The notes below the pieces were generated by a model. It had not been told where the DNA came from. It saw nothing but the letters and a program-made list of their open reading frames with translations, and made no database searches. Source: Streptomyces sp. NBC_00557 (GTDB taxonomy: Bacteria > Actinomycetota > Actinomycetes > Streptomycetales > Streptomycetaceae). Taken from it: 64,000 bases of DNA. The stretch covers positions 558,001-622,000 of the forward strand of contig NZ_CP107796.1 of the NCBI RefSeq assembly GCF_036345995.1, read 5' to 3'. The translations under genes and the position numbers were made by a program. Numbering within the stretch: the first letter of the stretch is position 1; each line of letters opens with the position of its first letter. Shown one piece after another: positions 1-64,000 of the stretch.

Positions 1-3000
1 CTGTGTCATGGACCGGAGTTCGCTTGCTTCCCGGCCGAGGATCACGGCACGGTTCTCGAACGCGGTCCGCGTCGCGGCCAGCGACCACGCCACATCCACC
101 GGCCGCACGGACCCCTCCACCGAGCCGGCGAAAGACGCCAGCCGGCCCGCCTGCCCGGCAAGTCCATCCGCACCGCGACCCGACACCACCCACGGCAGGA
201 CACCACCGGAGGCAAAGACAGGATCCGGCTGCTCCCCGCGCTCCCCCGGCTCCGGAGCGCGCGGCGCCTCCTCGAGCACGACATGCGCGTTCGTCCCGCT
301 GATACCGAACGACGAGACACCGGCCCGGCGCGGACGTCCCTCGACGCGCGGCCACTCCACAGGTTCGGTCAGCAGTGACACCGCGCCCGCCGACCAGTCG
401 ACGTGCGGGGTGGGCTCGTCCACGTTCAGGGTCCGCGGCAGCACCCCGTGCTGCATCGCGAGGACCATCTTCATGACGCCTGCGACACCCGCGGCTGCCT
501 GCGTGTGACCGATGTTGGACTTCAACGAACCGAGCCACAACGGGCGTTCGGGGTCACGGTTCCGGCCGTAGGTGTCCAGCACCGCCTGGGCCTCGATCGG
601 GTCGCCGAGGGTGGTGCCGGTGCCGTGCGCCTCGACCGCGTCCACGAGGTCGGGGGTGAGCCGGGCGTTGGCCAGCGCGGCCCGGATGACACGCTCCTGC
701 GAGGGACCGTTGGGCGCGGTCAGACCGTTGCTCGCACCGTCCTGGTTCACCGCCGAACCCCGGATCACCGCCAGCACCGGATGACCGTTGCGCCGGGCGT
801 CCGACAGCCGCTCCAGCAGCAGCACACCGACACCCTCACCCCAGCCCGTACCGTCCGCACCCGCCGCGAACGGCTTGCACCGGCCGTCCGGCGCCAGCCC
901 CCGCTGCCGGCTGAACTCTACGAAGATCCCGGGTTCCGCCATGACCGTGGCGCCGCCCGCGAGCGCGAACGAGCACTCGCGGGACCGCAGCGCCTGCACG
1001 GCCATGTGCAGGGCGACCAGGGAGGACGAGCAGGCGGTGTCCACGGTCACGGCCTGTCCGCGCAGCCCGAGGACGTAGGCGATCCGTCCGCTGGCGACAC
1101 TGCAGGAGGTGCCGGTCAGCAGGTATCCGTCGACGGACTCGGGGGCGTGCTGGAGCCCGGGGCCGTACTCCTGCTGCATGAGTCCGAGGAACACGCCGCC
1201 GTCGCTCTCCCGCAGGGTGGCGGGATCGATGCCGGCCCGTTCCAGGGCCTCCCAGGAGGCTTCGAGCAGCAGCCGCTGCTGCGGGTCCATCGCCTCCGCC
1301 TCGCGCGGCGAGATGCCGAAGAAGAACGGGTCGAACTCGGCCGCGTCGTACAGGAACGAACCGGAGCGGGCGTAGGTGGTGCCGTGGTGCTCCGGGTCGG
1401 GGTGGTACAGGTTCTCCAGGTCCCAGCCGCGGTCCGCGGGGAACGCCGAGACGGTGTCTCCGCCGGCCGCCAGCAGCTCCCACAGTTCCTCGGGGGTGCG
1501 GATGCCGCCGGGGAGTCGGCAGCCCATCGCGACGACGGCGATGGGTTCCTCGTCGGTCGCGGTCCTCGGCTTCTCCACCGCCTCGGGCGCCGGCTCGGCG
1601 CCGCCTTCGAGCAGTTGGTGCACATGACGGGCGAGCGCCTGGGGGGTCGGGTGGTCGAACAGGACCGAGGCGGGCAAGGAGACTCCCGTGTCCGCGACGA
1701 GCCGGTTCCGCAACTCGACCGAGGTGGCCGAGTCGAAGCCCAGCGCCTTGAACGTCAGCGAGGCGTCCACCTCGCCGGCACCGGTATGCCCCAGCACGAC
1801 GGCGGCGTGCGCCCGGATCCGCTGGAGCAGATCACCCTGCCCCGTCACCGCCGCCCGGGATCCGACCTGCTCCGACGCGGCCGGTTGCGCGAACGACACC
1901 GTACGACGGGACGCCTCACCGTCGAGCCAGTAGTGGCGGCGCTGGAAGGCGTACGTCGGCAGGGCGACCGTACGACCGCCCTGACCGGCCAGCACCCGCG
2001 TCCAATCGACGGGGATGCCCCGCACCCAGGCTTCCGCGAGAGAGGTCAGGAAACGCTCGATCCCGCCCTCGCTGCGGCGCAGGGTGCCCACGACCACGGC
2101 ATCGGGAGCCGCGTCTTGCACCGCCATCCCCAGCACCGGATGCGAGCTGACCTCGACGAACGCCGAGTAGCCCTGCTCGACGAGACCCTGGACCGCGTCG
2201 GCGAACCGCACCCGCTGACGCAGGTTGCGGTACCAGTAACCGCCGTCCAACCGAGCCGTGTCGATCAGCTCAGCCTCGGTGGTCGAGAAGAACGGCACCT
2301 CGCCCGTCCGGGGAGCAACCGGGGCGAGAACCCTCGCGAGTTCGTCCTCGATGGCCTCCACATGCCAGGTGTGCGACGCGTAATCCACCGGGACACGGCG
2401 GGCCCGGACATCAGCGCCCTCGCAGTGAGCCATCAACTCGTCCAACGCGTCCGCATCACCGGCCACGACCACGGACGACGGCCCATTGACCGCGGCAGTG
2501 CCGATACGCCCCTGCCAGCCGGTGAGCAGTTCCTCGGTCTGTTCCAGAGGCAGCGGCACGGACACCATGCCACCCCGGCCGGCGATCGCCCGGATCGCCC
2601 TCGACCGCAAGGCAACAACCCGCGCACCATCCTCCAGCGACAACCCGCCCGCCACCACCGCAGCGGCGATCTCCCCCTGCGAGTGACCGACGACGACGGA
2701 CGGCTGGACACCGCAGGCACGCCACACCGCCGCCAGCGACACCATCACCGCCCACGACACCGGCTGCACCACATCCACATCAGCCAGCTCACCGCCGCCA
2801 CGCACCACCTCACTCAGCGACCAGCCGACATACGGAGCAAGAGCCCGCTCACACGCCTCCATCGACTCAGCGAACACCGGCGAGGCATCCCACAACTCCC
2901 GCCCCATACCAGCCCACTGCGCCCCCTGACCCGGAAACACGAAGGCAACGCGCTCGACGCCGGCGGCCACCGCACCGCGCACCACCCCCGCGGCCGACAC

Positions 3001-4602
3001 CGCACCCGACGCCAACTCACCCAGCAGGGAACCCGCTTCACTCGTACCGGCGCCGAGCACCACGGCACGGTTCTCGAACGCGGTCCGCGTCGCCGCCAGC
3101 GACCACGCCACATCCACCGGCCGCAGACTCTCGTCCGCCGACTCGGCGAAAGCAGCCAGCCGGCCCGCCTGCCCGGCAAGCCCCTCCCGACCACGGCCCG
3201 ACACCACCCACGGCACCACACCACCGGCCGCGAAGACAGGAGCGGGCTCCTCACGCTCCCCCGGATCCGCGACACCCGGCGCCTCCTCCAGCACCACATG
3301 CGCGTTCGTCCCGCCCATGCCGAAGGAGGAGACGCCGGCCATGAGGGAGGTGTCGGGCCGGGGCCACGGGCCGAGCTCGGTCTGGACGCGCAGGCGGAGG
3401 GTGTCGAGGGGGATGTCGGGGTTGGGGGTCTCGTGGTTGAGGGTGGGCGGGAGTTCGCGGTGCTGGAGCGCGAGGATCGTCTTGAGCAGGCCGGCGATGC
3501 CCGCGGCGCCTTCCAGGTGGCCGATGTTGGTCTTCACTGAGCCGACGTGCAGCGGTGGTGTGCCGGCGGGTCGTCCGGTGCTGAGGACGGCGCCGAGGGC
3601 CGCCGCCTCCACGGGGTCGCCGACCGGGGTTCCGGTGCCGTGGAGTTCGACGTACTGGATGTCGCCGGGGGCGGCTCCGGCGTTGTGCAGGGCGCGGCGG
3701 ACGACGTCTTCCTGGGCGGCGGCGTCGGGGGCGGTGAGGGTGGCGCCGCCGCCGTCGTTGTTGACGGCGCTGCCGCGGATGACGGCGCGGATCGGGTCGC
3801 CGTCGGCGAGGGCGCGGTCGAGCGGCTTCAGGACGACGAGTCCGCCGCCCTCGCCGCGGACGTAGCCGTTGGCGCGCGCGTCGAAGGTGTAGCAGCGGCC
3901 GTCGGGCGAGAGCGCGCCGAAGCGGTGGGGGAACAGGCTGCTCTGCAGGGCGAGTTGGAGGTTGACACCGCCGGCGAGGGCGATTTCGCTGTCGCCGCTG
4001 CGCAGGCTCTCGCAGGCGAGGTGGAGGGCGACGAGCGAGGAGGACTGGGCGGAGTCGAGGGTGATGCTGGGGCCGCGCAGGCCGAGCAGGTAGGAGATCC
4101 GGTTCGCGATGAGGGCGCGGTGGGTGCCGGTGAACGCCTGGTGGGTGACGCTGTCCGGGTCGAGCGCGTGGGCGAGGGTCGCGTAGTCGTCGTGGGCGGC
4201 GCCGATGAAGACGCCGGTGCTGGTGGCGCCGAGGCGTGCGGGGACGACGCGGGCGTCCTCCAGGGCCTCCCAGGCGAGTTCGAGGACCAGGCGCTGCTGC
4301 GGGTCCATGGTGTCGGCCTCGCGGGGGGAGATGCCGAAGAAGCCGGCGTCGAAACCGGTGACGTCGTCGAGGTAGCCGCCCCAGCGGGGTGCGTCGTCGC
4401 CGGGTGTGCCCTCGGCGGGGGCGCCGGCGAGCCGCAGCCGGTCGGCGGGGGTGGGGCGTACGGCGCTGTCGCCGGAGCGCAGCAGACGCCACAGGGCGTC
4501 GGCGTCCGGGGCGCCGGGCAGACGGCAGGCCAGGCCGATGACGGCGATGGCACGCTGGGGCGCGGCGTTGAGCCCGTACCGTGTGCGTTCTGACTCGCTC
4601 AT
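1..4602 (-). CDS. Type I modular polyketide synthase, loading module KSQ-AT-ACP plus start of module 1 (partial, runs off left edge)
   Basis: The frame is open from an ATG at 4602 (GGAG just upstream) to base 1, at least 1,534 codons. Domain order: ketosynthase-like domain (about residues 15-430) with active-site motif [11 protein letters not shown], so the Cys is replaced by Gln186; acyltransferase with GHSQGE (Ser641) and YASH at 741-744; ACP with GFDS (Ser958); then a normal KS with [11 protein letters not shown] (Cys1191). The gene leaves the window in the KS-AT linker of module 1. KSQ domains are known to decarboxylate malonyl- or methylmalonyl-ACP to make the starter unit, and YASH is the methylmalonyl-type AT signature. 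Inference: chain assembly starts from propionate, and this is the first PKS protein of its pathway. The loading module has no reductive domains. The PAS-LuxR gene nearby is the likely activator. The product cannot be named from this part. Confidence 0.97.
43..300 (-). repeat. KS-AT linker repeat, copy A (partner at 3061-3315)
   Basis: This stretch encodes the end of KS1 and the linker to the next AT. It is closely similar at the DNA level to 3061-3315, the equivalent linker of the loading module, including a run of about 30 identical bases around the segment encoding [11 protein letters not shown] 3-bp length difference separates the copies. Repeats of this kind are common between PKS modules and allow recombination or gene conversion. 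Confidence 0.85.
3061..3315 (-). repeat. KS-AT linker repeat, copy B (partner at 43-300)
   Basis: Second copy of the linker repeat, located between the KSQ and AT domains of the loading module. Similarity to copy A drops on the KS side near 3315, which suggests a conversion boundary there. Confidence 0.85.
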
Positions 4603-4770
4603 TCCACTCCACCAGCTTGTCGGCCCAGCCCTGTGGGCCCGCGGACGTCGGGCAGCGCGTGCCGACGGCATGCGTTCGGCGCACGGCGTGGTCGACGGCC
4701 CGCTCCGGCCGGTCGGGGCAGGGCTGGGGGTTCCCGGGCCGTCGGGCTCCCCACGCTAGGTGCGCACCCA

Positions 4771-4786
4771 CTAGGGCGGCCCCTAG
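4771..4786. promoter_or_regulatory. Candidate PAS-LuxR (PimM-type) operator upstream of the PKS gene
   Basis: The sequence CTAGGGCGGCCCCTAG has perfect 6-bp outer arms (CTAGGG/CCCTAG). It fits the published PimM-type consensus CTVGGGAWWTCCCBAG at every outer position; only the central four bases differ. It lies about 170 bp upstream of the PKS start. A second dyad, CTAGGTGCGCACCCACTAG (4756-4774, containing the perfect palindrome GGTGCGCACC), overlaps it. A third small palindrome, GTTTCGGGAAAC, is at 4835-4846. A PAS-LuxR gene lies 0.7 kb away, so the match is not isolated. The rest of 4603-4992 shows no gene. Confidence 0.7.
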
Positions 4787-4992
4787 ATTCCCCGCGCGTC
4801 GGGCAGGGCAGGAACTCGGCGTTGCGGCGGGGGGGTTTCGGGAAACGCCCAGACATGGTGGGCCGGACGATGGCGGGTGTTGCGCTCGCCGGGGCCGGTC
4901 CTTCTCAATGAGGCGGTGCCGCCCGGCAGGGGCGGTGCCGGCCCGGCGCGCGTGCGGGCGCCTGTCCGGCCCCGGAGACGGAGGGAATGCAG

Positions 4993-5286
4993 ATGAGCGC
5001 GGAGCTGGCGGAGGTGCGCGACGCCCTGGTGAGGTTGCGCGGCAGTGTCGAGTCGCTGCGGTCGGCCGACGGCGACTCCCCTTACATCCGCAGGCTGATG
5101 AACGACCTGGACCGCTTCCAGGTGGACATGGAGGACCTGCCGGGTGCGGGGCTGCCGGTGACGGCCGTGCGCGGGGCGCAGGGGGTGGCGCGGGAGATGG
5201 TCCCGGTTCCGGTGCACGACGGGCCGCACCCGCACGCGCCGTGGCCGGACGCCGACGACGAGGGAATCGGCGGGCACCGCCGCTGA
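4993..5286 (+). CDS. Small conserved-looking protein of unknown function
   Basis: A 97-residue protein beginning MSAELAEVRDALVRLRGSV. The start at 4993 is chosen because GGAGGG lies about 7 bases before it; an in-frame ATG at 4987 sits too close to that site. Residues 1-50 look helical with regular hydrophobic spacing (coiled-coil-like) and include the segment YIRRLMNDLDRFQVDMEDL. The C-terminal 35 residues are rich in Pro, His and Asp and look disordered. There is no signal peptide, membrane segment or recognisable motif. It is divergent from the PKS and shares its promoter region, so it could respond to the same operator. I do not recognise a family. Confidence 0.7.
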   Translation: MSAELAEVRDALVRLRGSVESLRSADGDSPYIRRLMNDLDRFQVDMEDLPGAGLPVTAVRGAQGVAREMVPVPVHDGPHPHAPWPDADDEGIGGHRR

Positions 5287-5445
5287 GGAGTCGTAGGCGC
5301 CGACGGGACGTGCGCGGGGACGGGCCCGTACGACGCTCGGCGTTCCGTACGCCCCCGGGCCCCGGGCGGTGTCGTTCCGCACCCCGCTCCTCCGGGCGTG
5401 CGGAACAGGAACGACCAGCGCCGGCTTCCCCGGTGGGAACGACGA

Positions 5446-5482
5446 ACGCCGGCTTCCCCGGCAGGAGCGGGGAAGCCGGCGT
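5446..5482. terminator. Strong stem-loop between convergent genes
   Basis: A perfect 15-bp inverted repeat, ACGCCGGCTTCCCCG and its complement, with a 7-base loop. It sits between the ends of the small gene (5286) and the PAS-LuxR gene (5524), so it can terminate transcription from both sides. An extra copy of the left arm is present at about 5418-5432. Confidence 0.85.
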
Positions 5483-5500
5483 CGGAGGGCCGTGGCGGCG

Positions 5501-5540
5501 GCGTCACTTCACGAAGTCGGGCGTCACTTCACGAAGTCGG
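5501..5540 (-). repeat. Exact 20-bp tandem duplication over the PAS-LuxR stop codon
   Basis: The 20-mer gcgtcacttcacgaagtcgg occurs twice in a row (5501-5520 and 5521-5540). On the minus strand each copy encodes the PDFVK-stop end of the PAS-LuxR gene, in different frames. The stop in the 5521-5540 copy ends the protein. Confidence 0.95.
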
Positions 5541-6102
5541 GCACGGCGCGGGGCGGCCAGGCGCCGACGGTGAGGACGCCCATGGAGTAGGCGCGGGAGA
5601 CGAGTGCGGCACGGTTGGGGGCCTTGAACCGGCGAAGCATCAGGCCGACGTGGTACTCGACGCCCTGCCGGCTGAGGTAGAGGCGCGAGGCCAGCTGCAC
5701 GGTCGAGGCGCCGGTGGCGACGCCCTCCAGGATGCGGGCGTCGAGCGCGGTGAGGATCGGCGTGGGCTTGGCGGGCCGCTCCGCCGCCTCGGTGGGCTCG
5801 TCGTCCGGGCTCATCAGGACGACGACGCCGGAGAGGTCGTCGCCCTCGCCCTTCACGGCGATGCCGGTGATCTCCGCGGAGAAGACCCGGTCGTGTCCGC
5901 GCATCGCGACCACCCGCTCGACGAAGCGGCTGCCGTGGCCGGTCGACAGGTGGGAGAAGTGCTGGGACAGGACGGTGCGGGCGCTGGGGTGCAGGACGTC
6001 GTAGATGCTGCGTCCGCAGACCTCCTTGGACGGCCGTGCGACGTGCCGGAAGAAGTCGGCGTTGGCCGCTTCTATCCTGAGCCCGGGGTCGAGGCTCGCC
6101 AT
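5524..6102 (-). CDS. PAS-LuxR family transcriptional activator (PimM-like)
   Basis: The protein has 192 residues: an N-terminal PAS domain (about 1-100, starting MASLDPGLRIEAANADFF) and a C-terminal LuxR-type helix-turn-helix (about 118-178, with ILEGVATG and LSRQGVEYHVGLMLRRFKAP), ending PDFVK. The layout matches the PimM/AmphRIV/NysRIV class, which switches on polyene and other macrolide PKS genes. The start at 6102 is chosen because PimM-class proteins begin MASLD at this point and are also about 192 residues. The frame stays open to 6210, but the extra residues are low-complexity and there is no clear ribosome site at either start. A TTA codon is not seen. Likely target: the palindrome at 4771-4786. 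Confidence 0.93.
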   Translation of the reverse strand: MASLDPGLRIEAANADFFRHVARPSKEVCGRSIYDVLHPSARTVLSQHFSHLSTGHGSRFVERVVAMRGHDRVFSAEITGIAVKGEGDDLSGVVVLMSPDDEPTEAAERPAKPTPILTALDARILEGVATGASTVQLASRLYLSRQGVEYHVGLMLRRFKAPNRAALVSRAYSMGVLTVGAWPPRAVPDFVK

Positions 6103-6154
6103 GCAGGTGACATGGTGCGGAGCGGCCGGCCGGCGGTCTCCTCGGCGGGCGCTG

Positions 6155-6170
6155 CGCGGGAATTCCGGAT
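6155..6170. promoter_or_regulatory. Weak candidate PAS-LuxR box upstream of its own gene
   Basis: CGCGGGAATTCCGGAT matches 13 of 16 positions of CTVGGGAWWTCCCBAG and has the central GGGAATTCC core. It lies about 55 bp upstream of the PAS-LuxR start, where an autoregulatory site would sit. The match is imperfect and may be chance. Confidence 0.35.
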
Positions 6171-7135
6171 GACCACTGACCTTTGTCGACCTGTCGGCGT
6201 GCGGGAGCATGGGAATATCGCCTCCTGGACGTCACACGTACTCGGAATGCGATGCAGTGACGAAATGGAAGAGGCCGCCACGGCACGTCCGTTCCATTCG
6301 TTTATCTGCGTCGGTGCCGGCGACATTAGGTGGGGCGCGTCCGGGGAGTCAACGCAGGTCCGGGCCGGCCGGGAAACACTGCGGTGTCTCGGGCGGGCGG
6401 GTTCGGTCATCGCGCGTAGCGGGGGGTCGGTGGCGGGGTTCGGTTCGGTCACGCGCGCACCGGCGGGGACCGCACCGTCCTGTGACGACCCCGCGGCGCG
6501 AGCGTGACGGCCCCGTGTCTCGGGCGGGCGTTGGGGCCTCAACAAGGCCGTGGCCTGCGGCAAGCAGCGGGGATCCATCAACCGGAGCCCGCTCTTCCCT
6601 CCGGCGCGACCGAACGGCACGCATCTCACGCCCGAGTCACATCACGGAAAGATAACAATGGAGGCAATCTGGTTTGACCGCGAGGTCTCGGGGTAACGAG
6701 CCCGGCTCCGTCGACCACCCCCGCAGCCCCGAAGGCCCCCTCCGGACACCCCCACGGGATTTGCTACCGAAATCCCTCCCCCATCCGATACCCGCTCGGA
6801 CCCCGCCGAAAAACAACGACACCTGCCGCAGCAAGTATCAATTTCCGGAGAACTCGGCGCCAGCCTTTATTAACTCACGCCTGACCGGGGCTCAACACGA
6901 CATTTTCCCGCCGCAAGGCCCGGGCAACAGGGATCCGGCGCCCGGGACCGGCATCGCCGGCCGATCTCGTCGCACAGCGGCAGGGCGTGGTCCTTCCCCC
7001 GCCGGACTCCGCGATGTCACCCGCGTGTCCGGCTGCCAGGCCCCTCTCCCACCGGGCCACCTGGTGTCCGGTTGCCCTGTTCCGGTTCCGACTCGAAGTC
7101 GTGGATGGCGGCCAGGCCTCCCCCGTTCCGTCCGG
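6171..7135. other. Long intergenic region, no convincing gene
   Basis: No frame here has coding character. The 6200-6320 part is locally lower in GC and probably carries the PAS-LuxR promoter. An inverted repeat, GGGATTT-7 bp-AAATCCC, lies at 6756-6776. A 12-codon frame at 6658-6696 (MEAIWFDREVSG) follows a GGAAAG, but nothing else supports it. Confidence 0.5.
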
Positions 7136-7425
7136 CCGTGTCCGCGCGGGCCCGCCGTGTTCGCGCAGCAGCGCCCAGGCGTCCGCGACGGGACCCCTGT
7201 GACCGAGCTTGTCGGGGTTGCTGACCGTGCGGATCGCCTGGATCCGCCCACCGAGGATGTCGAGGGTCCAGATGTTGACGACTTTGCCGGCGCGGTCCCG
7301 GAGGACCGCGCCGGGCCGGCCGTTGACCTCGCGTGCCTCGACCACGCCCCCCGATCGCCATCACCCCTCCACGCCGAAGTCGCTCTCCGAGACCTCGGAC
7401 GAAACAGCCCGGCGATCTGTGACAT
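7136..7425 (-). pseudogene. Decayed C-terminal fragment of an ECF (SigJ/ECF41-like) sigma factor
   Basis: From 7345 downwards one minus frame reads VEAREVNGRPGAVLRDRAG, then NIWTLDILGGRIQAIRTV and SNPDKLGHRGPVADAWALLR. This is the typical end of the SnoaL-like C-terminal domain of SigJ-type ECF sigma factors. Just upstream (7346-7425) a different frame carries a possible continuation (QIAGLF), so a frameshift separates them. The sigma-2 and sigma-4 DNA-binding regions are absent, and no start or ribosome site is present. The frame also runs on into non-homologous sequence to 6875. Inference: a relic of a deleted sigma factor gene. Confidence 0.6.
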
Positions 7426-7621
7426 GGCGAGCGGGTCTCAGACGACCGGCCTGCGGACGTGTGGTGCGGGCGGGGTACGACGGGGCACGCCGGGATCACG
7501 GCGCATGCGAGAGGAGGACGGGGCGCGTGCGAGGAGGATGAGCCGGTGCGGCGGTATCCACTGCGGCGCGGCGGCCGCGGGGATCACCGCCCCCTGAGCC
7601 CGGCAGGGGCCCGCGTCCGGT

Positions 7622-9073
7622 TCAGGGCTCGCGGTGTTCGTGTGCCGCCTGCTCGAGCGCCTGCGCCTCTGCCTCGGCGATGCGCGTCTCGGCCGCGACG
7701 TCGATCGAGCGGGTCAGCCACCAGTACAGCAGCGCCGCGACCGGAAGGCCGATGAACAGGGAGATGTCCGCTCCGTCCAGCGCCTTGGCGGCGGGGCCGA
7801 CGTACAGGGTGCCGACGGAGAAGAAGGGGATCATCGCGGCGAAGCCGACCAGATAGGCGATGATGCCGTGCCAGCCCCAGCGGCCGTAGATGCCGCGCGG
7901 GTTGAAGATCTCCGCGATGGCGTAGTGCCCGCGGCGCACCACGTAGTAGTCCATGAGGTTCACCGCGGTCCACGGAATGAACAGGTAGAGCACCAGCAGC
8001 AGGAAGTTGTTGAAGTTCGTCAGGAAGTTGGCGGTGGCGGCCAGCGCGCCGATCAGCGAGAGCGCCGCCGTCAGGCCGATGGTCAGCAGCCGCACGCCCA
8101 GGGTCGGGCGCACCCGTTTGAACGAGTCGATGGCGCTGATGAGAGTCAGCGAACCGCCGTACATGTTCAGCGCGGTGACGGACACCAGACCCAGGGCGGC
8201 GAAGAGCAGCACGATCGCGCCGAAGCCGTCGAACACCTTGTCTCCGGCTGCGTTGATCGACTTGATGGTGTCGAAGTCCTTGCCGGCCCAGGCGGCGAGC
8301 AGCGAGCCGAGGACCATGAGCCAGATGCCGCCGAGGGCGGAGCCGAAGTACGTCCAGTAGAAGGTCTTGCGAACCGTCACGTCCGGCGGCAGATAGCGGG
8401 AGTAGTCCGAGACGTAGATGGCCCAGCTGATCTGGTAGCCGGCGACCACGCCGAACTGGGCGAGGAACGGCGTCCACTTGAAGGCGCCGAGGTCGAAGGA
8501 GCCCGCCGGGTAGTGCAGGGTGACGAGGACGCCGACGGTGAAGATGCCGAAGACGACCAGGAAGGTGTAGGTCAGCACCCGCTCGGCCTTGTGGATGATG
8601 TCGTAGCCCACCAGTGCGATGACGAGCGCGACCACGGTGACCACCACCACCCACAGCTTGACACTGCCGTGCAGGGTCGTGTGCAGGGAGTCGGCGGCGA
8701 GGATGCTGTTGAAGACGTTGAACCCCGCGTACTGCACATACGCGAAAAGCCACACCAGCAGCGCGCCGACGTAACCGAACTGGGGCCGCGACTGGATCAT
8801 CTGCGGCAGGCCCAGCTGGGGTCCCTGCGCCGAGTGGAAGGCCATGAAGAAGGTGCCGATGACGGTGCCGGCGACGATGGCCAGCAGCGACCAGATGAGG
8901 TTGCCGCCCTCGGTGATGCTGATCAGCCCCACGGCCAGGGTGGCGATCTGCGCGTTGGACATGAACCACAGCGGGCCCAGATGCCAGAGCTTGCCGTGCC
9001 GCTCGTCGAGGGGGACGTAGTCGATGGACCGGACCTCGAGCCCGGACACCCGTGACTCGGCTGATGTGCTCAT
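7622..9073 (-). CDS. NCS1-family nucleobase/cation symporter (purine-cytosine permease type)
   Basis: A 483-residue membrane protein with about 12 hydrophobic segments. NCS1 hallmarks include the N-terminal ERHGKLWHLGPLWFMSNAQ region and a GLPQMIQSRPQFGYVGA loop between the first helices, with the family's conserved Pro/Gly-Gln pattern. Transporters of this family import cytosine, purines, hydantoins or thiamine precursors with a cation; the substrate cannot be told here because no catabolic gene adjoins it. The ATG at 9073 follows GGGAGG with good spacing. It is monocistronic. A dyad at 9093-9109 lies just upstream and could be its operator. Confidence 0.92.
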   Translation of the reverse strand: MSTSAESRVSGLEVRSIDYVPLDERHGKLWHLGPLWFMSNAQIATLAVGLISITEGGNLIWSLLAIVAGTVIGTFFMAFHSAQGPQLGLPQMIQSRPQFGYVGALLVWLFAYVQYAGFNVFNSILAADSLHTTLHGSVKLWVVVVTVVALVIALVGYDIIHKAERVLTYTFLVVFGIFTVGVLVTLHYPAGSFDLGAFKWTPFLAQFGVVAGYQISWAIYVSDYSRYLPPDVTVRKTFYWTYFGSALGGIWLMVLGSLLAAWAGKDFDTIKSINAAGDKVFDGFGAIVLLFAALGLVSVTALNMYGGSLTLISAIDSFKRVRPTLGVRLLTIGLTAALSLIGALAATANFLTNFNNFLLLVLYLFIPWTAVNLMDYYVVRRGHYAIAEIFNPRGIYGRWGWHGIIAYLVGFAAMIPFFSVGTLYVGPAAKALDGADISLFIGLPVAALLYWWLTRSIDVAAETRIAEAEAQALEQAAHEHREP

Positions 9074-9092
9074 GACGCCTCCCGGCGGCCGG

Positions 9093-9109
9093 TGTGTCTC
9101 TGGGACACA
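9093..9109. promoter_or_regulatory. Dyad upstream of the NCS1 permease gene
   Basis: TGTGTCTC-T-GGGACACA is an inverted repeat with 7 of 8 paired positions, about 20 bp before the permease start codon. It suggests a repressor site. No regulator gene adjoins it. Confidence 0.4.
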
Positions 9110-9337
9110 TTGTGATCCGTGGGGGCCGTGGTGACGAGAGGGGTGACATGAGCGGCGAAACTCAGAAGGCGAAGGTCACGAGGCGAAGCTCGCAAGGCGC
9201 ACCCGGGGAGGTCCGCCTCGGAAGGCCATGTGCGGCGGACGCGGCCGCACGAGGCTCCCGCCCATGACGCCGGCTGTCACCATGTGCGAGGAACGGTCGC
9301 CTTCGGCAGCCGGGCCGGTGCCGGCCCGGAGACGCGG

Positions 9338-9377
9338 TGGACCCGGCCCGCCCCCGTGCGGGGCAGGTCCGGGTCCA
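9338..9377 (-). terminator. Stem-loop downstream of rpmG-rpmJ
   Basis: TGGACCCGG (9338-9346) pairs exactly with CCGGGTCCA (9369-9377), with further GC pairing inside (GCCCC/GGGGC). It follows the end of rpmJ on the minus strand by about 45 bp. The rest of 9110-9420 holds only a short direct repeat (CTCGGTCAGCCC near 9400-9430). Confidence 0.6.
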
Positions 9378-9420
9378 TGTCTTCTCGGTGCCGGTCTCGG
9401 TCAGCCCGTGCGGGGCTCGG

Positions 9421-9543
9421 TCAGCCCTGGCGCGCCTTGAAGCGCGGGTTCTTCTTGTTCACGACGAAGACCACACCGCGGCGGCGCACCACCTGGGCGC
9501 CGGGCCTGGACTTCAGCGAGCGCAGGGACGCGCGTACTTTCAT
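9421..9543 (-). CDS. rpmJ: Ribosomal protein bL36, zinc-free paralogue
   Basis: Forty residues: [20 protein letters not shown] followed by [20 protein letters not shown]. This is bL36 of the class lacking the zinc-binding Cys/His residues. Such paralogues are known to replace the zinc form when zinc is scarce, usually under Zur control. It lies 77 bp downstream of the bL33 gene on the same strand, so the two probably form one transcript. A ribosome site (GAGGA) precedes the ATG. Confidence 0.93.
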
Positions 9544-9620
9544 GACTGGGTTCTCCTCGTCCTCGGAGGCACACGGCGGTCGGCCGCGGACCGGGGTGGT
9601 GGGAAGGTCCGGCGGCGTGG

Positions 9621-9785
9621 TCAGCGTTCCTCGCGGAACGCGACGTGCCGGCCGGCGACCGGGTCGTACTTGCGCAGGACGAGCCGGTCGGGGTCGTTCT
9701 GACGGTTCTTGCGCGTCACGTAGGTGACGCCGGTCCCGGCGGTCGACTTCAGCCTGACGACGGGACGCACGGTGCTGCGTGCCAT
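9621..9785 (-). CDS. rpmG: Ribosomal protein bL33, zinc-free paralogue
   Basis: Fifty-four residues starting [19 protein letters not shown], with the family signature [20 protein letters not shown] and ending HVAFREER. No CxxC pairs are present, so this is the zinc-independent form. GGGAG precedes the ATG at a normal distance. It leads a probable two-gene unit with the bL36 gene. I see no clear Zur box upstream (TGAAAATGATTTTCA-like); a weak dyad lies at about 9827-9843. Confidence 0.93.
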
Positions 9786-9924
9786 GAGGATCTCCCTTCA
9801 CCGACACCCCGGAATTGGCCCGAGCATGTCAGCGATGGTCATAACGCCGCCGAGGGCTCCGGCATTCCCGCGGCTGCTGGTGACCACGCCTCGGCTCCGC
9901 GGGGGGGACGTCCGGGTGCCGCCG

Positions 9925-11001
9925 TCAGGCGGCCCGGCGCTGCCGCCTGATCGGCGCCCCGACCCGGTGCAGATGGGTGAGGGCCTCGCGGTAGGACTGG
10001 ATCAGCCCGGTCTCGTGGTACGGCACGCCGATCTCCGCGCAGTACGCGCGGACGATGACCCGGGCCCGACGGAGATGGGGCGTGGGCATGCTCGGGAAGA
10101 GGTGGTGCTCGATCTGGTGGTTGAGCCCGCCCAGCAGGACGTCGGTGAGCCGTCCGCCACGGACGTTGCGGGAGGTGAGGACCTGGCGGCGCAGGAAGTC
10201 GGGCCGCTCCTCACCGGTGAGGGTGGGCATGCCCTTGTGGTTCGGGGCGAACGTACAGCCGAGGTAGACGCCGAAGAGGCACTGGTGCACGGCGAGGAAC
10301 GCGACCGCCTTGCCGGGCGAGAGCACCAGGAACAGCACGGAGACATAGGCCGCGAGGTGCAGCAGGAGCAGACCGGCCTCCAGGCCCCGGTGTTTCATCG
10401 CCCGCGAGCGCAGCGCCCGCAGGCTCGCCACGTGCAGGTTGAAGCCCTCCAGGGTGAGCAGCGGGAAGAACAGCCAGGCCTGGTGGCCGCCGATGAGCCG
10501 GGCGAGGCCGCTGCTCTCGCGGGCCTGGCCGGTGGACCACACCAGGATGTCCGGGGCGACGTCCGGGTCGAGGTCCTCGTGGTTGGGGTTGGCGTGGTGG
10601 CGGGTGTGCTTGTTCATCCACCAGCCGTAGCTCATGCCGATCCCCAGGTTGCCGAACAGCCGGCCCCACGTCTCGCTCGGCCGGCCGCGCCGGAACACCT
10701 GACGATGTGCCAGATCGTGGGCCACCAGGGCGACTTGGCCGGACATGAAGGCGAGGAAGGCGGCCACCGACAGCTGCCACCAGGTGTCGCCGAGCGCCAG
10801 GAAGGCGCCCCAGCCGCCCGCCAGCAGCGCGCTCACCAGGGTGAGCCGTGCCGTGTAGTAGCCGGGGCGCCGCTTCATCAGTCCCGCCTCGGCGACCCGA
10901 CGGGACAGCCGGGCGAAGTCGCTGCCGGCTGCGGAGCCTGACGTGCGGGAACGGGCGGCCGGCGCCTCGTCGGTGACCGGGGCCTGCGTGGAAAGGGTCA
11001 T
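9925..11001 (-). CDS. Membrane fatty acid desaturase (acyl-CoA/lipid desaturase)
   Basis: A 358-residue integral membrane di-iron enzyme. The three histidine boxes are all present: HDLAH at 95-99, HTRHH at 132-136 and HQIEHH at 295-300. Hydrophobic pairs lie between them. The last box with Q before HH is typical of front-end or delta-5/delta-6/delta-9-like desaturases of actinobacteria, which act on membrane lipid or CoA-linked acyl chains and need a reductase. There is no cytochrome b5 domain, and no reductase gene adjoins it. The start at 11001 is an ATG, with residues 1-28 probably disordered. Confidence 0.93.
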   Translation of the reverse strand: MTLSTQAPVTDEAPAARSRTSGSAAGSDFARLSRRVAEAGLMKRRPGYYTARLTLVSALLAGGWGAFLALGDTWWQLSVAAFLAFMSGQVALVAHDLAHRQVFRRGRPSETWGRLFGNLGIGMSYGWWMNKHTRHHANPNHEDLDPDVAPDILVWSTGQARESSGLARLIGGHQAWLFFPLLTLEGFNLHVASLRALRSRAMKHRGLEAGLLLLHLAAYVSVLFLVLSPGKAVAFLAVHQCLFGVYLGCTFAPNHKGMPTLTGEERPDFLRRQVLTSRNVRGGRLTDVLLGGLNHQIEHHLFPSMPTPHLRRARVIVRAYCAEIGVPYHETGLIQSYREALTHLHRVGAPIRRQRRAA

Positions 11002-11127
11002 GCCGTCGAGTCTCGGCGCGCCCGCCCGGCCGGAACAGCCGGTCAGTCACCGGAGCGGCCGGGGGCTTCCCCCACGGCGGCGCGGGGTGCTGCCCCCACT
11101 GCCGGCCGCTGACCTGCGCGTTCCCGG

Positions 11128-12126
11128 TCAGTTCCGGGCGAGGAGTTCCAGGGTGTCGATCACGCGGTTGGAGAAGCCCCACTCGTTGTCGTACCAGGCG
11201 ACCACCTTGATGTGCCGGCCGTCGACGCGGGTGAGGGCCGAGTCGAAGACCGAGGAGGCCGGGTTGCCGGTGATGTCGGAGGACACGAGCGGGTCGTCCG
11301 AGTACTCCAGGATGCCGGCGAGCGGGCCCTCGGCCGCGGCGCGGTAGGCGGCCAGGACGTCATCGCGGGTGACGTCGCGCGCGACGGTCGTGTTCAGTTC
11401 CACGATGGAGCCGACCGGCACCGGCACGCGGATCGAGTCGCCGGACAGTTTGCCGTCGAGGTTCGGCAGCACGAGACCGATGGCCTTCGCCGCGCCGGTC
11501 GTGGTCGGCACGATGTTGACGGCGGCGGCGCGGGCGCGGCGGGCGTCGCGGTGCGGGCCGTCCTGGAGGTTCTGCTCCTGGGTGTAGGCGTGCACCGTCG
11601 TCATGAACCCGTGCTCGATACCGGCGAGTTCGTCCAGCACCGCGGCCAGCGGTGCCAGCGCGTTGGTCGTGCAGGAGGCGTTGGACACGATGGTGTGCAG
11701 CCCGGGGTCGTACGCGTCGGTGTTGACTCCGTACGCGAGCGTGACGTCGGCTCCGTCGGAGGGCGCGCTCACGAGCACCTTCCGCGCGCCCGCGTCGAGG
11801 TGTGCGCGGGCGGCCTTGGCGGAGGTGAAGCGGCCGGTGGCCTCGAGGACGATGTCCACGCCGAGGTCGGCCCAGGGCAGCCGGCCCGGCTCGCGCTCGG
11901 CGAGGACGGTGATGCGGCGGCCGTCGACGACGAGGGCGTCCCCGTCCGCGGTCACGGGGCGCCCGAGCCGGCCGGCCGTGGTGTCGAAGGCGAGCAGCCG
12001 TGCGAGGGTGGCGGGTTCGGTGAGGTCGTTCACGGCGACGACCTCGAGGTCGCTGCCGCGTTCGAGCAGTGCGCGCAGGACGTTGCGTCCGATGCGGCCG
12101 AATCCATTGATGGCGATGCGAGTCAT
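11128..12126 (-). CDS. gap: Glyceraldehyde-3-phosphate dehydrogenase, NAD type
   Basis: A 332-residue enzyme oxidising glyceraldehyde-3-phosphate to 1,3-bisphosphoglycerate. Seen: N-terminal Rossmann motif INGFGRIGRN, Asp34 (favouring NAD), catalytic SNASCTTN with Cys152, base His179 in TVHAYTQ, and the C-terminal WYDNEWGFSNRV. The ATG at 12126 is used because MTRIAINGFG is the family's normal start and GGGACGA lies upstream; the frame is open further to 12228 without support. It is 127 bp downstream of an AraC-type regulator on the same strand. The argG-regulator-gap neighbourhood resembles a second gap locus of Streptomyces rather than the gap-pgk-tpi operon. Confidence 0.96.
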   Translation of the reverse strand: MTRIAINGFGRIGRNVLRALLERGSDLEVVAVNDLTEPATLARLLAFDTTAGRLGRPVTADGDALVVDGRRITVLAEREPGRLPWADLGVDIVLEATGRFTSAKAARAHLDAGARKVLVSAPSDGADVTLAYGVNTDAYDPGLHTIVSNASCTTNALAPLAAVLDELAGIEHGFMTTVHAYTQEQNLQDGPHRDARRARAAAVNIVPTTTGAAKAIGLVLPNLDGKLSGDSIRVPVPVGSIVELNTTVARDVTRDDVLAAYRAAAEGPLAGILEYSDDPLVSSDITGNPASSVFDSALTRVDGRHIKVVAWYDNEWGFSNRVIDTLELLARN

Positions 12127-12253
12127 GAGCGGTGATCGTCCCTTCGGATCCCACGGTTCCTTCGGCTCCCCATCAGCGTCGCCCGGCGGCTCCGTTCGTG
12201 ACCGTGTCGGGAGCGCCATGGTTCGCAAGGATCACGCCAGGCTCGCGCCGGGG

Positions 12254-13210
12254 CTACTCGCCCTGGGTGAAGGTGCGCCGGTACTCGCTCGGGGTGGTGC
12301 CGAGGATCCGCTGGAAGTGGGTCCGCAGGTTGGTGCCGGTGCCGAGTCCGACATCGGCGGCGATCTGCTCGATGCTGCGCTCGGAGCGTTCGAGCAGTTC
12401 CCGGGCCAGGTCGATGCGGGCGCGCATCACCCACTGCATCGGGGTGTACCCGGTGTCCTCGACGAAGCGCCGGGAGAGCGTGCGCGGCGAGACCGCGGCG
12501 TGCCGGGCGAGCACCGCGAGGGTGAGCGGCTCGCCGAGGTGGTGCAGGGCCCACTCGCGGGTGGCGGCGAACCGTTCGCCGATCGGCTCGGGCACGCTGC
12601 GCGGCACGTACTGGGCCTGACCTCCGCTGCGATAGGGCGCGGCCACCAGGCGCCGCGCCGCGTGGTTGGACACGGCGACCCCGAGGTCCTTGCGCAGGAT
12701 GTGCAGGCACAGGTCGATGCCGGAGGCGGCGCCTGCCGACGTCAGCACGCTGCCCTCGTCGACGAAGAGGACGTCCTCGTCGACCCGGATCAGCGGATGC
12801 TTCGCGGCGAGGGCCCGGGAGTAGTGCCAGTGGGTGGTCGCGCGTCTGCCGTCGAGCAGGCCCGTGGCCGCGAGGGCGAACGCCCCGGTCGAGATGGCGG
12901 CGAGCCGGGTGCCCCGGGCGTGGGCGGCGAGCAGCGCCTCGACGACGGGCGCCGGCGGGTCCTCGCGGTCCGGGAACCGGTAGCCGGGGATGAAGGCGAT
13001 GTCCGCCCAGGCGAGCGCGTCGAGGCCGTGGGCGACGTGGTACGACAGCCCGTCGCCGCCCGTCACGAGTCCGGGCGCCGCCCCGCACACGCGCACCTCG
13101 TACGGCATGCTCGCGCGTGTCGTGAACACCTGCGCGGGGATGCCGACGTCGAGCGGCTTGGCGCCTTCGAGCACCAGGACGGCGACGCGTCGCAGACGGG
13201 GGGACGGCAT
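12254..13210 (-). CDS. AraC-family regulator with DJ-1/GATase-like N-terminal domain
   Basis: A 318-residue protein. Residues 1-180 form a DJ-1/PfpI-like (class I amidotransferase) fold starting LRRVAVLVLEGAKPLDVGIP. The usual catalytic Cys of the elbow reads AISTGAFALA, so it is probably a binding domain, not an enzyme. Residues 210-318 carry two AraC helix-turn-helix motifs (LAVLARHAAVSPRTLSRRF and ADVGLGTGTNLRTHFQR) and the closing PSEYRRTF. This architecture (FtrA/GlxA-like) usually controls neighbouring metabolic genes. The gap gene lies directly downstream. Confidence 0.92.
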   Translation of the reverse strand: MPSPRLRRVAVLVLEGAKPLDVGIPAQVFTTRASMPYEVRVCGAAPGLVTGGDGLSYHVAHGLDALAWADIAFIPGYRFPDREDPPAPVVEALLAAHARGTRLAAISTGAFALAATGLLDGRRATTHWHYSRALAAKHPLIRVDEDVLFVDEGSVLTSAGAASGIDLCLHILRKDLGVAVSNHAARRLVAAPYRSGGQAQYVPRSVPEPIGERFAATREWALHHLGEPLTLAVLARHAAVSPRTLSRRFVEDTGYTPMQWVMRARIDLARELLERSERSIEQIAADVGLGTGTNLRTHFQRILGTTPSEYRRTFTQGE

Positions 13211-13243
13211 GGGCCCCAGCGTACGAGAGGGACGGTACGACGA

Positions 13244-13276
13244 CGGGCCCCGCCGGCGGTGTACCGGCGGGGCCCG
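13244..13276. terminator. Stem-loop terminator of argG
   Basis: A perfect 13-bp stem (GGGCCCCGCCGG core) with a 7-base loop, about 30 bp past the argG stop codon on the minus strand. Confidence 0.8.
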
Positions 13277-13307
13277 CTGTCCAAGGGTGTACGGCCGTCG
13301 AGCGGGA

Positions 13308-15699
<2,392 letters not shown>

Positions 15700-15754
15700 G
15701 GACGGACGGCGCGGCCGGCCGCCGGCCCGCCCGGCGGTACCGAGGGCGGACGGC

Positions 15755-16672
15755 TCAGCCGGCCGCCAGCTCGCCCAGCAGTTTCCAGGTGCGGCGGCGG
15801 TCCGCGTCGCCGCCCAGGTCGGTCGCCGTGAACACCACCTCCGTCGCGCCGGCCTCGCGGTAGCGGCGTACCTCGGCGGCGACGGCGTCCTCGTCGCCGA
15901 TGACGGCGATGTCGGCGGCCCGGGTGCCGCCGGACAGCTCGATCACGCGCTGATAGGACGGGAACCTCTCGTAGAAGGAGAGCGTCTCGGTCGCGGCCTG
16001 TCGCACCGCCTCGACGTCGGCGGTGACCACGCCCGGCACGAAGGCGACGATCCGCGGCGCCGGCCGGCCCGCCGCCTCGGCCGCCGCGGTGACGGCGGGC
16101 ACGATGTGGTCGGCCAGGGCGCGCGGTCCCGCCAGCAGTGGCAGGATGCCGTCGGCCAGTTGGCCGGACACGCGCAGCGCCTGGGGTCCCATGGCGGCGA
16201 CCAGGACCGGCACGGGCGGCTGGTCGCCCGGTACGGAGGCGGGCAGCGGGGTGGTGGCGGTCAGCAGCTCACCGTGGAAGTCCGCGCTGCCGGTCTCCAG
16301 CAAGGGACGCAGGGCGGTGAGGAACTCGCGGAGCCGGGCGACGGGGCGTTCGTACGGGATCCCGAAGCCGGTCTCGGTGAGGTGCTTGGTGCCGAGTGCG
16401 AGCCCGAGGTGGTAGCGGCCGGCGGTGGCGGCCTGGGCCGTCTGGGCCTGCCCGGCGACGATCAGGGGGTGCCGGCCGAAGACGGGGATCGCGGCGGTGC
16501 CGACCTGCAGGCCGGGCACGTCGCGGCCGACGATCGCCGCCAGCATCGGGGAGTCGTACGAGAAGGTCTGCCCGAACCACGCCGAGCGCAGTCCGGCCCG
16601 GTGGGCCTCGCGGGCGAGATCCACGACGGTGTCGATCGGGTCCTGGTGATGGAGCGCTACACCGATGGTCAT
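15755..16672 (-). CDS. LLM-class (luciferase-like, probably F420-dependent) oxidoreductase
   Basis: A 305-residue TIM-barrel protein starting MTIGVALHHQDPIDTVVDLA. Class features are LRSAWFGQTFSYDSPMLAAI, the GTAAIPVFGRHPLIVAGQA strand-turn, and LGLALGTKHLTETGFGIPYE followed by PVARLREFLTALRPLL. These fit the TIGR-type F420-dependent enzymes of actinobacteria. The substrate is unknown. It is a single gene, convergent with the DUF427 gene. Confidence 0.88.
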   Translation of the reverse strand: MTIGVALHHQDPIDTVVDLAREAHRAGLRSAWFGQTFSYDSPMLAAIVGRDVPGLQVGTAAIPVFGRHPLIVAGQAQTAQAATAGRYHLGLALGTKHLTETGFGIPYERPVARLREFLTALRPLLETGSADFHGELLTATTPLPASVPGDQPPVPVLVAAMGPQALRVSGQLADGILPLLAGPRALADHIVPAVTAAAEAAGRPAPRIVAFVPGVVTADVEAVRQAATETLSFYERFPSYQRVIELSGGTRAADIAVIGDEDAVAAEVRRYREAGATEVVFTATDLGGDADRRRTWKLLGELAAG

Positions 16673-16862
16673 GCAGGGGCAACGGGCGGGCCGTCACCGG
16701 CATTCCGCCCGCGGTACGGCACCTGTGCCGCGTACCGGTGCCGGACCGTTGACGGACCGTCCGGCGTTTCGGCGCCGGGACCACGACGGCTTCGCCCCCG
16801 CCCTGGTCACCGGGTGGGCCGGCGGGACGAGGACGCCCGCCGGCACCGAGGGGATCCGGGGG

Positions 16863-18521
16863 TCAGCTGCCGGTCAGCAGCCGGCGTACGACATAGCCCG
16901 CGGAGTCCACGCCCGAGCTGCCGCCCTCGACGAGTGCCGCGACCGAGATGCGCGCGTTGTAGGCGGTCAGCCAGCCGTTGGTGTGGTCGCCCTCCTCCGC
17001 GGTGCCGGTCTTGGCGCCCACGCCGGCCAGTCCGCCCAGTCGCGGAGCCGCCGTACCGCTGGTGGCCACGGTGCGCATCATCGACTGCAGATACCCGGCC
17101 GTGCGGGCGGAGATGGGCCGGGACGCCGTCTGCTGGTGCTGCCCGGGCAGGATGATCGGCTGCTTGAACCCGGCGCCCCGGACGGTGGCCGCCACGGACG
17201 CCATGAACAGGGGCGTGGCCGTGACCTTGCCCTGGCCGATGAACTGGGCCGCCTGGTCGCCGCCCTGGACGTCCGGCGGGATGCTCGGGTCGGTGGTGGC
17301 GACCCCGCCGCCGATGGACCAGTTGCCCATGCCGAAGACGCTCGCCGCCTCCTCGTGCAGGGCTGAGGCGTCGCCGTTGTTCACCAGGTAGTGGAAGCCG
17401 TCCTTGATGAAGGAGGTGTTGCACGACACCGTGAACGCCTGGGCCAGGGAGGAGCCGGGGTTGGCCCGCACTCCGGAGTCGTTGTGGAACAGCTGGCTGT
17501 TGGCCGTCAGCGAGTCGGTGCAGGGAGCCGGGCTGTTGGGCGTGAGTCCGGCCTTGTCGAAGAGGGCCGCCGAGGTGATGATCTTCATCGTGGAGCCGGG
17601 CGACTTGATGCCGTTGATGGCGATGTCCCCGTCGTCGCCCGAGTGTGCGAGGGCGAGGATGTGACCGTTGCGCCAGTCGAGCGCGACCGTCCCGGCGGGC
17701 TTCTGCTGCAGGTGGGCGTCGTTCACCGCCCGCTCGGCCACCGTCTGCAGGCCGGCGTCGATGGTCGTCCGCACCAGCGCCGGGCGGCCCTTGACGAAGA
17801 CCTTCAGCGTCTTCACGCCGGCGCCGCTGCCGTCGACCACGGCCACGCCCGTGCCGGGCTTGCCGCCCGTGGGCTCGGCGTGCTCGCCGATCGTGGCCGC
17901 GATGTCCCTGAGTGAGGTGAAGCCGGACAGATCGGTCTTGCCGTCGCTCGCGACGACCTTCGCGGGCGTGGCGTCGGACGGCAGCGTGCCCGCGGTCAGC
18001 GACTGGTCGTCACCCAGGCCCGGGTAGAGCACCGAGTTGTTCCAGTGGACCGCCGAGCGGCCGTTGGTGCTCTTCAGCACGGCCACCGCGCTCGGGTAGC
18101 TCCAGGTGCCGCCCGCGACCTGAGCGGTGACGTCGAAGGTGACCTTGGTGGCGCCCGGCGTCACCGACGAGGGACCCACGGACACGACGTGGGTGAACGA
18201 CAGCTTCTTCAGGTGCAGTCCGTCGGCGTACGCCCGCAGCGCCTGGGAGGCGGTGGCGGGTACGTCGGTGTCGCCCGCCGCGCCGTCCAGGTGCCGACGG
18301 GACCAGTCGTCCAGGAAGGCACGGGCTCGCTTCACCGCCTCGGCGTCCGAGGGCGGTGTGCTCGACACGGCCGACGAGTCGAAAACGCGCGCGTCCTGGG
18401 AGTCTCCGCCATCCGCAGAGCCCGAGGTCAGGCCGTGCACGATGTTGTAGGTACCGAGTCCCCCGAGGGCGAGCAGCGCGGTGCAGGTACCGGCGAGGCC
18501 GATCTTCACAGCTCTGTTCAT
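16863..18521 (-). CDS. Class B penicillin-binding protein with NTF2/MecA-like N-terminal domain
   Basis: A 552-residue membrane-anchored D,D-transpeptidase. An N-terminal signal anchor covers residues 6-30. An NTF2-like (MecA_N) domain follows at about 60-180, then a linker/dimer region, and the transpeptidase domain with SPGSTMK (Ser310, Lys313), SCN (366-368) and KTGT (504-507). All catalytic motifs are intact. It probably cross-links peptidoglycan in a specialised setting. MecA_N-bearing PBPs are often low-affinity for beta-lactams, so a resistance or sporulation role is possible but not shown. Monocistronic. Confidence 0.93.
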   Translation of the reverse strand: MNRAVKIGLAGTCTALLALGGLGTYNIVHGLTSGSADGGDSQDARVFDSSAVSSTPPSDAEAVKRARAFLDDWSRRHLDGAAGDTDVPATASQALRAYADGLHLKKLSFTHVVSVGPSSVTPGATKVTFDVTAQVAGGTWSYPSAVAVLKSTNGRSAVHWNNSVLYPGLGDDQSLTAGTLPSDATPAKVVASDGKTDLSGFTSLRDIAATIGEHAEPTGGKPGTGVAVVDGSGAGVKTLKVFVKGRPALVRTTIDAGLQTVAERAVNDAHLQQKPAGTVALDWRNGHILALAHSGDDGDIAINGIKSPGSTMKIITSAALFDKAGLTPNSPAPCTDSLTANSQLFHNDSGVRANPGSSLAQAFTVSCNTSFIKDGFHYLVNNGDASALHEEAASVFGMGNWSIGGGVATTDPSIPPDVQGGDQAAQFIGQGKVTATPLFMASVAATVRGAGFKQPIILPGQHQQTASRPISARTAGYLQSMMRTVATSGTAAPRLGGLAGVGAKTGTAEEGDHTNGWLTAYNARISVAALVEGGSSGVDSAGYVVRRLLTGS

Positions 18522-18586
18522 GCCAAGGATCGTATGTACGTTCCATGTAAGCGCGTGTCGATCTCCGGTGGATCGTTACCGGAACG

Positions 18587-19174
18587 TCAAGCAAGGGCGC
18601 CGGGAACGCGCAACTCCGAGGCCACCGCCTTCAGTTCGGTCAGCGACTCCCGGATCAGCTGCCGCATCGGGCGTTCCTCGCCCGGCGCGATCCACCGTTC
18701 GAAGGCGACCTTGAACACGGCGACCCCCGCCTCGGCGGCCAGACTCGCGGCCGGCTCGGCGACGCCGCGTCCGCGCAGGGTGCCGGCGAGCGCGGACGCC
18801 ATCGACGCGAGTTTGATCAGCTCCCGCTCCCGCAGTTCCGCGTGCGCCGTGATCACGGCATGCCGCCGGCGCGCGTGCTCACGCCGGTCGGTGAACACCT
18901 CGGCGACGGAGTCCAGTCCGGCGGCCAGCGCGTCGAGCGGTGCGGCGGACGGCGGCGCGTCGGCGACCGTCCGCACGATGAGCGCCTCCAGATCGGCGGA
19001 GCCGGAGAAGAGCACCTCCCGCTTGTCGGCGTAGTGGCGGAAGAACGTGCGCTCCGTGAGCCCGGCCCGCTTGGCGATCTCCGCCACGGTCGTCTGCTCG
19101 TACCCGTGCTCCGCGTACAGCTCCAGTGCGGCCTTGGCCAAGCGTCCGCGCGCGTCCGGCTGCCATCTACCCAT
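18587..19174 (-). CDS. TetR-family repressor
   Basis: A 195-residue protein with an N-terminal helix-turn-helix (about 10-55: LELYAEHGYEQTTVAEIAKR, then AGLTERTFFRHYADKREVLF) and an all-helical ligand domain. It is divergent from the epimerase gene, with a perfect 17-bp palindrome between them, so it very likely represses that gene and possibly itself. The ligand is unknown. Confidence 0.94.
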   Translation of the reverse strand: MGRWQPDARGRLAKAALELYAEHGYEQTTVAEIAKRAGLTERTFFRHYADKREVLFSGSADLEALIVRTVADAPPSAAPLDALAAGLDSVAEVFTDRREHARRRHAVITAHAELRERELIKLASMASALAGTLRGRGVAEPAASLAAEAGVAVFKVAFERWIAPGEERPMRQLIRESLTELKAVASELRVPGALA

Positions 19175-19200
19175 GCCGCGATCCTACCGGGATGACAGCG

Positions 19201-19239
19201 ACTGACATCAGGTGTAGCGTCTATGTCAGTCACTGACAT
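19201..19239. promoter_or_regulatory. TetR operator: perfect palindrome plus extra half site
   Basis: ATGTCAGTCACTGACAT (19223-19239) is a perfect 17-bp palindrome. A third ACTGACAT half site lies at 19201-19208. The block sits just before the epimerase start and 27-65 bp from the TetR start. Confidence 0.85.
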
Positions 19240-19258
19240 CGAGTGTCTGGGGTCTTCC

Positions 19259-20182
19259 ATGCGCATCTTCGTCACCGGCGCCTCCGGCTGGATCGGATCC
19301 GCCCTCGTACCCGAGCTCCTCGACGCCGGCCACCAGGTCGTCGGGCTCGCCCGCTCCGAGGCCTCCGCCGCCGCGCTCGTCGCGGCGGGCGCGGAGCCCG
19401 TGCGCGGCACCGTCGACGATCTCGACGTGCTCCGGGACACGGCCGCCGCGTCGGACGCCGTGATTCACCTCGCCTTCAAGCACGACATCGCCTTCAGCGG
19501 CGACTTCAAGGGCGCCGCCGAGGCCGACCGCCGCGCCGTCGACGCCTTCGGCGCCGCGCTGGCAGGCAGCGACCGTCCCTTCGTCCTGGCCTCCGGCCTG
19601 GCCGGCCTCGCGACCGGGCGGACGGCGACCGAGCAGGACATGCCCACCGTGGACGGCTCACACTTCTCGATCCGCGCCGCGACGGCACAGCAGGTGCTGT
19701 CGTTCGCCGAGCGCGGTGTCCGTTCCTCCGTGGTCCGGCTCTCGCCGACCTGCCACGGCGACGGGGACAACGGATTCATGGCGGCGCTGGTCGCCACCGC
19801 CCGCGCCAAGGGTGTCTCCGGCTACATCGGCGACGGCGCCAACCGCTGGCCCGCCGTCCACCGACTCGACGCCGCGCACCTGTTCCGCCTGGCCGTCGAG
19901 CGGGCCCCGGCGGGTTCCGTGCTGCACGGGGTCGCCGAGGAGGGCGTCGCGATCCGCGATGTCGCCGAGGTGATCGGCCGGCACCTCGACGTGCCGGTGG
20001 TCTCCGTGGCGCCGGAGGACGCGCCTGAGCACTTCGGCTGGCTGGCCGGGGTCGTCGGCCTCGACTTCGCGGCGTCGAGCACGCTGACCCGCGAACTGCT
20101 GGACTGGAAGCCGGCTCACCCGGGCCTTCTCGAGGACCTCGAGAAGGGGCACTACTTCCGGGCCCCGGCCGACGCCGCCTGA
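19259..20182 (+). CDS. NAD(P)-dependent epimerase / extended SDR-like oxidoreductase
   Basis: A 307-residue Rossmann protein. MRIFVTGASGWIGSALVPEL gives the TGxxGxxG nucleotide site right at the N-terminus; an acidic/hydrophobic strand and SDAVIHLAFKHD follow. The normal catalytic YxxxK is not obvious (SHFSIRAATAQQV occupies that region), so activity may be atypical. The start at 19259 is preferred over an in-frame ATG at 19223 because that ATG lies inside the TetR palindrome and the family starts at the nucleotide-binding strand. The divergent TetR gene is the likely regulator. Confidence 0.9.
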   Translation: MRIFVTGASGWIGSALVPELLDAGHQVVGLARSEASAAALVAAGAEPVRGTVDDLDVLRDTAAASDAVIHLAFKHDIAFSGDFKGAAEADRRAVDAFGAALAGSDRPFVLASGLAGLATGRTATEQDMPTVDGSHFSIRAATAQQVLSFAERGVRSSVVRLSPTCHGDGDNGFMAALVATARAKGVSGYIGDGANRWPAVHRLDAAHLFRLAVERAPAGSVLHGVAEEGVAIRDVAEVIGRHLDVPVVSVAPEDAPEHFGWLAGVVGLDFAASSTLTRELLDWKPAHPGLLEDLEKGHYFRAPADAA

Positions 20183-20287
20183 CGGGGACTCGCCGTGCCC
20201 CGCTCGACGCCGGACGCGCCCCCCTTCGTTGCGCCCTGCTCGGAGGCCGAGTCGAGCCCGCCGTGAAGATGGCGTCGGGTGACGGGT

Positions 20288-21064
20288 TCAGGAACCGTGG
20301 GTGCGGCTTCCGGTGTCGAGGTGAGCCAGGTAGGCGTGCAGGCGGGTGGCCGCGTGCAGCATGGCCAGGCCTCGATCCGTGAGCGTGCGCTGCCAGGTCT
20401 CCAGGGAGGCGGCGAGTGCGTCCGTGCCCCCGGCCGTACGGATCTGGCCGATCACGGTGGCGATGTGTCCGAGCGGCTGGCCTCCGCGCCGCAGGAGGTG
20501 CGCGAGTTCGGCGTCGCGGACGTCGTCGGCGCGGAAGACCCGGTGCCCGGTCGCCGGATCCCGGTCCGGGGTGAGGATGCCGGCGTCCTCCCAGTTGCGC
20601 AACGTGGCCGGTGTGACGCCGAGTTGGTGGGCGAGTTCGCCGACCGTGCGGGTGCCGGTGTCGCGGGCGGGCGCGGGGGCGGGCGCCGATCCCGCCGTCA
20701 GGTGCGTCACCGCTGTGCGTACCGCGGCGAGGGTGTCCCGGTCGCGGAGCAGCTGGCCGTGGCCGCGGTCGACGAGCGTCAGGGCGTCGTCGAGTGCGTC
20801 GCGGTGCAACGCGTTCATGATCTGGCCGGCCGTCGCGTATCCGTACGCCGGTACGAGCGAGAGGTAGGCGCGGAGCGCGGCGGCGTGCACCTCGGTGTAG
20901 ATCCGGTAGCCGCTGCGGGTGCGCTCGGCGGCCGGGATGAATCCGTGCCGCTCGTAATTGCGCACGGCCTGCGTCGAGATGCCGTGCTCGCGCGCGAGAT
21001 CGGTCGGTCGCAAGGAGATCACCGGTTGAGACTTTGTCGCAGCTTCTGGCCGCGTGCGCGGCAT
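20288..21064 (-). CDS. MerR-family regulator with two helix-turn-helix domains (TioE-like)
   Basis: A protein of up to 258 residues with two MerR-type DNA-binding motifs. The first is LAREHGISTQAVRNYERHGF (about 23-42); the second is VGELAHQLGVTPATLRNWED (about 140-159), followed by GHRVFRADDV. This double arrangement is seen in TioE-family regulators. A GTG at 21022 (giving VISLRPTDLAREHG) may be the true start: the region upstream contains half of a 12-bp inverted repeat, and no ribosome site supports 21064. It is divergent from the erythromycin-esterase-like gene. Confidence 0.88.
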   Translation of the reverse strand: MPRTRPEAATKSQPVISLRPTDLAREHGISTQAVRNYERHGFIPAAERTRSGYRIYTEVHAAALRAYLSLVPAYGYATAGQIMNALHRDALDDALTLVDRGHGQLLRDRDTLAAVRTAVTHLTAGSAPAPAPARDTGTRTVGELAHQLGVTPATLRNWEDAGILTPDRDPATGHRVFRADDVRDAELAHLLRRGGQPLGHIATVIGQIRTAGGTDALAASLETWQRTLTDRGLAMLHAATRLHAYLAHLDTGSRTHGS

Positions 21065-21120
21065 ATCCGGCCACTGTAGCGCCCCGAAGTCTCAACCGTC
21101 CTTTCAAGGATACGCTTGAG
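21023..21120. promoter_or_regulatory. Inverted repeats between the MerR gene and the esterase-like gene
   Basis: CGGTTGAGACTT (21023-21034) and its exact complement AAGTCTCAACCG (21087-21098) lie 52 bp apart. Inside the esterase promoter are TCCTT-TC-AAGGA (21099-21110) and a further TTGAG (21116-21120) that mirrors CTCAA (21091-21095). The double-HTH MerR protein is the obvious candidate to bind both sites. Confidence 0.65.
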
Positions 21121-21124
21121 GTCC

Positions 21125-22306
21125 ATGAGTCAGGACATCCGAGACTTCGTGACCCCCTCGTGCGACCTCTTGGCGCTGGGCGAGCCGACCCACCGGGAAC
21201 CGGCCTTCGGGCGGATCAGGAACGAACTGCTCCCCCGGCTGGCCGCGTGCGGATTCCGGTCGATCGCCCTGGAGACCGACCGCGTGGCGGCGCTCGCCGT
21301 CGACGACTACGTCCAGGGCGGAGCCGGGGACCTCGACGCGGTCATGCGCGAGGGCTTCTCGCACGGCTTCGGGGACCAGGAGGCCAACCGGCGGCTGGTC
21401 GGCTGGATGCGCGAGTACAACCGGCACCGGCCGCCCGAAGAGCGGCTCGCCTTCCACGGCTTCGACGCGCCGATGGAGACCATGAGCGCACCGAGCCCCC
21501 GGACCTTTCTGGAACACGCCCGCGACTATCTGGGCCTCCGCCTCGACATCGCGGGCCTCACCGGCGACGACGCCCGATGGAGCCGACCGGAGGCCGTCCT
21601 GGACGCCGCCATGTCACCCGGCGCCACGCCCGAGGCCGAGCGGCTGCGGTCGATCGCCGACGACATGCTCACCACGCTCTACGCACGCGCCCCGCAACGG
21701 ATCGCGGCGACCTCGCGCGACGAGTGGTTCAGGGCCAGGATCCATCTCACCGCCGCCCTGGGCCTGTTGCGCTACCACCGGCAGTCGGCCAGGCCCCTCG
21801 GGCGAAGCGCCCGGATAGCCGGTCTGGCAGCCGTCCGGGACGCGCTCATGGCCCAGAACCTCCTCGACATCCGCGGCATCGAGGAAGAGCGCGGGGCGAC
21901 GCTGGTCTTCGCGCACAACCACCATCTGAAGCGAAGCCCCAGCATCTGGGGGGAGGGAGACCTGGCCGTCGAGTGGTCCGGCGCCGGCGCCATCGTGGGC
22001 GCGCTCCTGGGCCCACGGTACGTCTGCGTCGCCGGCAGCCTGGGCCGCAGCGAGGTCCTCGGACTGGGGGATCCCGCCCCGGACACGTACGAGGGCCTGC
22101 TCCAGAGCCGTATCCCCACCTGGGGTCTGGCGGCGGCCACCGCTCCCCCGGACGCCCGCACCCGGACGGACACTCGTCCCGAGCAGGCCTACTTCCCGCT
22201 CGACCGGGCGACACTCGAAGCGGTGGACGCCGTCCTGCATATCGGCGAACCCTCCCACCCCGCCTCCCCGGGGAGCGGCCGCACGGACCGTAGTGTGGGT
22301 CCGTGA
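21125..22306 (+). CDS. Erythromycin-esterase-family protein (EreA/EreB-like fold)
   Basis: A 393-residue protein. Family features are LLALGEPTHREPAF (residues 15-28, with His23 in the position of the catalytic His), GFRSIALETDRVAALAVDDYV, GFSHGFGDQEANRRLVGWMR, FHGFDAPMET, and TLVFAHNHHLKR near residue 255. Members include macrolide esterases, but many Streptomyces members (succinoglycan-biosynthesis-like) have unknown substrates, so macrolide inactivation is only possible. Start: ATG at 21125; an in-frame TTG lies 9 bases upstream. It overlaps the next gene by 4 bases and is controlled from the MerR-side promoter. Confidence 0.88.
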   Translation: MSQDIRDFVTPSCDLLALGEPTHREPAFGRIRNELLPRLAACGFRSIALETDRVAALAVDDYVQGGAGDLDAVMREGFSHGFGDQEANRRLVGWMREYNRHRPPEERLAFHGFDAPMETMSAPSPRTFLEHARDYLGLRLDIAGLTGDDARWSRPEAVLDAAMSPGATPEAERLRSIADDMLTTLYARAPQRIAATSRDEWFRARIHLTAALGLLRYHRQSARPLGRSARIAGLAAVRDALMAQNLLDIRGIEEERGATLVFAHNHHLKRSPSIWGEGDLAVEWSGAGAIVGALLGPRYVCVAGSLGRSEVLGLGDPAPDTYEGLLQSRIPTWGLAAATAPPDARTRTDTRPEQAYFPLDRATLEAVDAVLHIGEPSHPASPGSGRTDRSVGP

Positions 22307-22701
22307 CCGGCGAGACCGAACTGCAGACACTGCTGCGCGACCTGCGCCCGGAGCTGAATCCGGGCCGCTATGTCTTCACCACGGCGGAGGGCGGGGTGCC
22401 CTCCGGTGTCACCCCGGTGGTGACGGTGGCCGAACAGGAGGGGCTGACCCTCGTCGTGCCGCAGGCGGAGGCGGACGCGGCGGGCATGGCGTACGACTAT
22501 GTGGCCGGCTGGATCACCCTGCGGGTCCACTCGGCGCTCGCCGCCGTGGGACTGACCGCCGCGGTCTCCCGCGCCCTCGCCGACGCCGGCCTGAGCTGCA
22601 ACGTCGTCGCCGGCTTCCACCACGACCACCTCTTCGTGCCCTACGAGGACGCCGAGCACGCCGTGGAGATCCTGCGGCGACTGGCGCAGGACTCTTCCTG
22701 A
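22303..22701 (+). CDS. ACT-domain protein
   Basis: A 132-residue protein. The first half (LRPELNPGRYVFTTAEGGVP) and the second half (ITLRVHSALAAVGLTAAVSR, then AGLSCNVVAGFHHDHLFVPY) fit the small stand-alone ACT-domain proteins that sense ligands such as amino acids. The GTG start shares GTGA with the stop of the esterase-like gene, so the two are translationally coupled. Its role there is unknown. Confidence 0.85.
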   Translation: MTGETELQTLLRDLRPELNPGRYVFTTAEGGVPSGVTPVVTVAEQEGLTLVVPQAEADAAGMAYDYVAGWITLRVHSALAAVGLTAAVSRALADAGLSCNVVAGFHHDHLFVPYEDAEHAVEILRRLAQDSS

Positions 22702-22744
22702 ACCTGCCCTCCCCGTACGCGCGGTCCGGGGCCATCGTGGAGCG

Positions 22745-23013
22745 ATGACAGAGCACCGCTTCGGCACGACGAGGACCACTGGGAGATACAGGTCGTCGTG
22801 TCGCTCCGGGGCCGCTCGGTCCTGCGCCCCGTGGCCGCGCTCGGTCTGCTGATGTTCCGCCGACGGCTTCCGCGAGGCTGTCGCCGGCACGGTGGACAGG
22901 ACAGCCCCGGTGGGGAACGAGACCGTGCCGAACACCCTTGCCCTGGACCCGGGCGGGCTGCGCAGACACATCCTGGACTCGGCCGCCTCACCACCGGGGG
23001 AGGCGCACCAGTG
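22745..23013 (+). pseudogene. Possible frameshifted gene remnant
   Basis: Two coding-looking pieces lie in different frames: DEDHWEIQVVVSLRGRSVLR continuing to about 22860, then DGFREAVAGTVDRTAPVGNE through ILDSAASPPGEAHQ and a stop at about 23013. The ATG at 22745 is in the second frame, which is interrupted by TGA. No family is recognised. It may be a decayed gene or chance; 23014-23170 also shows no clear gene. Confidence 0.35.
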
Positions 23014-23171
23014 ACGGCACATCCGGCCGGCAACAGGCCTGGATCACCTACGGCCCACGGCAGTTCGCCGACGGCCACTCGCCCGCCTCGCGGTACCGGA
23101 CGGCCTCGGCCGGGGATTCCGGCCGGGCGTGGGACCGGGTGGCGGCCGCCGTCCCGTCGCCCCGCCCACCC

Positions 23172-23203
23172 TTGACCTTGCCCCCGTGGGCAGGGTTTAG
23201 CGT
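23172..23203 (+). promoter_or_regulatory. MerR-type promoter with operator in a long spacer
   Basis: A -35 TTGACC (23172-23177) and -10 TTAGCG/TAGCGT (23197-23203) are separated by 19-20 bp. The spacer holds the dyad ACCTTGCCC-4 bp-GGGCAGGGT (23175-23196, 8 of 9 pairs). Overlong spacers with a central dyad are the hallmark of MerR-activated promoters. It lies 20 bp upstream of the MerR-peroxiredoxin gene, so autoregulation is likely. Confidence 0.85.
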
Positions 23204-23222
23204 GGTGGCCGAGGTGATCGGA

Positions 23223-24188
23223 ATGAGGATCGGTGAGCTGGCGGGTCTGGCCGGGGTGACGACGAAGGCCGTGCGGTACTACGAGTCGCTGGGGCTGATA
23301 ACGCCCGCGCGTCTCACCAACGGCTACCGGGACTACGGCGAGGACGACGTACGCCTCGTGCGGGAGATCAGGACGCTCCACCGGCTCGGTATCCCCGCCG
23401 AACGCACCCGCCCCTTCCTCGAGTGCCTGGCGGCCGGGCGCGCACACGCGGACGACTGTCCCGCCTCCCTCGCGGGGTACCGCGAGGCCATCGACGAGCT
23501 GACCGGGCGCATCGAGGCGCTGACGGCCCGCCGCGCGATGCTGATCGCCAGTCTGAACGCCGCGGCCCACCGCGGGAGCCGGGTGGCACCGCCCGCCAAG
23601 AGCGGTACCGGAGGCATGGATTACCTGACGCTGCCCGCGGACCTGCCCGAGCCCGAGGACGACGGCGCGGCGGACCACCTTCCCGGCACGAAGGCACCGA
23701 GCCTCACCCTGCCCGACACGGCGGGCCGCAGGGTCCGCCTGGACACACTCGGCCCCCGCCGCACGGTCGTCTACGTCTACCCGCTCACCGGCCGCCCCGG
23801 CACCGACCTGCCCGAGGGCTGGAAATCCATCCCCGGCGCCAGCGGTTGCACCCCCGAGTCATGCGGCTTCCGGGACCACTTCCACGACCTCCTGGAAGCC
23901 GGCGCCGGCCGCGTCTACGGGCTGTCCAGCCAGGACACCGACTACCAGCGGGAGGTCGTGGAGCGTCTCGGGCTGCCCTTCGACATGCTCTCCGACCCGG
24001 CACTCGAAGTGGCCGGCACGCTCGGTCTGCCCACGTTCGAGGTCGACGGGATGCGGCTGTTCAAGCGCCTCACGCTCGTCCTCCGCGCCGGTGTGGTCGA
24101 GCATGTCTTCTACCCGGTCTTCCCGCCGCACGAGCACGCCCAGCAGGTTCTGAACTGGCTTCGGGAGAACCCGATCTCACCCCTGTAG
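23223..24188 (+). CDS. MerR regulator fused to a PrxQ/BCP-type peroxiredoxin domain
   Basis: A 321-residue single polypeptide. Residues 1-110: MerR helix-turn-helix (MRIGELAGLAGVTTKAVRYY), a dimerisation helix, and Cys68 and Cys79 in the effector region. Residues 155-321: thioredoxin-fold peroxiredoxin with SGCTPESCGFRDHF, giving peroxidatic Cys209 and a resolving-type Cys214 as in PrxQ/BCP enzymes. It probably joins peroxide sensing or removal with transcription control in the cytoplasm. The ATG at 23223 starts the MerR fold; the frame is open further upstream, but the promoter described above lies in that extension. Whether it reduces peroxide or only senses it is not known. Confidence 0.92.
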   Translation: MRIGELAGLAGVTTKAVRYYESLGLITPARLTNGYRDYGEDDVRLVREIRTLHRLGIPAERTRPFLECLAAGRAHADDCPASLAGYREAIDELTGRIEALTARRAMLIASLNAAAHRGSRVAPPAKSGTGGMDYLTLPADLPEPEDDGAADHLPGTKAPSLTLPDTAGRRVRLDTLGPRRTVVYVYPLTGRPGTDLPEGWKSIPGASGCTPESCGFRDHFHDLLEAGAGRVYGLSSQDTDYQREVVERLGLPFDMLSDPALEVAGTLGLPTFEVDGMRLFKRLTLVLRAGVVEHVFYPVFPPHEHAQQVLNWLRENPISPL

Positions 24189-24402
24189 TGGCTCTCGCGC
24201 ATGGCACCGGAGACGGGTGACACATGGGAGCGGCCGCGCAGCGGAACGGCACACCTGCGCGCCACGCACAGGATTCACGCAGTGAAAACCGCCAAACCAT
24301 CCGTATCATCCATGTGTCGGGGGATCCGCAGGACAGCTTCCGCTCCGCGCTCGCCGCGACAGCAGGCAGCGGAGCGCACCCGAGTCGCGATTGGAGCCAC
24401 AG

Positions 24403-25068
24403 ATGCCCGAACCCACCGCACCCGTCACCGAGTTGGCGTCGCAGTACGTCAGCCAGGTGACCAACGACCTCGAGCACAACGTCAAGGAACAGGAACGCAT
24501 CACCGCCGAGATCCAGGCGCTGCAGGAGCAGTTGGCCGCGCTGCAGCACGACCAGACCATCCTGGTGAACATGCGGCAGGCCCTCGGTGTCGCGGCCTCG
24601 GCGGGGGCAACGGCCCCGGTCGAGGGAGCGGTCGTACCGGCCCCTCGCAAGAAGTCCACCACCGCCACCGGTCCGCGCCGCGCGCCCAAGAAGTCCGCAC
24701 CCGAGCCGGCCGAGCGCAGGAAGCAGCCCGCCAAGAAGCCCGCGGCGACGAAGTCCGCGGCGAAGAAGGCGCCTGCGAAGAAGGCGTCCGGTCAGGCGGC
24801 TCAGCCCACCCTCATCGAGCTCGTCCGCCGCCATCTCGCCGAACAGCAGGAGCCCCGGTCCGCGGCGGAGGTCGCCGAGGCGCTGGGCAAGGCGCATCCC
24901 GACCGGGAGATCCAGACCAAGGTCATCCGCACCACGCTGGAGAACCTGGTGGCCCGCAACAACGCCCAGCGCAGCAAGCAGGGCTCGTCCGTCTTCTACA
25001 CCGTCACCAGCGCCTCCGAGCCGGCGCCGGAGAACACGGAGAAGTCCCCGTCCGACGCCGCCGGATGA
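24403..25068 (+). CDS. Coiled-coil / H1-like lysine-rich linker / winged-helix protein
   Basis: A 221-residue protein in three parts. Residues 8-60 form a heptad-rich coiled coil (LEHNVKEQERITAEIQALQE). Residues 80-140 are Lys/Ala/Pro-rich with repeated AKK/PAKK motifs like histone H1 tails. Residues 145-205 resemble a winged helix (LIELVRRHLAEQQEPRSAAE, then IQTKVIRTTLENLVARNN and SSVFYTV). It probably binds DNA as an oligomer; nucleoid or regulatory roles are inference. The start at 24403 follows GGAG with 7-base spacing. The gene ends at a strong terminator. Confidence 0.82.
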   Translation: MPEPTAPVTELASQYVSQVTNDLEHNVKEQERITAEIQALQEQLAALQHDQTILVNMRQALGVAASAGATAPVEGAVVPAPRKKSTTATGPRRAPKKSAPEPAERRKQPAKKPAATKSAAKKAPAKKASGQAAQPTLIELVRRHLAEQQEPRSAAEVAEALGKAHPDREIQTKVIRTTLENLVARNNAQRSKQGSSVFYTVTSASEPAPENTEKSPSDAAG

Positions 25069-25079
25069 GCCGTCGCCGC

Positions 25080-25129
25080 ATCGCCCCGTCCCGCAGCACC
25101 GAGTGTCACGGGGTTCCGGACGGGGCGAT
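25080..25129 (+). terminator. Terminator after the H1-like protein gene
   Basis: ATCGCCCCGTCC (25080-25091) pairs perfectly with GGACGGGGCGAT (25118-25129), starting 11 bp after the stop codon. Confidence 0.75.
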
Positions 25130-25192
25130 CCTGGGGCTATTGCCGCCTGGCAGGGACTAATTGACAGTCCGTCAGCAGGACGGGGGCCCCGC

Positions 25193-26149
25193 TCAGGTCC
25201 CGGCGGTGGCCTTCTGGCGCGTCGTCTCGAACTCGGTCACCGGATCGCCGCCGGCCTGCCACGGCCAGGCCGTGACCACGCCGCCGATCGCCTCGAACAC
25301 GTCACGCGCCTCTGCGCGCCGGTCCGCGGCCACCAACGCGTAGGCGAGGAGGTTGAGATCGGCAAGCGCCTTGGCGTGCCGGAGGAACCCCGGCTGGATC
25401 CAGGAGTGCGCGGCGCGGTCGAGGGCCTGCGCGGCGGTGACGTGGGACCAGTGGTTCCGCGCGACCAGCGCCTCGACTCCGCCGCGGTCGAGAATGGAGT
25501 GGTACTGGTCGACCTGGGCGGTGAGTTCGGTGGCCACGCAGGGCGCGTTGGCGGGCACACGGGCGCGCAGGGTGTCCACGAACTCCAGCACCTGGATGCG
25601 CGAGCCCCCCTCGTCCGGGCTGAGGTAGGACAGCATGTTCAGATAGGCCTCGCGGTTCCAGCGATCACGCGCGAGCACCTCGTTCCACACCGCGAAGACG
25701 TCGGCCTGCCGGCGGCGTTCCAGACGCGCCAGAGCGAGGAGGGCCACCCAGGGGGTGGGGTCTTCGGGGGCGAGTTCGGCGGCGCGCAGACACATCTCGA
25801 CGGTGCCGGCGGGGTCCTCCGTACGCCCCTGGGCGCGGGCCTCAGCGACCCGGGTCCAGGCCTGCAGCACGAGCGCGTCCACGTTGCCGGGCTCACGGGC
25901 GGCCCACGAGCGCGGCAGATGCGATCCGGCGAGGTATCCGGCCAGGACGTCCAGGCGGTGCGTGCGGCGGTCCCAGTCGCCCGGATCCTGTTCCAGGAGG
26001 CGGGACATCTGCGCCACGCACAGCTCGGTGGTCGCGATGGTGCCGGTCCTGGTGGTCGCCACAAGGGACTTCAGCAGCTTGCCCAGATCCTGGTCGTCCA
26101 GCTCAGGAGCGAGGCGGGCCCTTCTGCGGCGGCTGGAGAGAAATGCCAT
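25193..26149 (-). CDS. Hypothetical helical-repeat (TPR-like) protein
   Basis: A 318-residue, mostly helical, cytoplasmic protein without signal peptide or membrane segments. A basic N-terminus (SSRRRRARL) precedes repeated helix pairs such as AWTRVAEARAQGRTEDPAGT and PWVALLALARLERRRQADVF with WNEVLARDRWNREAYLNMLS, resembling degenerate TPRs. I do not recognise a named family; similar proteins occur widely in Streptomyces as hypothetical proteins. It is divergent from the GNAT gene. Confidence 0.8.
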   Translation of the reverse strand: MAFLSSRRRRARLAPELDDQDLGKLLKSLVATTRTGTIATTELCVAQMSRLLEQDPGDWDRRTHRLDVLAGYLAGSHLPRSWAAREPGNVDALVLQAWTRVAEARAQGRTEDPAGTVEMCLRAAELAPEDPTPWVALLALARLERRRQADVFAVWNEVLARDRWNREAYLNMLSYLSPDEGGSRIQVLEFVDTLRARVPANAPCVATELTAQVDQYHSILDRGGVEALVARNHWSHVTAAQALDRAAHSWIQPGFLRHAKALADLNLLAYALVAADRRAEARDVFEAIGGVVTAWPWQAGGDPVTEFETTRQKATAGT

Positions 26150-26200
26150 GCCCGGAGGCTAGAGGGAATCGGCGGGCGCACAAGGGCTGGGCCGAGATCG

Positions 26201-26231
26201 TTATGGTTTACACGTACAACTTGCCTATATT
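26201..26231 (+). promoter_or_regulatory. Promoter of the GNAT gene, probably leaderless
   Basis: An unusually AT-rich stretch holds TATATT (26226-26231) only 7 bp before the ATG at 26239, with TTATGG (26201-26206) 19 bp upstream of it. No ribosome site fits, so transcription probably begins at the start codon. Confidence 0.55.
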
Positions 26232-26238
26232 CCGTGTC

Positions 26239-26763
26239 ATGCCCGAGATACAGCTGCTCCGCCCGGCTCATGCTCCCGCGCTGCTCGCCTTCGAGACGGA
26301 GAACCGGGCCTATTTCGCGGCGTCCGTCCCGGACCGGGGCGACGACTACTTCGCCCGTTTCGACGAGCGGCACCGCGCCCTGCTCGCCGAGCAGGAGACC
26401 GGGGCCTGTTACTTCCATGTGGTGGTCGGCGCCGAGGGCGAGGTGCTGGGGCGGATCAATCTGGTGGACGTCACGGACGGCGGCGCGGATCTCGGGTACC
26501 GGATCGCCGAGCGGGCCGCGGGCCGGGGACTCGCCACCTGGGCCGTGCGGGAGATCTGCGTCCGAGCAGCCCGCAGTTACGGGCTGAGGGAGCTGCGTGC
26601 CGCGGCCAGGGTCGACAACGCCGCCTCGCGGGCCGTGCTGGCGCGCTCGGGGTTCACGGTCGTCGGCGAGACGACGCTGTCCGGCCGCCCCGGCCTGACC
26701 TACGTCCGCTCTCTCGCGGATGTCACCGCCGCTGCCGGTTCGCCGGTCGCCGGTCAGGGGTGA
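26239..26763 (+). CDS. GNAT N-acetyltransferase (RimJ/RimL type)
   Basis: A 174-residue protein. Acetyl-CoA-binding motif A reads LGYRIAERAAGRGLATWAVR, with the R/Q-x-x-G-x-G/A pattern replaced by RAAGRGLA. The C-terminal NAASRAVLARSGFTVVGE is typical of RimJ/RimL enzymes acting on protein N-termini or small amines. Start: the ATG at 26239, placed by the leaderless promoter. The last 41 bases overlap the end of the MFS gene on the other strand. Confidence 0.9.
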   Translation: MPEIQLLRPAHAPALLAFETENRAYFAASVPDRGDDYFARFDERHRALLAEQETGACYFHVVVGAEGEVLGRINLVDVTDGGADLGYRIAERAAGRGLATWAVREICVRAARSYGLRELRAAARVDNAASRAVLARSGFTVVGETTLSGRPGLTYVRSLADVTAAAGSPVAGQG

Positions 26764-27961
26764 TGCGGGTCCGGGCACGGCGAGGCAGGCGAGCGTCCGG
26801 TACGGCGAGGCAGGCGAGCGGTGCGAAGGCGGCCACCCCCGCTGCCGTGGCCAGGGCGCCGGGCAGTGACCAGGTGGCGAGCGGGCCCGCGAGCGCCGCG
26901 CCCGAGGCGAAGGCGGTGATCTTCAAGCTGGCGCCCATGGTGAAGATCTGGCCGCGCAGATCGTCCGGAGCCTCCCGGTGCCGTACCGCGAACAGGGCGG
27001 TGAGCTGCGGTCCTTCGCCGATCCCGGCCAGCAGCAGGGACAGGACGAGCGCGGCCGGACGGGCCGTCGCCGCCAGCGCGAAGGCGCCGGCCTGGATGAG
27101 CGCTCCGGCCCGGATGAGCGCGTCGGGGGCGACGGACCGCGGGAAACGCGCCAGTACGGCGTTGGCCGCCAGCGCGGAGACGGCGGCGCACGACAGCAGC
27201 AGCGTGCCGCGTCCGGCTGCGCCGAGGGCGCGTTCGCCCAGGAGCGGGAGGCAGGCCGTCAGCATGCCCTGCGCGGCACAGCACACCACCGAGGTCAGGG
27301 TCGCCCGCGCCAGCCGGGGGTTGTGCACGATGACCCGCACTCCGGCGGCCAGGTCGCCGATCAGCGGCCCCTGCCGCGCTCGCCGCTCCTGCGGGCGGCG
27401 GGCCGGCAGGGTCCAGGCGGCGGGTGCCGCCGAGCCGATCAGCGCCGCCGACACCACGACGGCGGTCGAGGCCCCGAGCGCCTCGGCCAGGCCGCCGGCG
27501 AGGACCGGACCGGTCAGGCTCGCCAGGCCGAAGGTCATGGCGTCGAAGGCGTTGGCCCGGGGCAGCCGGTCCCCGGGCACCACCCGTGGCAACTGTCCCG
27601 TCCAGCCCCCGGACAGTGCCGGGCCCAGCAGTCCGGTCAGTACGGCGACGACGACGGTCACGGTGAACGGAAGCCGGCCCAGCCCCGCCAGGACCGACAC
27701 CAGCCCGGCGGCATAGAGGGCGAGCGTCGCGGCCAGCAGCCGCCCGGGCCGCCGTCGCCGGTCGAGGACCGCGCCGAGCACCGGACCGCCCGCCGCCGCG
27801 GCGGCCGTGATGCCCGCCAGCAGCGCCGACGCCCGGGCCGCCGAACCGGCCACGGCGTAGCCCGCCAGCATCAGCGCCGGTCCTGACATCTCGTCACCGA
27901 CGCGGGCGACCACGGCCCCCGCGAAATAGCACACCATCGCGTAACGCCTTGTCACGGCCAC
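26723..27961 (-). CDS. Major facilitator superfamily transporter
   Basis: A 412-residue membrane protein with about 12 hydrophobic segments. Between segments 2 and 3 lies the loop LGAVLDRRRRPGRLLAATL, equivalent to the MFS G-x-x-x-D-R-x-G-R motif. It is probably a drug or metabolite exporter of the DHA1/MFS_3 type; the substrate is unknown. The start is a GTG at 27961; a later in-frame ATG is possible. It is divergent from the CGNR zinc-finger gene and overlaps the GNAT gene tail to tail. Confidence 0.88.
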   Translation of the reverse strand: MAVTRRYAMVCYFAGAVVARVGDEMSGPALMLAGYAVAGSAARASALLAGITAAAAAGGPVLGAVLDRRRRPGRLLAATLALYAAGLVSVLAGLGRLPFTVTVVVAVLTGLLGPALSGGWTGQLPRVVPGDRLPRANAFDAMTFGLASLTGPVLAGGLAEALGASTAVVVSAALIGSAAPAAWTLPARRPQERRARQGPLIGDLAAGVRVIVHNPRLARATLTSVVCCAAQGMLTACLPLLGERALGAAGRGTLLLSCAAVSALAANAVLARFPRSVAPDALIRAGALIQAGAFALAATARPAALVLSLLLAGIGEGPQLTALFAVRHREAPDDLRGQIFTMGASLKITAFASGAALAGPLATWSLPGALATAAGVAAFAPLACLAVPDARLPRRARTRITPDRRPANRQRR

Positions 27962-27964
27962 GAC

Positions 27965-28005
27965 GTTACGCAGGTAACTGAAAACTGCACAATATGCGTT
28001 ACAGT
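27965..28005. promoter_or_regulatory. Divergent promoter with GTTAC dyad (MFS / CGNR genes)
   Basis: GTTAC-GCAG-GTAAC (27965-27978) is a perfect short dyad; another GTTAC occurs at 27998-28002. On the plus strand, CTGAAA and TACAGT (28000-28005) with a 16-bp gap form a promoter whose start point would fall at the GTG at 28012. Confidence 0.5.
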
Positions 28006-28011
28006 GCGCGG

Positions 28012-28596
28012 GTGTCCCCCAGCAGCGATGCCGACTGGTCCACCCGGCACTCCGTCCTGGCCATGGCCCGCCGCACCGCCGCCCTGGCCAACGCCCTCAC
28101 CGAGGAGCGCCCGGATCCGGGCCGGGTGGCGGACGTGCTCCGCGCGTACGGCGAGTCGGGCGCCGTGCACCTGACCGCCCGGGATGTCACCGAGATGCGC
28201 GAGGCAGCGATGCGGCTGCGGGAGGTCTTCGCCGCGGAGGACGCCGACGAGGCCGCCGTCGCCCTCAACCGGCTGCTGGGCGCGCGCACCGGGCCGCTCC
28301 GCCTCACCTCGCACGGCGGCGGCACGCCCTGGCATCCCCATCTCGACCGCGACGACGACGCCCCCTGGGGCGAGTGGTTCCTCGCCTCGTCCTGCCTGGC
28401 CCTGACCGTGCTCGTCTGGGACCGCCAGCTCCCGCCGGGCAGGACCTGTGCGTCCGCCGCCTGCCGGAACGTCTTCATCACGCAGGGCCCCGGCCCGGAG
28501 CGCCGCTACTGCTCACGGCGCTGCGCGACCCGCGAACGCGTCGCGGCCCACCGCCGTGCCCGCGCGGGCTCGGCCGGGGTGGCCTCGGACCGGTAA
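28012..28596 (+). CDS. CGNR zinc-finger (ABATE-domain) regulator
   Basis: A 194-residue protein. The N-terminal two thirds are the ABATE/DUF1470 stress-type domain. The C-terminus has the CGNR zinc finger: CASAACRNVF, then RRYCSRRCATRERVAAHR, with four Cys ligands. The name-giving CGNR is replaced by CRNV, as in many members. Such proteins are thought to be transcription regulators. The start is taken as GTG 28012, leaderless; an in-frame ATG at 27994 would lie inside the promoter. It is likely the local regulator of the divergent MFS exporter. Confidence 0.85.
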   Translation: MSPSSDADWSTRHSVLAMARRTAALANALTEERPDPGRVADVLRAYGESGAVHLTARDVTEMREAAMRLREVFAAEDADEAAVALNRLLGARTGPLRLTSHGGGTPWHPHLDRDDDAPWGEWFLASSCLALTVLVWDRQLPPGRTCASAACRNVFITQGPGPERRYCSRRCATRERVAAHRRARAGSAGVASDR

Positions 28597-28936
28597 CCGG
28601 CCGGGCTCAGGGCGCTCCTGCCGGTGCGCGTCATCACCGGAGTGCACGTGCAGCACCACCGGGTCCAGACCATCAGGGGGTCCCCGGGCCTTGCTCGCGT
28701 GGCGGCCCGTCAGCCGAGAACCGTAACCTGGCCCAGCTGGAAGGGGCAGGGCATGCAGGGGCGCGCCGCGGTCCAGGGCGCGCGTCGACGGCGCCACCGG
28801 CAGGCCGTACTTCGAGCGGTCGTACGCGCCGGCGAATTCCGTCGATGCCCGGAGCCGCCCCCCTCGCTGCCGCCCCGGCCAGGTCGACGTCCGTTCGCCG
28901 CCGGTGTTCCTCGCGCCTCGCCGCTGAGATGGAGGC
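28597..28936. other. Intergenic stretch with a possible decayed reading frame
   Basis: No complete gene. On the minus strand, 28715-28860 reads EFAGAYDRSKYGLPVAPS and then, after a frame change, FQLGQVTVLG with a stop at about 28710. This looks like the end of a lost protein, but I cannot name the family. Confidence 0.3.
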
Positions 28937-29686
28937 ATGACTTCACACGCAACGCTTGACGGCAAGAAGGCCCTGGTCACCGGCGGCAGCCGTGGCATCG
29001 GTGCGGCGGCGGCACTGCGCCTGGCGCGCGAGGGCGCGGATGTGGCGGTGACGTATGTGCACGGCAAGGAGGCGGCCGAGGACGTGGTGCGGGCCGTCGA
29101 GGCCCTGGGGCGGCGGGCGGTCGCCCTGCGCGCCGACGCCGGGGACGCCGAGGAGGCGGCGAGCGCGGTGGGCCGTGCGGCCGAGGTGCTCGGCGGCCTG
29201 GACGTGCTGGTGAACAACGCGGCCGTCGGGCTGATGCGCCCGGTGGAGAGCCTGTCGGTCGCCGACGTGGACCGGCTGATCGCGGTGAACATCCGCGGCA
29301 TGTTCCTGGCCGCCCAGGCCGCCGCCGCACTCATGACACCGGGCGGCCGGATCATCACCGTCGGAAGCTGTACGACCCATCACACGCCGGGTCCCGGCGG
29401 CACCCTGTACGCGATGAGCAAGTCGGCCGTCGTCGGACTGACGAAGGCGCTGGCCCGCGAGTTGGGCGGGCGGGGGATCACGGCGAACGTCGTGCATCCG
29501 GGCCCGACCGACACCGACATGAACCCGGTGGACGGCCCGTTCGCCGACGCCCAGGCGGCCATGACGTCTCTCGGCCGGTTCGGCACGACCGAGGAGGTGG
29601 CGTCCGCCGTGGCCTATCTCGCGGGACCCGACGCCGTGTATGTGACGGGGGCAGAACTCGCGGTGGACGGCGGGTACACGGCCTGA
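28937..29686 (+). CDS. Short-chain dehydrogenase/reductase (classical SDR)
   Basis: A 249-residue NAD(P)-dependent oxidoreductase. Cofactor motif TGGSRGIG (residues 15-22), NNAAVG structural motif, catalytic Ser in ITVGSC, and YAMSK (YxxxK) are all present. The C-terminal PDAVYVTGAELAVDGGYTA is the usual FabG-like end. The substrate is unknown. It stands alone; GGAGG lies close to the ATG. Confidence 0.93.
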   Translation: MTSHATLDGKKALVTGGSRGIGAAAALRLAREGADVAVTYVHGKEAAEDVVRAVEALGRRAVALRADAGDAEEAASAVGRAAEVLGGLDVLVNNAAVGLMRPVESLSVADVDRLIAVNIRGMFLAAQAAAALMTPGGRIITVGSCTTHHTPGPGGTLYAMSKSAVVGLTKALARELGGRGITANVVHPGPTDTDMNPVDGPFADAQAAMTSLGRFGTTEEVASAVAYLAGPDAVYVTGAELAVDGGYTA

Positions 29687-29935
29687 GGGAGCGGGACGCG
29701 CCAAGCCCTCGGACGGTGTGCCCCGCCCGGCCGGGTCGGGAACGTCGCGGTCCGTCGGCGTCCACCGGGACGGCGCGTGGTCGGTGGGGCGGCCATGGCC
29801 GTCGTCCCTCTGGTCTCGAGCGCGGGGCGGCACAGGCACGCGGCGGCAAGGAGACGACGTCCGGGCGCCGGAATCCGTCCCGTGTCCGATGACGGCCGGT
29901 GGTGCCCGGGTACGCGCGTACCCGGGCAGGACCTG

Positions 29936-30781
29936 CTAGCGGAATTCCGGAAGGTTGCGGGCGACCCACCCGGCGAAGGGGCCGGCCGGGCGGCCGAGGA
30001 CCGCCTCCACGTCGGGGCTGATCCGCTGCTCGGCCGGGAGCGGGGCACCGAGGAGGTCGAGCGTGCCGGCGGCGACCTGGTCCGGCATGAACCGTGCCAT
30101 GCGGGCCTGGGCGTCGGCGCGGGACAGTTCCACGAAGGTCACGTCCTCACCCAGGGCCTCGGAGATGTCCGCGGCCTGCCGGCGCGGGCTGATCGGCTCG
30201 GGGCCGGTCAGCTCGTACACACGGCCGGCGTGGCCGTCCTCGCGCAGGGCGGCCGCGGCGACCGCGGCGATGTCCGCCGGGTCGATGACGGGCAGCGGCA
30301 CGTCGCCGAACGGCGCGAAGACCGTGCGCTCGGCGCGGACCGTCTCCGCCCACGCGAAGGCGTTGGAGGCGAACCCGGAGGGCCGCAGGATGGTGAAGTC
30401 CCGGCCCCAGGCGCGCACGGCGGCCTCGAACTCCCGCAGCCGGGCGTGCGAGGGCGCGTCGGGGCGGGTGGCGCTGACCTGTGAGGACACGAGGACGGTC
30501 CGCTCGACCCCGGCCTGGGTCGCCGCGTCCAGCAGGGCCGTCGGGCTCTCGCCCCGGTGGTTGAGTTCGCCGCCCAGCACGAGGAACAACGCTCGCGCGC
30601 CTTCGAGGGCGGGGCGCATGCTCGCGGCCTCCCCGGTGTCGGCCCGAGCCCATCGGACACCGGCCGGAGTGCCGGCGGTGCGGGGCTGCCGGGACACGGC
30701 CACGACCTCCTCGCCCGCCGCGGCCAGCAGGTCGACCAGCGTCCGCCCGATGTTGCCCGTGGCGCCCGTCACCGTGATCAT
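29936..30781 (-). CDS. NmrA/TMR-like NAD(P)-binding protein
   Basis: A 281-residue Rossmann protein starting MITVTGATGNIGRTLVDLLA (GxxGxxG). It lacks the SDR YxxxK and instead has VLVSSQVSATRPDAPSH and FTILRPSGFASNAFAW, typical of NmrA-like and quinone-oxidoreductase-2-like proteins that bind NAD(P) and sense or reduce quinones. The start at 30781 follows GGGGGA. It is divergent from a TetR gene with a dyad between, so TetR control is likely. Confidence 0.92.
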   Translation of the reverse strand: MITVTGATGNIGRTLVDLLAAAGEEVVAVSRQPRTAGTPAGVRWARADTGEAASMRPALEGARALFLVLGGELNHRGESPTALLDAATQAGVERTVLVSSQVSATRPDAPSHARLREFEAAVRAWGRDFTILRPSGFASNAFAWAETVRAERTVFAPFGDVPLPVIDPADIAAVAAAALREDGHAGRVYELTGPEPISPRRQAADISEALGEDVTFVELSRADAQARMARFMPDQVAAGTLDLLGAPLPAEQRISPDVEAVLGRPAGPFAGWVARNLPEFR

Positions 30782-30796
30782 CGCGTCCCCCTTGTT

Positions 30797-30857
30797 AGTT
30801 AGTTGACTGACTGAGAGGACCGTAGCACGTCCCCATCGGCGGCTGTCTATAGTCAGT
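30797..30857. promoter_or_regulatory. TetR operators between the NmrA-like and TetR genes
   Basis: AGTTAGT-TG-ACTGACT (30797-30812) is a dyad of AGTnAGT half sites. A single AGTCAGT (30851-30857) overlaps the TATAGT -10 box (30848-30853) of the TetR gene, placing its start point at the GTG at 30861 (leaderless). Confidence 0.7.
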
Positions 30858-30860
30858 CGG

Positions 30861-31451
30861 GTGACCAACTCAGTGGATCGGCGCGCCCAGGCGTCGCAGA
30901 AGCGCCGGCGGCTCACGGCCGCGGCGGCGCGGGTTCTGCACGAGCAGGGGGTCGAACGCACCACCCTCGCCGACATCGCCCGCGAGGCCGACGTCCCGGT
31001 CGGGAACGTCTACTACTACTTCAAGACCAAGGACGAGCTGGTCCGGGCCGCGCTCGCCGAGCACAGCGCACACCTGGACGAACTCACCGACCATCTGGAG
31101 CAGTTGGACGATCCGCGGGACCGGCTGAAGGGGCTGGTCGACGCCTGGGTCGACCAGCGCGACGTCGCCGCGCGCCACGGCTGCCCCACCGGCACCCTGG
31201 CCGTCGAACTCGACAAGCGCGCCGACGGTGTCCTCGACGCCGAGGCAGGGGCGGTGATCCGGCGGCTGCTGGACTGGGCCGGACGCCAGTTCCGCGAGCT
31301 GGGCGCCCCGGACCCGGACGGTCTGGCCCTCACCCTCGTCTGCGCCTACCAGGGCATGTCACTCCTGGCCAACGCCCTGCGCGACCCGGACGTCATGACC
31401 CGCGAAGGAGCCCGCCTGCTGCGCTGGCTCGACTCCGTCGGGACCCCGTGA
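30861..31451 (+). CDS. TetR-family repressor
   Basis: A 196-residue protein with the N-terminal helix-turn-helix LADIAREADVPVGNVYYYFK (about 36-55) and a helical ligand domain. The YYYFKTKDELV segment is classic for the family (AcrR/YxaF-like). Starts at GTG, leaderless. It probably represses itself and the divergent NmrA-like gene. Cys at about residue 107 (RHGCPTGTL) is conserved in quinone-sensing members, which would suit an NmrA/quinone function; that link is inference. Confidence 0.93.
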   Translation: MTNSVDRRAQASQKRRRLTAAAARVLHEQGVERTTLADIAREADVPVGNVYYYFKTKDELVRAALAEHSAHLDELTDHLEQLDDPRDRLKGLVDAWVDQRDVAARHGCPTGTLAVELDKRADGVLDAEAGAVIRRLLDWAGRQFRELGAPDPDGLALTLVCAYQGMSLLANALRDPDVMTREGARLLRWLDSVGTP

Positions 31452-31525
31452 GGACGACATGAGCCGTGCATCCTCCGGCGGGCTGGGTACTGGGAGCGGG
31501 AGGCCCCGACACGGAGGTTGCGGTG

Positions 31526-31918
31526 ATGAGGTACGACGAGTTCCTCGCCCGCGTGCGCGAGCGCGGCGAGTACCACAGCCAGGCGGAGGCGGCCGAGGTC
31601 ACGGAGGCCGTCCTGAGCGTGCTGGCGGAGCGGATCAGTCCCGGGGAGATCGACGACCTCGCCTCCCAGCTGCCCGGACCGCTGGGTCCCGGCCTGGCCG
31701 AGGCGAAGCATGAGCGGCCGGAGAGCTTCGGTATCGAGGAGTTCCACCGGCGGGTCGCCGAACGGATCGGAGGCAGGCCGCGTACGGCCCAGTGGGACTC
31801 GGGCGCGGTCCTGAGCACCGTCGCCGACAGCGTCAGCGGAGGCGAACTGAACCAGGTCATCAGCCAGCTCCCGTCCAGCTACGCAGCCCTGTTCGGCAAG
31901 CCGGAGCTGGCCGACTGA
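31526..31918 (+). CDS. DUF2267 protein
   Basis: A 130-residue soluble protein made of two related helical halves. Each half ends in a LPxxLxP/LPSSYxxLF-type element (DDLASQLPGPLGPGL and NQVISQLPSSYAALF), characteristic of DUF2267. Function unknown; family members are often stress-induced. Start: ATG at 31526 behind GGAGG. Confidence 0.88.
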   Translation: MRYDEFLARVRERGEYHSQAEAAEVTEAVLSVLAERISPGEIDDLASQLPGPLGPGLAEAKHERPESFGIEEFHRRVAERIGGRPRTAQWDSGAVLSTVADSVSGGELNQVISQLPSSYAALFGKPELAD

Positions 31919-31980
31919 AACACCGCCTCCCCGGCACCCGCCCCCCACCTGATTGACCGGGCACCGGGGGCGGGGTTTTG

Positions 31981-32595
31981 ATGTGGCGCATGCCGGATGA
32001 CGCGCAGACGGGCGGAGCAGCGAGCGGGGCCGATCCGGTCCTGGCCTTTCCCACGCGGGAGGCGTGGGAGAAGTGGCTGGAGGAGCACCACGCCGACGTA
32101 CGGGGTGTGTGGCTGAAGATCCCGAAGAAGGACTCCGGGATCGACGGTGTCGACTACGCCGGGGCGCTGGAGTCGGCGCTGTGCTTCGGCTGGATCGACG
32201 GGCAGAAGAAGAAGCTGGACGAGCGGCACTGGCTGCAGCGCTTCACCCCGCGCAGGCCGCGCAGCAAGTGGTCGCGGGTGAACCGGCAGAAGGCCACCGA
32301 GCTCATGGAGGCGGGCCGGATGCGGCCCGCCGGCCTGCGGGAAGTGGAGAAGGCCAAGGCGGACGGCCGCTGGGAGGCGGCGTACGAGGCGCAGAGCACG
32401 GCGGCGGTTCCGGAGGATCTGCGCGCCGCCCTGGACGCCGTGCCGGAGGCGCGGGACTTCTTCGCCACCCTGGACAGCCGCAACCGGTACTCGATCCTCT
32501 ACCGGATCCAGGACGCCAAGCGGCCGCAGACCCGGACCGCACGCATCGAGAAGTTCGTCGCCATGCTCGCCGCACGGGAGAAGCTGTATCCCTGA
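31981..32595 (+). CDS. YdeI/OmpD-associated family protein
   Basis: A 204-residue protein. Family blocks: WEKWLEEHHADVRGVWLKIP, then YAGALESALCFGWIDGQKKK and RFTPRRPRSKWSRVNRQKA. The second half has NRYSILYRIQDAKRPQTRTA, the C-terminal DUF1905/OmdA signature. These proteins are implicated in resistance to cationic peptides in some bacteria, without a known mechanism. The start at 31981 follows a GGGG stretch; 31990 is an alternative. Confidence 0.88.
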   Translation: MWRMPDDAQTGGAASGADPVLAFPTREAWEKWLEEHHADVRGVWLKIPKKDSGIDGVDYAGALESALCFGWIDGQKKKLDERHWLQRFTPRRPRSKWSRVNRQKATELMEAGRMRPAGLREVEKAKADGRWEAAYEAQSTAAVPEDLRAALDAVPEARDFFATLDSRNRYSILYRIQDAKRPQTRTARIEKFVAMLAAREKLYP

Positions 32596-32604
32596 GCGGC
32601 ACAC

Positions 32605-32682
32605 TCAGCACTGAGGGCGTTTGCCGTGGTTGGCGGCGTGGTTGCGGCGGGACTTCTTCTTCCGGCGTCGCTTCGAGGACAT
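32605..32682 (-). CDS. Small ribosomal protein bL37 homologue (25 residues)
   Basis: An ATG at 32682 behind a strong AGGAGG encodes MSSKRRRKKKSRRNHAANHG then KRPQC and stop. The extremely basic N-terminus and ANHGKRP ending match bL37, the tiny actinobacterial 50S protein first seen in mycobacterial ribosome structures (same length, same ANHGKRPNA-type end). The gene is easily missed because of its size. It lies between two plus-strand genes, with its own upstream region. Confidence 0.85.
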   Translation of the reverse strand: MSSKRRRKKKSRRNHAANHGKRPQC

Positions 32683-32875
32683 GGAAACCTCCTGGACGGG
32701 GAGGGAGAGCAGCGCGGAGGACAACTGCAAATACCGTATATCCGGATGTGGTGAACCTCCACCGCAGCCTCCACCCGCCCGCAGGCGTCAGGGAGCACGA
32801 CCGCGGATCCCCGTTGGTACGATGCGAAAAATGCCCGTCTCATCAAGATTCCTCCCCTGAATCAGAGGAGCCGGA

Positions 32876-33352
32876 ATGACCGGTGACCCGCAGCCGATCA
32901 GTGCCGCTGCCCGCAGCGCGCTGGAGCAAGAGCTGGCCGACCTGCGCGACGAGCGCCGGCTCGTCGCAGGAACCCTGCGGGACCGGACGGACGTGGGCGA
33001 CCAGGCGGACCAGGCCGAGCAGTTGCAGCGCGCCACTCAGCTGGATCGCCTGGACCGCCGTATCGAGGCCATCACCGACCGGCTGCGCCAGGCCGACGTG
33101 GCCGGGCCCGCCCCCACCGACGTGGTCGGGGTGGGCAGCACGGTCACCGTCCGCTTCCCGGACGGCTCGGTGGAGACGGTCCAGATCGGCGAGCTCGCCG
33201 AGGCCATGGACCAGACCCTGGTCACCTCCGGCAGCCCGCTCGGCCGTGCCCTGCTCGGACACCGCGCCGGTGACTCGGTCAGCTTCGACACACCGGACGG
33301 CCCGTCGAGCGCGGTCGTGGTGGCGATCGGGGAGCAGAACCAGGACGGATGA
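32876..33352 (+). CDS. GreA/GreB-like (Rnk-type) transcription-factor domain protein
   Basis: A 158-residue protein. The N-terminal half is a coiled coil (LEQELADLRDERRLVAGTLR to LDRLDRRIEAITDRL) whose tip reads VGDQADQAEQ, a variant of the GreA GDLSENAEY tip. The C-terminal half is the FKBP-like GreA domain (VGVGSTVTVRFPDGSVETVQ, then SPLGRALLGHRAGDSVSFDT). It should enter the RNA polymerase secondary channel. One acidic tip residue is kept, so cleavage activity is uncertain. AGAGGAG precedes the ATG. Monocistronic. Confidence 0.88.
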   Translation: MTGDPQPISAAARSALEQELADLRDERRLVAGTLRDRTDVGDQADQAEQLQRATQLDRLDRRIEAITDRLRQADVAGPAPTDVVGVGSTVTVRFPDGSVETVQIGELAEAMDQTLVTSGSPLGRALLGHRAGDSVSFDTPDGPSSAVVVAIGEQNQDG

Positions 33353-33363
33353 ACGGCGCGGGG

Positions 33364-35868
<2,505 letters not shown>

Positions 35869-35918
35869 GACAGCTCCTGGGCGCGGGGGCAGGCCGGTGA
35901 TCCGCGGGGATCGTTGTT

Positions 35919-35945
35919 CCGGGGTCCGTACTCACTGAACCCCGG
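35919..35945. promoter_or_regulatory. Dyad upstream of the Clp ATPase gene
   Basis: CCGGGGT-13 bp-ACCCCGG, 50-77 bp before the start codon. It does not match the HspR HAIR box (CTTGAGT-N7-ACTCAAG) or the ClgR box, so a different regulator or a hairpin is possible. Confidence 0.35.
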
Positions 35946-36085
35946 CGGGCACGGCGCCGCAAACGGAGGACAGGAGTCGACGTCGCGGTGACGTCGTGCT
36001 ACGGCGGGACACGGGCGGTCGGGCTGCCGGGTGGTCCTGCGGTCCGGAACTGGCGTTGCGGGACACCGTCGGGTAGACCCGTGCC

Positions 36086-37012
36086 GTGCTCTTTCGTCAG
36101 CTGGAATACCTCGTCGCACTCTCCCGGGAGCGCCACTTCGCCCGTGCCGCCCAGGCCTGCTACGTCTCCCAGCCCGCCCTGTCGGAGGCGCTGCGCAAGC
36201 TGGAGGAGGAACTCGACGTACCGCTGGTGCGCCGCGGCCGCAAGTTCGAGGGCCTCACCCCCGAGGGTGAGCGCATCGTCGTGTGGGCGCAGCGGATCCT
36301 CGCCGACCGCGACGCCCTCAAGGACGAGGTGGACGTCCTGCGCAGCGGCCTGAGCGGCAGGATGCGGATCGGTACGGTGCCGACCGCGTCCGGTGCCGTG
36401 GCGGAGCTGACCGGCCCGTTCTGCGCGGCGCATCCGCTGGTCACGGTGGAGGTCACGGCGGACATGCAGTCCGTGGACATCCTGCGGCAGCTGCAGAACT
36501 TCGAGCTCGACGCCGGGGTCACCTATCTGCGTGAGGACGTGGCGGAGGGCTTCCACACGGTGCCGCTCTACCAGGAGCGGTACGTCCTGCTGCTGACGGC
36601 CGCCGACGGGCTGGCCCGGCGTACGACCGCGACCTGGGCGGAGGCGTCGCGGCTGCCGCTGTGCATGCTGACCCCGGCGATGCAGGGCCGCCGCGTGCTG
36701 GACGAGTTCTTCGCGCAGGCCGGGACCCGGCCCTCGCCGCGGCTGGAGACGGACTCCGTGGCGGCGCTGTTCGCCCATGTGCGCACGGGGCGGTGGGCGG
36801 CCGTCGTGCCGCAGGCCTGGCTCCATGTGTTCGGCGTCCCGCACGGCATGCGCACCGTGCCGCTGGTCGAGCCCGAGGCGTCGGTCCCCGTGGGTCTGGT
36901 GATCGCCGCCCGGGAGCCGGGGTCGGTGATGGCCAGGGCGCTGACGGACATCGCCCGCACCACGGACGTGGCCTCCGCCCTGGAACGCGTGCCCGGCGAT
37001 CCGGGGCGGTAG
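36086..37012 (+). CDS. LysR-family regulator
   Basis: A 308-residue protein. The N-terminal winged helix (LSRERHFARAAQACYVSQPA, then LSEALRKLEEELDVPLVRRG) and the periplasmic-binding-like sensor domain (RMRIGTVPTASGAVAELTGP) are intact. Start: GTG at 36086. It is convergent with fdhD, ending 28 bp apart. In Streptomyces such LysR genes commonly sit beside fdhD/formate-dehydrogenase-like genes and are thought to control them. Confidence 0.94.
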   Translation: MLFRQLEYLVALSRERHFARAAQACYVSQPALSEALRKLEEELDVPLVRRGRKFEGLTPEGERIVVWAQRILADRDALKDEVDVLRSGLSGRMRIGTVPTASGAVAELTGPFCAAHPLVTVEVTADMQSVDILRQLQNFELDAGVTYLREDVAEGFHTVPLYQERYVLLLTAADGLARRTTATWAEASRLPLCMLTPAMQGRRVLDEFFAQAGTRPSPRLETDSVAALFAHVRTGRWAAVVPQAWLHVFGVPHGMRTVPLVEPEASVPVGLVIAAREPGSVMARALTDIARTTDVASALERVPGDPGR

Positions 37013-37039
37013 GGGACGCGGGATGGGTTCAGAGGGACG

Positions 37040-37876
37040 TCAGCATACCGGCCGCGGCCGCAGCCGTGCCTGGCCGGCGTACACGTTCATCGATGTGCCC
37101 CGCAGAAAGCCGACCAGGGTCAGCCCGCTGTCGGCGGCCAGGTCCACGGCCAGCGAGGAGGGGGCCGAGACGGCGGCCAGCAGCGGGATCCCGGCGAGTA
37201 CCGCCTTCTGCACCAGCTCGAAGGAGGCACGCCCGCTGACCATCAGCACCGTGCCGCGCAGGGGCAGCAGACCGGACCGCAGGGCGTGACCGACGACCTT
37301 GTCCACGGCGTTGTGCCGGCCCACGTCCTCGCGCAGGCACAGCAGCTCGCCGTCGGCCGTGAACAGTCCGGCCGCGTGCAGGCCTCCGGTGCTGTCGAAG
37401 ACCTTCTGTGCCGCGCGGAGCCGCTCGGGCAGACGGGCCAGCAGCTCCGGGCCCACCGTCAGCGGGTCCTCGGCCACGGACCACGCGGAGGCCATGCGGA
37501 CCGCGTCCAGGCCGGCCTTGCCGCACAGGCCGCAGGAGGAAGTGGTGTAGAAGTTGCGTTCCAGTGAGGCGGTGGGCAGGGCCACGCCGGGGGCCAGGGC
37601 GACGTCCACCACGTTGTAGGTGTTGCCGCCGTCCGCCGTGGCGCCGGCGCAGTAGCGGATCGCGGTGATGTCGCCGGCGCCGTGGACGACGCCCTCGCCG
37701 GCGAGGAAGCCGGCCGCGAGGTCGAAGTCGTCGCCCGGGGTGCGCATGGTCACGGTGAGGGGGCGCCCGCCGACGCGTATCTCCATCGGTTCCTCGGCGG
37801 CCAGGGTGTCCGGCCGGCCCGAGGGCACTCCGTCGCGGATCCGCAGCACCCTCCGGCGCACCGTCACGCGTCCCAT
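37040..37876 (-). CDS. fdhD: FdhD, sulfur carrier for formate dehydrogenase maturation
   Basis: A 278-residue protein transferring sulfur from a cysteine desulfurase to the molybdenum cofactor. The CGLCG motif (Cys115, Cys118) supplies the persulfide cysteines. Other blocks: MRTPGDDFDLAAGFLAGEGV, LREDVGRHNAVDKVVGHAL, and VSGRASFELVQKAVLAGIP. It is downstream of the FdhF-like gene on the same strand with 37 bp between, so the two probably form one operon. Confidence 0.96.
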   Translation of the reverse strand: MGRVTVRRRVLRIRDGVPSGRPDTLAAEEPMEIRVGGRPLTVTMRTPGDDFDLAAGFLAGEGVVHGAGDITAIRYCAGATADGGNTYNVVDVALAPGVALPTASLERNFYTTSSCGLCGKAGLDAVRMASAWSVAEDPLTVGPELLARLPERLRAAQKVFDSTGGLHAAGLFTADGELLCLREDVGRHNAVDKVVGHALRSGLLPLRGTVLMVSGRASFELVQKAVLAGIPLLAAVSAPSSLAVDLAADSGLTLVGFLRGTSMNVYAGQARLRPRPVC

Positions 37877-37913
37877 GTCCTGGTCCTCTCCGCCCTCCGT
37901 GCGTCCTGGTGTC

Positions 37914-40214
37914 TCAGCCGGCCCGGCCGGCGGCCCGGGCGGGCTCCAGACGGATCAACACGCCCTTGGAGGTGGGGGTGTTGCTGATGTCCGCGACGCT
38001 GTCCAGCGGTACGAGGACGTTGGTCTCGGGGTAGTAGGCGGCCGCCGAGCCGCGGCTCGCGGGGTAGGCGACGACACGGAAGTCCTCCGCCCGGCGTTCC
38101 CGCCCGTCGTGCCAGACGGTCACCAGGTCCACCCGGTCTCGGTCGGCGAACCCGAGGGCGGCCAGGTCGTCGGGGTTGACGAGCACGACCCGGCGGGCGT
38201 TGCGGATGCCGCGGTAGCGGTCGTCCATGGCGTACGGGACGGTGTTCCACTGGTCGTGGGAGCGCAGTGTCTGCAGCAGCAGATGACCCTCGGGGATGTG
38301 CGGCATGGTGAACTCGTTGACGGTGAAGACGGCCTTGCCGCTCGGGGTGCGGAAGACACGCCGGTTGACCGGGTTGGGCAGCCGGAAGCCGCCGGGCCTG
38401 GACACCCGGGCGTTGAAGTCCTCGAAGCCCGGTACGACGCGGGAGATGCGGTCGCGGACGGCGCCGTAGTCCGCCTCGAACTCCTCCCAGGGGATGTCCG
38501 GTGTCTGCCCGAGCGTCCGGCGGGCCAGCCGGCTGATGACGGCGACCTCGCTGAGCAGGTGCGGGGAGGCCGGCTCCAGGCGTCCGCGGGAGGCGTGCAC
38601 CTCGCTCATGGAGTCCTCGACGGTGACGAACTGCTCGCCGGACGCCTGGATGTCACGGTCGCTGCGGCCGAGCGTGGGCAGGATGAGGGCGATGTCGCCG
38701 CAGACCGTGTGGGAGCGGTTGAGCTTGGTGGAGATGTGCGCGGTGAGCCGGCACCGCCGCATCGCCTCCTCGGTGACATGGCTGTCGGGGGTGGCCCGGA
38801 CGAAGTTGCCGGCGACGCCGAGGAACACCTTCGCCCTGCCGTCGCGCATGGCCCGGATGCCGTCGACCGAGTCCAGTCCGTGCCGCGCGGGCGGGGTGAA
38901 GCCGAACTCGCGGCCCAGGGCGTCGAGGAAGCTCTGGGGCATGCGCTCCCAGATGCCCATGGTCCGGTCGCCCTGGACGTTGCTGTGGCCGCGCACGGGG
39001 CACACCCCCGCGCCCGGCCGGCCGATGTTGCCGCGCAGCAGCAGGAAGTTGACGACTTCGCGGATGGTGGGGACGCCGTGCTTGTGCTGGGTGAGGCCCA
39101 TCGCCCAGCACACGATGATCTTCCTGCTCTCCAGCACCCGGTCGTGGACGCGCTCGATCTCCTCGCGGGTCAGCCCGGTCGCGGTGAGGATGTCGTCCCA
39201 GGGGACCTTCCGGGCGTGGTCGGCGAAGTCGGTGAAGCCGGTGGTGTGGGCGCCGATGAAGGCGTGGTCGAGCACGGTGCCCGGGCGTTCGTCCTCGGCC
39301 TCCAGCAGCAGCCGGTTGAGGGCCTGGAAGAGGGCCAGGTCGCCGCCGGGGCGGATCTGCAGGAACTGGTCGGCTATCGCGGTGCCCCGGCCGAGCACTC
39401 CGCGTGCCTTCTGCGGGTGCTTGAAGCGGATGAGTCCGGCCTCCGGCAGCGGGTTCACGGCGATGACCCCGCCGCCGTTGCGCTTGGTCTCCTCCAGCGC
39501 GGTGAGCATGCGCGGATGGTTGGTGCCCGGGTTCTGTCCGACGACGAAGACGAGGTCGGCGGTGTGGAGGTCGTCGAGCGAGACGCTGCCCTTGCCGATG
39601 CCGAGCGTCTCCGTCAGCGCGGAACCGCTGGACTCGTGGCACATGTTGGAGCAGTCCGGCAGGTTGTTGGTGCCGTAGGCGCGGGCGAAGAGCTGCAGCA
39701 GGAAGGCGGCCTCGTTGTTCAGCCGGCCGGAGGTGTAGAAGAGGGCCTCGTCCGGGGAGTCGAGGCGGCGGAGTTCTCCGGCGAGCACGTCGAACGCCTC
39801 GTCCCAGCCGACGGGTTCGTAGTGGCCGGCGCCGGGCCGCTTGATCATGGGCTCGGTCAGCCGGCCCTGCTGGTTGAGCCAGTAGTCCGACTTCGCGCCG
39901 AGTTCGGCGATCGAGTGCCGGCGGAAGAACTCGGCGGTCACCCGTCGCGAGGTGGCTTCGTCGCTGATGTGCTTCGCGCCGTTCTCGCAGTATTCGTTGC
40001 GGTGCCGCTGGTCCGGTGCCGGCTCCGGCCAGGCGCATCCCGGGCAGTCGAACCCGTTGGCCTGGTTGATGTTCAGCAGGGTCAGCGCGGTCCGTCGTAC
40101 GGTCGTCTGCCCCAGCGCGTACTCCAGCGCGTGCGTCACCGCCGGGACGCCGGTCGCCCAGCGCTTGGGCGGGGTGACGGTCAGCTCGTCGCCGGGGTCC
40201 TCGATACCGCTCAT
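37914..40214 (-). CDS. FdhF/YdeP-family molybdopterin oxidoreductase
   Basis: A 766-residue enzyme of the formate-dehydrogenase-H-like family. Cys57, Cys60 and Cys76 (CPGC then EYCENG) are candidate [Fe-S] ligands. CSNMCHESSG (about 188-197) corresponds to the Mo-coordinating region with Cys192, and VFVVGQNPGTNHPRMLTALE to molybdopterin binding. The C-terminal MopB-CT/molydopterin dinucleotide-binding domain has VLVNPDDLAALGFADRD. YdeP-type proteins differ from true formate dehydrogenases and their reactions are uncertain; E. coli YdeP is linked to acid resistance. Start: ATG at 40214. The region 40215-40501 has no gene; TTGACG at about 40278 may be its -35. Confidence 0.92.
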   Translation of the reverse strand: MSGIEDPGDELTVTPPKRWATGVPAVTHALEYALGQTTVRRTALTLLNINQANGFDCPGCAWPEPAPDQRHRNEYCENGAKHISDEATSRRVTAEFFRRHSIAELGAKSDYWLNQQGRLTEPMIKRPGAGHYEPVGWDEAFDVLAGELRRLDSPDEALFYTSGRLNNEAAFLLQLFARAYGTNNLPDCSNMCHESSGSALTETLGIGKGSVSLDDLHTADLVFVVGQNPGTNHPRMLTALEETKRNGGGVIAVNPLPEAGLIRFKHPQKARGVLGRGTAIADQFLQIRPGGDLALFQALNRLLLEAEDERPGTVLDHAFIGAHTTGFTDFADHARKVPWDDILTATGLTREEIERVHDRVLESRKIIVCWAMGLTQHKHGVPTIREVVNFLLLRGNIGRPGAGVCPVRGHSNVQGDRTMGIWERMPQSFLDALGREFGFTPPARHGLDSVDGIRAMRDGRAKVFLGVAGNFVRATPDSHVTEEAMRRCRLTAHISTKLNRSHTVCGDIALILPTLGRSDRDIQASGEQFVTVEDSMSEVHASRGRLEPASPHLLSEVAVISRLARRTLGQTPDIPWEEFEADYGAVRDRISRVVPGFEDFNARVSRPGGFRLPNPVNRRVFRTPSGKAVFTVNEFTMPHIPEGHLLLQTLRSHDQWNTVPYAMDDRYRGIRNARRVVLVNPDDLAALGFADRDRVDLVTVWHDGRERRAEDFRVVAYPASRGSAAAYYPETNVLVPLDSVADISNTPTSKGVLIRLEPARAAGRAG

Positions 40215-40501
40215 GTTCCGGTGCGCCTCTTTCTCCCGTGACCACTGCGGGGCAGCATCCGCCCCTTTCCCAGCGCACGTCAAAGCGGCTTTTTCGATGA
40301 GGTGATAGGCGTCGGTTATCAGATGGGGCGCCGCTTGTCGGCGAACGAGCGGGCGCTCTTCGAGGTCCCTCGGACGACTCCTCGACGATGACCGGCGGTT
40401 GCCGGGAATGCGCGACGGCCGGACGCGCCGAAGGCGGCCACTGGGCGGACGGCCGCCCGGTTGCCCGGCGCACCCGTCGGCGGAGCGCCGGCCGGTGCCC
40501 C

Positions 40502-40864
40502 TCACACGGGTGTGTGTCCCTGCAGGTACTGGTGGACGGCTGCCGGGAGTGTCACGCCGGCGGTCTCGGGTATCGGTGCCCAGCGCACCCGGTCCGGCGC
40601 GAGGCTCGCCCCGTCCGACGGGGTCTCGCTGAGCAGCTGGCACACCACCGCCGGGGCGCCGTCCTGCGGGGTCAGCGCCTCGGTGCCGTCGACGAGGTAC
40701 CCGGTGAGTTCGTAGACGACGCGTGCCGCGGTGGCGGCGGGCGACTCGGCGGGCTCGGGCGTGCCGGACGGCAGTGCCCAGCCGCCGCCGTCGTCCACGA
40801 GCAGCAGCCGTCCGTCGTACAGCACGACCGCCTGCACCGCGCCTGCGGCGGGTTCCAGCGTCAT
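40502..40864 (-). CDS. NUDIX-like protein with degenerate catalytic box
   Basis: A 120-residue protein with the nudix fold (AVQAVVLYDGRLLLVDDGGG, then WALPSGTPEPAESPAATAAR). The nudix box GX5EX7REUXEEXGU reads GTPEPAE...RVVYELTGY: the first Glu is kept, but REUXEE becomes RVVYEL, losing key metal ligands. It may therefore bind a nucleotide or another ligand without hydrolysis. It is the last gene of a minus-strand run with the lipid kinase and flavoenzyme, 132 bp away from the kinase gene. Confidence 0.8.
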   Translation of the reverse strand: MTLEPAAGAVQAVVLYDGRLLLVDDGGGWALPSGTPEPAESPAATAARVVYELTGYLVDGTEALTPQDGAPAVVCQLLSETPSDGASLAPDRVRWAPIPETAGVTLPAAVHQYLQGHTPV

Positions 40865-40996
40865 GACCGACCAACCCCTCCCCCGGCGCACTCGGCCGGG
40901 TGCCCCTCCCCTACCCACGGCCGGCCGGTCCTGCACCGACGCGGTGTCACTTCCCGGGGTGAGCTGCCTCGTTGGTCCGCTGGTTCATGGGCGTGG

Positions 40997-41878
40997 TCAG
41001 TACAGCATCGGCAGGTCCGCGGGCCGTACCCGTGCCGTGACCGGCAGGGTGGCGTCGACCTCGCCGTCGGCGCCGTAGGGGACGGGTCTGTTCGCCTCGA
41101 TGCGCAGGTCCCTGCCGCGCAGCACACGCACCTCGGGGCGGTGCACATGGCCGCCGGTCTTCAGTTCGTTCATGAGGGTGAAGAACAGCCTGCGCGGCGC
41201 CTCGCGGATCATCACCACGTCCAGCAGTCCGTCGTCGACCCGCGCGTCGGGGGCGATGAGCCGGCCGGAGCCGTAGTAGGGGGAGTTGGCGGCGACCACG
41301 GTGTAGCCGCGGTGGGTGTGCTCCTCGCCGTCGACGGTGACGCGGTAGTCGGCCGGCCGCCAGGCGGCGACGGCGCGCAGGCCGCCCGCGTAGTAGGAGG
41401 CGGAGCCGCGCAGCAGCCGGGCGTGGTTGGCGTACCGGTTGGCCACGGCGTCCACGCCGGCGTAGACGCTGCCCAGGACCACGGTGGGCGGGCGGCCGGC
41501 CGACTCCACCTCGATGGTGTCGACCGGCCGGGGCTCGGCGTGCAGCAGGATGCCGGCGAGTGCGGTGGGGTCGGCGGGCAGGTTCAGGGCGCGGGCGAAG
41601 TCGTTGCCGCGTCCGGCGGGCACCAGGCCGAGGACGGTTCCGGTGCCGCTGAGCGCGCCGCCGATGCCGCCGGCGATGCCGTCGCCGCCGACGGCCAGCA
41701 CGATCCGGCCGCGCTCTCCGGCGCGGCGGGCGATGTCCTGGGCGTGCGCGAGGCTGTGGCTGTACTCCGTCTCCAGCTCGGCTCCGGCCTCGCGCAGCAG
41801 CCGGGCCAGGTGCAGCAGGGTCGCCGCCCCGGTGGAGCCGCCCGCGGTGGGGTTGACGACGGCGGTGAACTGGCGCAT
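40997..41878 (-). CDS. Diacylglycerol/lipid kinase family protein
   Basis: A 293-residue soluble lipid kinase. It starts MRQFTAVVNPTAGGSTGAAT and has the nucleotide-binding GGDGIAGGIGGALSGTGTVL followed by GLVPAGRGNDFARALN, the DagK/YegS signature. The metal and lipid site near VDDGLLDVVMI is present. It probably phosphorylates diacylglycerol, an alkylglycerol or a sphingoid-like base. Start: ATG 41878 behind GGAGG. It lies 89 bp downstream of the alkyl-DHAP-synthase-like gene, suggesting one operon. Confidence 0.92.
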   Translation of the reverse strand: MRQFTAVVNPTAGGSTGAATLLHLARLLREAGAELETEYSHSLAHAQDIARRAGERGRIVLAVGGDGIAGGIGGALSGTGTVLGLVPAGRGNDFARALNLPADPTALAGILLHAEPRPVDTIEVESAGRPPTVVLGSVYAGVDAVANRYANHARLLRGSASYYAGGLRAVAAWRPADYRVTVDGEEHTHRGYTVVAANSPYYGSGRLIAPDARVDDGLLDVVMIREAPRRLFFTLMNELKTGGHVHRPEVRVLRGRDLRIEANRPVPYGADGEVDATLPVTARVRPADLPMLY

Positions 41879-41967
41879 CGGTGTGCCTCCGAAGCAGGCG
41901 GATCGGGTGGGTCGGCCGGGCCTGGCGGGCCGGCGTACGGCGGTGCTGCCGGTCGTACGGCGCGGGG

Positions 41968-43560
41968 TCAGTCGGCGGGGAGCAGGACGCCGGGGTTGAG
42001 CAGGCCCTCGGGGTCCAGGCGGCGCTTGACGGCCCGCAGCGCCGAGATGCCGAGCGGTCCGGCCTCGCGGACGTACCAGTCGCGGTGGTCGGTGCCGACT
42101 CCGTGGTGGTGGGAGATGGTGCCGCCGGCCGCGAGCACGGCCTCGTTGGCCGCGTGCTTGGCGGGCGTCCAGTGGGCCACCGGGTCCTCGCCCTGGGCGC
42201 TGACGACCGTGAAGTACAGCGAGGCGCCGTTCTCGTACACGTGGGAGATGTGGCACATCACCAGGGGCGGGGTGCCGGCCTGGGTGAGGGTGTCGGTGAG
42301 CGCCGTGCGCACGGCCCTGTACAGCTCGGGGACGCGCGACCAGAAGGCGGCGGTCTCCAGGGTTTCCGCGAAGGCGCCGACGTCGAGCAGGGCGTCGCGC
42401 AGGTACGGCGCCGAGTAGCGGCCGTGCGCCCAGCGTTCGCCGGGTTCGGCGCCGAGGAGGGTGCCGCCGCAGGCGGTGAGGACGGCCGCCCCCTGTGCGC
42501 GGCGCTGTGCGGTGTCCTCGGGTGTGCCCTCGTAGCCGGTGATGGCCAGGCAGCCGGCGCCGCTCTGGGACAGGTCGCCGCCGATGGCGTCGGGCTGGGT
42601 GAGGCCGATCAGGGTCTCGGTCTCGTCGGACAGGCGCAGCACGGTCGGCCGGGGGCCGTCCTGGGTGAGCCTGCGCAGCGCGGCGGCGCCCTCTTCGAAG
42701 GAGGCGAACCGCCAGCCCTCGTAGATCCGTGTCTGCGGCAGCGGGCGGATCCGTACGGTGACCGAGGTGATGACGCCGAAGGCGCCCTCGGAGCCGAGGA
42801 TGAGCTGCCGCAGGTCGGGTCCTGCGGCGGAACGCGGGGCGCGGCCGGTCTCGAGGGTGCCCTCGGGGGTGGCGAGGGTCAGGCCGAGGACCATCTCGTC
42901 GAAGCGGCCGTATCCGGCGGACGCCTGGCCGCTGGAGCGGGCCGCGGCGAAGCCGCCGATGGTGGCCCACTCGAAGGACTGCGGGAAGTGGCCGAGGGTG
43001 AAGCCGTGTCCGGCGAGGAGCGCCTCGGCCTCCGGGGCGCGCAGTCCGGGCTGGAGCACGGCGGTGCGCGAGACGGGGTCCAGGTCGAGCAGGCCGTTCA
43101 TACGGCGCAGGTCCAGGGCGATGAACACGCTGCGTTTCGGGGCGAGTCCGCCGACGACCGAGGTGCCGCCGCCGAAGGGGACGACGGCGAGGCCGTGCGC
43201 GGCGCAGGTGCGCAGGACGGCGAGGACCTCGTCGTGGGAGCCGGGCAGGACCACGGCCTGCGGCACGTCGGAGAAGTCCCCGCCGCGGATGCGCAGCAGG
43301 TCCGGGGTGGACTTGCCGCGGGTGTGGCGGACGCGGCTCTCGGTGTCGGTGCGGACGTGGTCCTCGCCGCCCACGGCTTCGGCGAGCGCCGCGAGCGCGT
43401 CGGGGCGGGCCGCGGGGGCGGGCAGGTCGATGTCCTCGAGGCGGAGGGCGGGGGTGCTGCGGGGCTTGACGCCGAGCAGGTCGCGCAGCAGTCCGGTCAC
43501 CGCCTCGGGCAGGGGCGCCGCCTTGGCCGGGTCGCCCCAGCCGTTCCACAGCATGTCCAT
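41968..43560 (-). CDS. FAD-linked oxidase, alkyldihydroxyacetonephosphate-synthase-like
   Basis: A 530-residue flavoprotein of the VAO/PCMH family. FAD-binding PFGGGTSVVGG (about 128-138), FEWATIGGFAAARSSGQASA and FGVITSVTVRIRPLPQ are present. The C-terminal HHHGVG (about 484-489) is the histidine loop of alkyl-DHAP synthases, which swap the acyl of acyl-DHAP for a fatty alcohol to form an ether bond. Bacterial members are poorly studied. Start: ATG 43560 (MDMLWNGWGDP). The divergent neighbour is a TetR-glpD operon, giving the locus a glycerol-phosphate theme. Confidence 0.9.
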   Translation of the reverse strand: MDMLWNGWGDPAKAAPLPEAVTGLLRDLLGVKPRSTPALRLEDIDLPAPAARPDALAALAEAVGGEDHVRTDTESRVRHTRGKSTPDLLRIRGGDFSDVPQAVVLPGSHDEVLAVLRTCAAHGLAVVPFGGGTSVVGGLAPKRSVFIALDLRRMNGLLDLDPVSRTAVLQPGLRAPEAEALLAGHGFTLGHFPQSFEWATIGGFAAARSSGQASAGYGRFDEMVLGLTLATPEGTLETGRAPRSAAGPDLRQLILGSEGAFGVITSVTVRIRPLPQTRIYEGWRFASFEEGAAALRRLTQDGPRPTVLRLSDETETLIGLTQPDAIGGDLSQSGAGCLAITGYEGTPEDTAQRRAQGAAVLTACGGTLLGAEPGERWAHGRYSAPYLRDALLDVGAFAETLETAAFWSRVPELYRAVRTALTDTLTQAGTPPLVMCHISHVYENGASLYFTVVSAQGEDPVAHWTPAKHAANEAVLAAGGTISHHHGVGTDHRDWYVREAGPLGISALRAVKRRLDPEGLLNPGVLLPAD

Positions 43561-43667
43561 TGAACGGTCGTCCTCACGGTTCGGTGTGCTCGGTGGTGCT
43601 CGGTTGCGCGCCTGGCCGGCGGCCGGGTCCGGGGGGACGGCGGCTGCTCCGCCCGACCCCCGGGGCG

Positions 43668-43680
43668 TTACACTGTGACA
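43668..43680. promoter_or_regulatory. TetR operator / leaderless promoter
   Basis: TTACACTGTGACA contains the dyad CACTGTG and, as TACACT (43669-43674), the -10 box of the TetR gene, 7 bp before its ATG at 43682. Binding there would shut off the TetR-glpD operon and perhaps the divergent flavoenzyme gene. Confidence 0.55.
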
Positions 43681-43681
43681 C

Positions 43682-44281
43682 ATGACGCCTATTCGTCACA
43701 ACGGTTCGGACAACGATCACGTGCTCGACGCGGTGCGCGACTGTGTGCTGGCCGTCGGGGTCCGCCGCACCACCCTCGCCGACGTGGCCCGCCGCGCCGG
43801 CGTCTCACGGATGACCCTGTACCGGCGCTGGCCGGATCTGCGGACCCTGGTCGGCGATCTGATGACCCGTGAGTGGATCGAGGTCGCCACCCGGGCGATC
43901 CCCGAGCCCACGGCCGGCACGGACACCCGCACCCGGATCGTGGACGGACTGGTGGCGGGCGTCGAGGCCTTCCGGGCCCACCCGCTGTTCCGCAAGATCG
44001 TCGACGTCGATCCCGAGCTGCTGCTGCCCTATGTGCTCGACCGGCGCGGAGCCAGCCAGGAGGCGCTGCTGGCGCTGCTGGCCGACGGGCTGCGCGACGG
44101 CCACGCGGACGGCTCCGTGCGCCGCGGGCATGTCGAACGGCAGGCCCGCGCCCTGCTGCTGACCGTGCAGTCCTTCACCCTGTCCCTGCGCACGATGACC
44201 GACGAGGACGATCCGGAGCTGGACTCCGCCGCCTTCCTCGGCGAGTTGCGGACCCTTCTGGAGAGGACCCTCACGCCATGA
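43682..44281 (+). CDS. TetR-family regulator of the glpD / ether-lipid locus
   Basis: A 199-residue protein with helix-turn-helix LADVARRAGVSRMTLYRRWP (about 39-58) and a helical sensor domain ending ELRTLLERTLTP. Probably leaderless. Its stop overlaps the glpD start (ATGA), so the two genes are translationally coupled. It is divergent from the alkyl-DHAP-synthase-like gene. Confidence 0.93.
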   Translation: MTPIRHNGSDNDHVLDAVRDCVLAVGVRRTTLADVARRAGVSRMTLYRRWPDLRTLVGDLMTREWIEVATRAIPEPTAGTDTRTRIVDGLVAGVEAFRAHPLFRKIVDVDPELLLPYVLDRRGASQEALLALLADGLRDGHADGSVRRGHVERQARALLLTVQSFTLSLRTMTDEDDPELDSAAFLGELRTLLERTLTP

Positions 44282-45861
44282 GCCACACCCGGGCCGACTC
44301 CGGCTCGTCCCTCAGCGCGCACCGCCGCCGCCGGGAACTCGCCGAGGCCGCCGACGGCAGGGTGGCCGACGTCCTGGTCGTCGGGCTCGGCGCCACCGGG
44401 GCCGGAGTCGCGCTGGACGCGGCGGCCCGCGGTCTCGACGTCGTCGCGGTGGACGCCCACGACCTCGCCTTCGGCACCTCCCGCTGGAGCTCGAAGCTCA
44501 TCCACGGCGGGCTGCGCTACCTGGCCTCCGCGCAGTTCGACGTCGCGCACGAGAGCGCCGTCGAGCGGGGCGTGCTGATGACCCGGACCGCCCCGCACCT
44601 GGTCGCCGCGCAGCCCTTCGTGCTGCCGCTCACCCCGCTCGTGTCCAGGGCCCAGGCCTCGCTGGCGTGGGCCGGCTTCCGGGCCGGGGACATGCTGCGG
44701 CTGGCCGCCCGGACCCCGCGCCAGATCCTGCCCGCCCCGCGCCGGCTGTCGGCGACGGAGGCCCGGCACCTTGCGCCCTCGGTACGCGCGGCCGGGCTGC
44801 GCGGCGGACTGCTGTCCTGGGACGGCAAGGTGACCGACGACGCCCGGCTGGTCACCGCCCTGGCCCGCACGGCCGCGGCGCGCGGGGCGCGGGTGCTGAC
44901 CCGGGTCAGGGTGCTGGAGCTGACCGGCAGCGGCGCCCGGATCCGGGACGAACTCAGCGGCGGGGAGGGCGAGATCAGGGCCCGCGCGGTCATCAACGCC
45001 GCCGGGGTGTGGGCCGGCGACCTCGTCGAGGGCATCCGGATCCGGCCCTCCCGCGGCACCCACCTGGTCCTGCGCTCGGAACGGCTCGGCACCCTGCCGG
45101 CCGGCCTGCACATCCCCGTCCCCGGCGAGACCAACCGCTTCGTCCTGGTCCTGCCCCAGGGCGACGGCCGGGTGTACGTCGGCCTCACCGACGAGCCCGT
45201 CGAGGGCGGCATCCCGGACGTCCCGGAGGTGCCCGAGAGCGACGTCGGCTTCCTGCTCGACGTGCTCGGCTCGGTCCTGGACGCACCGGTGGCCCGGGAC
45301 GAGGTGGTCGGCGCCTTCGCCGGACTGCGCCCCCTGCTGGACACCTCCGGCCACGACGGCTCCGGCGGGGCGCCCGCCCGCACCTCCGACATCTCCCGCC
45401 GGCACGCGGTGCTGACGTCCCCCGACGGCATCACGACGGTCGTCGGCGGCAAGCTCACCACCTACCGGCGGATGGCCCAGGATGCCGTGGACGCCGCGAC
45501 CGCAGCCCGCGGTCTCCCGGCTCCCCCCTCCCCCACGGCCTCGCTGCCGCTGGTCGGCGCCGCGGCCCCCGCCCGGCTGCGCACCCTGTCCGCGCCCCGC
45601 CGCCTGGTGCGCCGCTACGGCACCGAGGCCGAGGCCGTCCACGCGCTCGCCGCCGAGGACCCCGCCCTGGCCCGGCCCGTGCTGCCCGGCCACCCGGTGA
45701 CCCGCGCCGAACTGCTGTGGGCCGTCCGGCACGAGGGCGCCCTGGACGAGTCGGACCTCCTGGACCGCCGTACCCGCATCGGCCTGGTCCCTGAGGACCG
45801 CGCCGAGGCACTTCCCACGGCGCGGGAGGTGCTGGCGGAGGCGACGGCCGTGCGGCCCTGA
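44278..45861 (+). CDS. glpD: Glycerol-3-phosphate dehydrogenase, FAD-dependent
   Basis: A 527-residue membrane-associated flavoprotein oxidising glycerol-3-phosphate to DHAP. The FAD site VLVVGLGATGAGVALDAAAR lies at about 31-50. GlpD blocks: FGTSRWSSKLIHGGLRYLAS, AVINAAGVWAGDLV, RPSRGTHLVL, and VVGGKLTTYRRMAQDAVDAA. The C-terminal GlpD domain has RAELLWAVRHEGALDESDLL followed by RRTRIGL. It overlaps the TetR gene by 4 bases. Its product DHAP is the precursor for the acyl-DHAP used by the divergent flavoenzyme, which suggests a shared pathway (inference). Confidence 0.94.
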   Translation: MSHTRADSGSSLSAHRRRRELAEAADGRVADVLVVGLGATGAGVALDAAARGLDVVAVDAHDLAFGTSRWSSKLIHGGLRYLASAQFDVAHESAVERGVLMTRTAPHLVAAQPFVLPLTPLVSRAQASLAWAGFRAGDMLRLAARTPRQILPAPRRLSATEARHLAPSVRAAGLRGGLLSWDGKVTDDARLVTALARTAAARGARVLTRVRVLELTGSGARIRDELSGGEGEIRARAVINAAGVWAGDLVEGIRIRPSRGTHLVLRSERLGTLPAGLHIPVPGETNRFVLVLPQGDGRVYVGLTDEPVEGGIPDVPEVPESDVGFLLDVLGSVLDAPVARDEVVGAFAGLRPLLDTSGHDGSGGAPARTSDISRRHAVLTSPDGITTVVGGKLTTYRRMAQDAVDAATAARGLPAPPSPTASLPLVGAAAPARLRTLSAPRRLVRRYGTEAEAVHALAAEDPALARPVLPGHPVTRAELLWAVRHEGALDESDLLDRRTRIGLVPEDRAEALPTAREVLAEATAVRP

Positions 45862-46087
45862 GTCCGGGGCGGGTGGGGGCGACCAGGGGTGTCACAGCCC
45901 GGCGGCGGATGCCGCCGCGGGGCGCCACCGCCGAGGCGACGGCCGCGCGGCCCCGAGGCCCGGGCGGGTGGGGCGGCGAGGGCGTCGCTCACAGCAGGCG
46001 GCGGGGCCGTCGCTGTCGTGGCGGTGGTGCGGCCCTGAGGCCGGGGCGGGTGGGGCGGCCCGGGCTGTCAGAGCAGGCGGCGGATGT
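45840..46087. repeat. Three imperfect tandem repeats between convergent genes
   Basis: Units of about 65-75 bp begin at about 45840, 45934 and 46020. Each has the pattern GCGACGGCCG-GCGGCCC-GAG-CC-GGGCGGGTGGGGCG, then GTCRC-AGC--GGCGG. Unit 1 starts in the last codons of glpD and unit 3 ends in the last codons of the WGR-propeller gene, so the junction of the two genes appears to have been copied. Confidence 0.7.
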
Positions 46088-47519
46088 CGCCGCGGACGCG
46101 GTAGAAACCGCCCGCCGCGGGGTGCAGGGCGTCCACGACGTACCGGGCGCCCGGCTGGCGTATCGCGCGCGGGAACTGGACGTTCCAGGAGGTGTCGTAG
46201 CCCTCGGACACCACATGCACCCGGAGCCGGCCGCCCTCCTGCACGCACTCGACCACCACGGCTCCGGCCGGAGCCTGGGCGACCGTGGCCACCGCGGTGG
46301 CGGCGGTGGCGGGGGCGTAGGCGGGCAGGGCGGCGGCCGGCTTGACGTCCCGCGCCACCGGCACGGTGCCCTGCTGGGCGGCGGCGATGGCCGTCTCGCT
46401 CGCGTCGACGCACACCAGCGAGCCGTCGGTGGTGACCAGGTACAGCCGCTCGTCGCGGTACTGCATGGACAGCGCCGAGCCGCCGCCCGTGCCGAGTTTC
46501 CACAGGCGCGTGCCGTCCTGGTCGAAGCAGTAGACGGAGGAGGCGGCGTCACCCGCGAACACGAACCTCCCGCCCGGGGACGTGGCACAGGAGTACACGG
46601 CGCTGTCGCAGGCGTACGTGGCCTCGATGGCGCCCGTCGTCTTCGACAGCCGCTGGACCACGCGGTGCCCGGTGCCCGCGTAGACGGCGTCCTCCTCCTG
46701 CCAGCCGAACAGCACGCTGCCCTTGGTGGCGGTGTGCCACAACTCGCCGCTGCCATCGGGGGCGTAGGCGGTGACACCGCGTTGGTGGCCGTGGTAGACG
46801 GCGCGGTCGTCGGCGCGGACCATCCAGGCGTGCTCGCCCTGGCTGCGGCGGGCCCACTGGTGTTCGTCCTCGTGGTCGATGACGGTGAGCCGGCCGGCGC
46901 GGTCCGAGACGTGCAGGATGCCCTCGTGGATGTCCAGCCAGAAGATGTCGACGTCGGCGGAGATGTCGTACGCGGCGAACGGGAGCTTGGAGGACAGGTC
47001 GTAGACCTTGCCGTCGTCGCAGCCCGCGTAGATCCAGAAGTCGTCTGCGACCAGGCACTTCACACCGTCCGGCAGGCTGAACCGGGCGAGGACGGCGCCG
47101 TCGTGGCCGAGGGTGTAGACGTCGCCCGCCTGGTTGCCCACCCAGCAGTGCTCGTCGTCGACGTGGATGCCGAAGGCGGCGGAGCCGGTGCGGAAGCGCC
47201 ACAGCACGGGCGCCACGGCTCGCGCGGTGGAGGGGGCGGAACTGACCTGACGCCGGGTCACCGGGCGCGGGGCGCGCTGCCCCTGGACGGCCGGGGCGTA
47301 TCCCTTGCGGACCTTCTCGCCCACCTTCCTCGCGGCGGCCGCCCTGGCCTTCTCGGCGGTGGGGAAGGTCGTGGTCTGGGTCTGCCCTGGGGCGCCGATC
47401 CTGCCGTACCGCACCGTCACCACCGTGCCGTCGACGGTCACTTCGTAGAACTTGTGGGCGCCCCCGCCCTCCTGCGACAGCTCCAGATACGTCGTCGACA
47501 CCGCGGACGCCGTGGTCAT
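46068..47519 (-). CDS. WGR-domain protein with PQQ/WD40-like beta-propeller
   Basis: A 483-residue cytoplasmic protein. Residues 9-75 form a WGR domain (GGAHKFYEVTVDGTVVTVRY, then GRIGAPGQTQTTTFPTAEKA and EKVRKGYAPA). A basic linker follows, and residues 105-400 form a propeller with repeated blades (HVDDEHCWVGNQAGDVYTLG; DDFWIYAGCDDGKVYDLSSK; AVYHGHQRGVTAYAPDGSGE). The last 70 residues form another beta-rich element. WGR domains occur in PARPs and bind nucleic acid ends. This pairing looks like a scaffold or sensor; no enzyme domain is visible. Start: ATG 47519 behind GGGAGGGG. Confidence 0.88.
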   Translation of the reverse strand: MTTASAVSTTYLELSQEGGGAHKFYEVTVDGTVVTVRYGRIGAPGQTQTTTFPTAEKARAAAARKVGEKVRKGYAPAVQGQRAPRPVTRRQVSSAPSTARAVAPVLWRFRTGSAAFGIHVDDEHCWVGNQAGDVYTLGHDGAVLARFSLPDGVKCLVADDFWIYAGCDDGKVYDLSSKLPFAAYDISADVDIFWLDIHEGILHVSDRAGRLTVIDHEDEHQWARRSQGEHAWMVRADDRAVYHGHQRGVTAYAPDGSGELWHTATKGSVLFGWQEEDAVYAGTGHRVVQRLSKTTGAIEATYACDSAVYSCATSPGGRFVFAGDAASSVYCFDQDGTRLWKLGTGGGSALSMQYRDERLYLVTTDGSLVCVDASETAIAAAQQGTVPVARDVKPAAALPAYAPATAATAVATVAQAPAGAVVVECVQEGGRLRVHVVSEGYDTSWNVQFPRAIRQPGARYVVDALHPAAGGFYRVRGDIRRLL

Positions 47520-47926
47520 GGCACACCCCTCCCCAGGACGGACCCGCGGCCGTTCCCGCAGGTCCTCACTGGTCAAACCGTACGAGCGACCACTGACAAC
47601 GGGCCTTGACCAGCGGCTTCAGCGCGCCGTGGCCTGGCACAGTGAGCCCAGCCGGATCGTCGCCGAACTGCCCGGCGGCAGCGCGGCCGAGGTCTGCTTC
47701 GACGTGGCAGACCGTGGTGGTCGAAGTAGCCGGCCACGGCATGCCGGGCGGAGCGACCGATCAGGGCGGCTCCGGTGAGCAGGGATCCATGACTGCTCGG
47801 CCGTGTCGTAGGTGCCCGGCACCGCCACGCACAGTGGATGGCGGAGGTCCACCGGACCGGCCCGTGGTCCGCGGCACGGCCCGGCCGGCACACGGGACAC
47901 TCCCGGGTGCGGGGTCGTACCGCCCT
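47520..47926. other. Intergenic region with a possible remnant frame
   Basis: No intact gene. On the plus strand, 47608-47712 reads LDQRLQRAVAWHSEPSRIVA then ELPGGSAAEVCFDVAD. A second frame continues TVVVEVAGHGMPGGA to about 47760. No start or ribosome site is clear. It could be a frameshifted relic. Confidence 0.3.
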
Positions 47927-48895
47927 TCACCGGCCGAGGAGTTCGGCGAAACTCCGCGGATCGACGTTGCCCCCGGAGGCGATGATGCCGACGCGGGACG
48001 GGAGGGGGTCGACGCGGCCGGCCAGGAGGGCGGCGAGGCCGGTGGCGCCGCTGGGCTCCAGGACGATCTTCAGCCGTTCGAAGGCGAAGCGCATGGCGGT
48101 GACGATCTCCGCGTCGCTGACGAGGGCGATGGCGTCGACCAGGCGCCGGTTGATCTCGAAGGTGATCTCGCCGGGCGTGGGCAGGGCCTGCCCGTCGGCG
48201 ATGGTGCGGGGCACGGGCACGGTGACGCGGGCACCGCTCTCCAGGGAGCGCTTGGTGTCGTCCCCTTCCTCCGGCTCCACGCCGATGACCCGGATGCCGG
48301 GGTGCAGGGCCTTGGCCGCGGTGGCGCTGCCGGCGATGAGTCCGCCGCCTCCCACGGGGACGATCAGGGCGCCGAGCGGGCCGGTCTCGTCGAGGAGTTC
48401 GAGGGTGGCCGTGCCCTGTCCGGCGATGACGTGCGGGTGGTCGTAGGGCGGGATGAGGGCCAGGCCGCGGTGCTCGGCCAGTGCCGTACCGAGGGCGGTG
48501 CGGTCCTCGGTGTAGCGGTCGTAGGTCACGATCTCGGCGCCGTATCCGGCGGTCGCCTCCCGCTTGAGGCGTGGAGCGTCCTCGGGCATGAGGATGACGG
48601 CGCTGGTGCCGAGTTCACGGGCGGCCAGGGCGGTGGCCTGGGCGTGGTTGCCGGAGGAGTAGGCGGCGATGCCCTTCGCGAGCCGGTCCGGGGGGAGTTG
48701 GGCCGCCGCGTTGTAGGCGCCGCGGAACTTGAAGGCGCCGACGCGCTGGAAGTTCTCACACTTGACGAACACCTCGGCGCCGACGAGGGCGTTCAGGGTG
48801 CGCGAGGTGACGACCGGGGTGCGGTGCGCGACCCCGTCGAGGCGTGCGGCGGCCGCACGGACGTCGTCGAACGTTACGGGTGGAGCGGCGGCCAT
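47927..48895 (-). CDS. Threonine/serine dehydratase (PLP-dependent, short form)
   Basis: A 322-residue fold-type II PLP enzyme deaminating threonine or serine. PLP-lysine segment AFKFRGAYNA (about residue 55), SSGNHAQATALAA, phosphate-binding VGGGGLIAGSA, and ASGGNVD at the C-terminus. It lacks the ACT regulatory domain, so it is the catabolic (TdcB-like) or serine-racemase-like short form. Start: ATG 48895 behind GGGAAGAGG. A 5-7-5 dyad sits upstream at 48951-48967. Confidence 0.93.
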   Translation of the reverse strand: MAAAPPVTFDDVRAAAARLDGVAHRTPVVTSRTLNALVGAEVFVKCENFQRVGAFKFRGAYNAAAQLPPDRLAKGIAAYSSGNHAQATALAARELGTSAVILMPEDAPRLKREATAGYGAEIVTYDRYTEDRTALGTALAEHRGLALIPPYDHPHVIAGQGTATLELLDETGPLGALIVPVGGGGLIAGSATAAKALHPGIRVIGVEPEEGDDTKRSLESGARVTVPVPRTIADGQALPTPGEITFEINRRLVDAIALVSDAEIVTAMRFAFERLKIVLEPSGATGLAALLAGRVDPLPSRVGIIASGGNVDPRSFAELLGR

Positions 48896-48950
48896 GACGG
48901 GCACCTCTTCCCTTCCTGCGGTCCGCGTGCCGAGCCTCGCGGAACACGAC

Positions 48951-48967
48951 TTGGACGGATTTTCCAA
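48951..48967. promoter_or_regulatory. TTGGA-N7-TCCAA dyad upstream of the dehydratase gene
   Basis: TTGGA-CGGATTT-TCCAA is a perfect 5-7-5 inverted repeat 55 bp before the start codon. The form suits an Lrp/AsnC-type regulator, which would fit an amino acid catabolic gene; no regulator gene adjoins it. Confidence 0.45.
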
Positions 48968-49021
48968 TCCTGGACAGGAACTCTATGAACAGCGGCGCCT
49001 CTCTGTCCAGGGAAAAGGACA

Positions 49022-49054
49022 CGCCCGTCAGTCCAGGGAAGGGACAGACGGGCG
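49022..49054 (-). terminator. Terminator of the aldo/keto reductase gene
   Basis: CGCCCGTC pairs perfectly with GACGGGCG across a 17-base loop, about 30 bp after the stop codon at 49084. Confidence 0.65.
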
Positions 49055-49083
49055 CGGTTGAGCCGGGAAGGGGTGCGGCCTGC

Positions 49084-50070
49084 TCAGTGGCCGCTGATCC
49101 CCCGGGCGGTGTAGGGCTCCTCGAGTTCCCCGATCTCCTCCTCGGTGAGGTGGAGGTCGAGCGCGGCGAGCGCGTCCTCGATGTGGTGGGGCTTGGTGGC
49201 GCCGACGATGGGGGCCGTGACGCCGGGGCGGGAGGCGACCCAGGCCAGGGCCACCTGGGCACGCGGGACGCCGCGGCGTTCGGCGATCGCGGCGACGGCG
49301 TCGACGATCCGCTTGTCGTCCGGCTGGTACAGGGTGCGGCCAAAGGCGTCCGTCTCGCTGCGGACGCTGGTGGCGTCCCAGTCGCGGGTGAGCCGGCCCC
49401 GGGCGAGCGGGCTCCACGGAAGCACCCCGACGCCCTGGTCGGCGCAGAGCGGCAGCATCTCCCGCTCCTCCTCGCGGTAGAGAAGGTTGTAGTGGTTCTG
49501 CATGGACACGAACTTCGTCCAGCCGTGCCGCTCGGCGGTGTGCTGCAGCTTGGCGAACTGCCAGGCGTACATGGAACTCGCCCCGATGTAGCGGGCCTTG
49601 CCGGCCCTGACGACGTCGTGCAGGGCCTCCATCGTCTCCTCGACCGGGGTGTGCGGGTCGAAGCGGTGGATCTGGTAGAGGTCGACGTAGTCGGTGCCGA
49701 GACGGCGCAGGCTGTGGTCGATCTCGGTCATGATCGCCTTGCGGGACAGCCCCGACCGGTTGGGGCGGTCGCTGCGCGCCGCGCCGTCCGCCACCGCGAA
49801 GTAGACCTTGGTGGCGATCACGACGTCCTCGCGTCGGGCCATCTCCCCGAGCGCCCTGCCGACGATCTCCTCGCTGGTGCCGGCGGAGTAGCTGTTGGCG
49901 GTGTCGAAGAAGGTGATGCCCGCGTCCAGGGCCTGGCGGACGAGCGGGCGTGCGGCCTCCTCGTCCAGGGTCCACGGGTGCGGCCCCCGGTCGGGAACGC
50001 CGTAGCTCATGCAGCCCAGCGCCAGCCGGGAGACCTCCAGGCCGCTCGTGCCGAGCTTGACGTAGTCCAT
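49084..50070 (-). CDS. Aldo/keto reductase
   Basis: A 328-residue NADPH-dependent (beta/alpha)8 enzyme. Catalytic tetrad region: FFDTANSYSAG (Asp, Tyr), ATKVYF (Lys) and YQIHRFD (His). Length and the LYREEEREMLPLCADQGVGV segment match the AKR11/YajO-like group. The substrate is unknown. It lies 69 bp from the ABC exporter gene and may be cotranscribed with it. Confidence 0.95.
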   Translation of the reverse strand: MDYVKLGTSGLEVSRLALGCMSYGVPDRGPHPWTLDEEAARPLVRQALDAGITFFDTANSYSAGTSEEIVGRALGEMARREDVVIATKVYFAVADGAARSDRPNRSGLSRKAIMTEIDHSLRRLGTDYVDLYQIHRFDPHTPVEETMEALHDVVRAGKARYIGASSMYAWQFAKLQHTAERHGWTKFVSMQNHYNLLYREEEREMLPLCADQGVGVLPWSPLARGRLTRDWDATSVRSETDAFGRTLYQPDDKRIVDAVAAIAERRGVPRAQVALAWVASRPGVTAPIVGATKPHHIEDALAALDLHLTEEEIGELEEPYTARGISGH

Positions 50071-50139
50071 GGTTCGGTTCCCCTCGTCTCGGTCAACGTG
50101 ATCATGATCGTACGGGGCGGCACGGGCGGGCGCCCGGGG

Positions 50140-52026
50140 TCACCGGTCCTTGGCCAGGGCGACGAGTTCGGCGAACAGGCCGCCGGCGTGCACGAGGTCG
50201 TCGTAGCGGCCCTGTTCGACGACGCGGCCGCTCCGCAGGACGACGATCCGGTCCGCCAGCCGGGTGTTCTCCAGCTGGTGGGTGACCACGATCGTGATGC
50301 ACTGTGCGGCGATGCGCTTGATCTCCAGGAAGATCCGGTGCTCACCGCGCGGGTCCATCTGGGACGTGGGCTCGTCCAGGATGAGCAGGGGCGTACGGCG
50401 GTACAGCGCGCGTGCGCAGGCCAGGCGCTGCCACTGTCCGCCGGACAGCTCGGCGCCGCCGAAGATCTCCCGCGCGAGCAGGGTGTCGAGCCCGTGCGCG
50501 AGCCCCTCGACCGCCTCGCGCATGCCGACCGCGTCCACGGCTTCCCACACGGGACCGTCGTCATGGGTGCGCGGCTGGCCGAGCGTGATGTTCTCCCGGG
50601 CGCGCAGGGGCCAGCAGGCGAAGTTCTGCGGGACGAGCGCGGTGCGTTTCCACACGGAGTCGGGCCGGGCGTGCGCGAGGTCGACGCCGTCCCACAGGAC
50701 ACGGCCCTTGTCGGGGAGGAGGATGCCGGTGATGAGCTTGGTCAGCGTGGACTTGCCGGAGCCGTTCTCGCCGACGATCGCGAGGATCTCGCCGCGCCGC
50801 AGCGTGAGGGAGACACCGTCCACCGCGGGCTCGTCCTTGCCGGGGTAGTGGCGGACGACCTCCTCCAGCCGGATCTCCTCCACGTGTTCCGGGATCGTCG
50901 ACTCACCGCGTTTCGGGGCGCGTTCGGCGGCCATGTCGAGGAAGGAGCGCATGTCGGCGAGGTAGAGGGAAGTGTGGAACATCGCGGCGCCGTACTGCAC
51001 GAACTGGGACAGCGCGGCGAGCGTGGTCTGCACGGCGACCACCGCGGTCGCGGCGACGGGCAGGGCGACCCGCCCCGTGATGGCGAGCCAGGCGAGGGCG
51101 CTCCACGTGAGCAGCAGGAACGCGCCGCCGAGCGCGGAGGTCGCGAGGACGATGCGGAGCATGCGGGGCGCCGCGGTCAGGGTGCGCCGGTCGATGCGCT
51201 CGGACAGCGCGCGGTACCAGTAGACGAGGTAGTCGGTCATGCCGTTCGCGCGCACCTCGTCGCCGTGCCGCGAGTAGGTGGCCCACCAGCGCATCATGCC
51301 GCGTACGTTGCGGTCGCCGACGTTGGCGTAGTGCGTCTCGTAGTCGACGCGGGCGGAGAGCACGGCGCCCAGGCCCGCGGGCAGGACGGCGAGCAGCAAC
51401 AGCGGGAGCATCAGCCAGTGCAGTGCGGTGATGACGCCGCCGGCGGCGACCATGCGGATGAGCGAGGCCAGGAACTGCTGCGCGTCCTTGACCATCGTCG
51501 TGGTGCGGGTGACGCCGACCTCGGCGGCCTCCTGCCGGTCGGTGAAGCCGTCCTCGTCGCATGCGGCGGCCTCCACCCGGCAGACCGCGGAGACCAGTGC
51601 GACGTCGGCCTCGGTCATCAGCAGAGGGGTGATCCGTCCGTCGGCGTAGGAGGCCAGCGCCCTGGCGATCCGGCCGACGCCCGCCGCGGCGGTGACGGCC
51701 GCGAGCGCGGGCAGGGCGGCGTGCAGACGCTCCGGCACGGGGCCCGCTCCGAGGATGTGCGTCATGGCGCGTGCGGTGCAGCCCAGGACCACGGCGGCGG
51801 CGACGCCGGTGAGGAGCTGGCAGACGAGGAGCAGGACGACACCGGTCCGGTCGACCGACCACGCCATGCCCGCGGTGCTGCGCAGCACGGACGGCAGCCG
51901 CCCGCACATCCTGCGGAAACTGGCCTCTTCCAGCGGGTTCTTGCCGAACTTGCCCTCATAGCCGATCGTGGCCGGCGGCGGAGGGGGCGGTGGAGCGTCT
52001 TCTGTCGAGGCGTCGGTCACGGTCAC
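50140..52026 (-). CDS. ABC exporter half-transporter (fused TMD-NBD)
   Basis: A 628-residue protein. A Pro-rich leader (APPPPPPPATIG) precedes about six membrane segments (about 60-350). The ATPase domain has Walker A GENGSGKST, signature LSGGQ and Walker B LLILDEPT. It is a homodimeric-type exporter; no partner half-transporter is next to it, and the substrate (lipid, peptide or drug) is unknown. The GTG at 52026 is chosen because GGAGGGA lies 6 bases upstream; another GTG follows 6 bases later. The region 52027-52308 shows no gene. Confidence 0.92.
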   Translation of the reverse strand: MTVTDASTEDAPPPPPPPATIGYEGKFGKNPLEEASFRRMCGRLPSVLRSTAGMAWSVDRTGVVLLLVCQLLTGVAAAVVLGCTARAMTHILGAGPVPERLHAALPALAAVTAAAGVGRIARALASYADGRITPLLMTEADVALVSAVCRVEAAACDEDGFTDRQEAAEVGVTRTTTMVKDAQQFLASLIRMVAAGGVITALHWLMLPLLLLAVLPAGLGAVLSARVDYETHYANVGDRNVRGMMRWWATYSRHGDEVRANGMTDYLVYWYRALSERIDRRTLTAAPRMLRIVLATSALGGAFLLLTWSALAWLAITGRVALPVAATAVVAVQTTLAALSQFVQYGAAMFHTSLYLADMRSFLDMAAERAPKRGESTIPEHVEEIRLEEVVRHYPGKDEPAVDGVSLTLRRGEILAIVGENGSGKSTLTKLITGILLPDKGRVLWDGVDLAHARPDSVWKRTALVPQNFACWPLRARENITLGQPRTHDDGPVWEAVDAVGMREAVEGLAHGLDTLLAREIFGGAELSGGQWQRLACARALYRRTPLLILDEPTSQMDPRGEHRIFLEIKRIAAQCITIVVTHQLENTRLADRIVVLRSGRVVEQGRYDDLVHAGGLFAELVALAKDR

Positions 52027-52308
52027 CTGCGTCCCTCCTCGGGGTCGGCACCGCACCTGGGTGGTCCGGCGGTGCCTCACTCAACGAGGGCGCGGGCGAT
52101 TCGAACGCATGCGTTTTTGGACGAAGCCGGGCCCCGCGATTCCGCGGCGTCGAACGCACGGCCGCCGTGGCGCAGGGCTTCCGTGAGGGAAGGCGGTGGC
52201 CGAAACGCCGGTGGTCGTGACGGCTGTGACCAGTGGGTTTTGCCCGCCTCCCCCCGGCCGCGGGCAGATCATCACCGGTTCGTGACCGGGTACGGCCCGA
52301 AGGGCGCC

Positions 52309-53013
52309 CTAGTCGGCCAGCTGCGGGTACAGGTCGGCCAGGTCTCCCGAGAGCCTTGCCTTCACGTCGCGGGTGAGGTCGTCCGCCAGGACCTCGTGCG
52401 CTCCGGCTTCCACCCCGTCCAGTGCCAGCGCGGCGACGTCACGGGGAGCCGACTTCGGGGCGTCGACGCCGGAGACCATGTCGGTGTCGATGTAGCCGAC
52501 GTGCAGTCCGGTGACCTCGATGCCGCGTGAACGCAGTTCGAGACGCAGGGTGTTGGTCTGCGACCACAGCGCGGCCTTGGTGGCGCTGTAGGAACCGGCG
52601 ACACCGAGCCAGGAGAGCACGGAGTGGACGTTGAGGAGGTGTCCGCCGCCGTTGCGCTCCACGACGGGGACGAAGGCGCGGGTGACCAGCAGCGGGCCGA
52701 AGAAGTTCACCTCGAACTCACGCCGCACGTCGGCGAGGGGGGCTTCCAGGAACGCGTGCGCGCCGACCGAGACACCGGCGTTGTTGAGCACGAGAGTGAC
52801 GTCCTGGGCCTGCGCCGCCGCGGCCTCCACCGACGCGGGGTCGGTGACCTCCAGCGCGAGCGGCACGGCGTCGGGGTGGGTCACGGTGCGCGGGTCGCGG
52901 GCCGTGGCGTACACCTTCGCCGCCCCACGCGCGTACAGCTCCTCCACCAGCGCCTTGCCGAGGCCGCGGCTGCCGCCGGTGACCAGCGCGACGGTGTCCT
53001 TGATCGAGGTCAT
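52309..53013 (-). CDS. Short-chain dehydrogenase/reductase
   Basis: A 234-residue oxidoreductase starting MTSIKDTVALVTGGSRGLGK (TGxxxGxG). NNAG and YSATK (YxxxK) are present, with Ser in LNVHSVLSW. The start at 53013 follows GGAG; an ATG 6 bases earlier is possible. Two perfect palindromes lie directly upstream, so it is almost certainly repressed by a TetR protein encoded elsewhere. Confidence 0.92.
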   Translation of the reverse strand: MTSIKDTVALVTGGSRGLGKALVEELYARGAAKVYATARDPRTVTHPDAVPLALEVTDPASVEAAAAQAQDVTLVLNNAGVSVGAHAFLEAPLADVRREFEVNFFGPLLVTRAFVPVVERNGGGHLLNVHSVLSWLGVAGSYSATKAALWSQTNTLRLELRSRGIEVTGLHVGYIDTDMVSGVDAPKSAPRDVAALALDGVEAGAHEVLADDLTRDVKARLSGDLADLYPQLAD

Positions 53014-53032
53014 GTGCATCTCCAGACAGGCG

Positions 53033-53083
53033 GGAAACCGATCGGTTTCCATCGGCTCCTCCGTACGGTAAACCGATCGGTTT
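53033..53083. promoter_or_regulatory. Two perfect TetR-type palindromes upstream of the SDR gene
   Basis: GGAAACCGATCGGTTTCC (53033-53050) and AAACCGATCGGTTT (53070-53083) share the core AAACCGATCGGTTT and have centres 35 bp apart. Both lie between the SDR start and its upstream region, blocking the promoter. No TetR gene is found within several kb. Confidence 0.9.
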
Positions 53084-53089
53084 CCCCTG

Positions 53090-53706
53090 CGCAAGCACGC
53101 GGGGCGGGGCGGGCGCGGAATCGGTCCGGGGAGGTGTCAGCGGGCTGCCGCGGTGGCGGTCGTCGTCTCCGGGGTACAGCCCCTGCTGCGGTCCGGCCGC
53201 CTCGTGCCGCTCGCACGAGGTGCTCGTACACGCCTGGACCGATCCTTCGCAGGCTGCCCCGAAGGACCGGGTCCGGCCTTCCCGGGCGGGAAGGGCGGGG
53301 AACGACCCGAGCGCATGGATTCACCGTTCCCCGCCCCCGGCGCGTCGGCCCGCCTCGTCACGGACACGGAGGGACGACCCGGCGACCGGTCGGACGAAGC
53401 AATCGACTCACCGATCTTGTTCCGACCATCCGACGCCGGCGGCGCGCAGTCCACCGGAGCCGGTCCGGCCGGGTGACGGAACGACGCCAGGCGTGCCAGG
53501 ACGGGCCGTTCGGGTGGCGCCCGCCGCACGGGTGAGGGTGTCCGACACCGTGGTGACCGGCTCGCTCCGGTGCCGCCGCGCCCGGACAGGCGTCGTCACC
53601 CGCGCCAGGACCCGGAACTCGTGACGCACGCCCGGTAGTTGATATGCGAAGCTTTGGCCAACCGTCTGCGGAACCAAGCCGTGACGGTCGTGGAGAGGAG
53701 TTCAGC
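53090..53706. other. Intergenic region, no convincing gene
   Basis: About 600 bp without a supported gene. This is where a divergent TetR gene would be expected for the palindromes at 53033-53083, but no frame shows TetR features. GGAGAGGAG at its right end belongs to the methyltransferase gene. Confidence 0.5.
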
Positions 53707-54507
53707 GTGACTCAGGACGGCGGCCAGTCCGTGCACATCGACACCAGCAAGCCGCATCCCGCACGGATCTACGACTACCTCCTGGGCGGCAAGGACAACT
53801 ACGAGGTGGACCAGGTGGCGGCCGGCCAACTGGCCGCGGCGGCGCCCGAGGTGTGGATCTCCGTTCGGGCCAACCGCGCGTTCCTGCAGCGTGCGGTCCG
53901 GTACGTCGTCGGCAGCGGTGTCCGTCAGATCCTGGACGTCGGCACCGGGCTGCCCACCTCCCCGAACGTGCACGAGGTCGCCCAGGAGCTGGCGCCGGAC
54001 GTGCGCGTCGCGTACGTCGACAACGACCCGATCGTGAAGGCGCACGGCGACGCGCTGCTCAACCGGGCCGGGACGACGAGCATCGTCCTGGCGGACCTGC
54101 GCGAGCCGCAGTCCATCGTCGACCACCCCGAGGTACGCCGGGTCATCGACTTCGGCCGGCCGGTCGCCCTGTTCCTCGTCGCCGTGCTCCACTTCCTCCG
54201 CGACACGGACGGGCCCGAGCACGTCGTGGCCACCCTGCGCGACGCACTGCCGCCCGGCAGCTTCCTGGTGCTCTCGCACGCCACGGGCGACTTCGCCGAC
54301 GACCGCAGCGAGGCCGAGGCCGTCTACGACAACGCGTCCGCCAGCATGAACCTGCGCTCTCGCCACCAGGTCGAACGGTTCTTCGACGGCTTCGAACTGG
54401 TCGAGCCGGGGCTGGTACAGGTTCCGTTCTGGCGCCCGGACGCCACGCCTCCGGCGGGTTCCGAGGAGATCGGCTTCTACGGCGGAGTGGGCCGCAAGAC
54501 GGCCTGA
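53707..54507 (+). CDS. SAM-dependent methyltransferase of the DUF574 family
   Basis: A 266-residue protein. The family opening reads DTSKPHPARIYDYLLGGKDN YE (DUF574 signature, residues about 12-33); the SAM-binding loop is QILDVGTGLPTSPNVHEVAQ, then RVAYVDNDPIVKAHG. DUF574 proteins are abundant in Streptomyces, often in conservon-like or developmental settings, and their substrates are unknown. Start: GTG 53707 after GGAGAGGAG. Confidence 0.92.
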   Translation: MTQDGGQSVHIDTSKPHPARIYDYLLGGKDNYEVDQVAAGQLAAAAPEVWISVRANRAFLQRAVRYVVGSGVRQILDVGTGLPTSPNVHEVAQELAPDVRVAYVDNDPIVKAHGDALLNRAGTTSIVLADLREPQSIVDHPEVRRVIDFGRPVALFLVAVLHFLRDTDGPEHVVATLRDALPPGSFLVLSHATGDFADDRSEAEAVYDNASASMNLRSRHQVERFFDGFELVEPGLVQVPFWRPDATPPAGSEEIGFYGGVGRKTA

Positions 54508-54759
54508 TCCGGCACTCCGGCACAGGCCTCCGCACGCGGGTGGGCGCCGGCGCTCCACTCGCCGTGCCCGGCACTCCGCTCCCGGCCGCGTCTCCGCCCG
54601 AGCCGTCCAGCTCCCCGTCGCCGCGTACCCGAACCACCCCCTTCCGGCCGCCCCCGAGCCGGAGGGGCGCGCGGCCCGCGCCGGGCCGGCTTGGTGGGGG
54701 TCGCGGGTTGGTGCGACGCTGGGGATGAGGGCTGCGACGAGGGGCATCCTGGAGGGCCC

Positions 54760-56238
54760 ATGGGACGCGACGTCCCGGCGCTCGTCTTCACCCGCGAGGA
54801 CCGCCGCCGGTACCGGATCAAGATGCAGGCGTGCCTGGAGGCGCTGGCGCAGATGCTGTGCGAGTCACGGTTCGAGTCCGAACGGCCGCAGGTCGGCCTG
54901 GAGATCGAGCTGAACCTCGTCGGCGACGACGCCGAGCCGGCGATGCGCAACACCGAGGCGCTGAAGGCGATCTCCGATCCCGCCTGGTCCACGGAACTGG
55001 GCCGGTTCAACCTGGAGATCAACGTGCCGCCCAGGCGGCTCACGGCGGGCGGCCCCGACGCGTGGGAGTCGGAGATCCGCGCCGCGCTCAACCACGCCGA
55101 CGAGCGGGCCAGGTCGATCGGCACCCGGCTGATCATGATCGGTATCCTGCCCACCCTGCGCCAGGAGGACATCGGCGGGGAGACCCTGTCGGAGAACCCG
55201 CGCTACCAGCTCCTCAACGACCAGATCTTCGCGGCCCGCGGCGAGGACCTGCGCATCGAGGTGGACGGCGTGGACCGGCTGCGCACCTACGCGGACACCA
55301 TCACCCCGGAGGCCGCCTGCACCAGCACCCAGTTCCATCTCCAGGTGTCCCCGGAGGAGTTCGCGCCCTACTGGAACGCGGCGCAGGCGATCGCCGGGGT
55401 CCAGGTGGCGCTGGCGGCCAACGCGCCGTTCCTGTTCGGCAAGGAGCTGTGGCACGAGACCCGTATCCCGCTGTTCGAACAGGCCACGGACACCCGCCCG
55501 GAGGAGATCAAGGTGCAGGGCGTACGGCCCCGGGTGTGGTTCGGCGAGCGGTGGATCACCAGTGTCTTCGACCTGTTCGAGGAGAACCTGCGGTATTTCC
55601 CCGCCCTGCTGCCGCTGTGCGACGAGCAGGACCCGAGGGAGACGCTGGACCGCGGCGACATCCCGGAACTCGGAGAGCTGACGCTGCACAACGGCACGAT
55701 CTACCGCTGGAACCGCCCGGTGTACGCCGTCTCGCACGACGTCCCGCACATCCGGGTGGAGAACCGGGTGCTGCCCGCCGGCCCGACTGTCGCCGACACC
55801 CTCGCCAACGGCGCGTTCTACTACGGCCTGACCCGCGCCCTGGTGGAGGAGGACCGGCCGGTGTGGTCGCGGATGTCGTTCGCGGCCGCCGAGGACAATC
55901 TGCACACCGCCGCCCGGCACGGCATCGACGCCCTGCTGTACTGGCCGGGGATGGGTGAAGTGCCCGCGTCCGAACTGGTCCTGCGCAGGCTGCTGCCCCT
56001 CGCGCACCGGGGTCTTGAGCACTCCGGCATGGACGACGCGTGGCGGGAGCCGCTGCTCGGCATCATCGAGCAGCGCTGTGTGGCAGCACGCAACGGCGCC
56101 CTGTGGCAGAAGGAGATGTTCCACCGCCTGGAGGCCACGACGCACGCCGGCCGCCACGAGTCCCTGCGGCAGATGACGCAGTTGTACATCGACTACATGC
56201 ACCTCAACGCGCCGGTCCACACCTGGCCGGTGGACTGA
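54760..56238 (+). CDS. Glutamate-cysteine-ligase-like (GCS2 family) enzyme
   Basis: A 492-residue carboxylate-amine ligase. Residues 40-90: VGLEIELNLVGDDAEPAM and FNLEINVPPRRL give the Glu-rich metal/ATP site. CTSTQFHLQVSPEEFAPYWN and HDVPHIRVENRVLPAGPTV match the substrate/nucleotide regions of the GCS2 family. Streptomyces makes mycothiol rather than glutathione, so a different amine acceptor is likely; EgtA-like or unknown function is possible. Start: ATG 54760 behind GGAGGG. Monocistronic. Confidence 0.9.
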   Translation: MGRDVPALVFTREDRRRYRIKMQACLEALAQMLCESRFESERPQVGLEIELNLVGDDAEPAMRNTEALKAISDPAWSTELGRFNLEINVPPRRLTAGGPDAWESEIRAALNHADERARSIGTRLIMIGILPTLRQEDIGGETLSENPRYQLLNDQIFAARGEDLRIEVDGVDRLRTYADTITPEAACTSTQFHLQVSPEEFAPYWNAAQAIAGVQVALAANAPFLFGKELWHETRIPLFEQATDTRPEEIKVQGVRPRVWFGERWITSVFDLFEENLRYFPALLPLCDEQDPRETLDRGDIPELGELTLHNGTIYRWNRPVYAVSHDVPHIRVENRVLPAGPTVADTLANGAFYYGLTRALVEEDRPVWSRMSFAAAEDNLHTAARHGIDALLYWPGMGEVPASELVLRRLLPLAHRGLEHSGMDDAWREPLLGIIEQRCVAARNGALWQKEMFHRLEATTHAGRHESLRQMTQLYIDYMHLNAPVHTWPVD

Positions 56239-56342
56239 CCCGGCGCCCGGCTCACCCGCGCCCGCACCCGCATCCGCTCAGCCCTTCCACGGCGCGCCCG
56301 AAGACGGGCTCGCGGCTCCCGCCGGAGTCTGCCCGCCCGGTC

Positions 56343-56735
56343 CTACACCGCAGACCCCGCCGACCGCTCGCGCTCCGCGCCGGGGCACGGCGGCGCGTCC
56401 GGAAGGTGGGCCTTCGCCCATGCGGCCAGTTCCCGCAGCGCCGGCTCCAGGGCGGCCCCCGCCTCGGTCAGCCGGTAGGACACGCGCAGCGGCGGGCCCT
56501 CGTCCACCTCTCGGAGCACGAGGCCCGCCGCGCCGAGTTCGGCGAGCCGGTCGGACAGCATGCGCTCGCTGATGCCGGGAATGGCCCGGCGCAGGTCGGC
56601 GAAGTGTGCGGGCTGCTCCACCAGGACGGCCACGATCGGCCCGCTCCAGCGCTTTCCGAGCAGCTGGAAGACACGGGTGATGCCCTCGTCCACCCGTTTG
56701 CACGCCGCGCTGTCGTGGGTCACGTCCGCCGTCAT
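56343..56735 (-). CDS. HxlR-family regulator
   Basis: A 130-residue winged-helix protein. LGKRWSGPIVAVLVEQPAHF and FADLRRAIPGISERMLSDRL are the family recognition helices; VSYRLTEAGAALEPALRELA follows. An N-terminal Cys (SAACKRVDEG, Cys12) matches the redox-sensing cysteine of HxlR members such as HypR, QorR and YodB. It is divergent from an azoreductase, a common quinone/diamide response pair. Confidence 0.93.
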   Translation of the reverse strand: MTADVTHDSAACKRVDEGITRVFQLLGKRWSGPIVAVLVEQPAHFADLRRAIPGISERMLSDRLAELGAAGLVLREVDEGPPLRVSYRLTEAGAALEPALRELAAWAKAHLPDAPPCPGAERERSAGSAV

Positions 56736-56835
56736 GTGATCAGGGTACTACCTCGGCGTAGGGGGATGAAAAAAAGTAAGCTCCTGTGTTAGATATAGTC
56801 GAGTACTGAATCTCAGCTCACTCCTTGGAGTCTCC
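56736..56835. promoter_or_regulatory. Divergent promoter of HxlR and azoreductase genes
   Basis: A locally AT-rich 100-bp region. TACTACCTCGGCGTAGG (from about 56756) is a dyad of the TACT-n-AGTA-like type bound by HxlR/YodB repressors, and a GAGTACT occurs near 56808. TATAGT near 56797 may be the azoreductase -10 box. Confidence 0.55.
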
Positions 56836-57486
56836 ATGGCAACGCTGCTGCACATCGACTCGTCCGTGTTCCCCGCCGAGGCCTCGGCCTCGCGTGCCGT
56901 GACGGAGGCCTTCCGCACGCACTGGCAGGAGCAGCACCCCGCGGGCACGGTCGTCTACCGCGATCTCGCGGCGCAGCCCGTCCCGCACATCACGGCCGCC
57001 GCGCACACCGCCGGCTTCGCCGACCCCGCCTCGCACACGCCGGAGCAGGCCGCGGCCTTCGCCGAGCGCGTCAAGCTGATAGAGGAGCTGGAGCAGGCCG
57101 ACGCCGTGCTGATCGGCGCCCCGATGTACAACTTCTCGATCCCCTCGACCCTCAAGGCCTGGCTGGACAACGTCGTCCTCATCGGCCGCACCGCGGGCGA
57201 GACCCAGTCCGCCAAGGGCACCCCGGTGACCGTCGTCGCCAGCCGGGGCGGGGCGTACGGGCCGGGCACCCCGCGCGAGGGGTACGAGTACGTGCAGAAC
57301 TACCTCAAGGCCATACTCGGCGACGGTCTCGGCCTGGACGTCGACTTCATCGTCCCGGAGCTGACCATGGCCCCGCAGAACCCGGCGATGGCCGAACTGG
57401 TCCCGCTGTACGAGGCCTCCCGTGACCGCGCCTTCGAGGAGGCCGCCGAGAAGGCCAAGCAGCTCGCCGCGCGCCTCGCGGCCTGA
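56836..57486 (+). CDS. azoR: FMN-dependent NADH-azoreductase
   Basis: A 216-residue flavodoxin-fold enzyme reducing quinones and azo compounds with NADH. MATLLHIDSSVFPAEASASR is the FMN-phosphate site; APMYNFSIPSTLKAWLD and VVASRGGAYGPG are the FMN-isoalloxazine loops of AzoR. It is divergent from HxlR, which probably represses it until quinone or oxidative stress. Confidence 0.95.
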   Translation: MATLLHIDSSVFPAEASASRAVTEAFRTHWQEQHPAGTVVYRDLAAQPVPHITAAAHTAGFADPASHTPEQAAAFAERVKLIEELEQADAVLIGAPMYNFSIPSTLKAWLDNVVLIGRTAGETQSAKGTPVTVVASRGGAYGPGTPREGYEYVQNYLKAILGDGLGLDVDFIVPELTMAPQNPAMAELVPLYEASRDRAFEEAAEKAKQLAARLAA

Positions 57487-57498
57487 GCCGTCCCGTTC

Positions 57499-57534
57499 CG
57501 GCCCGGGCGCCGCCTCCGCGCGGCGCCCGGGCCG
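57499..57534 (+). terminator. Terminator after the azoreductase gene
   Basis: A perfect 15-bp stem (CGGCCCGGGCGCCGC and its complement) with a 6-base loop, 13 bp past the stop codon. Confidence 0.85.
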
Positions 57535-57708
57535 CGGCACGTCTGCGGGTGCCGGTCACGCCGGTCGGCGGTCCCGCGACGCTGCGGCCTGGACATCGGC
57601 TTCGCACCGCCGAAACCCTGCCCCCTGACCCGCCCCCCGTTGCGGATGTACCGTACAACGACCTGCGCGTCACCCCGCGCGCTCGGACACCGTGAGGAGA
57701 GGCACCCG

Positions 57709-58497
57709 TTGGCCGCCAGCTACTTCGAGCGCACGGACCGGCATCGCTACAAGCCCACCGCCCACGCGAGCGGCGCCTGGGACACCGACGAGATGCACTT
57801 CAGCCCGCTCGGCGGACTCGTGGTCCACGCGATCGACCGGTACCGCGCCGAGCGCCCGCCGAGCGGACTGCTGCTGTCCAGGATCAGCTTCGACATCCTC
57901 GGAAGGATCGCCCTGGACGAGTGCGAGATCCTGGTGGAGTCGATCCGGCCCGGCCGCACCATCGAGCTGCTCGAAGCGGTCGTGCGCACCGCGGACCGGC
58001 CGGTGGTACGGGCCCGGGCCTGGCTGCTGACCGCGGTGGACACCGGCGCCGTGGCCGGCGGCGCCGACGCGCGCCTCGCACCGCCGGACGGGCTCGCCGG
58101 TCAGTCGCTGGGCGCCGTCTGGCCCGGCGGTCACTGCGCGTCCGTCGACGTGCGCCCGGTCACCCCCTCCCGGCCGGGCCGCGCCGCCGTCTGGGTATCC
58201 ACGGACCTCGACCTCGTCGCCGGCGAACCGAGCAGCTCCCTCGCCTCCTACGTCGCCCTCGTCGACACCGCCAACGGCATCGCCGTACGCCGCTCGCCGA
58301 CCGAGTGGATGTTCCCCAACGTCGACCTCACGATCCATCTGCACCGGCAGCCGGAGGGCCGCCGGCTGGGCCTGGACACCGCGGTCACCTTCGGACCGAC
58401 CGGGCAGGGCCTCACCAGCAGCGTGCTCCACGACGTCCACGGCCCGGTCGGCCGGGCCGAACAGCTCCTGACGGTACGCCCGTTGGCCGGCCGGTGA
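57709..58497 (+). CDS. TesB-like acyl-CoA thioesterase family protein (double hot-dog)
   Basis: A 262-residue protein with two hot-dog halves. The first has FSPLGGLVVHAIDRYRAERP and SRISFDILGRIALDECEILV; the second has VALVDTANGIAVRRSPTEWM followed by FPNVDLTIHLHRQPEG. This is the actinobacterial thioesterase-family pattern (TesB/4HBT-3); the Asp/Asn-Thr-Gln triad is not obvious, so the substrate and activity are unproven. The start is a TTG at 57709 because GAGGAGAGG precedes it by a normal distance. Confidence 0.82.
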   Translation: MAASYFERTDRHRYKPTAHASGAWDTDEMHFSPLGGLVVHAIDRYRAERPPSGLLLSRISFDILGRIALDECEILVESIRPGRTIELLEAVVRTADRPVVRARAWLLTAVDTGAVAGGADARLAPPDGLAGQSLGAVWPGGHCASVDVRPVTPSRPGRAAVWVSTDLDLVAGEPSSSLASYVALVDTANGIAVRRSPTEWMFPNVDLTIHLHRQPEGRRLGLDTAVTFGPTGQGLTSSVLHDVHGPVGRAEQLLTVRPLAGR

Positions 58498-58525
58498 CCC
58501 TCGCTCCGCGTCGCCGGACGCCCGC

Positions 58526-59050
58526 TCAGGGGTCGATGTTCCATCGCTCGGGAAGGTCCGCGTCGCAGAACACGCAGACGAAATGGCCGTCCCGGACGAT
58601 GTTGTGCTGCCCGCAGGTGACACACCGGCGGAAGACGACCTCATGGGTGAAGCGGCCGGGATGGCCGAGCCCGGCGCGGTCGAGGGCGACGGCCACCGCC
58701 GGCCACGAGCCGGTGTCCGGGCAGTAGCCCGTCGACTGGTTGCTCACCTCCCGCACCGCCCAGCGCCCGGCGTCCCAGCGAAAGCCGATCTCGCCCGCGC
58801 TCAGCACCGGCTCCCCGCCCGCGCAGGCGACGTGTTCGGACCTGCGCGGCGCCAGCCGCAGGACACCCTCCCCGCGGACGACGAAGGTGAACGGTTCGGC
58901 CAGTTCCTCGCGGGACCGGCCCGCGGCCCACTCCGCGAACTCGCTCGCGGTACGGATGTCGGCGCCGGTGCCTCCCGGCCGGATCGCGGCCTTGAACTCC
59001 TCGGGACCGACATACCGATACCTGCGACCGCTGCGTCCCGACGTGTCCAT
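58526..59050 (-). CDS. Zinc-ribbon protein of unknown function
   Basis: A 174-residue protein. The C-terminus carries CVTCGQHN...CVFCDADLPERW, two CxxC knuckles that should bind zinc. The central part is beta-rich (EPFTFVVRGEGVLRLAPRRS; GEIGFRWDAGRWAVREVSNQ). Similar conserved proteins occur in Streptomyces; the function is not known. Start: ATG 59050; the frame is open upstream to 59269 without support. Confidence 0.8.
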   Translation of the reverse strand: MDTSGRSGRRYRYVGPEEFKAAIRPGGTGADIRTASEFAEWAAGRSREELAEPFTFVVRGEGVLRLAPRRSEHVACAGGEPVLSAGEIGFRWDAGRWAVREVSNQSTGYCPDTGSWPAVAVALDRAGLGHPGRFTHEVVFRRCVTCGQHNIVRDGHFVCVFCDADLPERWNIDP

Positions 59051-59190
59051 GCCGGTCACGGTAGGGCATACTCCGGTCCGGCGTGACCGCACCCGCCCGT
59101 GACCCGCGGTGGCGCCTTCGGCATCATCGTCCCCCGTGGCCGACCGCGGTGTTCCAAGCCCTGCCCTGGGCCGTCTCGACTGGAGTGTGC

Positions 59191-59787
59191 GTGATACGTC
59201 GTTGGTTCCGGCGGCGGACGGTGTCGGCGTTCGATGCGGAGAGCCGGGTCGGCCAAGGCTCGGTGGCACGGGTCGAAAAGGCGGCCGAACGCGGTGACGT
59301 CGATGCCATGACCACGTGGGGAGCCGTCCTCTTCCAGCGGCACGACCGGGCCGGCGCGCTGCACTGGTGGACCCGGGCCTGGGAAGCCGGGAACGTCACG
59401 GCCGCGTTCAACCTGGGCACGCTGCACGACCTGGAGGGCGACACCAACCGCGCCCAGGTGATGTGGGAGCGGGCGGCGGCGCTCGGCGATCCCGACGCCA
59501 TGCTCGGCCTGGTCAGACAGGCGCTGGAGCGCGGCGACGAGGCCACGGTGGACCGCTGGGCCCCCTCCGTCCTCGCCCAGCGGCAGGCGTTCCCCATCAC
59601 CGCGCTGGGCGTCGCCTTCGAGGCCGAGGGCCGCGAGGAGGAGGCCGTGCACGCGTACCTGCGCGCCGAGGAACTGGGCGACGCCTACGCCATGGAGTAC
59701 CGGGCGCGCATCCTGGACCGGCGCGGAGCGCACCGGGAAGCCGCGGCGCTGCGCGCCCGCGCGGCCACCGCCGAGCGCATGATGTGA
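59191..59787 (+). CDS. Sel1/TPR-like repeat protein
   Basis: A 198-residue helical-repeat protein. Sel1-type repeats are seen as EKAAERGDVDAMTTWGAVLF, WTRAWEAGNVTAAFNLGTLH and WERAAALGDPDAMLGLVRQA, each about 35 residues with the A-x-x-x-G/A-D-x-x-A pattern. Such proteins usually act as scaffolds. Start: GTG 59191 behind GGAG; the frame is open back to 59083, overlapping the zinc-ribbon promoter. Confidence 0.82.
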   Translation: MIRRWFRRRTVSAFDAESRVGQGSVARVEKAAERGDVDAMTTWGAVLFQRHDRAGALHWWTRAWEAGNVTAAFNLGTLHDLEGDTNRAQVMWERAAALGDPDAMLGLVRQALERGDEATVDRWAPSVLAQRQAFPITALGVAFEAEGREEEAVHAYLRAEELGDAYAMEYRARILDRRGAHREAAALRARAATAERMM

Positions 59788-60103
59788 CCGGGCGGCGCAT
59801 TCCTCGGCGGGTCCGCGGGGCGGCAGGTCACGGCGAACGCCCGGACAGCGGCGGCCAGTCGAAGCGCCGCCCTGATCCGGGTCGACCGCTCGGTCCTCGC
59901 TCCCGAGCGGCTTCGGGGGGATCACCGCCGTCCTGCGCTCCGGCGGCGGAGCCCCTTTCGCGTCGCCCCCACCGAGGCCGGTCCCACCGCCGCGATCCCC
60001 GCCCACCGGCCGGGCGCCGGCGCGACGACGGCCGGCTTCCCGCGGGGCGCGGCGTACCGGGACGGCGCCCGGGACCGGGCCGGCCGCCTTCGAGGACCCG
60101 GGA
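59788..60103. other. Intergenic region with GC-rich inverted repeats
   Basis: About 315 bp between convergent genes without coding character. GCTCGG-TCCTCG-CTCCCGAGC (near 59889-59910) and other GC-rich dyads could terminate transcription from both sides. Confidence 0.4.
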
Positions 60104-60865
60104 TCAGGCGAGCACCAGCACCAGGGGCACGCCTTGGCACGGCACCAGGCGCATGCCCTCGTGCGTGCCGGGGCGGGCCGTGCTGAGGAGTTCGCCGAAG
60201 TCCGGGCCCTTGGTGAGGGAGCCGGCCAGGTGTGCGGGGTCGGCGGAGGCGGCGACCCGGCCGCGGGCGTTGACGAGGCGGGCGGGGCGGGGCAGGCGCC
60301 GCAGGAGGGGCAGGACGGCGGTCTCGAAGTGCCGCAGGTAGACGTCGGCGGCGGCGACGCCCGCGAACCGGCCCTGGACCAGCACGGGTTCGGACAGGGT
60401 GAGGCTGTACTCGTCGGAGCAGAGGTAGTCGACGTACGGTCCGGCCACCGCCCGGCGTCCGGTGTCGCGCGGCAGCGCGAACCAGTCCCAGTGCGTGTAG
60501 TCGGAGTACGCCGACTGGCCGGGATCGAGGTCGAGCAGCAGCGGGCGCACATCGCCGTCGGCGCCGGACTGCCACCACTCCAGCCAGACGGGCACGTCCG
60601 TCAGCAGGCCGGGGGCCGCGACGAAGCCGACGCCGGAGACGAGTTCCTCGCGGGTCAGGTGCACATGCAGTCCGGGGCGGAGCGCGGCGAGGTCGGCGCT
60701 GGCCGGCCGCCGGCCCTCGGCGGACACCCGGCCGAGCAGGGCCTCGGTCTGGGCGCGGGTGGCGGCGACCGTCTCGAAGACGGCCTCCAGCGCACCGCCG
60801 ACCTGTGCGGCCACCCACGTCTCCGTGTCCGGGTCGAGGGTGGCGAGCCCGGGGCTCCAGCCCAT
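60104..60865 (-). CDS. Stand-alone cache-domain protein
   Basis: A 253-residue protein. The C-terminal two thirds form a dCache/PDC-like sensor domain (TDVPVWLEWWQSGADGDVRP; SAYSDYTHWDWFALPRDTGR, then AVAGPYVDYLCSDEYSLTLS and GRFAGVAAADVYLRHFET). These domains normally sit outside the membrane and bind amino acids, amines or carboxylates, but here there is no signal peptide, membrane helix or output domain, so it should be cytoplasmic. It is 38 bp downstream of the GntR gene, probably cotranscribed, next to a polyamine transporter. Confidence 0.85.
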   Translation of the reverse strand: MGWSPGLATLDPDTETWVAAQVGGALEAVFETVAATRAQTEALLGRVSAEGRRPASADLAALRPGLHVHLTREELVSGVGFVAAPGLLTDVPVWLEWWQSGADGDVRPLLLDLDPGQSAYSDYTHWDWFALPRDTGRRAVAGPYVDYLCSDEYSLTLSEPVLVQGRFAGVAAADVYLRHFETAVLPLLRRLPRPARLVNARGRVAASADPAHLAGSLTKGPDFGELLSTARPGTHEGMRLVPCQGVPLVLVLA

Positions 60866-60903
60866 GCTGTCCTCCAGCGGACGGGGCACCTGACGCGGCG
60901 CGT

Positions 60904-61644
60904 TCAGAGGGTGAGCCGTACGGCGACGAGCCGCGCCGTCGACTCCCTGACGCACCGCTCGGCCAGCGTGCCGGCCGTTTCGTGGGCCCCATCTTGCACG
61001 GCGGAGATTACGGAGCGGTGACGGTCCGCAACTTCTTCACGATATGTGTCGTCGGTCAGGACCAGGCACAGCAGGGCGCCGATCTCGCTCTGCAGGGCGA
61101 CCTGTTCGCGGGTGAGCCGGGCGGACTGGGCGGCCGCCGCAAGTTCGACGTGGAAGCGGCCGTACAGCCGGCTGCGTGCCGCCGCGTCCCCGGCCCGGCT
61201 CAGCTCCTCGGCCGTGCGGCGCAGTGGGGAAAGGTCCTCGGGTTCGGTGCGCTGCGCCGCGAGCCGTGCGGCGGCGCCGGACAGGGCGGCCCAGTGGTCG
61301 CCGAGGTCGCGCAGTTCCTCAGTGCTCCAGCCGCGCAGGCGGGCCTTGAGCCGGTCGTCGGCGGGGACTTCGGGCAGGGAGACGAAGCTGCCGCCGCCGC
61401 GTCCCCGGCGGGTGGTGACCAGGCCCTGCTGCCGCAGGGCCATGAGCGCCTCGCGCAGGGTGACGGTGGAGACGCCGAGCTGGCCGGCCAGCTCGGTCTC
61501 GCCGGGCAGCTGCTCGCCGTCGGCGAGGAGGCCCAGCTCGATGGCGTCGCCGATGCGGCGCACGACCGCGTCCACGCGGGCCCGGTTGTCCACCGGGCTG
61601 AAGACGGCCCGGCGGGCACCGCCCTCGATCTCGTCCTGCCTCAT
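60904..61644 (-). CDS. GntR-family regulator (FadR subfamily)
   Basis: A 246-residue protein. N-terminal winged helix: LPGETELAGQLGVSTVTLRE then ALMALRQQGLVTTRRGRGGG. The C-terminal FCD-type helical domain has FHVELAAAAQSARLTREQVA and a metal-binding-type His (DRHRSVISAVQDG). Start: ATG 61644 with GAGGTGG upstream; an in-frame ATG lies at 61662. It is divergent from the ABC transporter operon and probably controls it in response to the transported amine. Confidence 0.92.
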   Translation of the reverse strand: MRQDEIEGGARRAVFSPVDNRARVDAVVRRIGDAIELGLLADGEQLPGETELAGQLGVSTVTLREALMALRQQGLVTTRRGRGGGSFVSLPEVPADDRLKARLRGWSTEELRDLGDHWAALSGAAARLAAQRTEPEDLSPLRRTAEELSRAGDAAARSRLYGRFHVELAAAAQSARLTREQVALQSEIGALLCLVLTDDTYREEVADRHRSVISAVQDGAHETAGTLAERCVRESTARLVAVRLTL

Positions 61645-61763
61645 GGCCACCACCTCGTGCATTGACGCAAGCTTTACCCTGAGGGCCTCTTGAGCTTAGA
61701 ACTATGACTTCATATTTTTACCGTCAAGCGTTCAACGCAACAGCGCGCCAGAAAGGTTCCCCT

Positions 61764-62795
61764 ATGCAGGGAATTGCGGTCCGGCTGCAGGACCTGCGGA
61801 AGTCCTTCGGTGAGACGACCGCCGTGGCCGGGGTCGACCTGGAGATCCGGGACGGGGAGTTCTTCTCCATGCTCGGCCCGTCCGGGTCCGGCAAGACGAC
61901 GGTCCTCCGGCTGGTCGCCGGGTTCGAGACACCGGACCAGGGCCGGATCGAACTCGCCGGCCAGGAGGTCACCGGCCTCGCCCCGTTCGAGCGGGACGTG
62001 CACACGGTGTTCCAGGACTACGCCCTGTTCCCGCACATGACGGTCGAGCAGAACGTCGCCTACGGGCTGAAGGTCCGCAAGGTGCCGAAGGCCGAACGGC
62101 TCGTGCGCGCCCGCAAGGCCCTCGCCGAGGTCCGCCTCGAGGGCTACGGTCAGCGGCGCCCGGCCCAGCTCTCCGGCGGGCAGCGCCAGCGCGTCGCCCT
62201 CGCCCGCGCGCTCGTCGGCCGGCCCCGGGTGCTGCTGCTGGACGAGCCCCTCGGCGCCCTCGACCTGAAACTGCGCCAGCAGATGCAGGTCGAACTGAAG
62301 GCGATCCAGCGGGAGGTGGGCATCACCTTCGTCTTCGTCACCCACGACCAGGAGGAGGCCCTGACGATGAGCGACCGCATCGCCGTCTTCGACCAGGGCC
62401 GCATCGCCCAGGTCGGCACGCCCGCCGAGATATACGAGCGCCCCGCGACGCCCTTCGTCGCCTCCTTCGTCGGCACCTCGAACCTGCTCGACGGCGAGGC
62501 GGCCCACCGGATCGTCGGCACCCCGGGCACCTACAACATCCGGCCGGAGAAGATCCGCGTCCTGAAGGAGTCCGCCGACGCGGACGAGCCCGAGCACACC
62601 AGCGCCGTCGGCACGGTCGCCGAAGTCGTCTATCTGGGCGACGCGACGCGCTTCCTGGTCGACCTCGACGGCGGTGGCCGGCTCACCGCGCTGCAGCAGA
62701 ACCTGGAGACCTCCTCCGAGGACGTCGCCGCGCTGCGCGGCAGCCGGGTGCGCCTGACCTGGCACCGCCGGCACGCCGTCCGGCTGCCCTCCTGA
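61764..62795 (+). CDS. potA: ABC transporter ATPase, spermidine/putrescine type
   Basis: A 343-residue ATPase. Walker A GPSGSGKTT (about 38-46), signature LSGGQRQR, Walker B LLLDEPLGALDLKLRQQMQV, H-loop VFVTHDQEEALTMSDRIAVF and a C-terminal TOBE domain (NIRPEKIRVL). The length and ERDVHTVFQDYALFPHMTV match PotA/CUT1-like importers. It leads an operon with the binding protein 35 bp downstream. The upstream 61663-61763 region is AT-rich and shared with the GntR gene. Confidence 0.93.
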   Translation: MQGIAVRLQDLRKSFGETTAVAGVDLEIRDGEFFSMLGPSGSGKTTVLRLVAGFETPDQGRIELAGQEVTGLAPFERDVHTVFQDYALFPHMTVEQNVAYGLKVRKVPKAERLVRARKALAEVRLEGYGQRRPAQLSGGQRQRVALARALVGRPRVLLLDEPLGALDLKLRQQMQVELKAIQREVGITFVFVTHDQEEALTMSDRIAVFDQGRIAQVGTPAEIYERPATPFVASFVGTSNLLDGEAAHRIVGTPGTYNIRPEKIRVLKESADADEPEHTSAVGTVAEVVYLGDATRFLVDLDGGGRLTALQQNLETSSEDVAALRGSRVRLTWHRRHAVRLPS

Positions 62796-62830
62796 CCTCT
62801 TTCCCGTCCTTACGTCCCCTGGAGAACACC

Positions 62831-64000
62831 GTGCGTCCCACCCGTACCCTGCGCGCCGCCGCCTGTGCCGCCGCGCTCCTGCTCGCCGCCGCCTGCGACT
62901 CCTCCGGGTCGGGCAGTTCGTCCGCGACCGGGCTCAACCCGCCCGACCTCAAGGCCCCCACGAAGCTGGGAAAGACGGAGGGCCAGGTCAATCTGATCGC
63001 CTGGGCCGGCTATGTGGAGGACGGCTCGACCGACCCCAAGACCGACTGGGTCCACCCCTTCGAGAAGCAGACCGGCTGCCAGGTCCACTCCAAGGTCGCC
63101 GCCAGCTCGGACGAGATGGTCAAGCTGATGAAGACCGGCGAGTACGACGCCGTCTCCGCCTCCGGCGACGCCTCCCTGCGCCTGATCGCCGCCGGCGACG
63201 CGGCTCCCGTCAACACCTCCCTGGTGCCCAACTACAAGGATGTCTTCGCCGGGCTCAAGAACGGCCCCTGGAACTCCGTGAAGGGGCAGATGTACGGCAT
63301 CCCGCACGGCCGGGGCGCCAACCTGCTGATGTACAACACCGAGAAGGTCAGGCCCGCGCCCACCTCCTGGTCCGCCGTCTTCGACGACGCCGCGCGGTAC
63401 AGGGGGCACGTCACCGCGTACGACTCGCCGATCTACATCGCCGACGCCGCCCTCTATCTCAAGGCCACCAAGCCGGAGTTGAAGATCAAGGACCCGTACG
63501 CGCTGGACCAGAAGCAGTTCGACGCGGCGGTGGCGCTGCTCAAGCAGCAGAACAAGAACGTCGGCGAGTACTGGAGCGACTACCTGAAGGAGGTCTCCGC
63601 CTTCAAGAGCGGAGACTCGGTGGTCGGCACCACCTGGCAGGTCATCGCCAACCTCGCCTCCTCCGAGGGCGCCAAGGTCAAGGCGCTGGTGCCGAAGGAG
63701 GGTTCGACCGGCTGGTCCGACACCTGGATGGTGTACAGCAAGGCCAAGCACCCCAACTGCGCCTACAAGTGGCTGAACTGGATCGTCTCGCCCAAGGTCA
63801 ACGCCGAGGTCGCCGAGTACTTCGGCGAGGCGCCGGCCAACTCCAAGGCGTGCGCGCAGACCAGTGACAAGAACTTCTGCACGGTCTACCACGCGGCCGA
63901 CGAGAACTACTGGAAGAAGATCGCCTTCTGGAACACGCCCATCGAGCAGTGCCTGGACGGCCGCAAGGACGTGAAGTGCGTGCCGTACGCCAAGTGGGTG
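62831..64000 (+). CDS. Polyamine-type ABC substrate-binding lipoprotein (partial, runs off right edge)
   Basis: At least 390 residues from a GTG at 62831 (GGAG 7 bases upstream). The signal peptide (RTLRAAACAAALLLAA) ends in a lipobox with Cys22, so it is anchored outside the membrane. PotD/PotF-like features: INLI-type VNLIAWAGYV opening, YDAVSASGDASLRLIAAGDA, GQMYGIPHGRGANLLMYNTE, and YKWLNWIVSPKVNAEVAEYF. Ligand is probably putrescine, spermidine or a related cation. The permease genes should follow outside the window. Confidence 0.9.
   Translation, partial: MRPTRTLRAAACAAALLLAAACDSSGSGSSSATGLNPPDLKAPTKLGKTEGQVNLIAWAGYVEDGSTDPKTDWVHPFEKQTGCQVHSKVAASSDEMVKLMKTGEYDAVSASGDASLRLIAAGDAAPVNTSLVPNYKDVFAGLKNGPWNSVKGQMYGIPHGRGANLLMYNTEKVRPAPTSWSAVFDDAARYRGHVTAYDSPIYIADAALYLKATKPELKIKDPYALDQKQFDAAVALLKQQNKNVGEYWSDYLKEVSAFKSGDSVVGTTWQVIANLASSEGAKVKALVPKEGSTGWSDTWMVYSKAKHPNCAYKWLNWIVSPKVNAEVAEYFGEAPANSKACAQTSDKNFCTVYHAADENYWKKIAFWNTPIEQCLDGRKDVKCVPYAKWV

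Follow-up and report, generated by a model that had tools for sequence, protein, structure and literature searches.

A MerR-peroxiredoxin fusion of actinobacteria as a candidate autoregulated thiol-stress sensor with a TipA-like layout

The described system closest to the gene analysed here is TipA of Streptomyces lividans, in which a MerR helix-turn-helix (HTH), a coiled coil and a C-terminal effector are joined in one self-regulated gene, a layout that our fusion shares, its self-regulation being predicted from the operator. In the part of PMC7762955 that deals with it, TipA is presented as a minimal system that regulates itself and has two alternative start codons, the tipA gene making both TipAL and TipAS. 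A candidate internal start that would give the effector alone is present in many relatives of the fusion, whereas that of the gene in the window is poor. The two systems differ in the effector, which is the drug-binding TipAS domain in one case and a peroxiredoxin in the other (Pfam gave no match to PF07739, the TipAS-type domain, in the fusion), and in the signal, which is a drug for TipA and, as a candidate, thiol oxidation for the fusion. With CueR, MerR, ZntR and SoxR, the fusion shares the HTH, the dimerisation helix and a long-spacer promoter; unlike these regulators, it has no C-terminal metal or Fe-S loop and carries its Cys pair elsewhere. The fusion would thus be an autoregulated MerR system of the TipA type in which the effector and, probably, the signal have been exchanged for others. 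Our preferred reading, held with moderate confidence, is that of an autoregulated thiol-stress sensor fused to a peroxiredoxin output in a TipA-like layout.

As a combination of domains, the architecture is not new since it is annotated automatically in databases, where some relatives already bear the name 'peroxiredoxin/DNA-binding transcriptional MerR regulator'. The initial annotation of this DNA, which was made from the sequence, knew of no characterised example; in line with this, no study of a MerR-peroxiredoxin fusion was found among the matches listed from the open-licence literature (titles and abstract openings).

The fusion gene and its peroxiredoxin domain

The window, by which we mean the whole stretch of 64,000 nucleotides that was analysed (C1:558001-622000), has a GC content of 70-75% in 4-kb steps and is part of a genome of 9.0 Mb in two contigs. 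ORF analysis yielded a gene of 321 codons before the stop, running on the + strand from the ATG at 23223 to a stop ending at 24188. Of the coordinates proposed initially, 23172..24188, the end is right, but the -35 hexamer of the promoter begins at 23172. Upstream of the ATG, the open frame reaches back as far as a TTG at 22938. In the database, the protein (P0002) has 328 aa, 7 more than this translation; its start would be at 23202, inside the -10 hexamer. The ATG at 23223 has a GAGGTG ribosome site. The features of the coding region are as follows.

23223..24188, + strand: MerR-peroxiredoxin fusion gene, 321 aa (ORF, Pfam, database relatives)
23211..23216, + strand: Shine-Dalgarno-like GAGGTG ahead of the ATG at 23223 (sequence)
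23223..23567, + strand: MerR domain (aa 1-115), made up of the HTH and a long dimerisation helix (Pfam; AlphaFold model)
23616..24185, + strand: peroxiredoxin domain, aa 132-321, an insert-bearing variant of the PrxQ/BCP fold (Pfam; Foldseek; VIA-align)
23847..23849, + strand: codon of Cys209, the presumed peroxidatic cysteine (invariant in 31 fusions; matched to the GCT motif of 5epf by alignment)
23862..23864, + strand: codon of Cys214, the presumed resolving cysteine at +5 (invariant in 31 aligned fusions)

Both domains of this single 321-aa protein, which had been recognised from the start, scored above the Pfam cut-offs: MerR_1 at aa 1-60 with 55 bits (cut-off 21.6) and MerR with 49.9 (cut-off 28.2), by which curated thresholds the N-terminal HTH belongs to the MerR family, as well as Redoxin at aa 154-307 with 47.6 bits (cut-off 26.6) and AhpC-TSA at aa 207-277 with 48 (cut-off 26). 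The only cysteines are at positions 68, 79, 209 and 214. The AlphaFold monomer has a mean pLDDT of 83 and a pTM of 0.57, the latter of which makes the arrangement of the domains unsure. Homologous loci were collected (80 kept from 117), 32 of which matched the fusion end to end; in one of them, L082, the frame is disrupted, and this locus does not enter the protein counts. The initial annotation had stated that evidence for two separate proteins would speak against it. We give practically no credence to this explanation or to an assembly artefact: a frameshift can hide in a single reading frame, and the frame of L082 is indeed broken, but the same single frame was found in 31 of the 32 end-to-end loci and both domains were present in all 120 database relatives listed. 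These 120, out of 7,695 matches in a search with a candidate set of up to 7,999, are 69-100% identical to the fusion. Separate genes or an artefact were rejected on these grounds.

Counting the fusion in databases had been proposed in the initial annotation, and besides the 120 listed relatives, all of them fused, it was found essentially end to end in 19 of 199 sampled Streptomyces genomes. At E 1e-40, 23 of these genomes gave a match, and the other four rows covered 2-284, 3-187 and, in two cases, a stretch without the start of the MerR part. Across the phylum, 47 of 396 genomes matched, with two full fusions, five MerR-only matches and, for the rest, mainly the peroxiredoxin part. Named carriers are, among others, Streptomyces, Saccharopolyspora, Mycolicibacterium, Streptosporangium, Planobispora, Bailinhaonella, Actinomadura, Brevibacterium, Leifsonia, Leucobacter and Agreia; among the database matches listed, the nearest relatives that bear a name are from Streptomyces. 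When the ORFs within about 6 kb of 33 loci were clustered, using the rough ORF limits of simple GC-frame gene calling, the widest cluster was present in 6 loci at varied distances, and a local operon or conserved partner was rejected for lack of a widely conserved neighbour across these 33 loci. The fusion is patchy in its distribution and has no fixed neighbours.

As expected for the peroxiredoxin superfamily, the C-terminal domain combines the Redoxin/AhpC-TSA fold with an invariant presumed peroxidatic Cys (CP), and Cys214 lies at CP+5, the position of the resolving Cys in PrxQ/BCP. Translation confirmed that Cys209 and Cys214 are intact, as claimed initially, and all four cysteines of the protein are invariant together in 31 aligned fusions and kept in the 120 listed. 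The 50 fold-comparison matches listed all align to about residues 147-321, and Foldseek and VIA-align found the domain to be about 21-26% identical to the peroxiredoxin structures 3drn, 5epf and 5iiz. PXXXTXXC is the active-site motif of the peroxiredoxin superfamily. Compared to the three PrxQ/BCP structures, the fusion has an insert before CP and no such motif: Ala206 is invariant at -3 in the 31 aligned fusions, and Pro never occurs at -7 in these relatives, which have Ser, Ala, Thr, Gly or Asn instead. PrxQ/BCP equivalog models scored below their cut-offs (NF006960 (PRK09437), 53.5 of 140 bits; NF053650, 44.2 of 260). The 'BCP/PrxQ domain' of the initial annotation is, in view of these cut-offs, too narrow a label.

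Since PXXXTXXC is missing, the domain may be only a weak peroxidase or a specialised one. The insert at aa 190-208, which adjoins Cys209 and has a pLDDT of about 60 in the AlphaFold model, could conceal a structural equivalent of the motif. The absence of PXXXTXXC and the position of this insert would also fit a non-catalytic domain that binds a ligand or senses redox state; we consider this very improbable.

A tree of 34 fused and 42 standalone peroxiredoxin rows was calculated by a quick method (L083, L092, L100 and L106 gave no segment; L078, L082 and L097 were left out). The fused rows all group with 10 standalone actinobacterial ones at a weak SH-aLRT support of 83, and the tree needs 9 changes. 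Two of these ten standalones, L072 and L076, have by eye apparent MerR remnants upstream, which is why some standalones probably lost the MerR part and kept the peroxiredoxin. The resolving Cys is lost in seven out of seven printed haloarchaeal standalone relatives (L080, L081, L084, L086, L087, L088 and L093), which read GCTPESRGF or GCTPEARGF and, judged from this motif, would be 1-Cys enzymes. A small Monooxy_af470-like protein (L080, 6622-6951) adjoins a haloarchaeal standalone peroxiredoxin, and in Leifsonia and Leucobacter (L061-L063) the gene after the fusion encodes a protein that is by eye similar to it. In the alphaproteobacterial loci L085 and L097, the standalone peroxiredoxin is near genes that, by eye, presumably resemble dapA and smpB.

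The promoter and its operator

A spacer of 19-20 bp with a dyad between -35 and -10 is named as the hallmark of MerR control in the relevant part of PMC9909328. The textbook MerR promoter of this kind described in the initial annotation was found ahead of the gene, with a spacer of 20 bp and a near-perfect dyad.

23172..23203, + strand: MerR-type promoter/operator with TTGACC, 20-bp spacer with dyad, and TAGCGT (sequence; 33/33 fusion loci)

The -35 hexamer TTGACC is at 23172-23177 and the -10 hexamer TAGCGT at 23198-23203, the last base of the promoter being located 19 nt ahead of the ATG; the dyad, CCTTGCCC-n4-GGGCAGGG at 23176-23195, has one mismatch. Each of the 33 distinct fusion loci analysed has a variant of TTGACCTTGCCCnnnnGGGCAAGGTTTAGCGT; these loci comprise the window, L009 and the 32 end-to-end loci, with L009 and L049 from one genome counted once. 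In a scan that permitted spacers of 18-20 bp, all 33 had a TTGACC-type -35, a TAnnnT -10 and a spacing of 20 bp, and the operator began 48-70 nt before the start. The dyad at these loci is CCTTGCCC-n4-GGGCAAGG or close to it and is weakest in L054 (5 of 9). Among 20 additional loci (L155-L174; 3 duplicates, 5 unparsed), the 12 Streptomyces fusions that were scored, all outside the set used to build the pattern, have the operator with 0-4 mismatches 41-76 nt upstream. Of the unparsed loci, L167 was seen by eye to have the operator and L163 to have it with a degenerate -10.

In genome-wide scans, the operator is usually the sole site. With up to 3 mismatches, the genome carrying the window gave three rows that correspond to two distinct places, the fusion site on both strands and one other. 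At a tolerance of up to 2 mismatches, one site was found in 25 of the 31 genomes that carry the fusion and a second place in four; in G416, one palindromic site was counted on both strands, and G422 has no site until 3 mismatches are allowed. The promoter of the fusion itself is among the operator places in all 31 genomes, and the reversed pattern, used as a control, gave 0 matches in these genomes and in the window's own. At standalone-peroxiredoxin loci the operator was absent from 12 of 12 scanned, even within 6 mismatches, so that its presence is tied to the fused MerR domain, which is what binding by this domain would predict. The conserved predicted MerR-type operator ahead of the gene suggests that the fusion promoter is autoregulated, which supports the initial idea of a self-contained switch insofar as a self-regulated module is concerned.

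Some of the second places concern further redox genes. In two Leifsonia genomes (L154, L205, L206, L207), the fusion operator is found with 2-3 mismatches before a thioredoxin gene in the same gene setting and, likewise with 2-3 mismatches, before a standalone MerR gene with the Cys-x10-Cys pair described below. In G411 and G412, the second sites precede second copies of the fusion. Two sites with 3 mismatches were set aside, one in G418 ahead of another MerR gene and one in G404 ahead of an oxidoreductase gene followed by another MerR gene. The second site in the window's own genome (L119, C1:966904) precedes a gene for a 274-aa alpha/beta hydrolase with no clear thiol role, and the only other site in S. 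barringtoniae (L151) also precedes a similar 274-aa alpha/beta hydrolase. This shared site may mark a second target, or the two genomes may simply have inherited it by chance from a common ancestor.

The cysteine pair of the MerR domain and thioredoxin-linked relatives

The MerR part contains the other two cysteines of the protein.

23424..23426, + strand: codon of Cys68, proposed sensor cysteine 1 (invariant in 31 aligned fusions; 120/120 listed)
23457..23459, + strand: codon of Cys79, proposed sensor cysteine 2 (invariant in 31 aligned fusions; also in thioredoxin-linked MerR)

Cys68, Gly72, Asp77 and Cys79 are invariant among the 31 aligned fusions, and the Cys-x10-Cys spacing is kept in 120 of 120 fusions among the matches listed, the window's copy included; one Streptomyces fusion, L162, has Cys-x9-Cys. 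In the AlphaFold model, the MerR part has helices at 3-10, 14-22, 40-54, 63-70 and 80-115, which puts Cys68 within the helix preceding the dimerisation helix and Cys79 just before the latter. The initial annotation had noted extra cysteines at the MerR effector position; they are present, but the exact position is off since Ser77 of CueR aligns with Ala76 of the fusion and Cys79 is three residues further.

Regulators of the MerR family that bear cysteines often sense metals, according to the corresponding part of PMC9909328, and the fusion could accordingly be a sensor of a metal or an electrophile via Cys68/Cys79, perhaps with His75 or Asp77, the peroxiredoxin being a downstream protective enzyme. 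His75 is found in 30 of 31 fusions and Asp77 in all 31, as well as in 29 of 30 thioredoxin-linked loci (see below), where residue 75 is, however, never His in 30 but Glu, Ser, Ala, Thr or Gln. The metal loop that MerR and CueR form with two cysteines near the C-terminus is missing, as the fusion has no Cys between 80 and 208, which makes metal sensing less likely, and all 17 NCBIfam models listed, those of metal and Fe-S sensors (CueR, ZntR, MerR, SoxR) included, scored below their cut-offs; membership in the classical MerR metal sensors was rejected for these two reasons. Moreover, neighbours or second targets are thioredoxin and peroxiredoxin rather than transporters. We therefore regard a metal or electrophile sensor as improbable.

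The closest paralog in the window's own genome (L002) is a 142-aa MerR protein that is 49% identical over aa 1-115 and has the Cys-x10-Cys pair. Its gene and the beginning of a thioredoxin gene have 4 nt in common. Orthologs of L002 were matched in 62 of 246 genomes across the class; the pair is present in all 30 loci given, and a WCxPC motif lies just downstream in 26 of them, the remaining 4 having no thioredoxin motif downstream. Cys-x10-Cys is also kept in 120 of 120 close homologues among the matches listed (120 of 3,556), which are of Streptomyces type and for which 'thioredoxin-linked' refers to the query. The thioredoxin-linked MerR proteins resemble the fusion in subfamily, in having Cys-x10-Cys at the same place and in having a thiol-disulfide enzyme as neighbour. 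They differ in being unfused, in grouping apart in a MerR tree (quick method; fusion-group support of 60, weak) and, for L002, in a dyad that is by eye unlike the fusion's operator. SCO5439-SCO5438 of S. coelicolor is presumably a MerR-thioredoxin pair of the same kind as L002. According to the part of PMC9952706 concerned, polysulfide induced trxA2 (sco5438) less significantly than others; the main text of this paper contains neither SCO5439 nor the term MerR. Among the literature matches listed, no MerR regulator of the thioredoxin gene was found.

Because the pair also marks an unfused MerR beside thioredoxin, Cys68-x10-Cys79 looks like the MerR domain's own sensor. Its occurrence in a MerR subfamily tied to thiol-disulfide enzymes is our main argument that sensing needs no peroxiredoxin. 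If this is right, there would be an actinobacterial MerR subfamily with a Cys-x10-Cys sensor, comprising a thioredoxin-adjacent and a peroxiredoxin-fused branch.

Linker, internal start and proposed mechanism

The two domains are connected by a variable stretch, at the end of which many relatives have a candidate internal start.

23574..23630, + strand: variable, predicted disordered linker, about aa 118-136 (pLDDT below 50 at 118-131)
23610..23618, + strand: junction GGAGG-c-ATG at the peroxiredoxin start, Met132 (spacing 1 nt, poor internal start)

From residue 117 to the PxDD motif there are 27 residues in the window's fusion and 21 to 62 in the 31 relatives. An ATG at the junction is present in 23 of 32 fusions, 21 of which have a Shine-Dalgarno sequence 4-10 nt upstream; 9 have no junction ATG, and 2, the window's gene included, have the ATG without the Shine-Dalgarno sequence. 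The same test was positive at 203 of 1,897 nearby codons, at 9 of 90 other internal ATGs and at 26 of the 32 proper fusion starts, in a comparison that ignores the shared ancestry of the sequences and does not give a clean probability. The 12 further Streptomyces fusions include 8 with a junction ATG and 7 of these with Shine-Dalgarno, and a junction Met was recognised by protein pattern in 49 of 120 fusions among the matches listed. In view of length differences of about 40 residues in the linker around it, the internal-start signal is probably under selection in those fusions that retain it. Fusions with junction ATG plus Shine-Dalgarno should, as far as this signal goes, probably make both the fusion and a free peroxiredoxin. 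L038, which is of the clade of the window's fusion, and L155, a close relative of this fusion, score for Shine-Dalgarno at the junction ATG; five other close relatives (L039-L042, L047) have no junction ATG. As the internal start is poor or absent in the window and these five, the peroxiredoxin is probably made there mainly in fused form, and a fully TipA-like layout of the window's gene is weakened by the junction spacing of only 1 nt.

Orp1 passes oxidation on to Yap1, which is a precedent for the idea, raised in the initial annotation, of a peroxidase domain that acts as the sensor or relay of oxidation. In such a relay in cis, Cys209 would be the peroxide receptor, from which oxidation would reach Cys68/Cys79 within one chain or dimer. 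The joint conservation of the four cysteines, the raised local concentration that tethering would bring about and the probably mainly fused form of the peroxiredoxin in the window and L039-L042 and L047 are in favour of this relay. On the other hand, the MerR Cys pair is equally conserved without a peroxiredoxin, in the 120 listed homologues and the 30 thioredoxin-linked loci, the linker is predicted to be disordered and of unconstrained length, free peroxiredoxin is probably also made in many relatives, and some of those grouping with the fusions, at weak tree support, seem to have lost the MerR part and kept the peroxiredoxin. We consider a cis relay, which the observations do not call for, to be rather unlikely. 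The same degree of doubt applies to the broader notion that the tethered, atypical peroxiredoxin is the receptor for peroxide (or hypochlorite or polysulfide), with enzyme, sensor and activator in one almost purely self-regulating chain. If true, the relay would be a cis version of Orp1-Yap1 and would give TipA-like autoregulated systems a signal of a new class. With an operator that is highly conserved and mostly the sole one of its genome, the module lends itself as a ready single-gene reporter for a possible transfer of oxidation in cis from peroxiredoxin to DNA-binding domain. Of the peroxide switch proposed initially, a thiol-redox role is supported in kind by the Cys-x10-Cys MerR beside thioredoxin and by the Leifsonia operator before a thioredoxin gene, while the relay is not favoured over the simpler alternative.

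This simpler alternative is the autoregulated thiol-stress sensor with a peroxiredoxin output. A dimer of the MerR domain would occupy the promoter, with its 20-bp spacer, of the gene that encodes it, and oxidation or modification of Cys68/Cys79 would switch it to an activator, probably by a Cys68-Cys79 disulfide that joins the end of helix 4 to the start of the dimerisation helix. The activated dimer would untwist the promoter, and the C-terminal peroxiredoxin induced in this way would remove the oxidant and close the loop. Many relatives probably also make peroxiredoxin alone from the internal start; the window has only a poor version of this start, and most of the nearest relatives have none. 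If correct, the TipA design of sensor, activator and neutraliser in one gene would have been reused for thiol stress.

Two other observations were made around the gene in the window. At 20288-21064 (- strand) and 21116-22306 (+ strand), a gene for a tandem-MerR protein, with two Pfam MerR stretches, is divergent from a gene of the erythromycin-esterase family, which is followed by an ACT-domain gene. Downstream of the fusion, 24403-25068 (+ strand) encodes a 221-aa protein that is by eye rich in Lys and Ala and has a weak match to Penicillinase_R below the cut-off; among the 33 loci, it and its relatives follow the fusion in the window, L038, L039 and L042 only.
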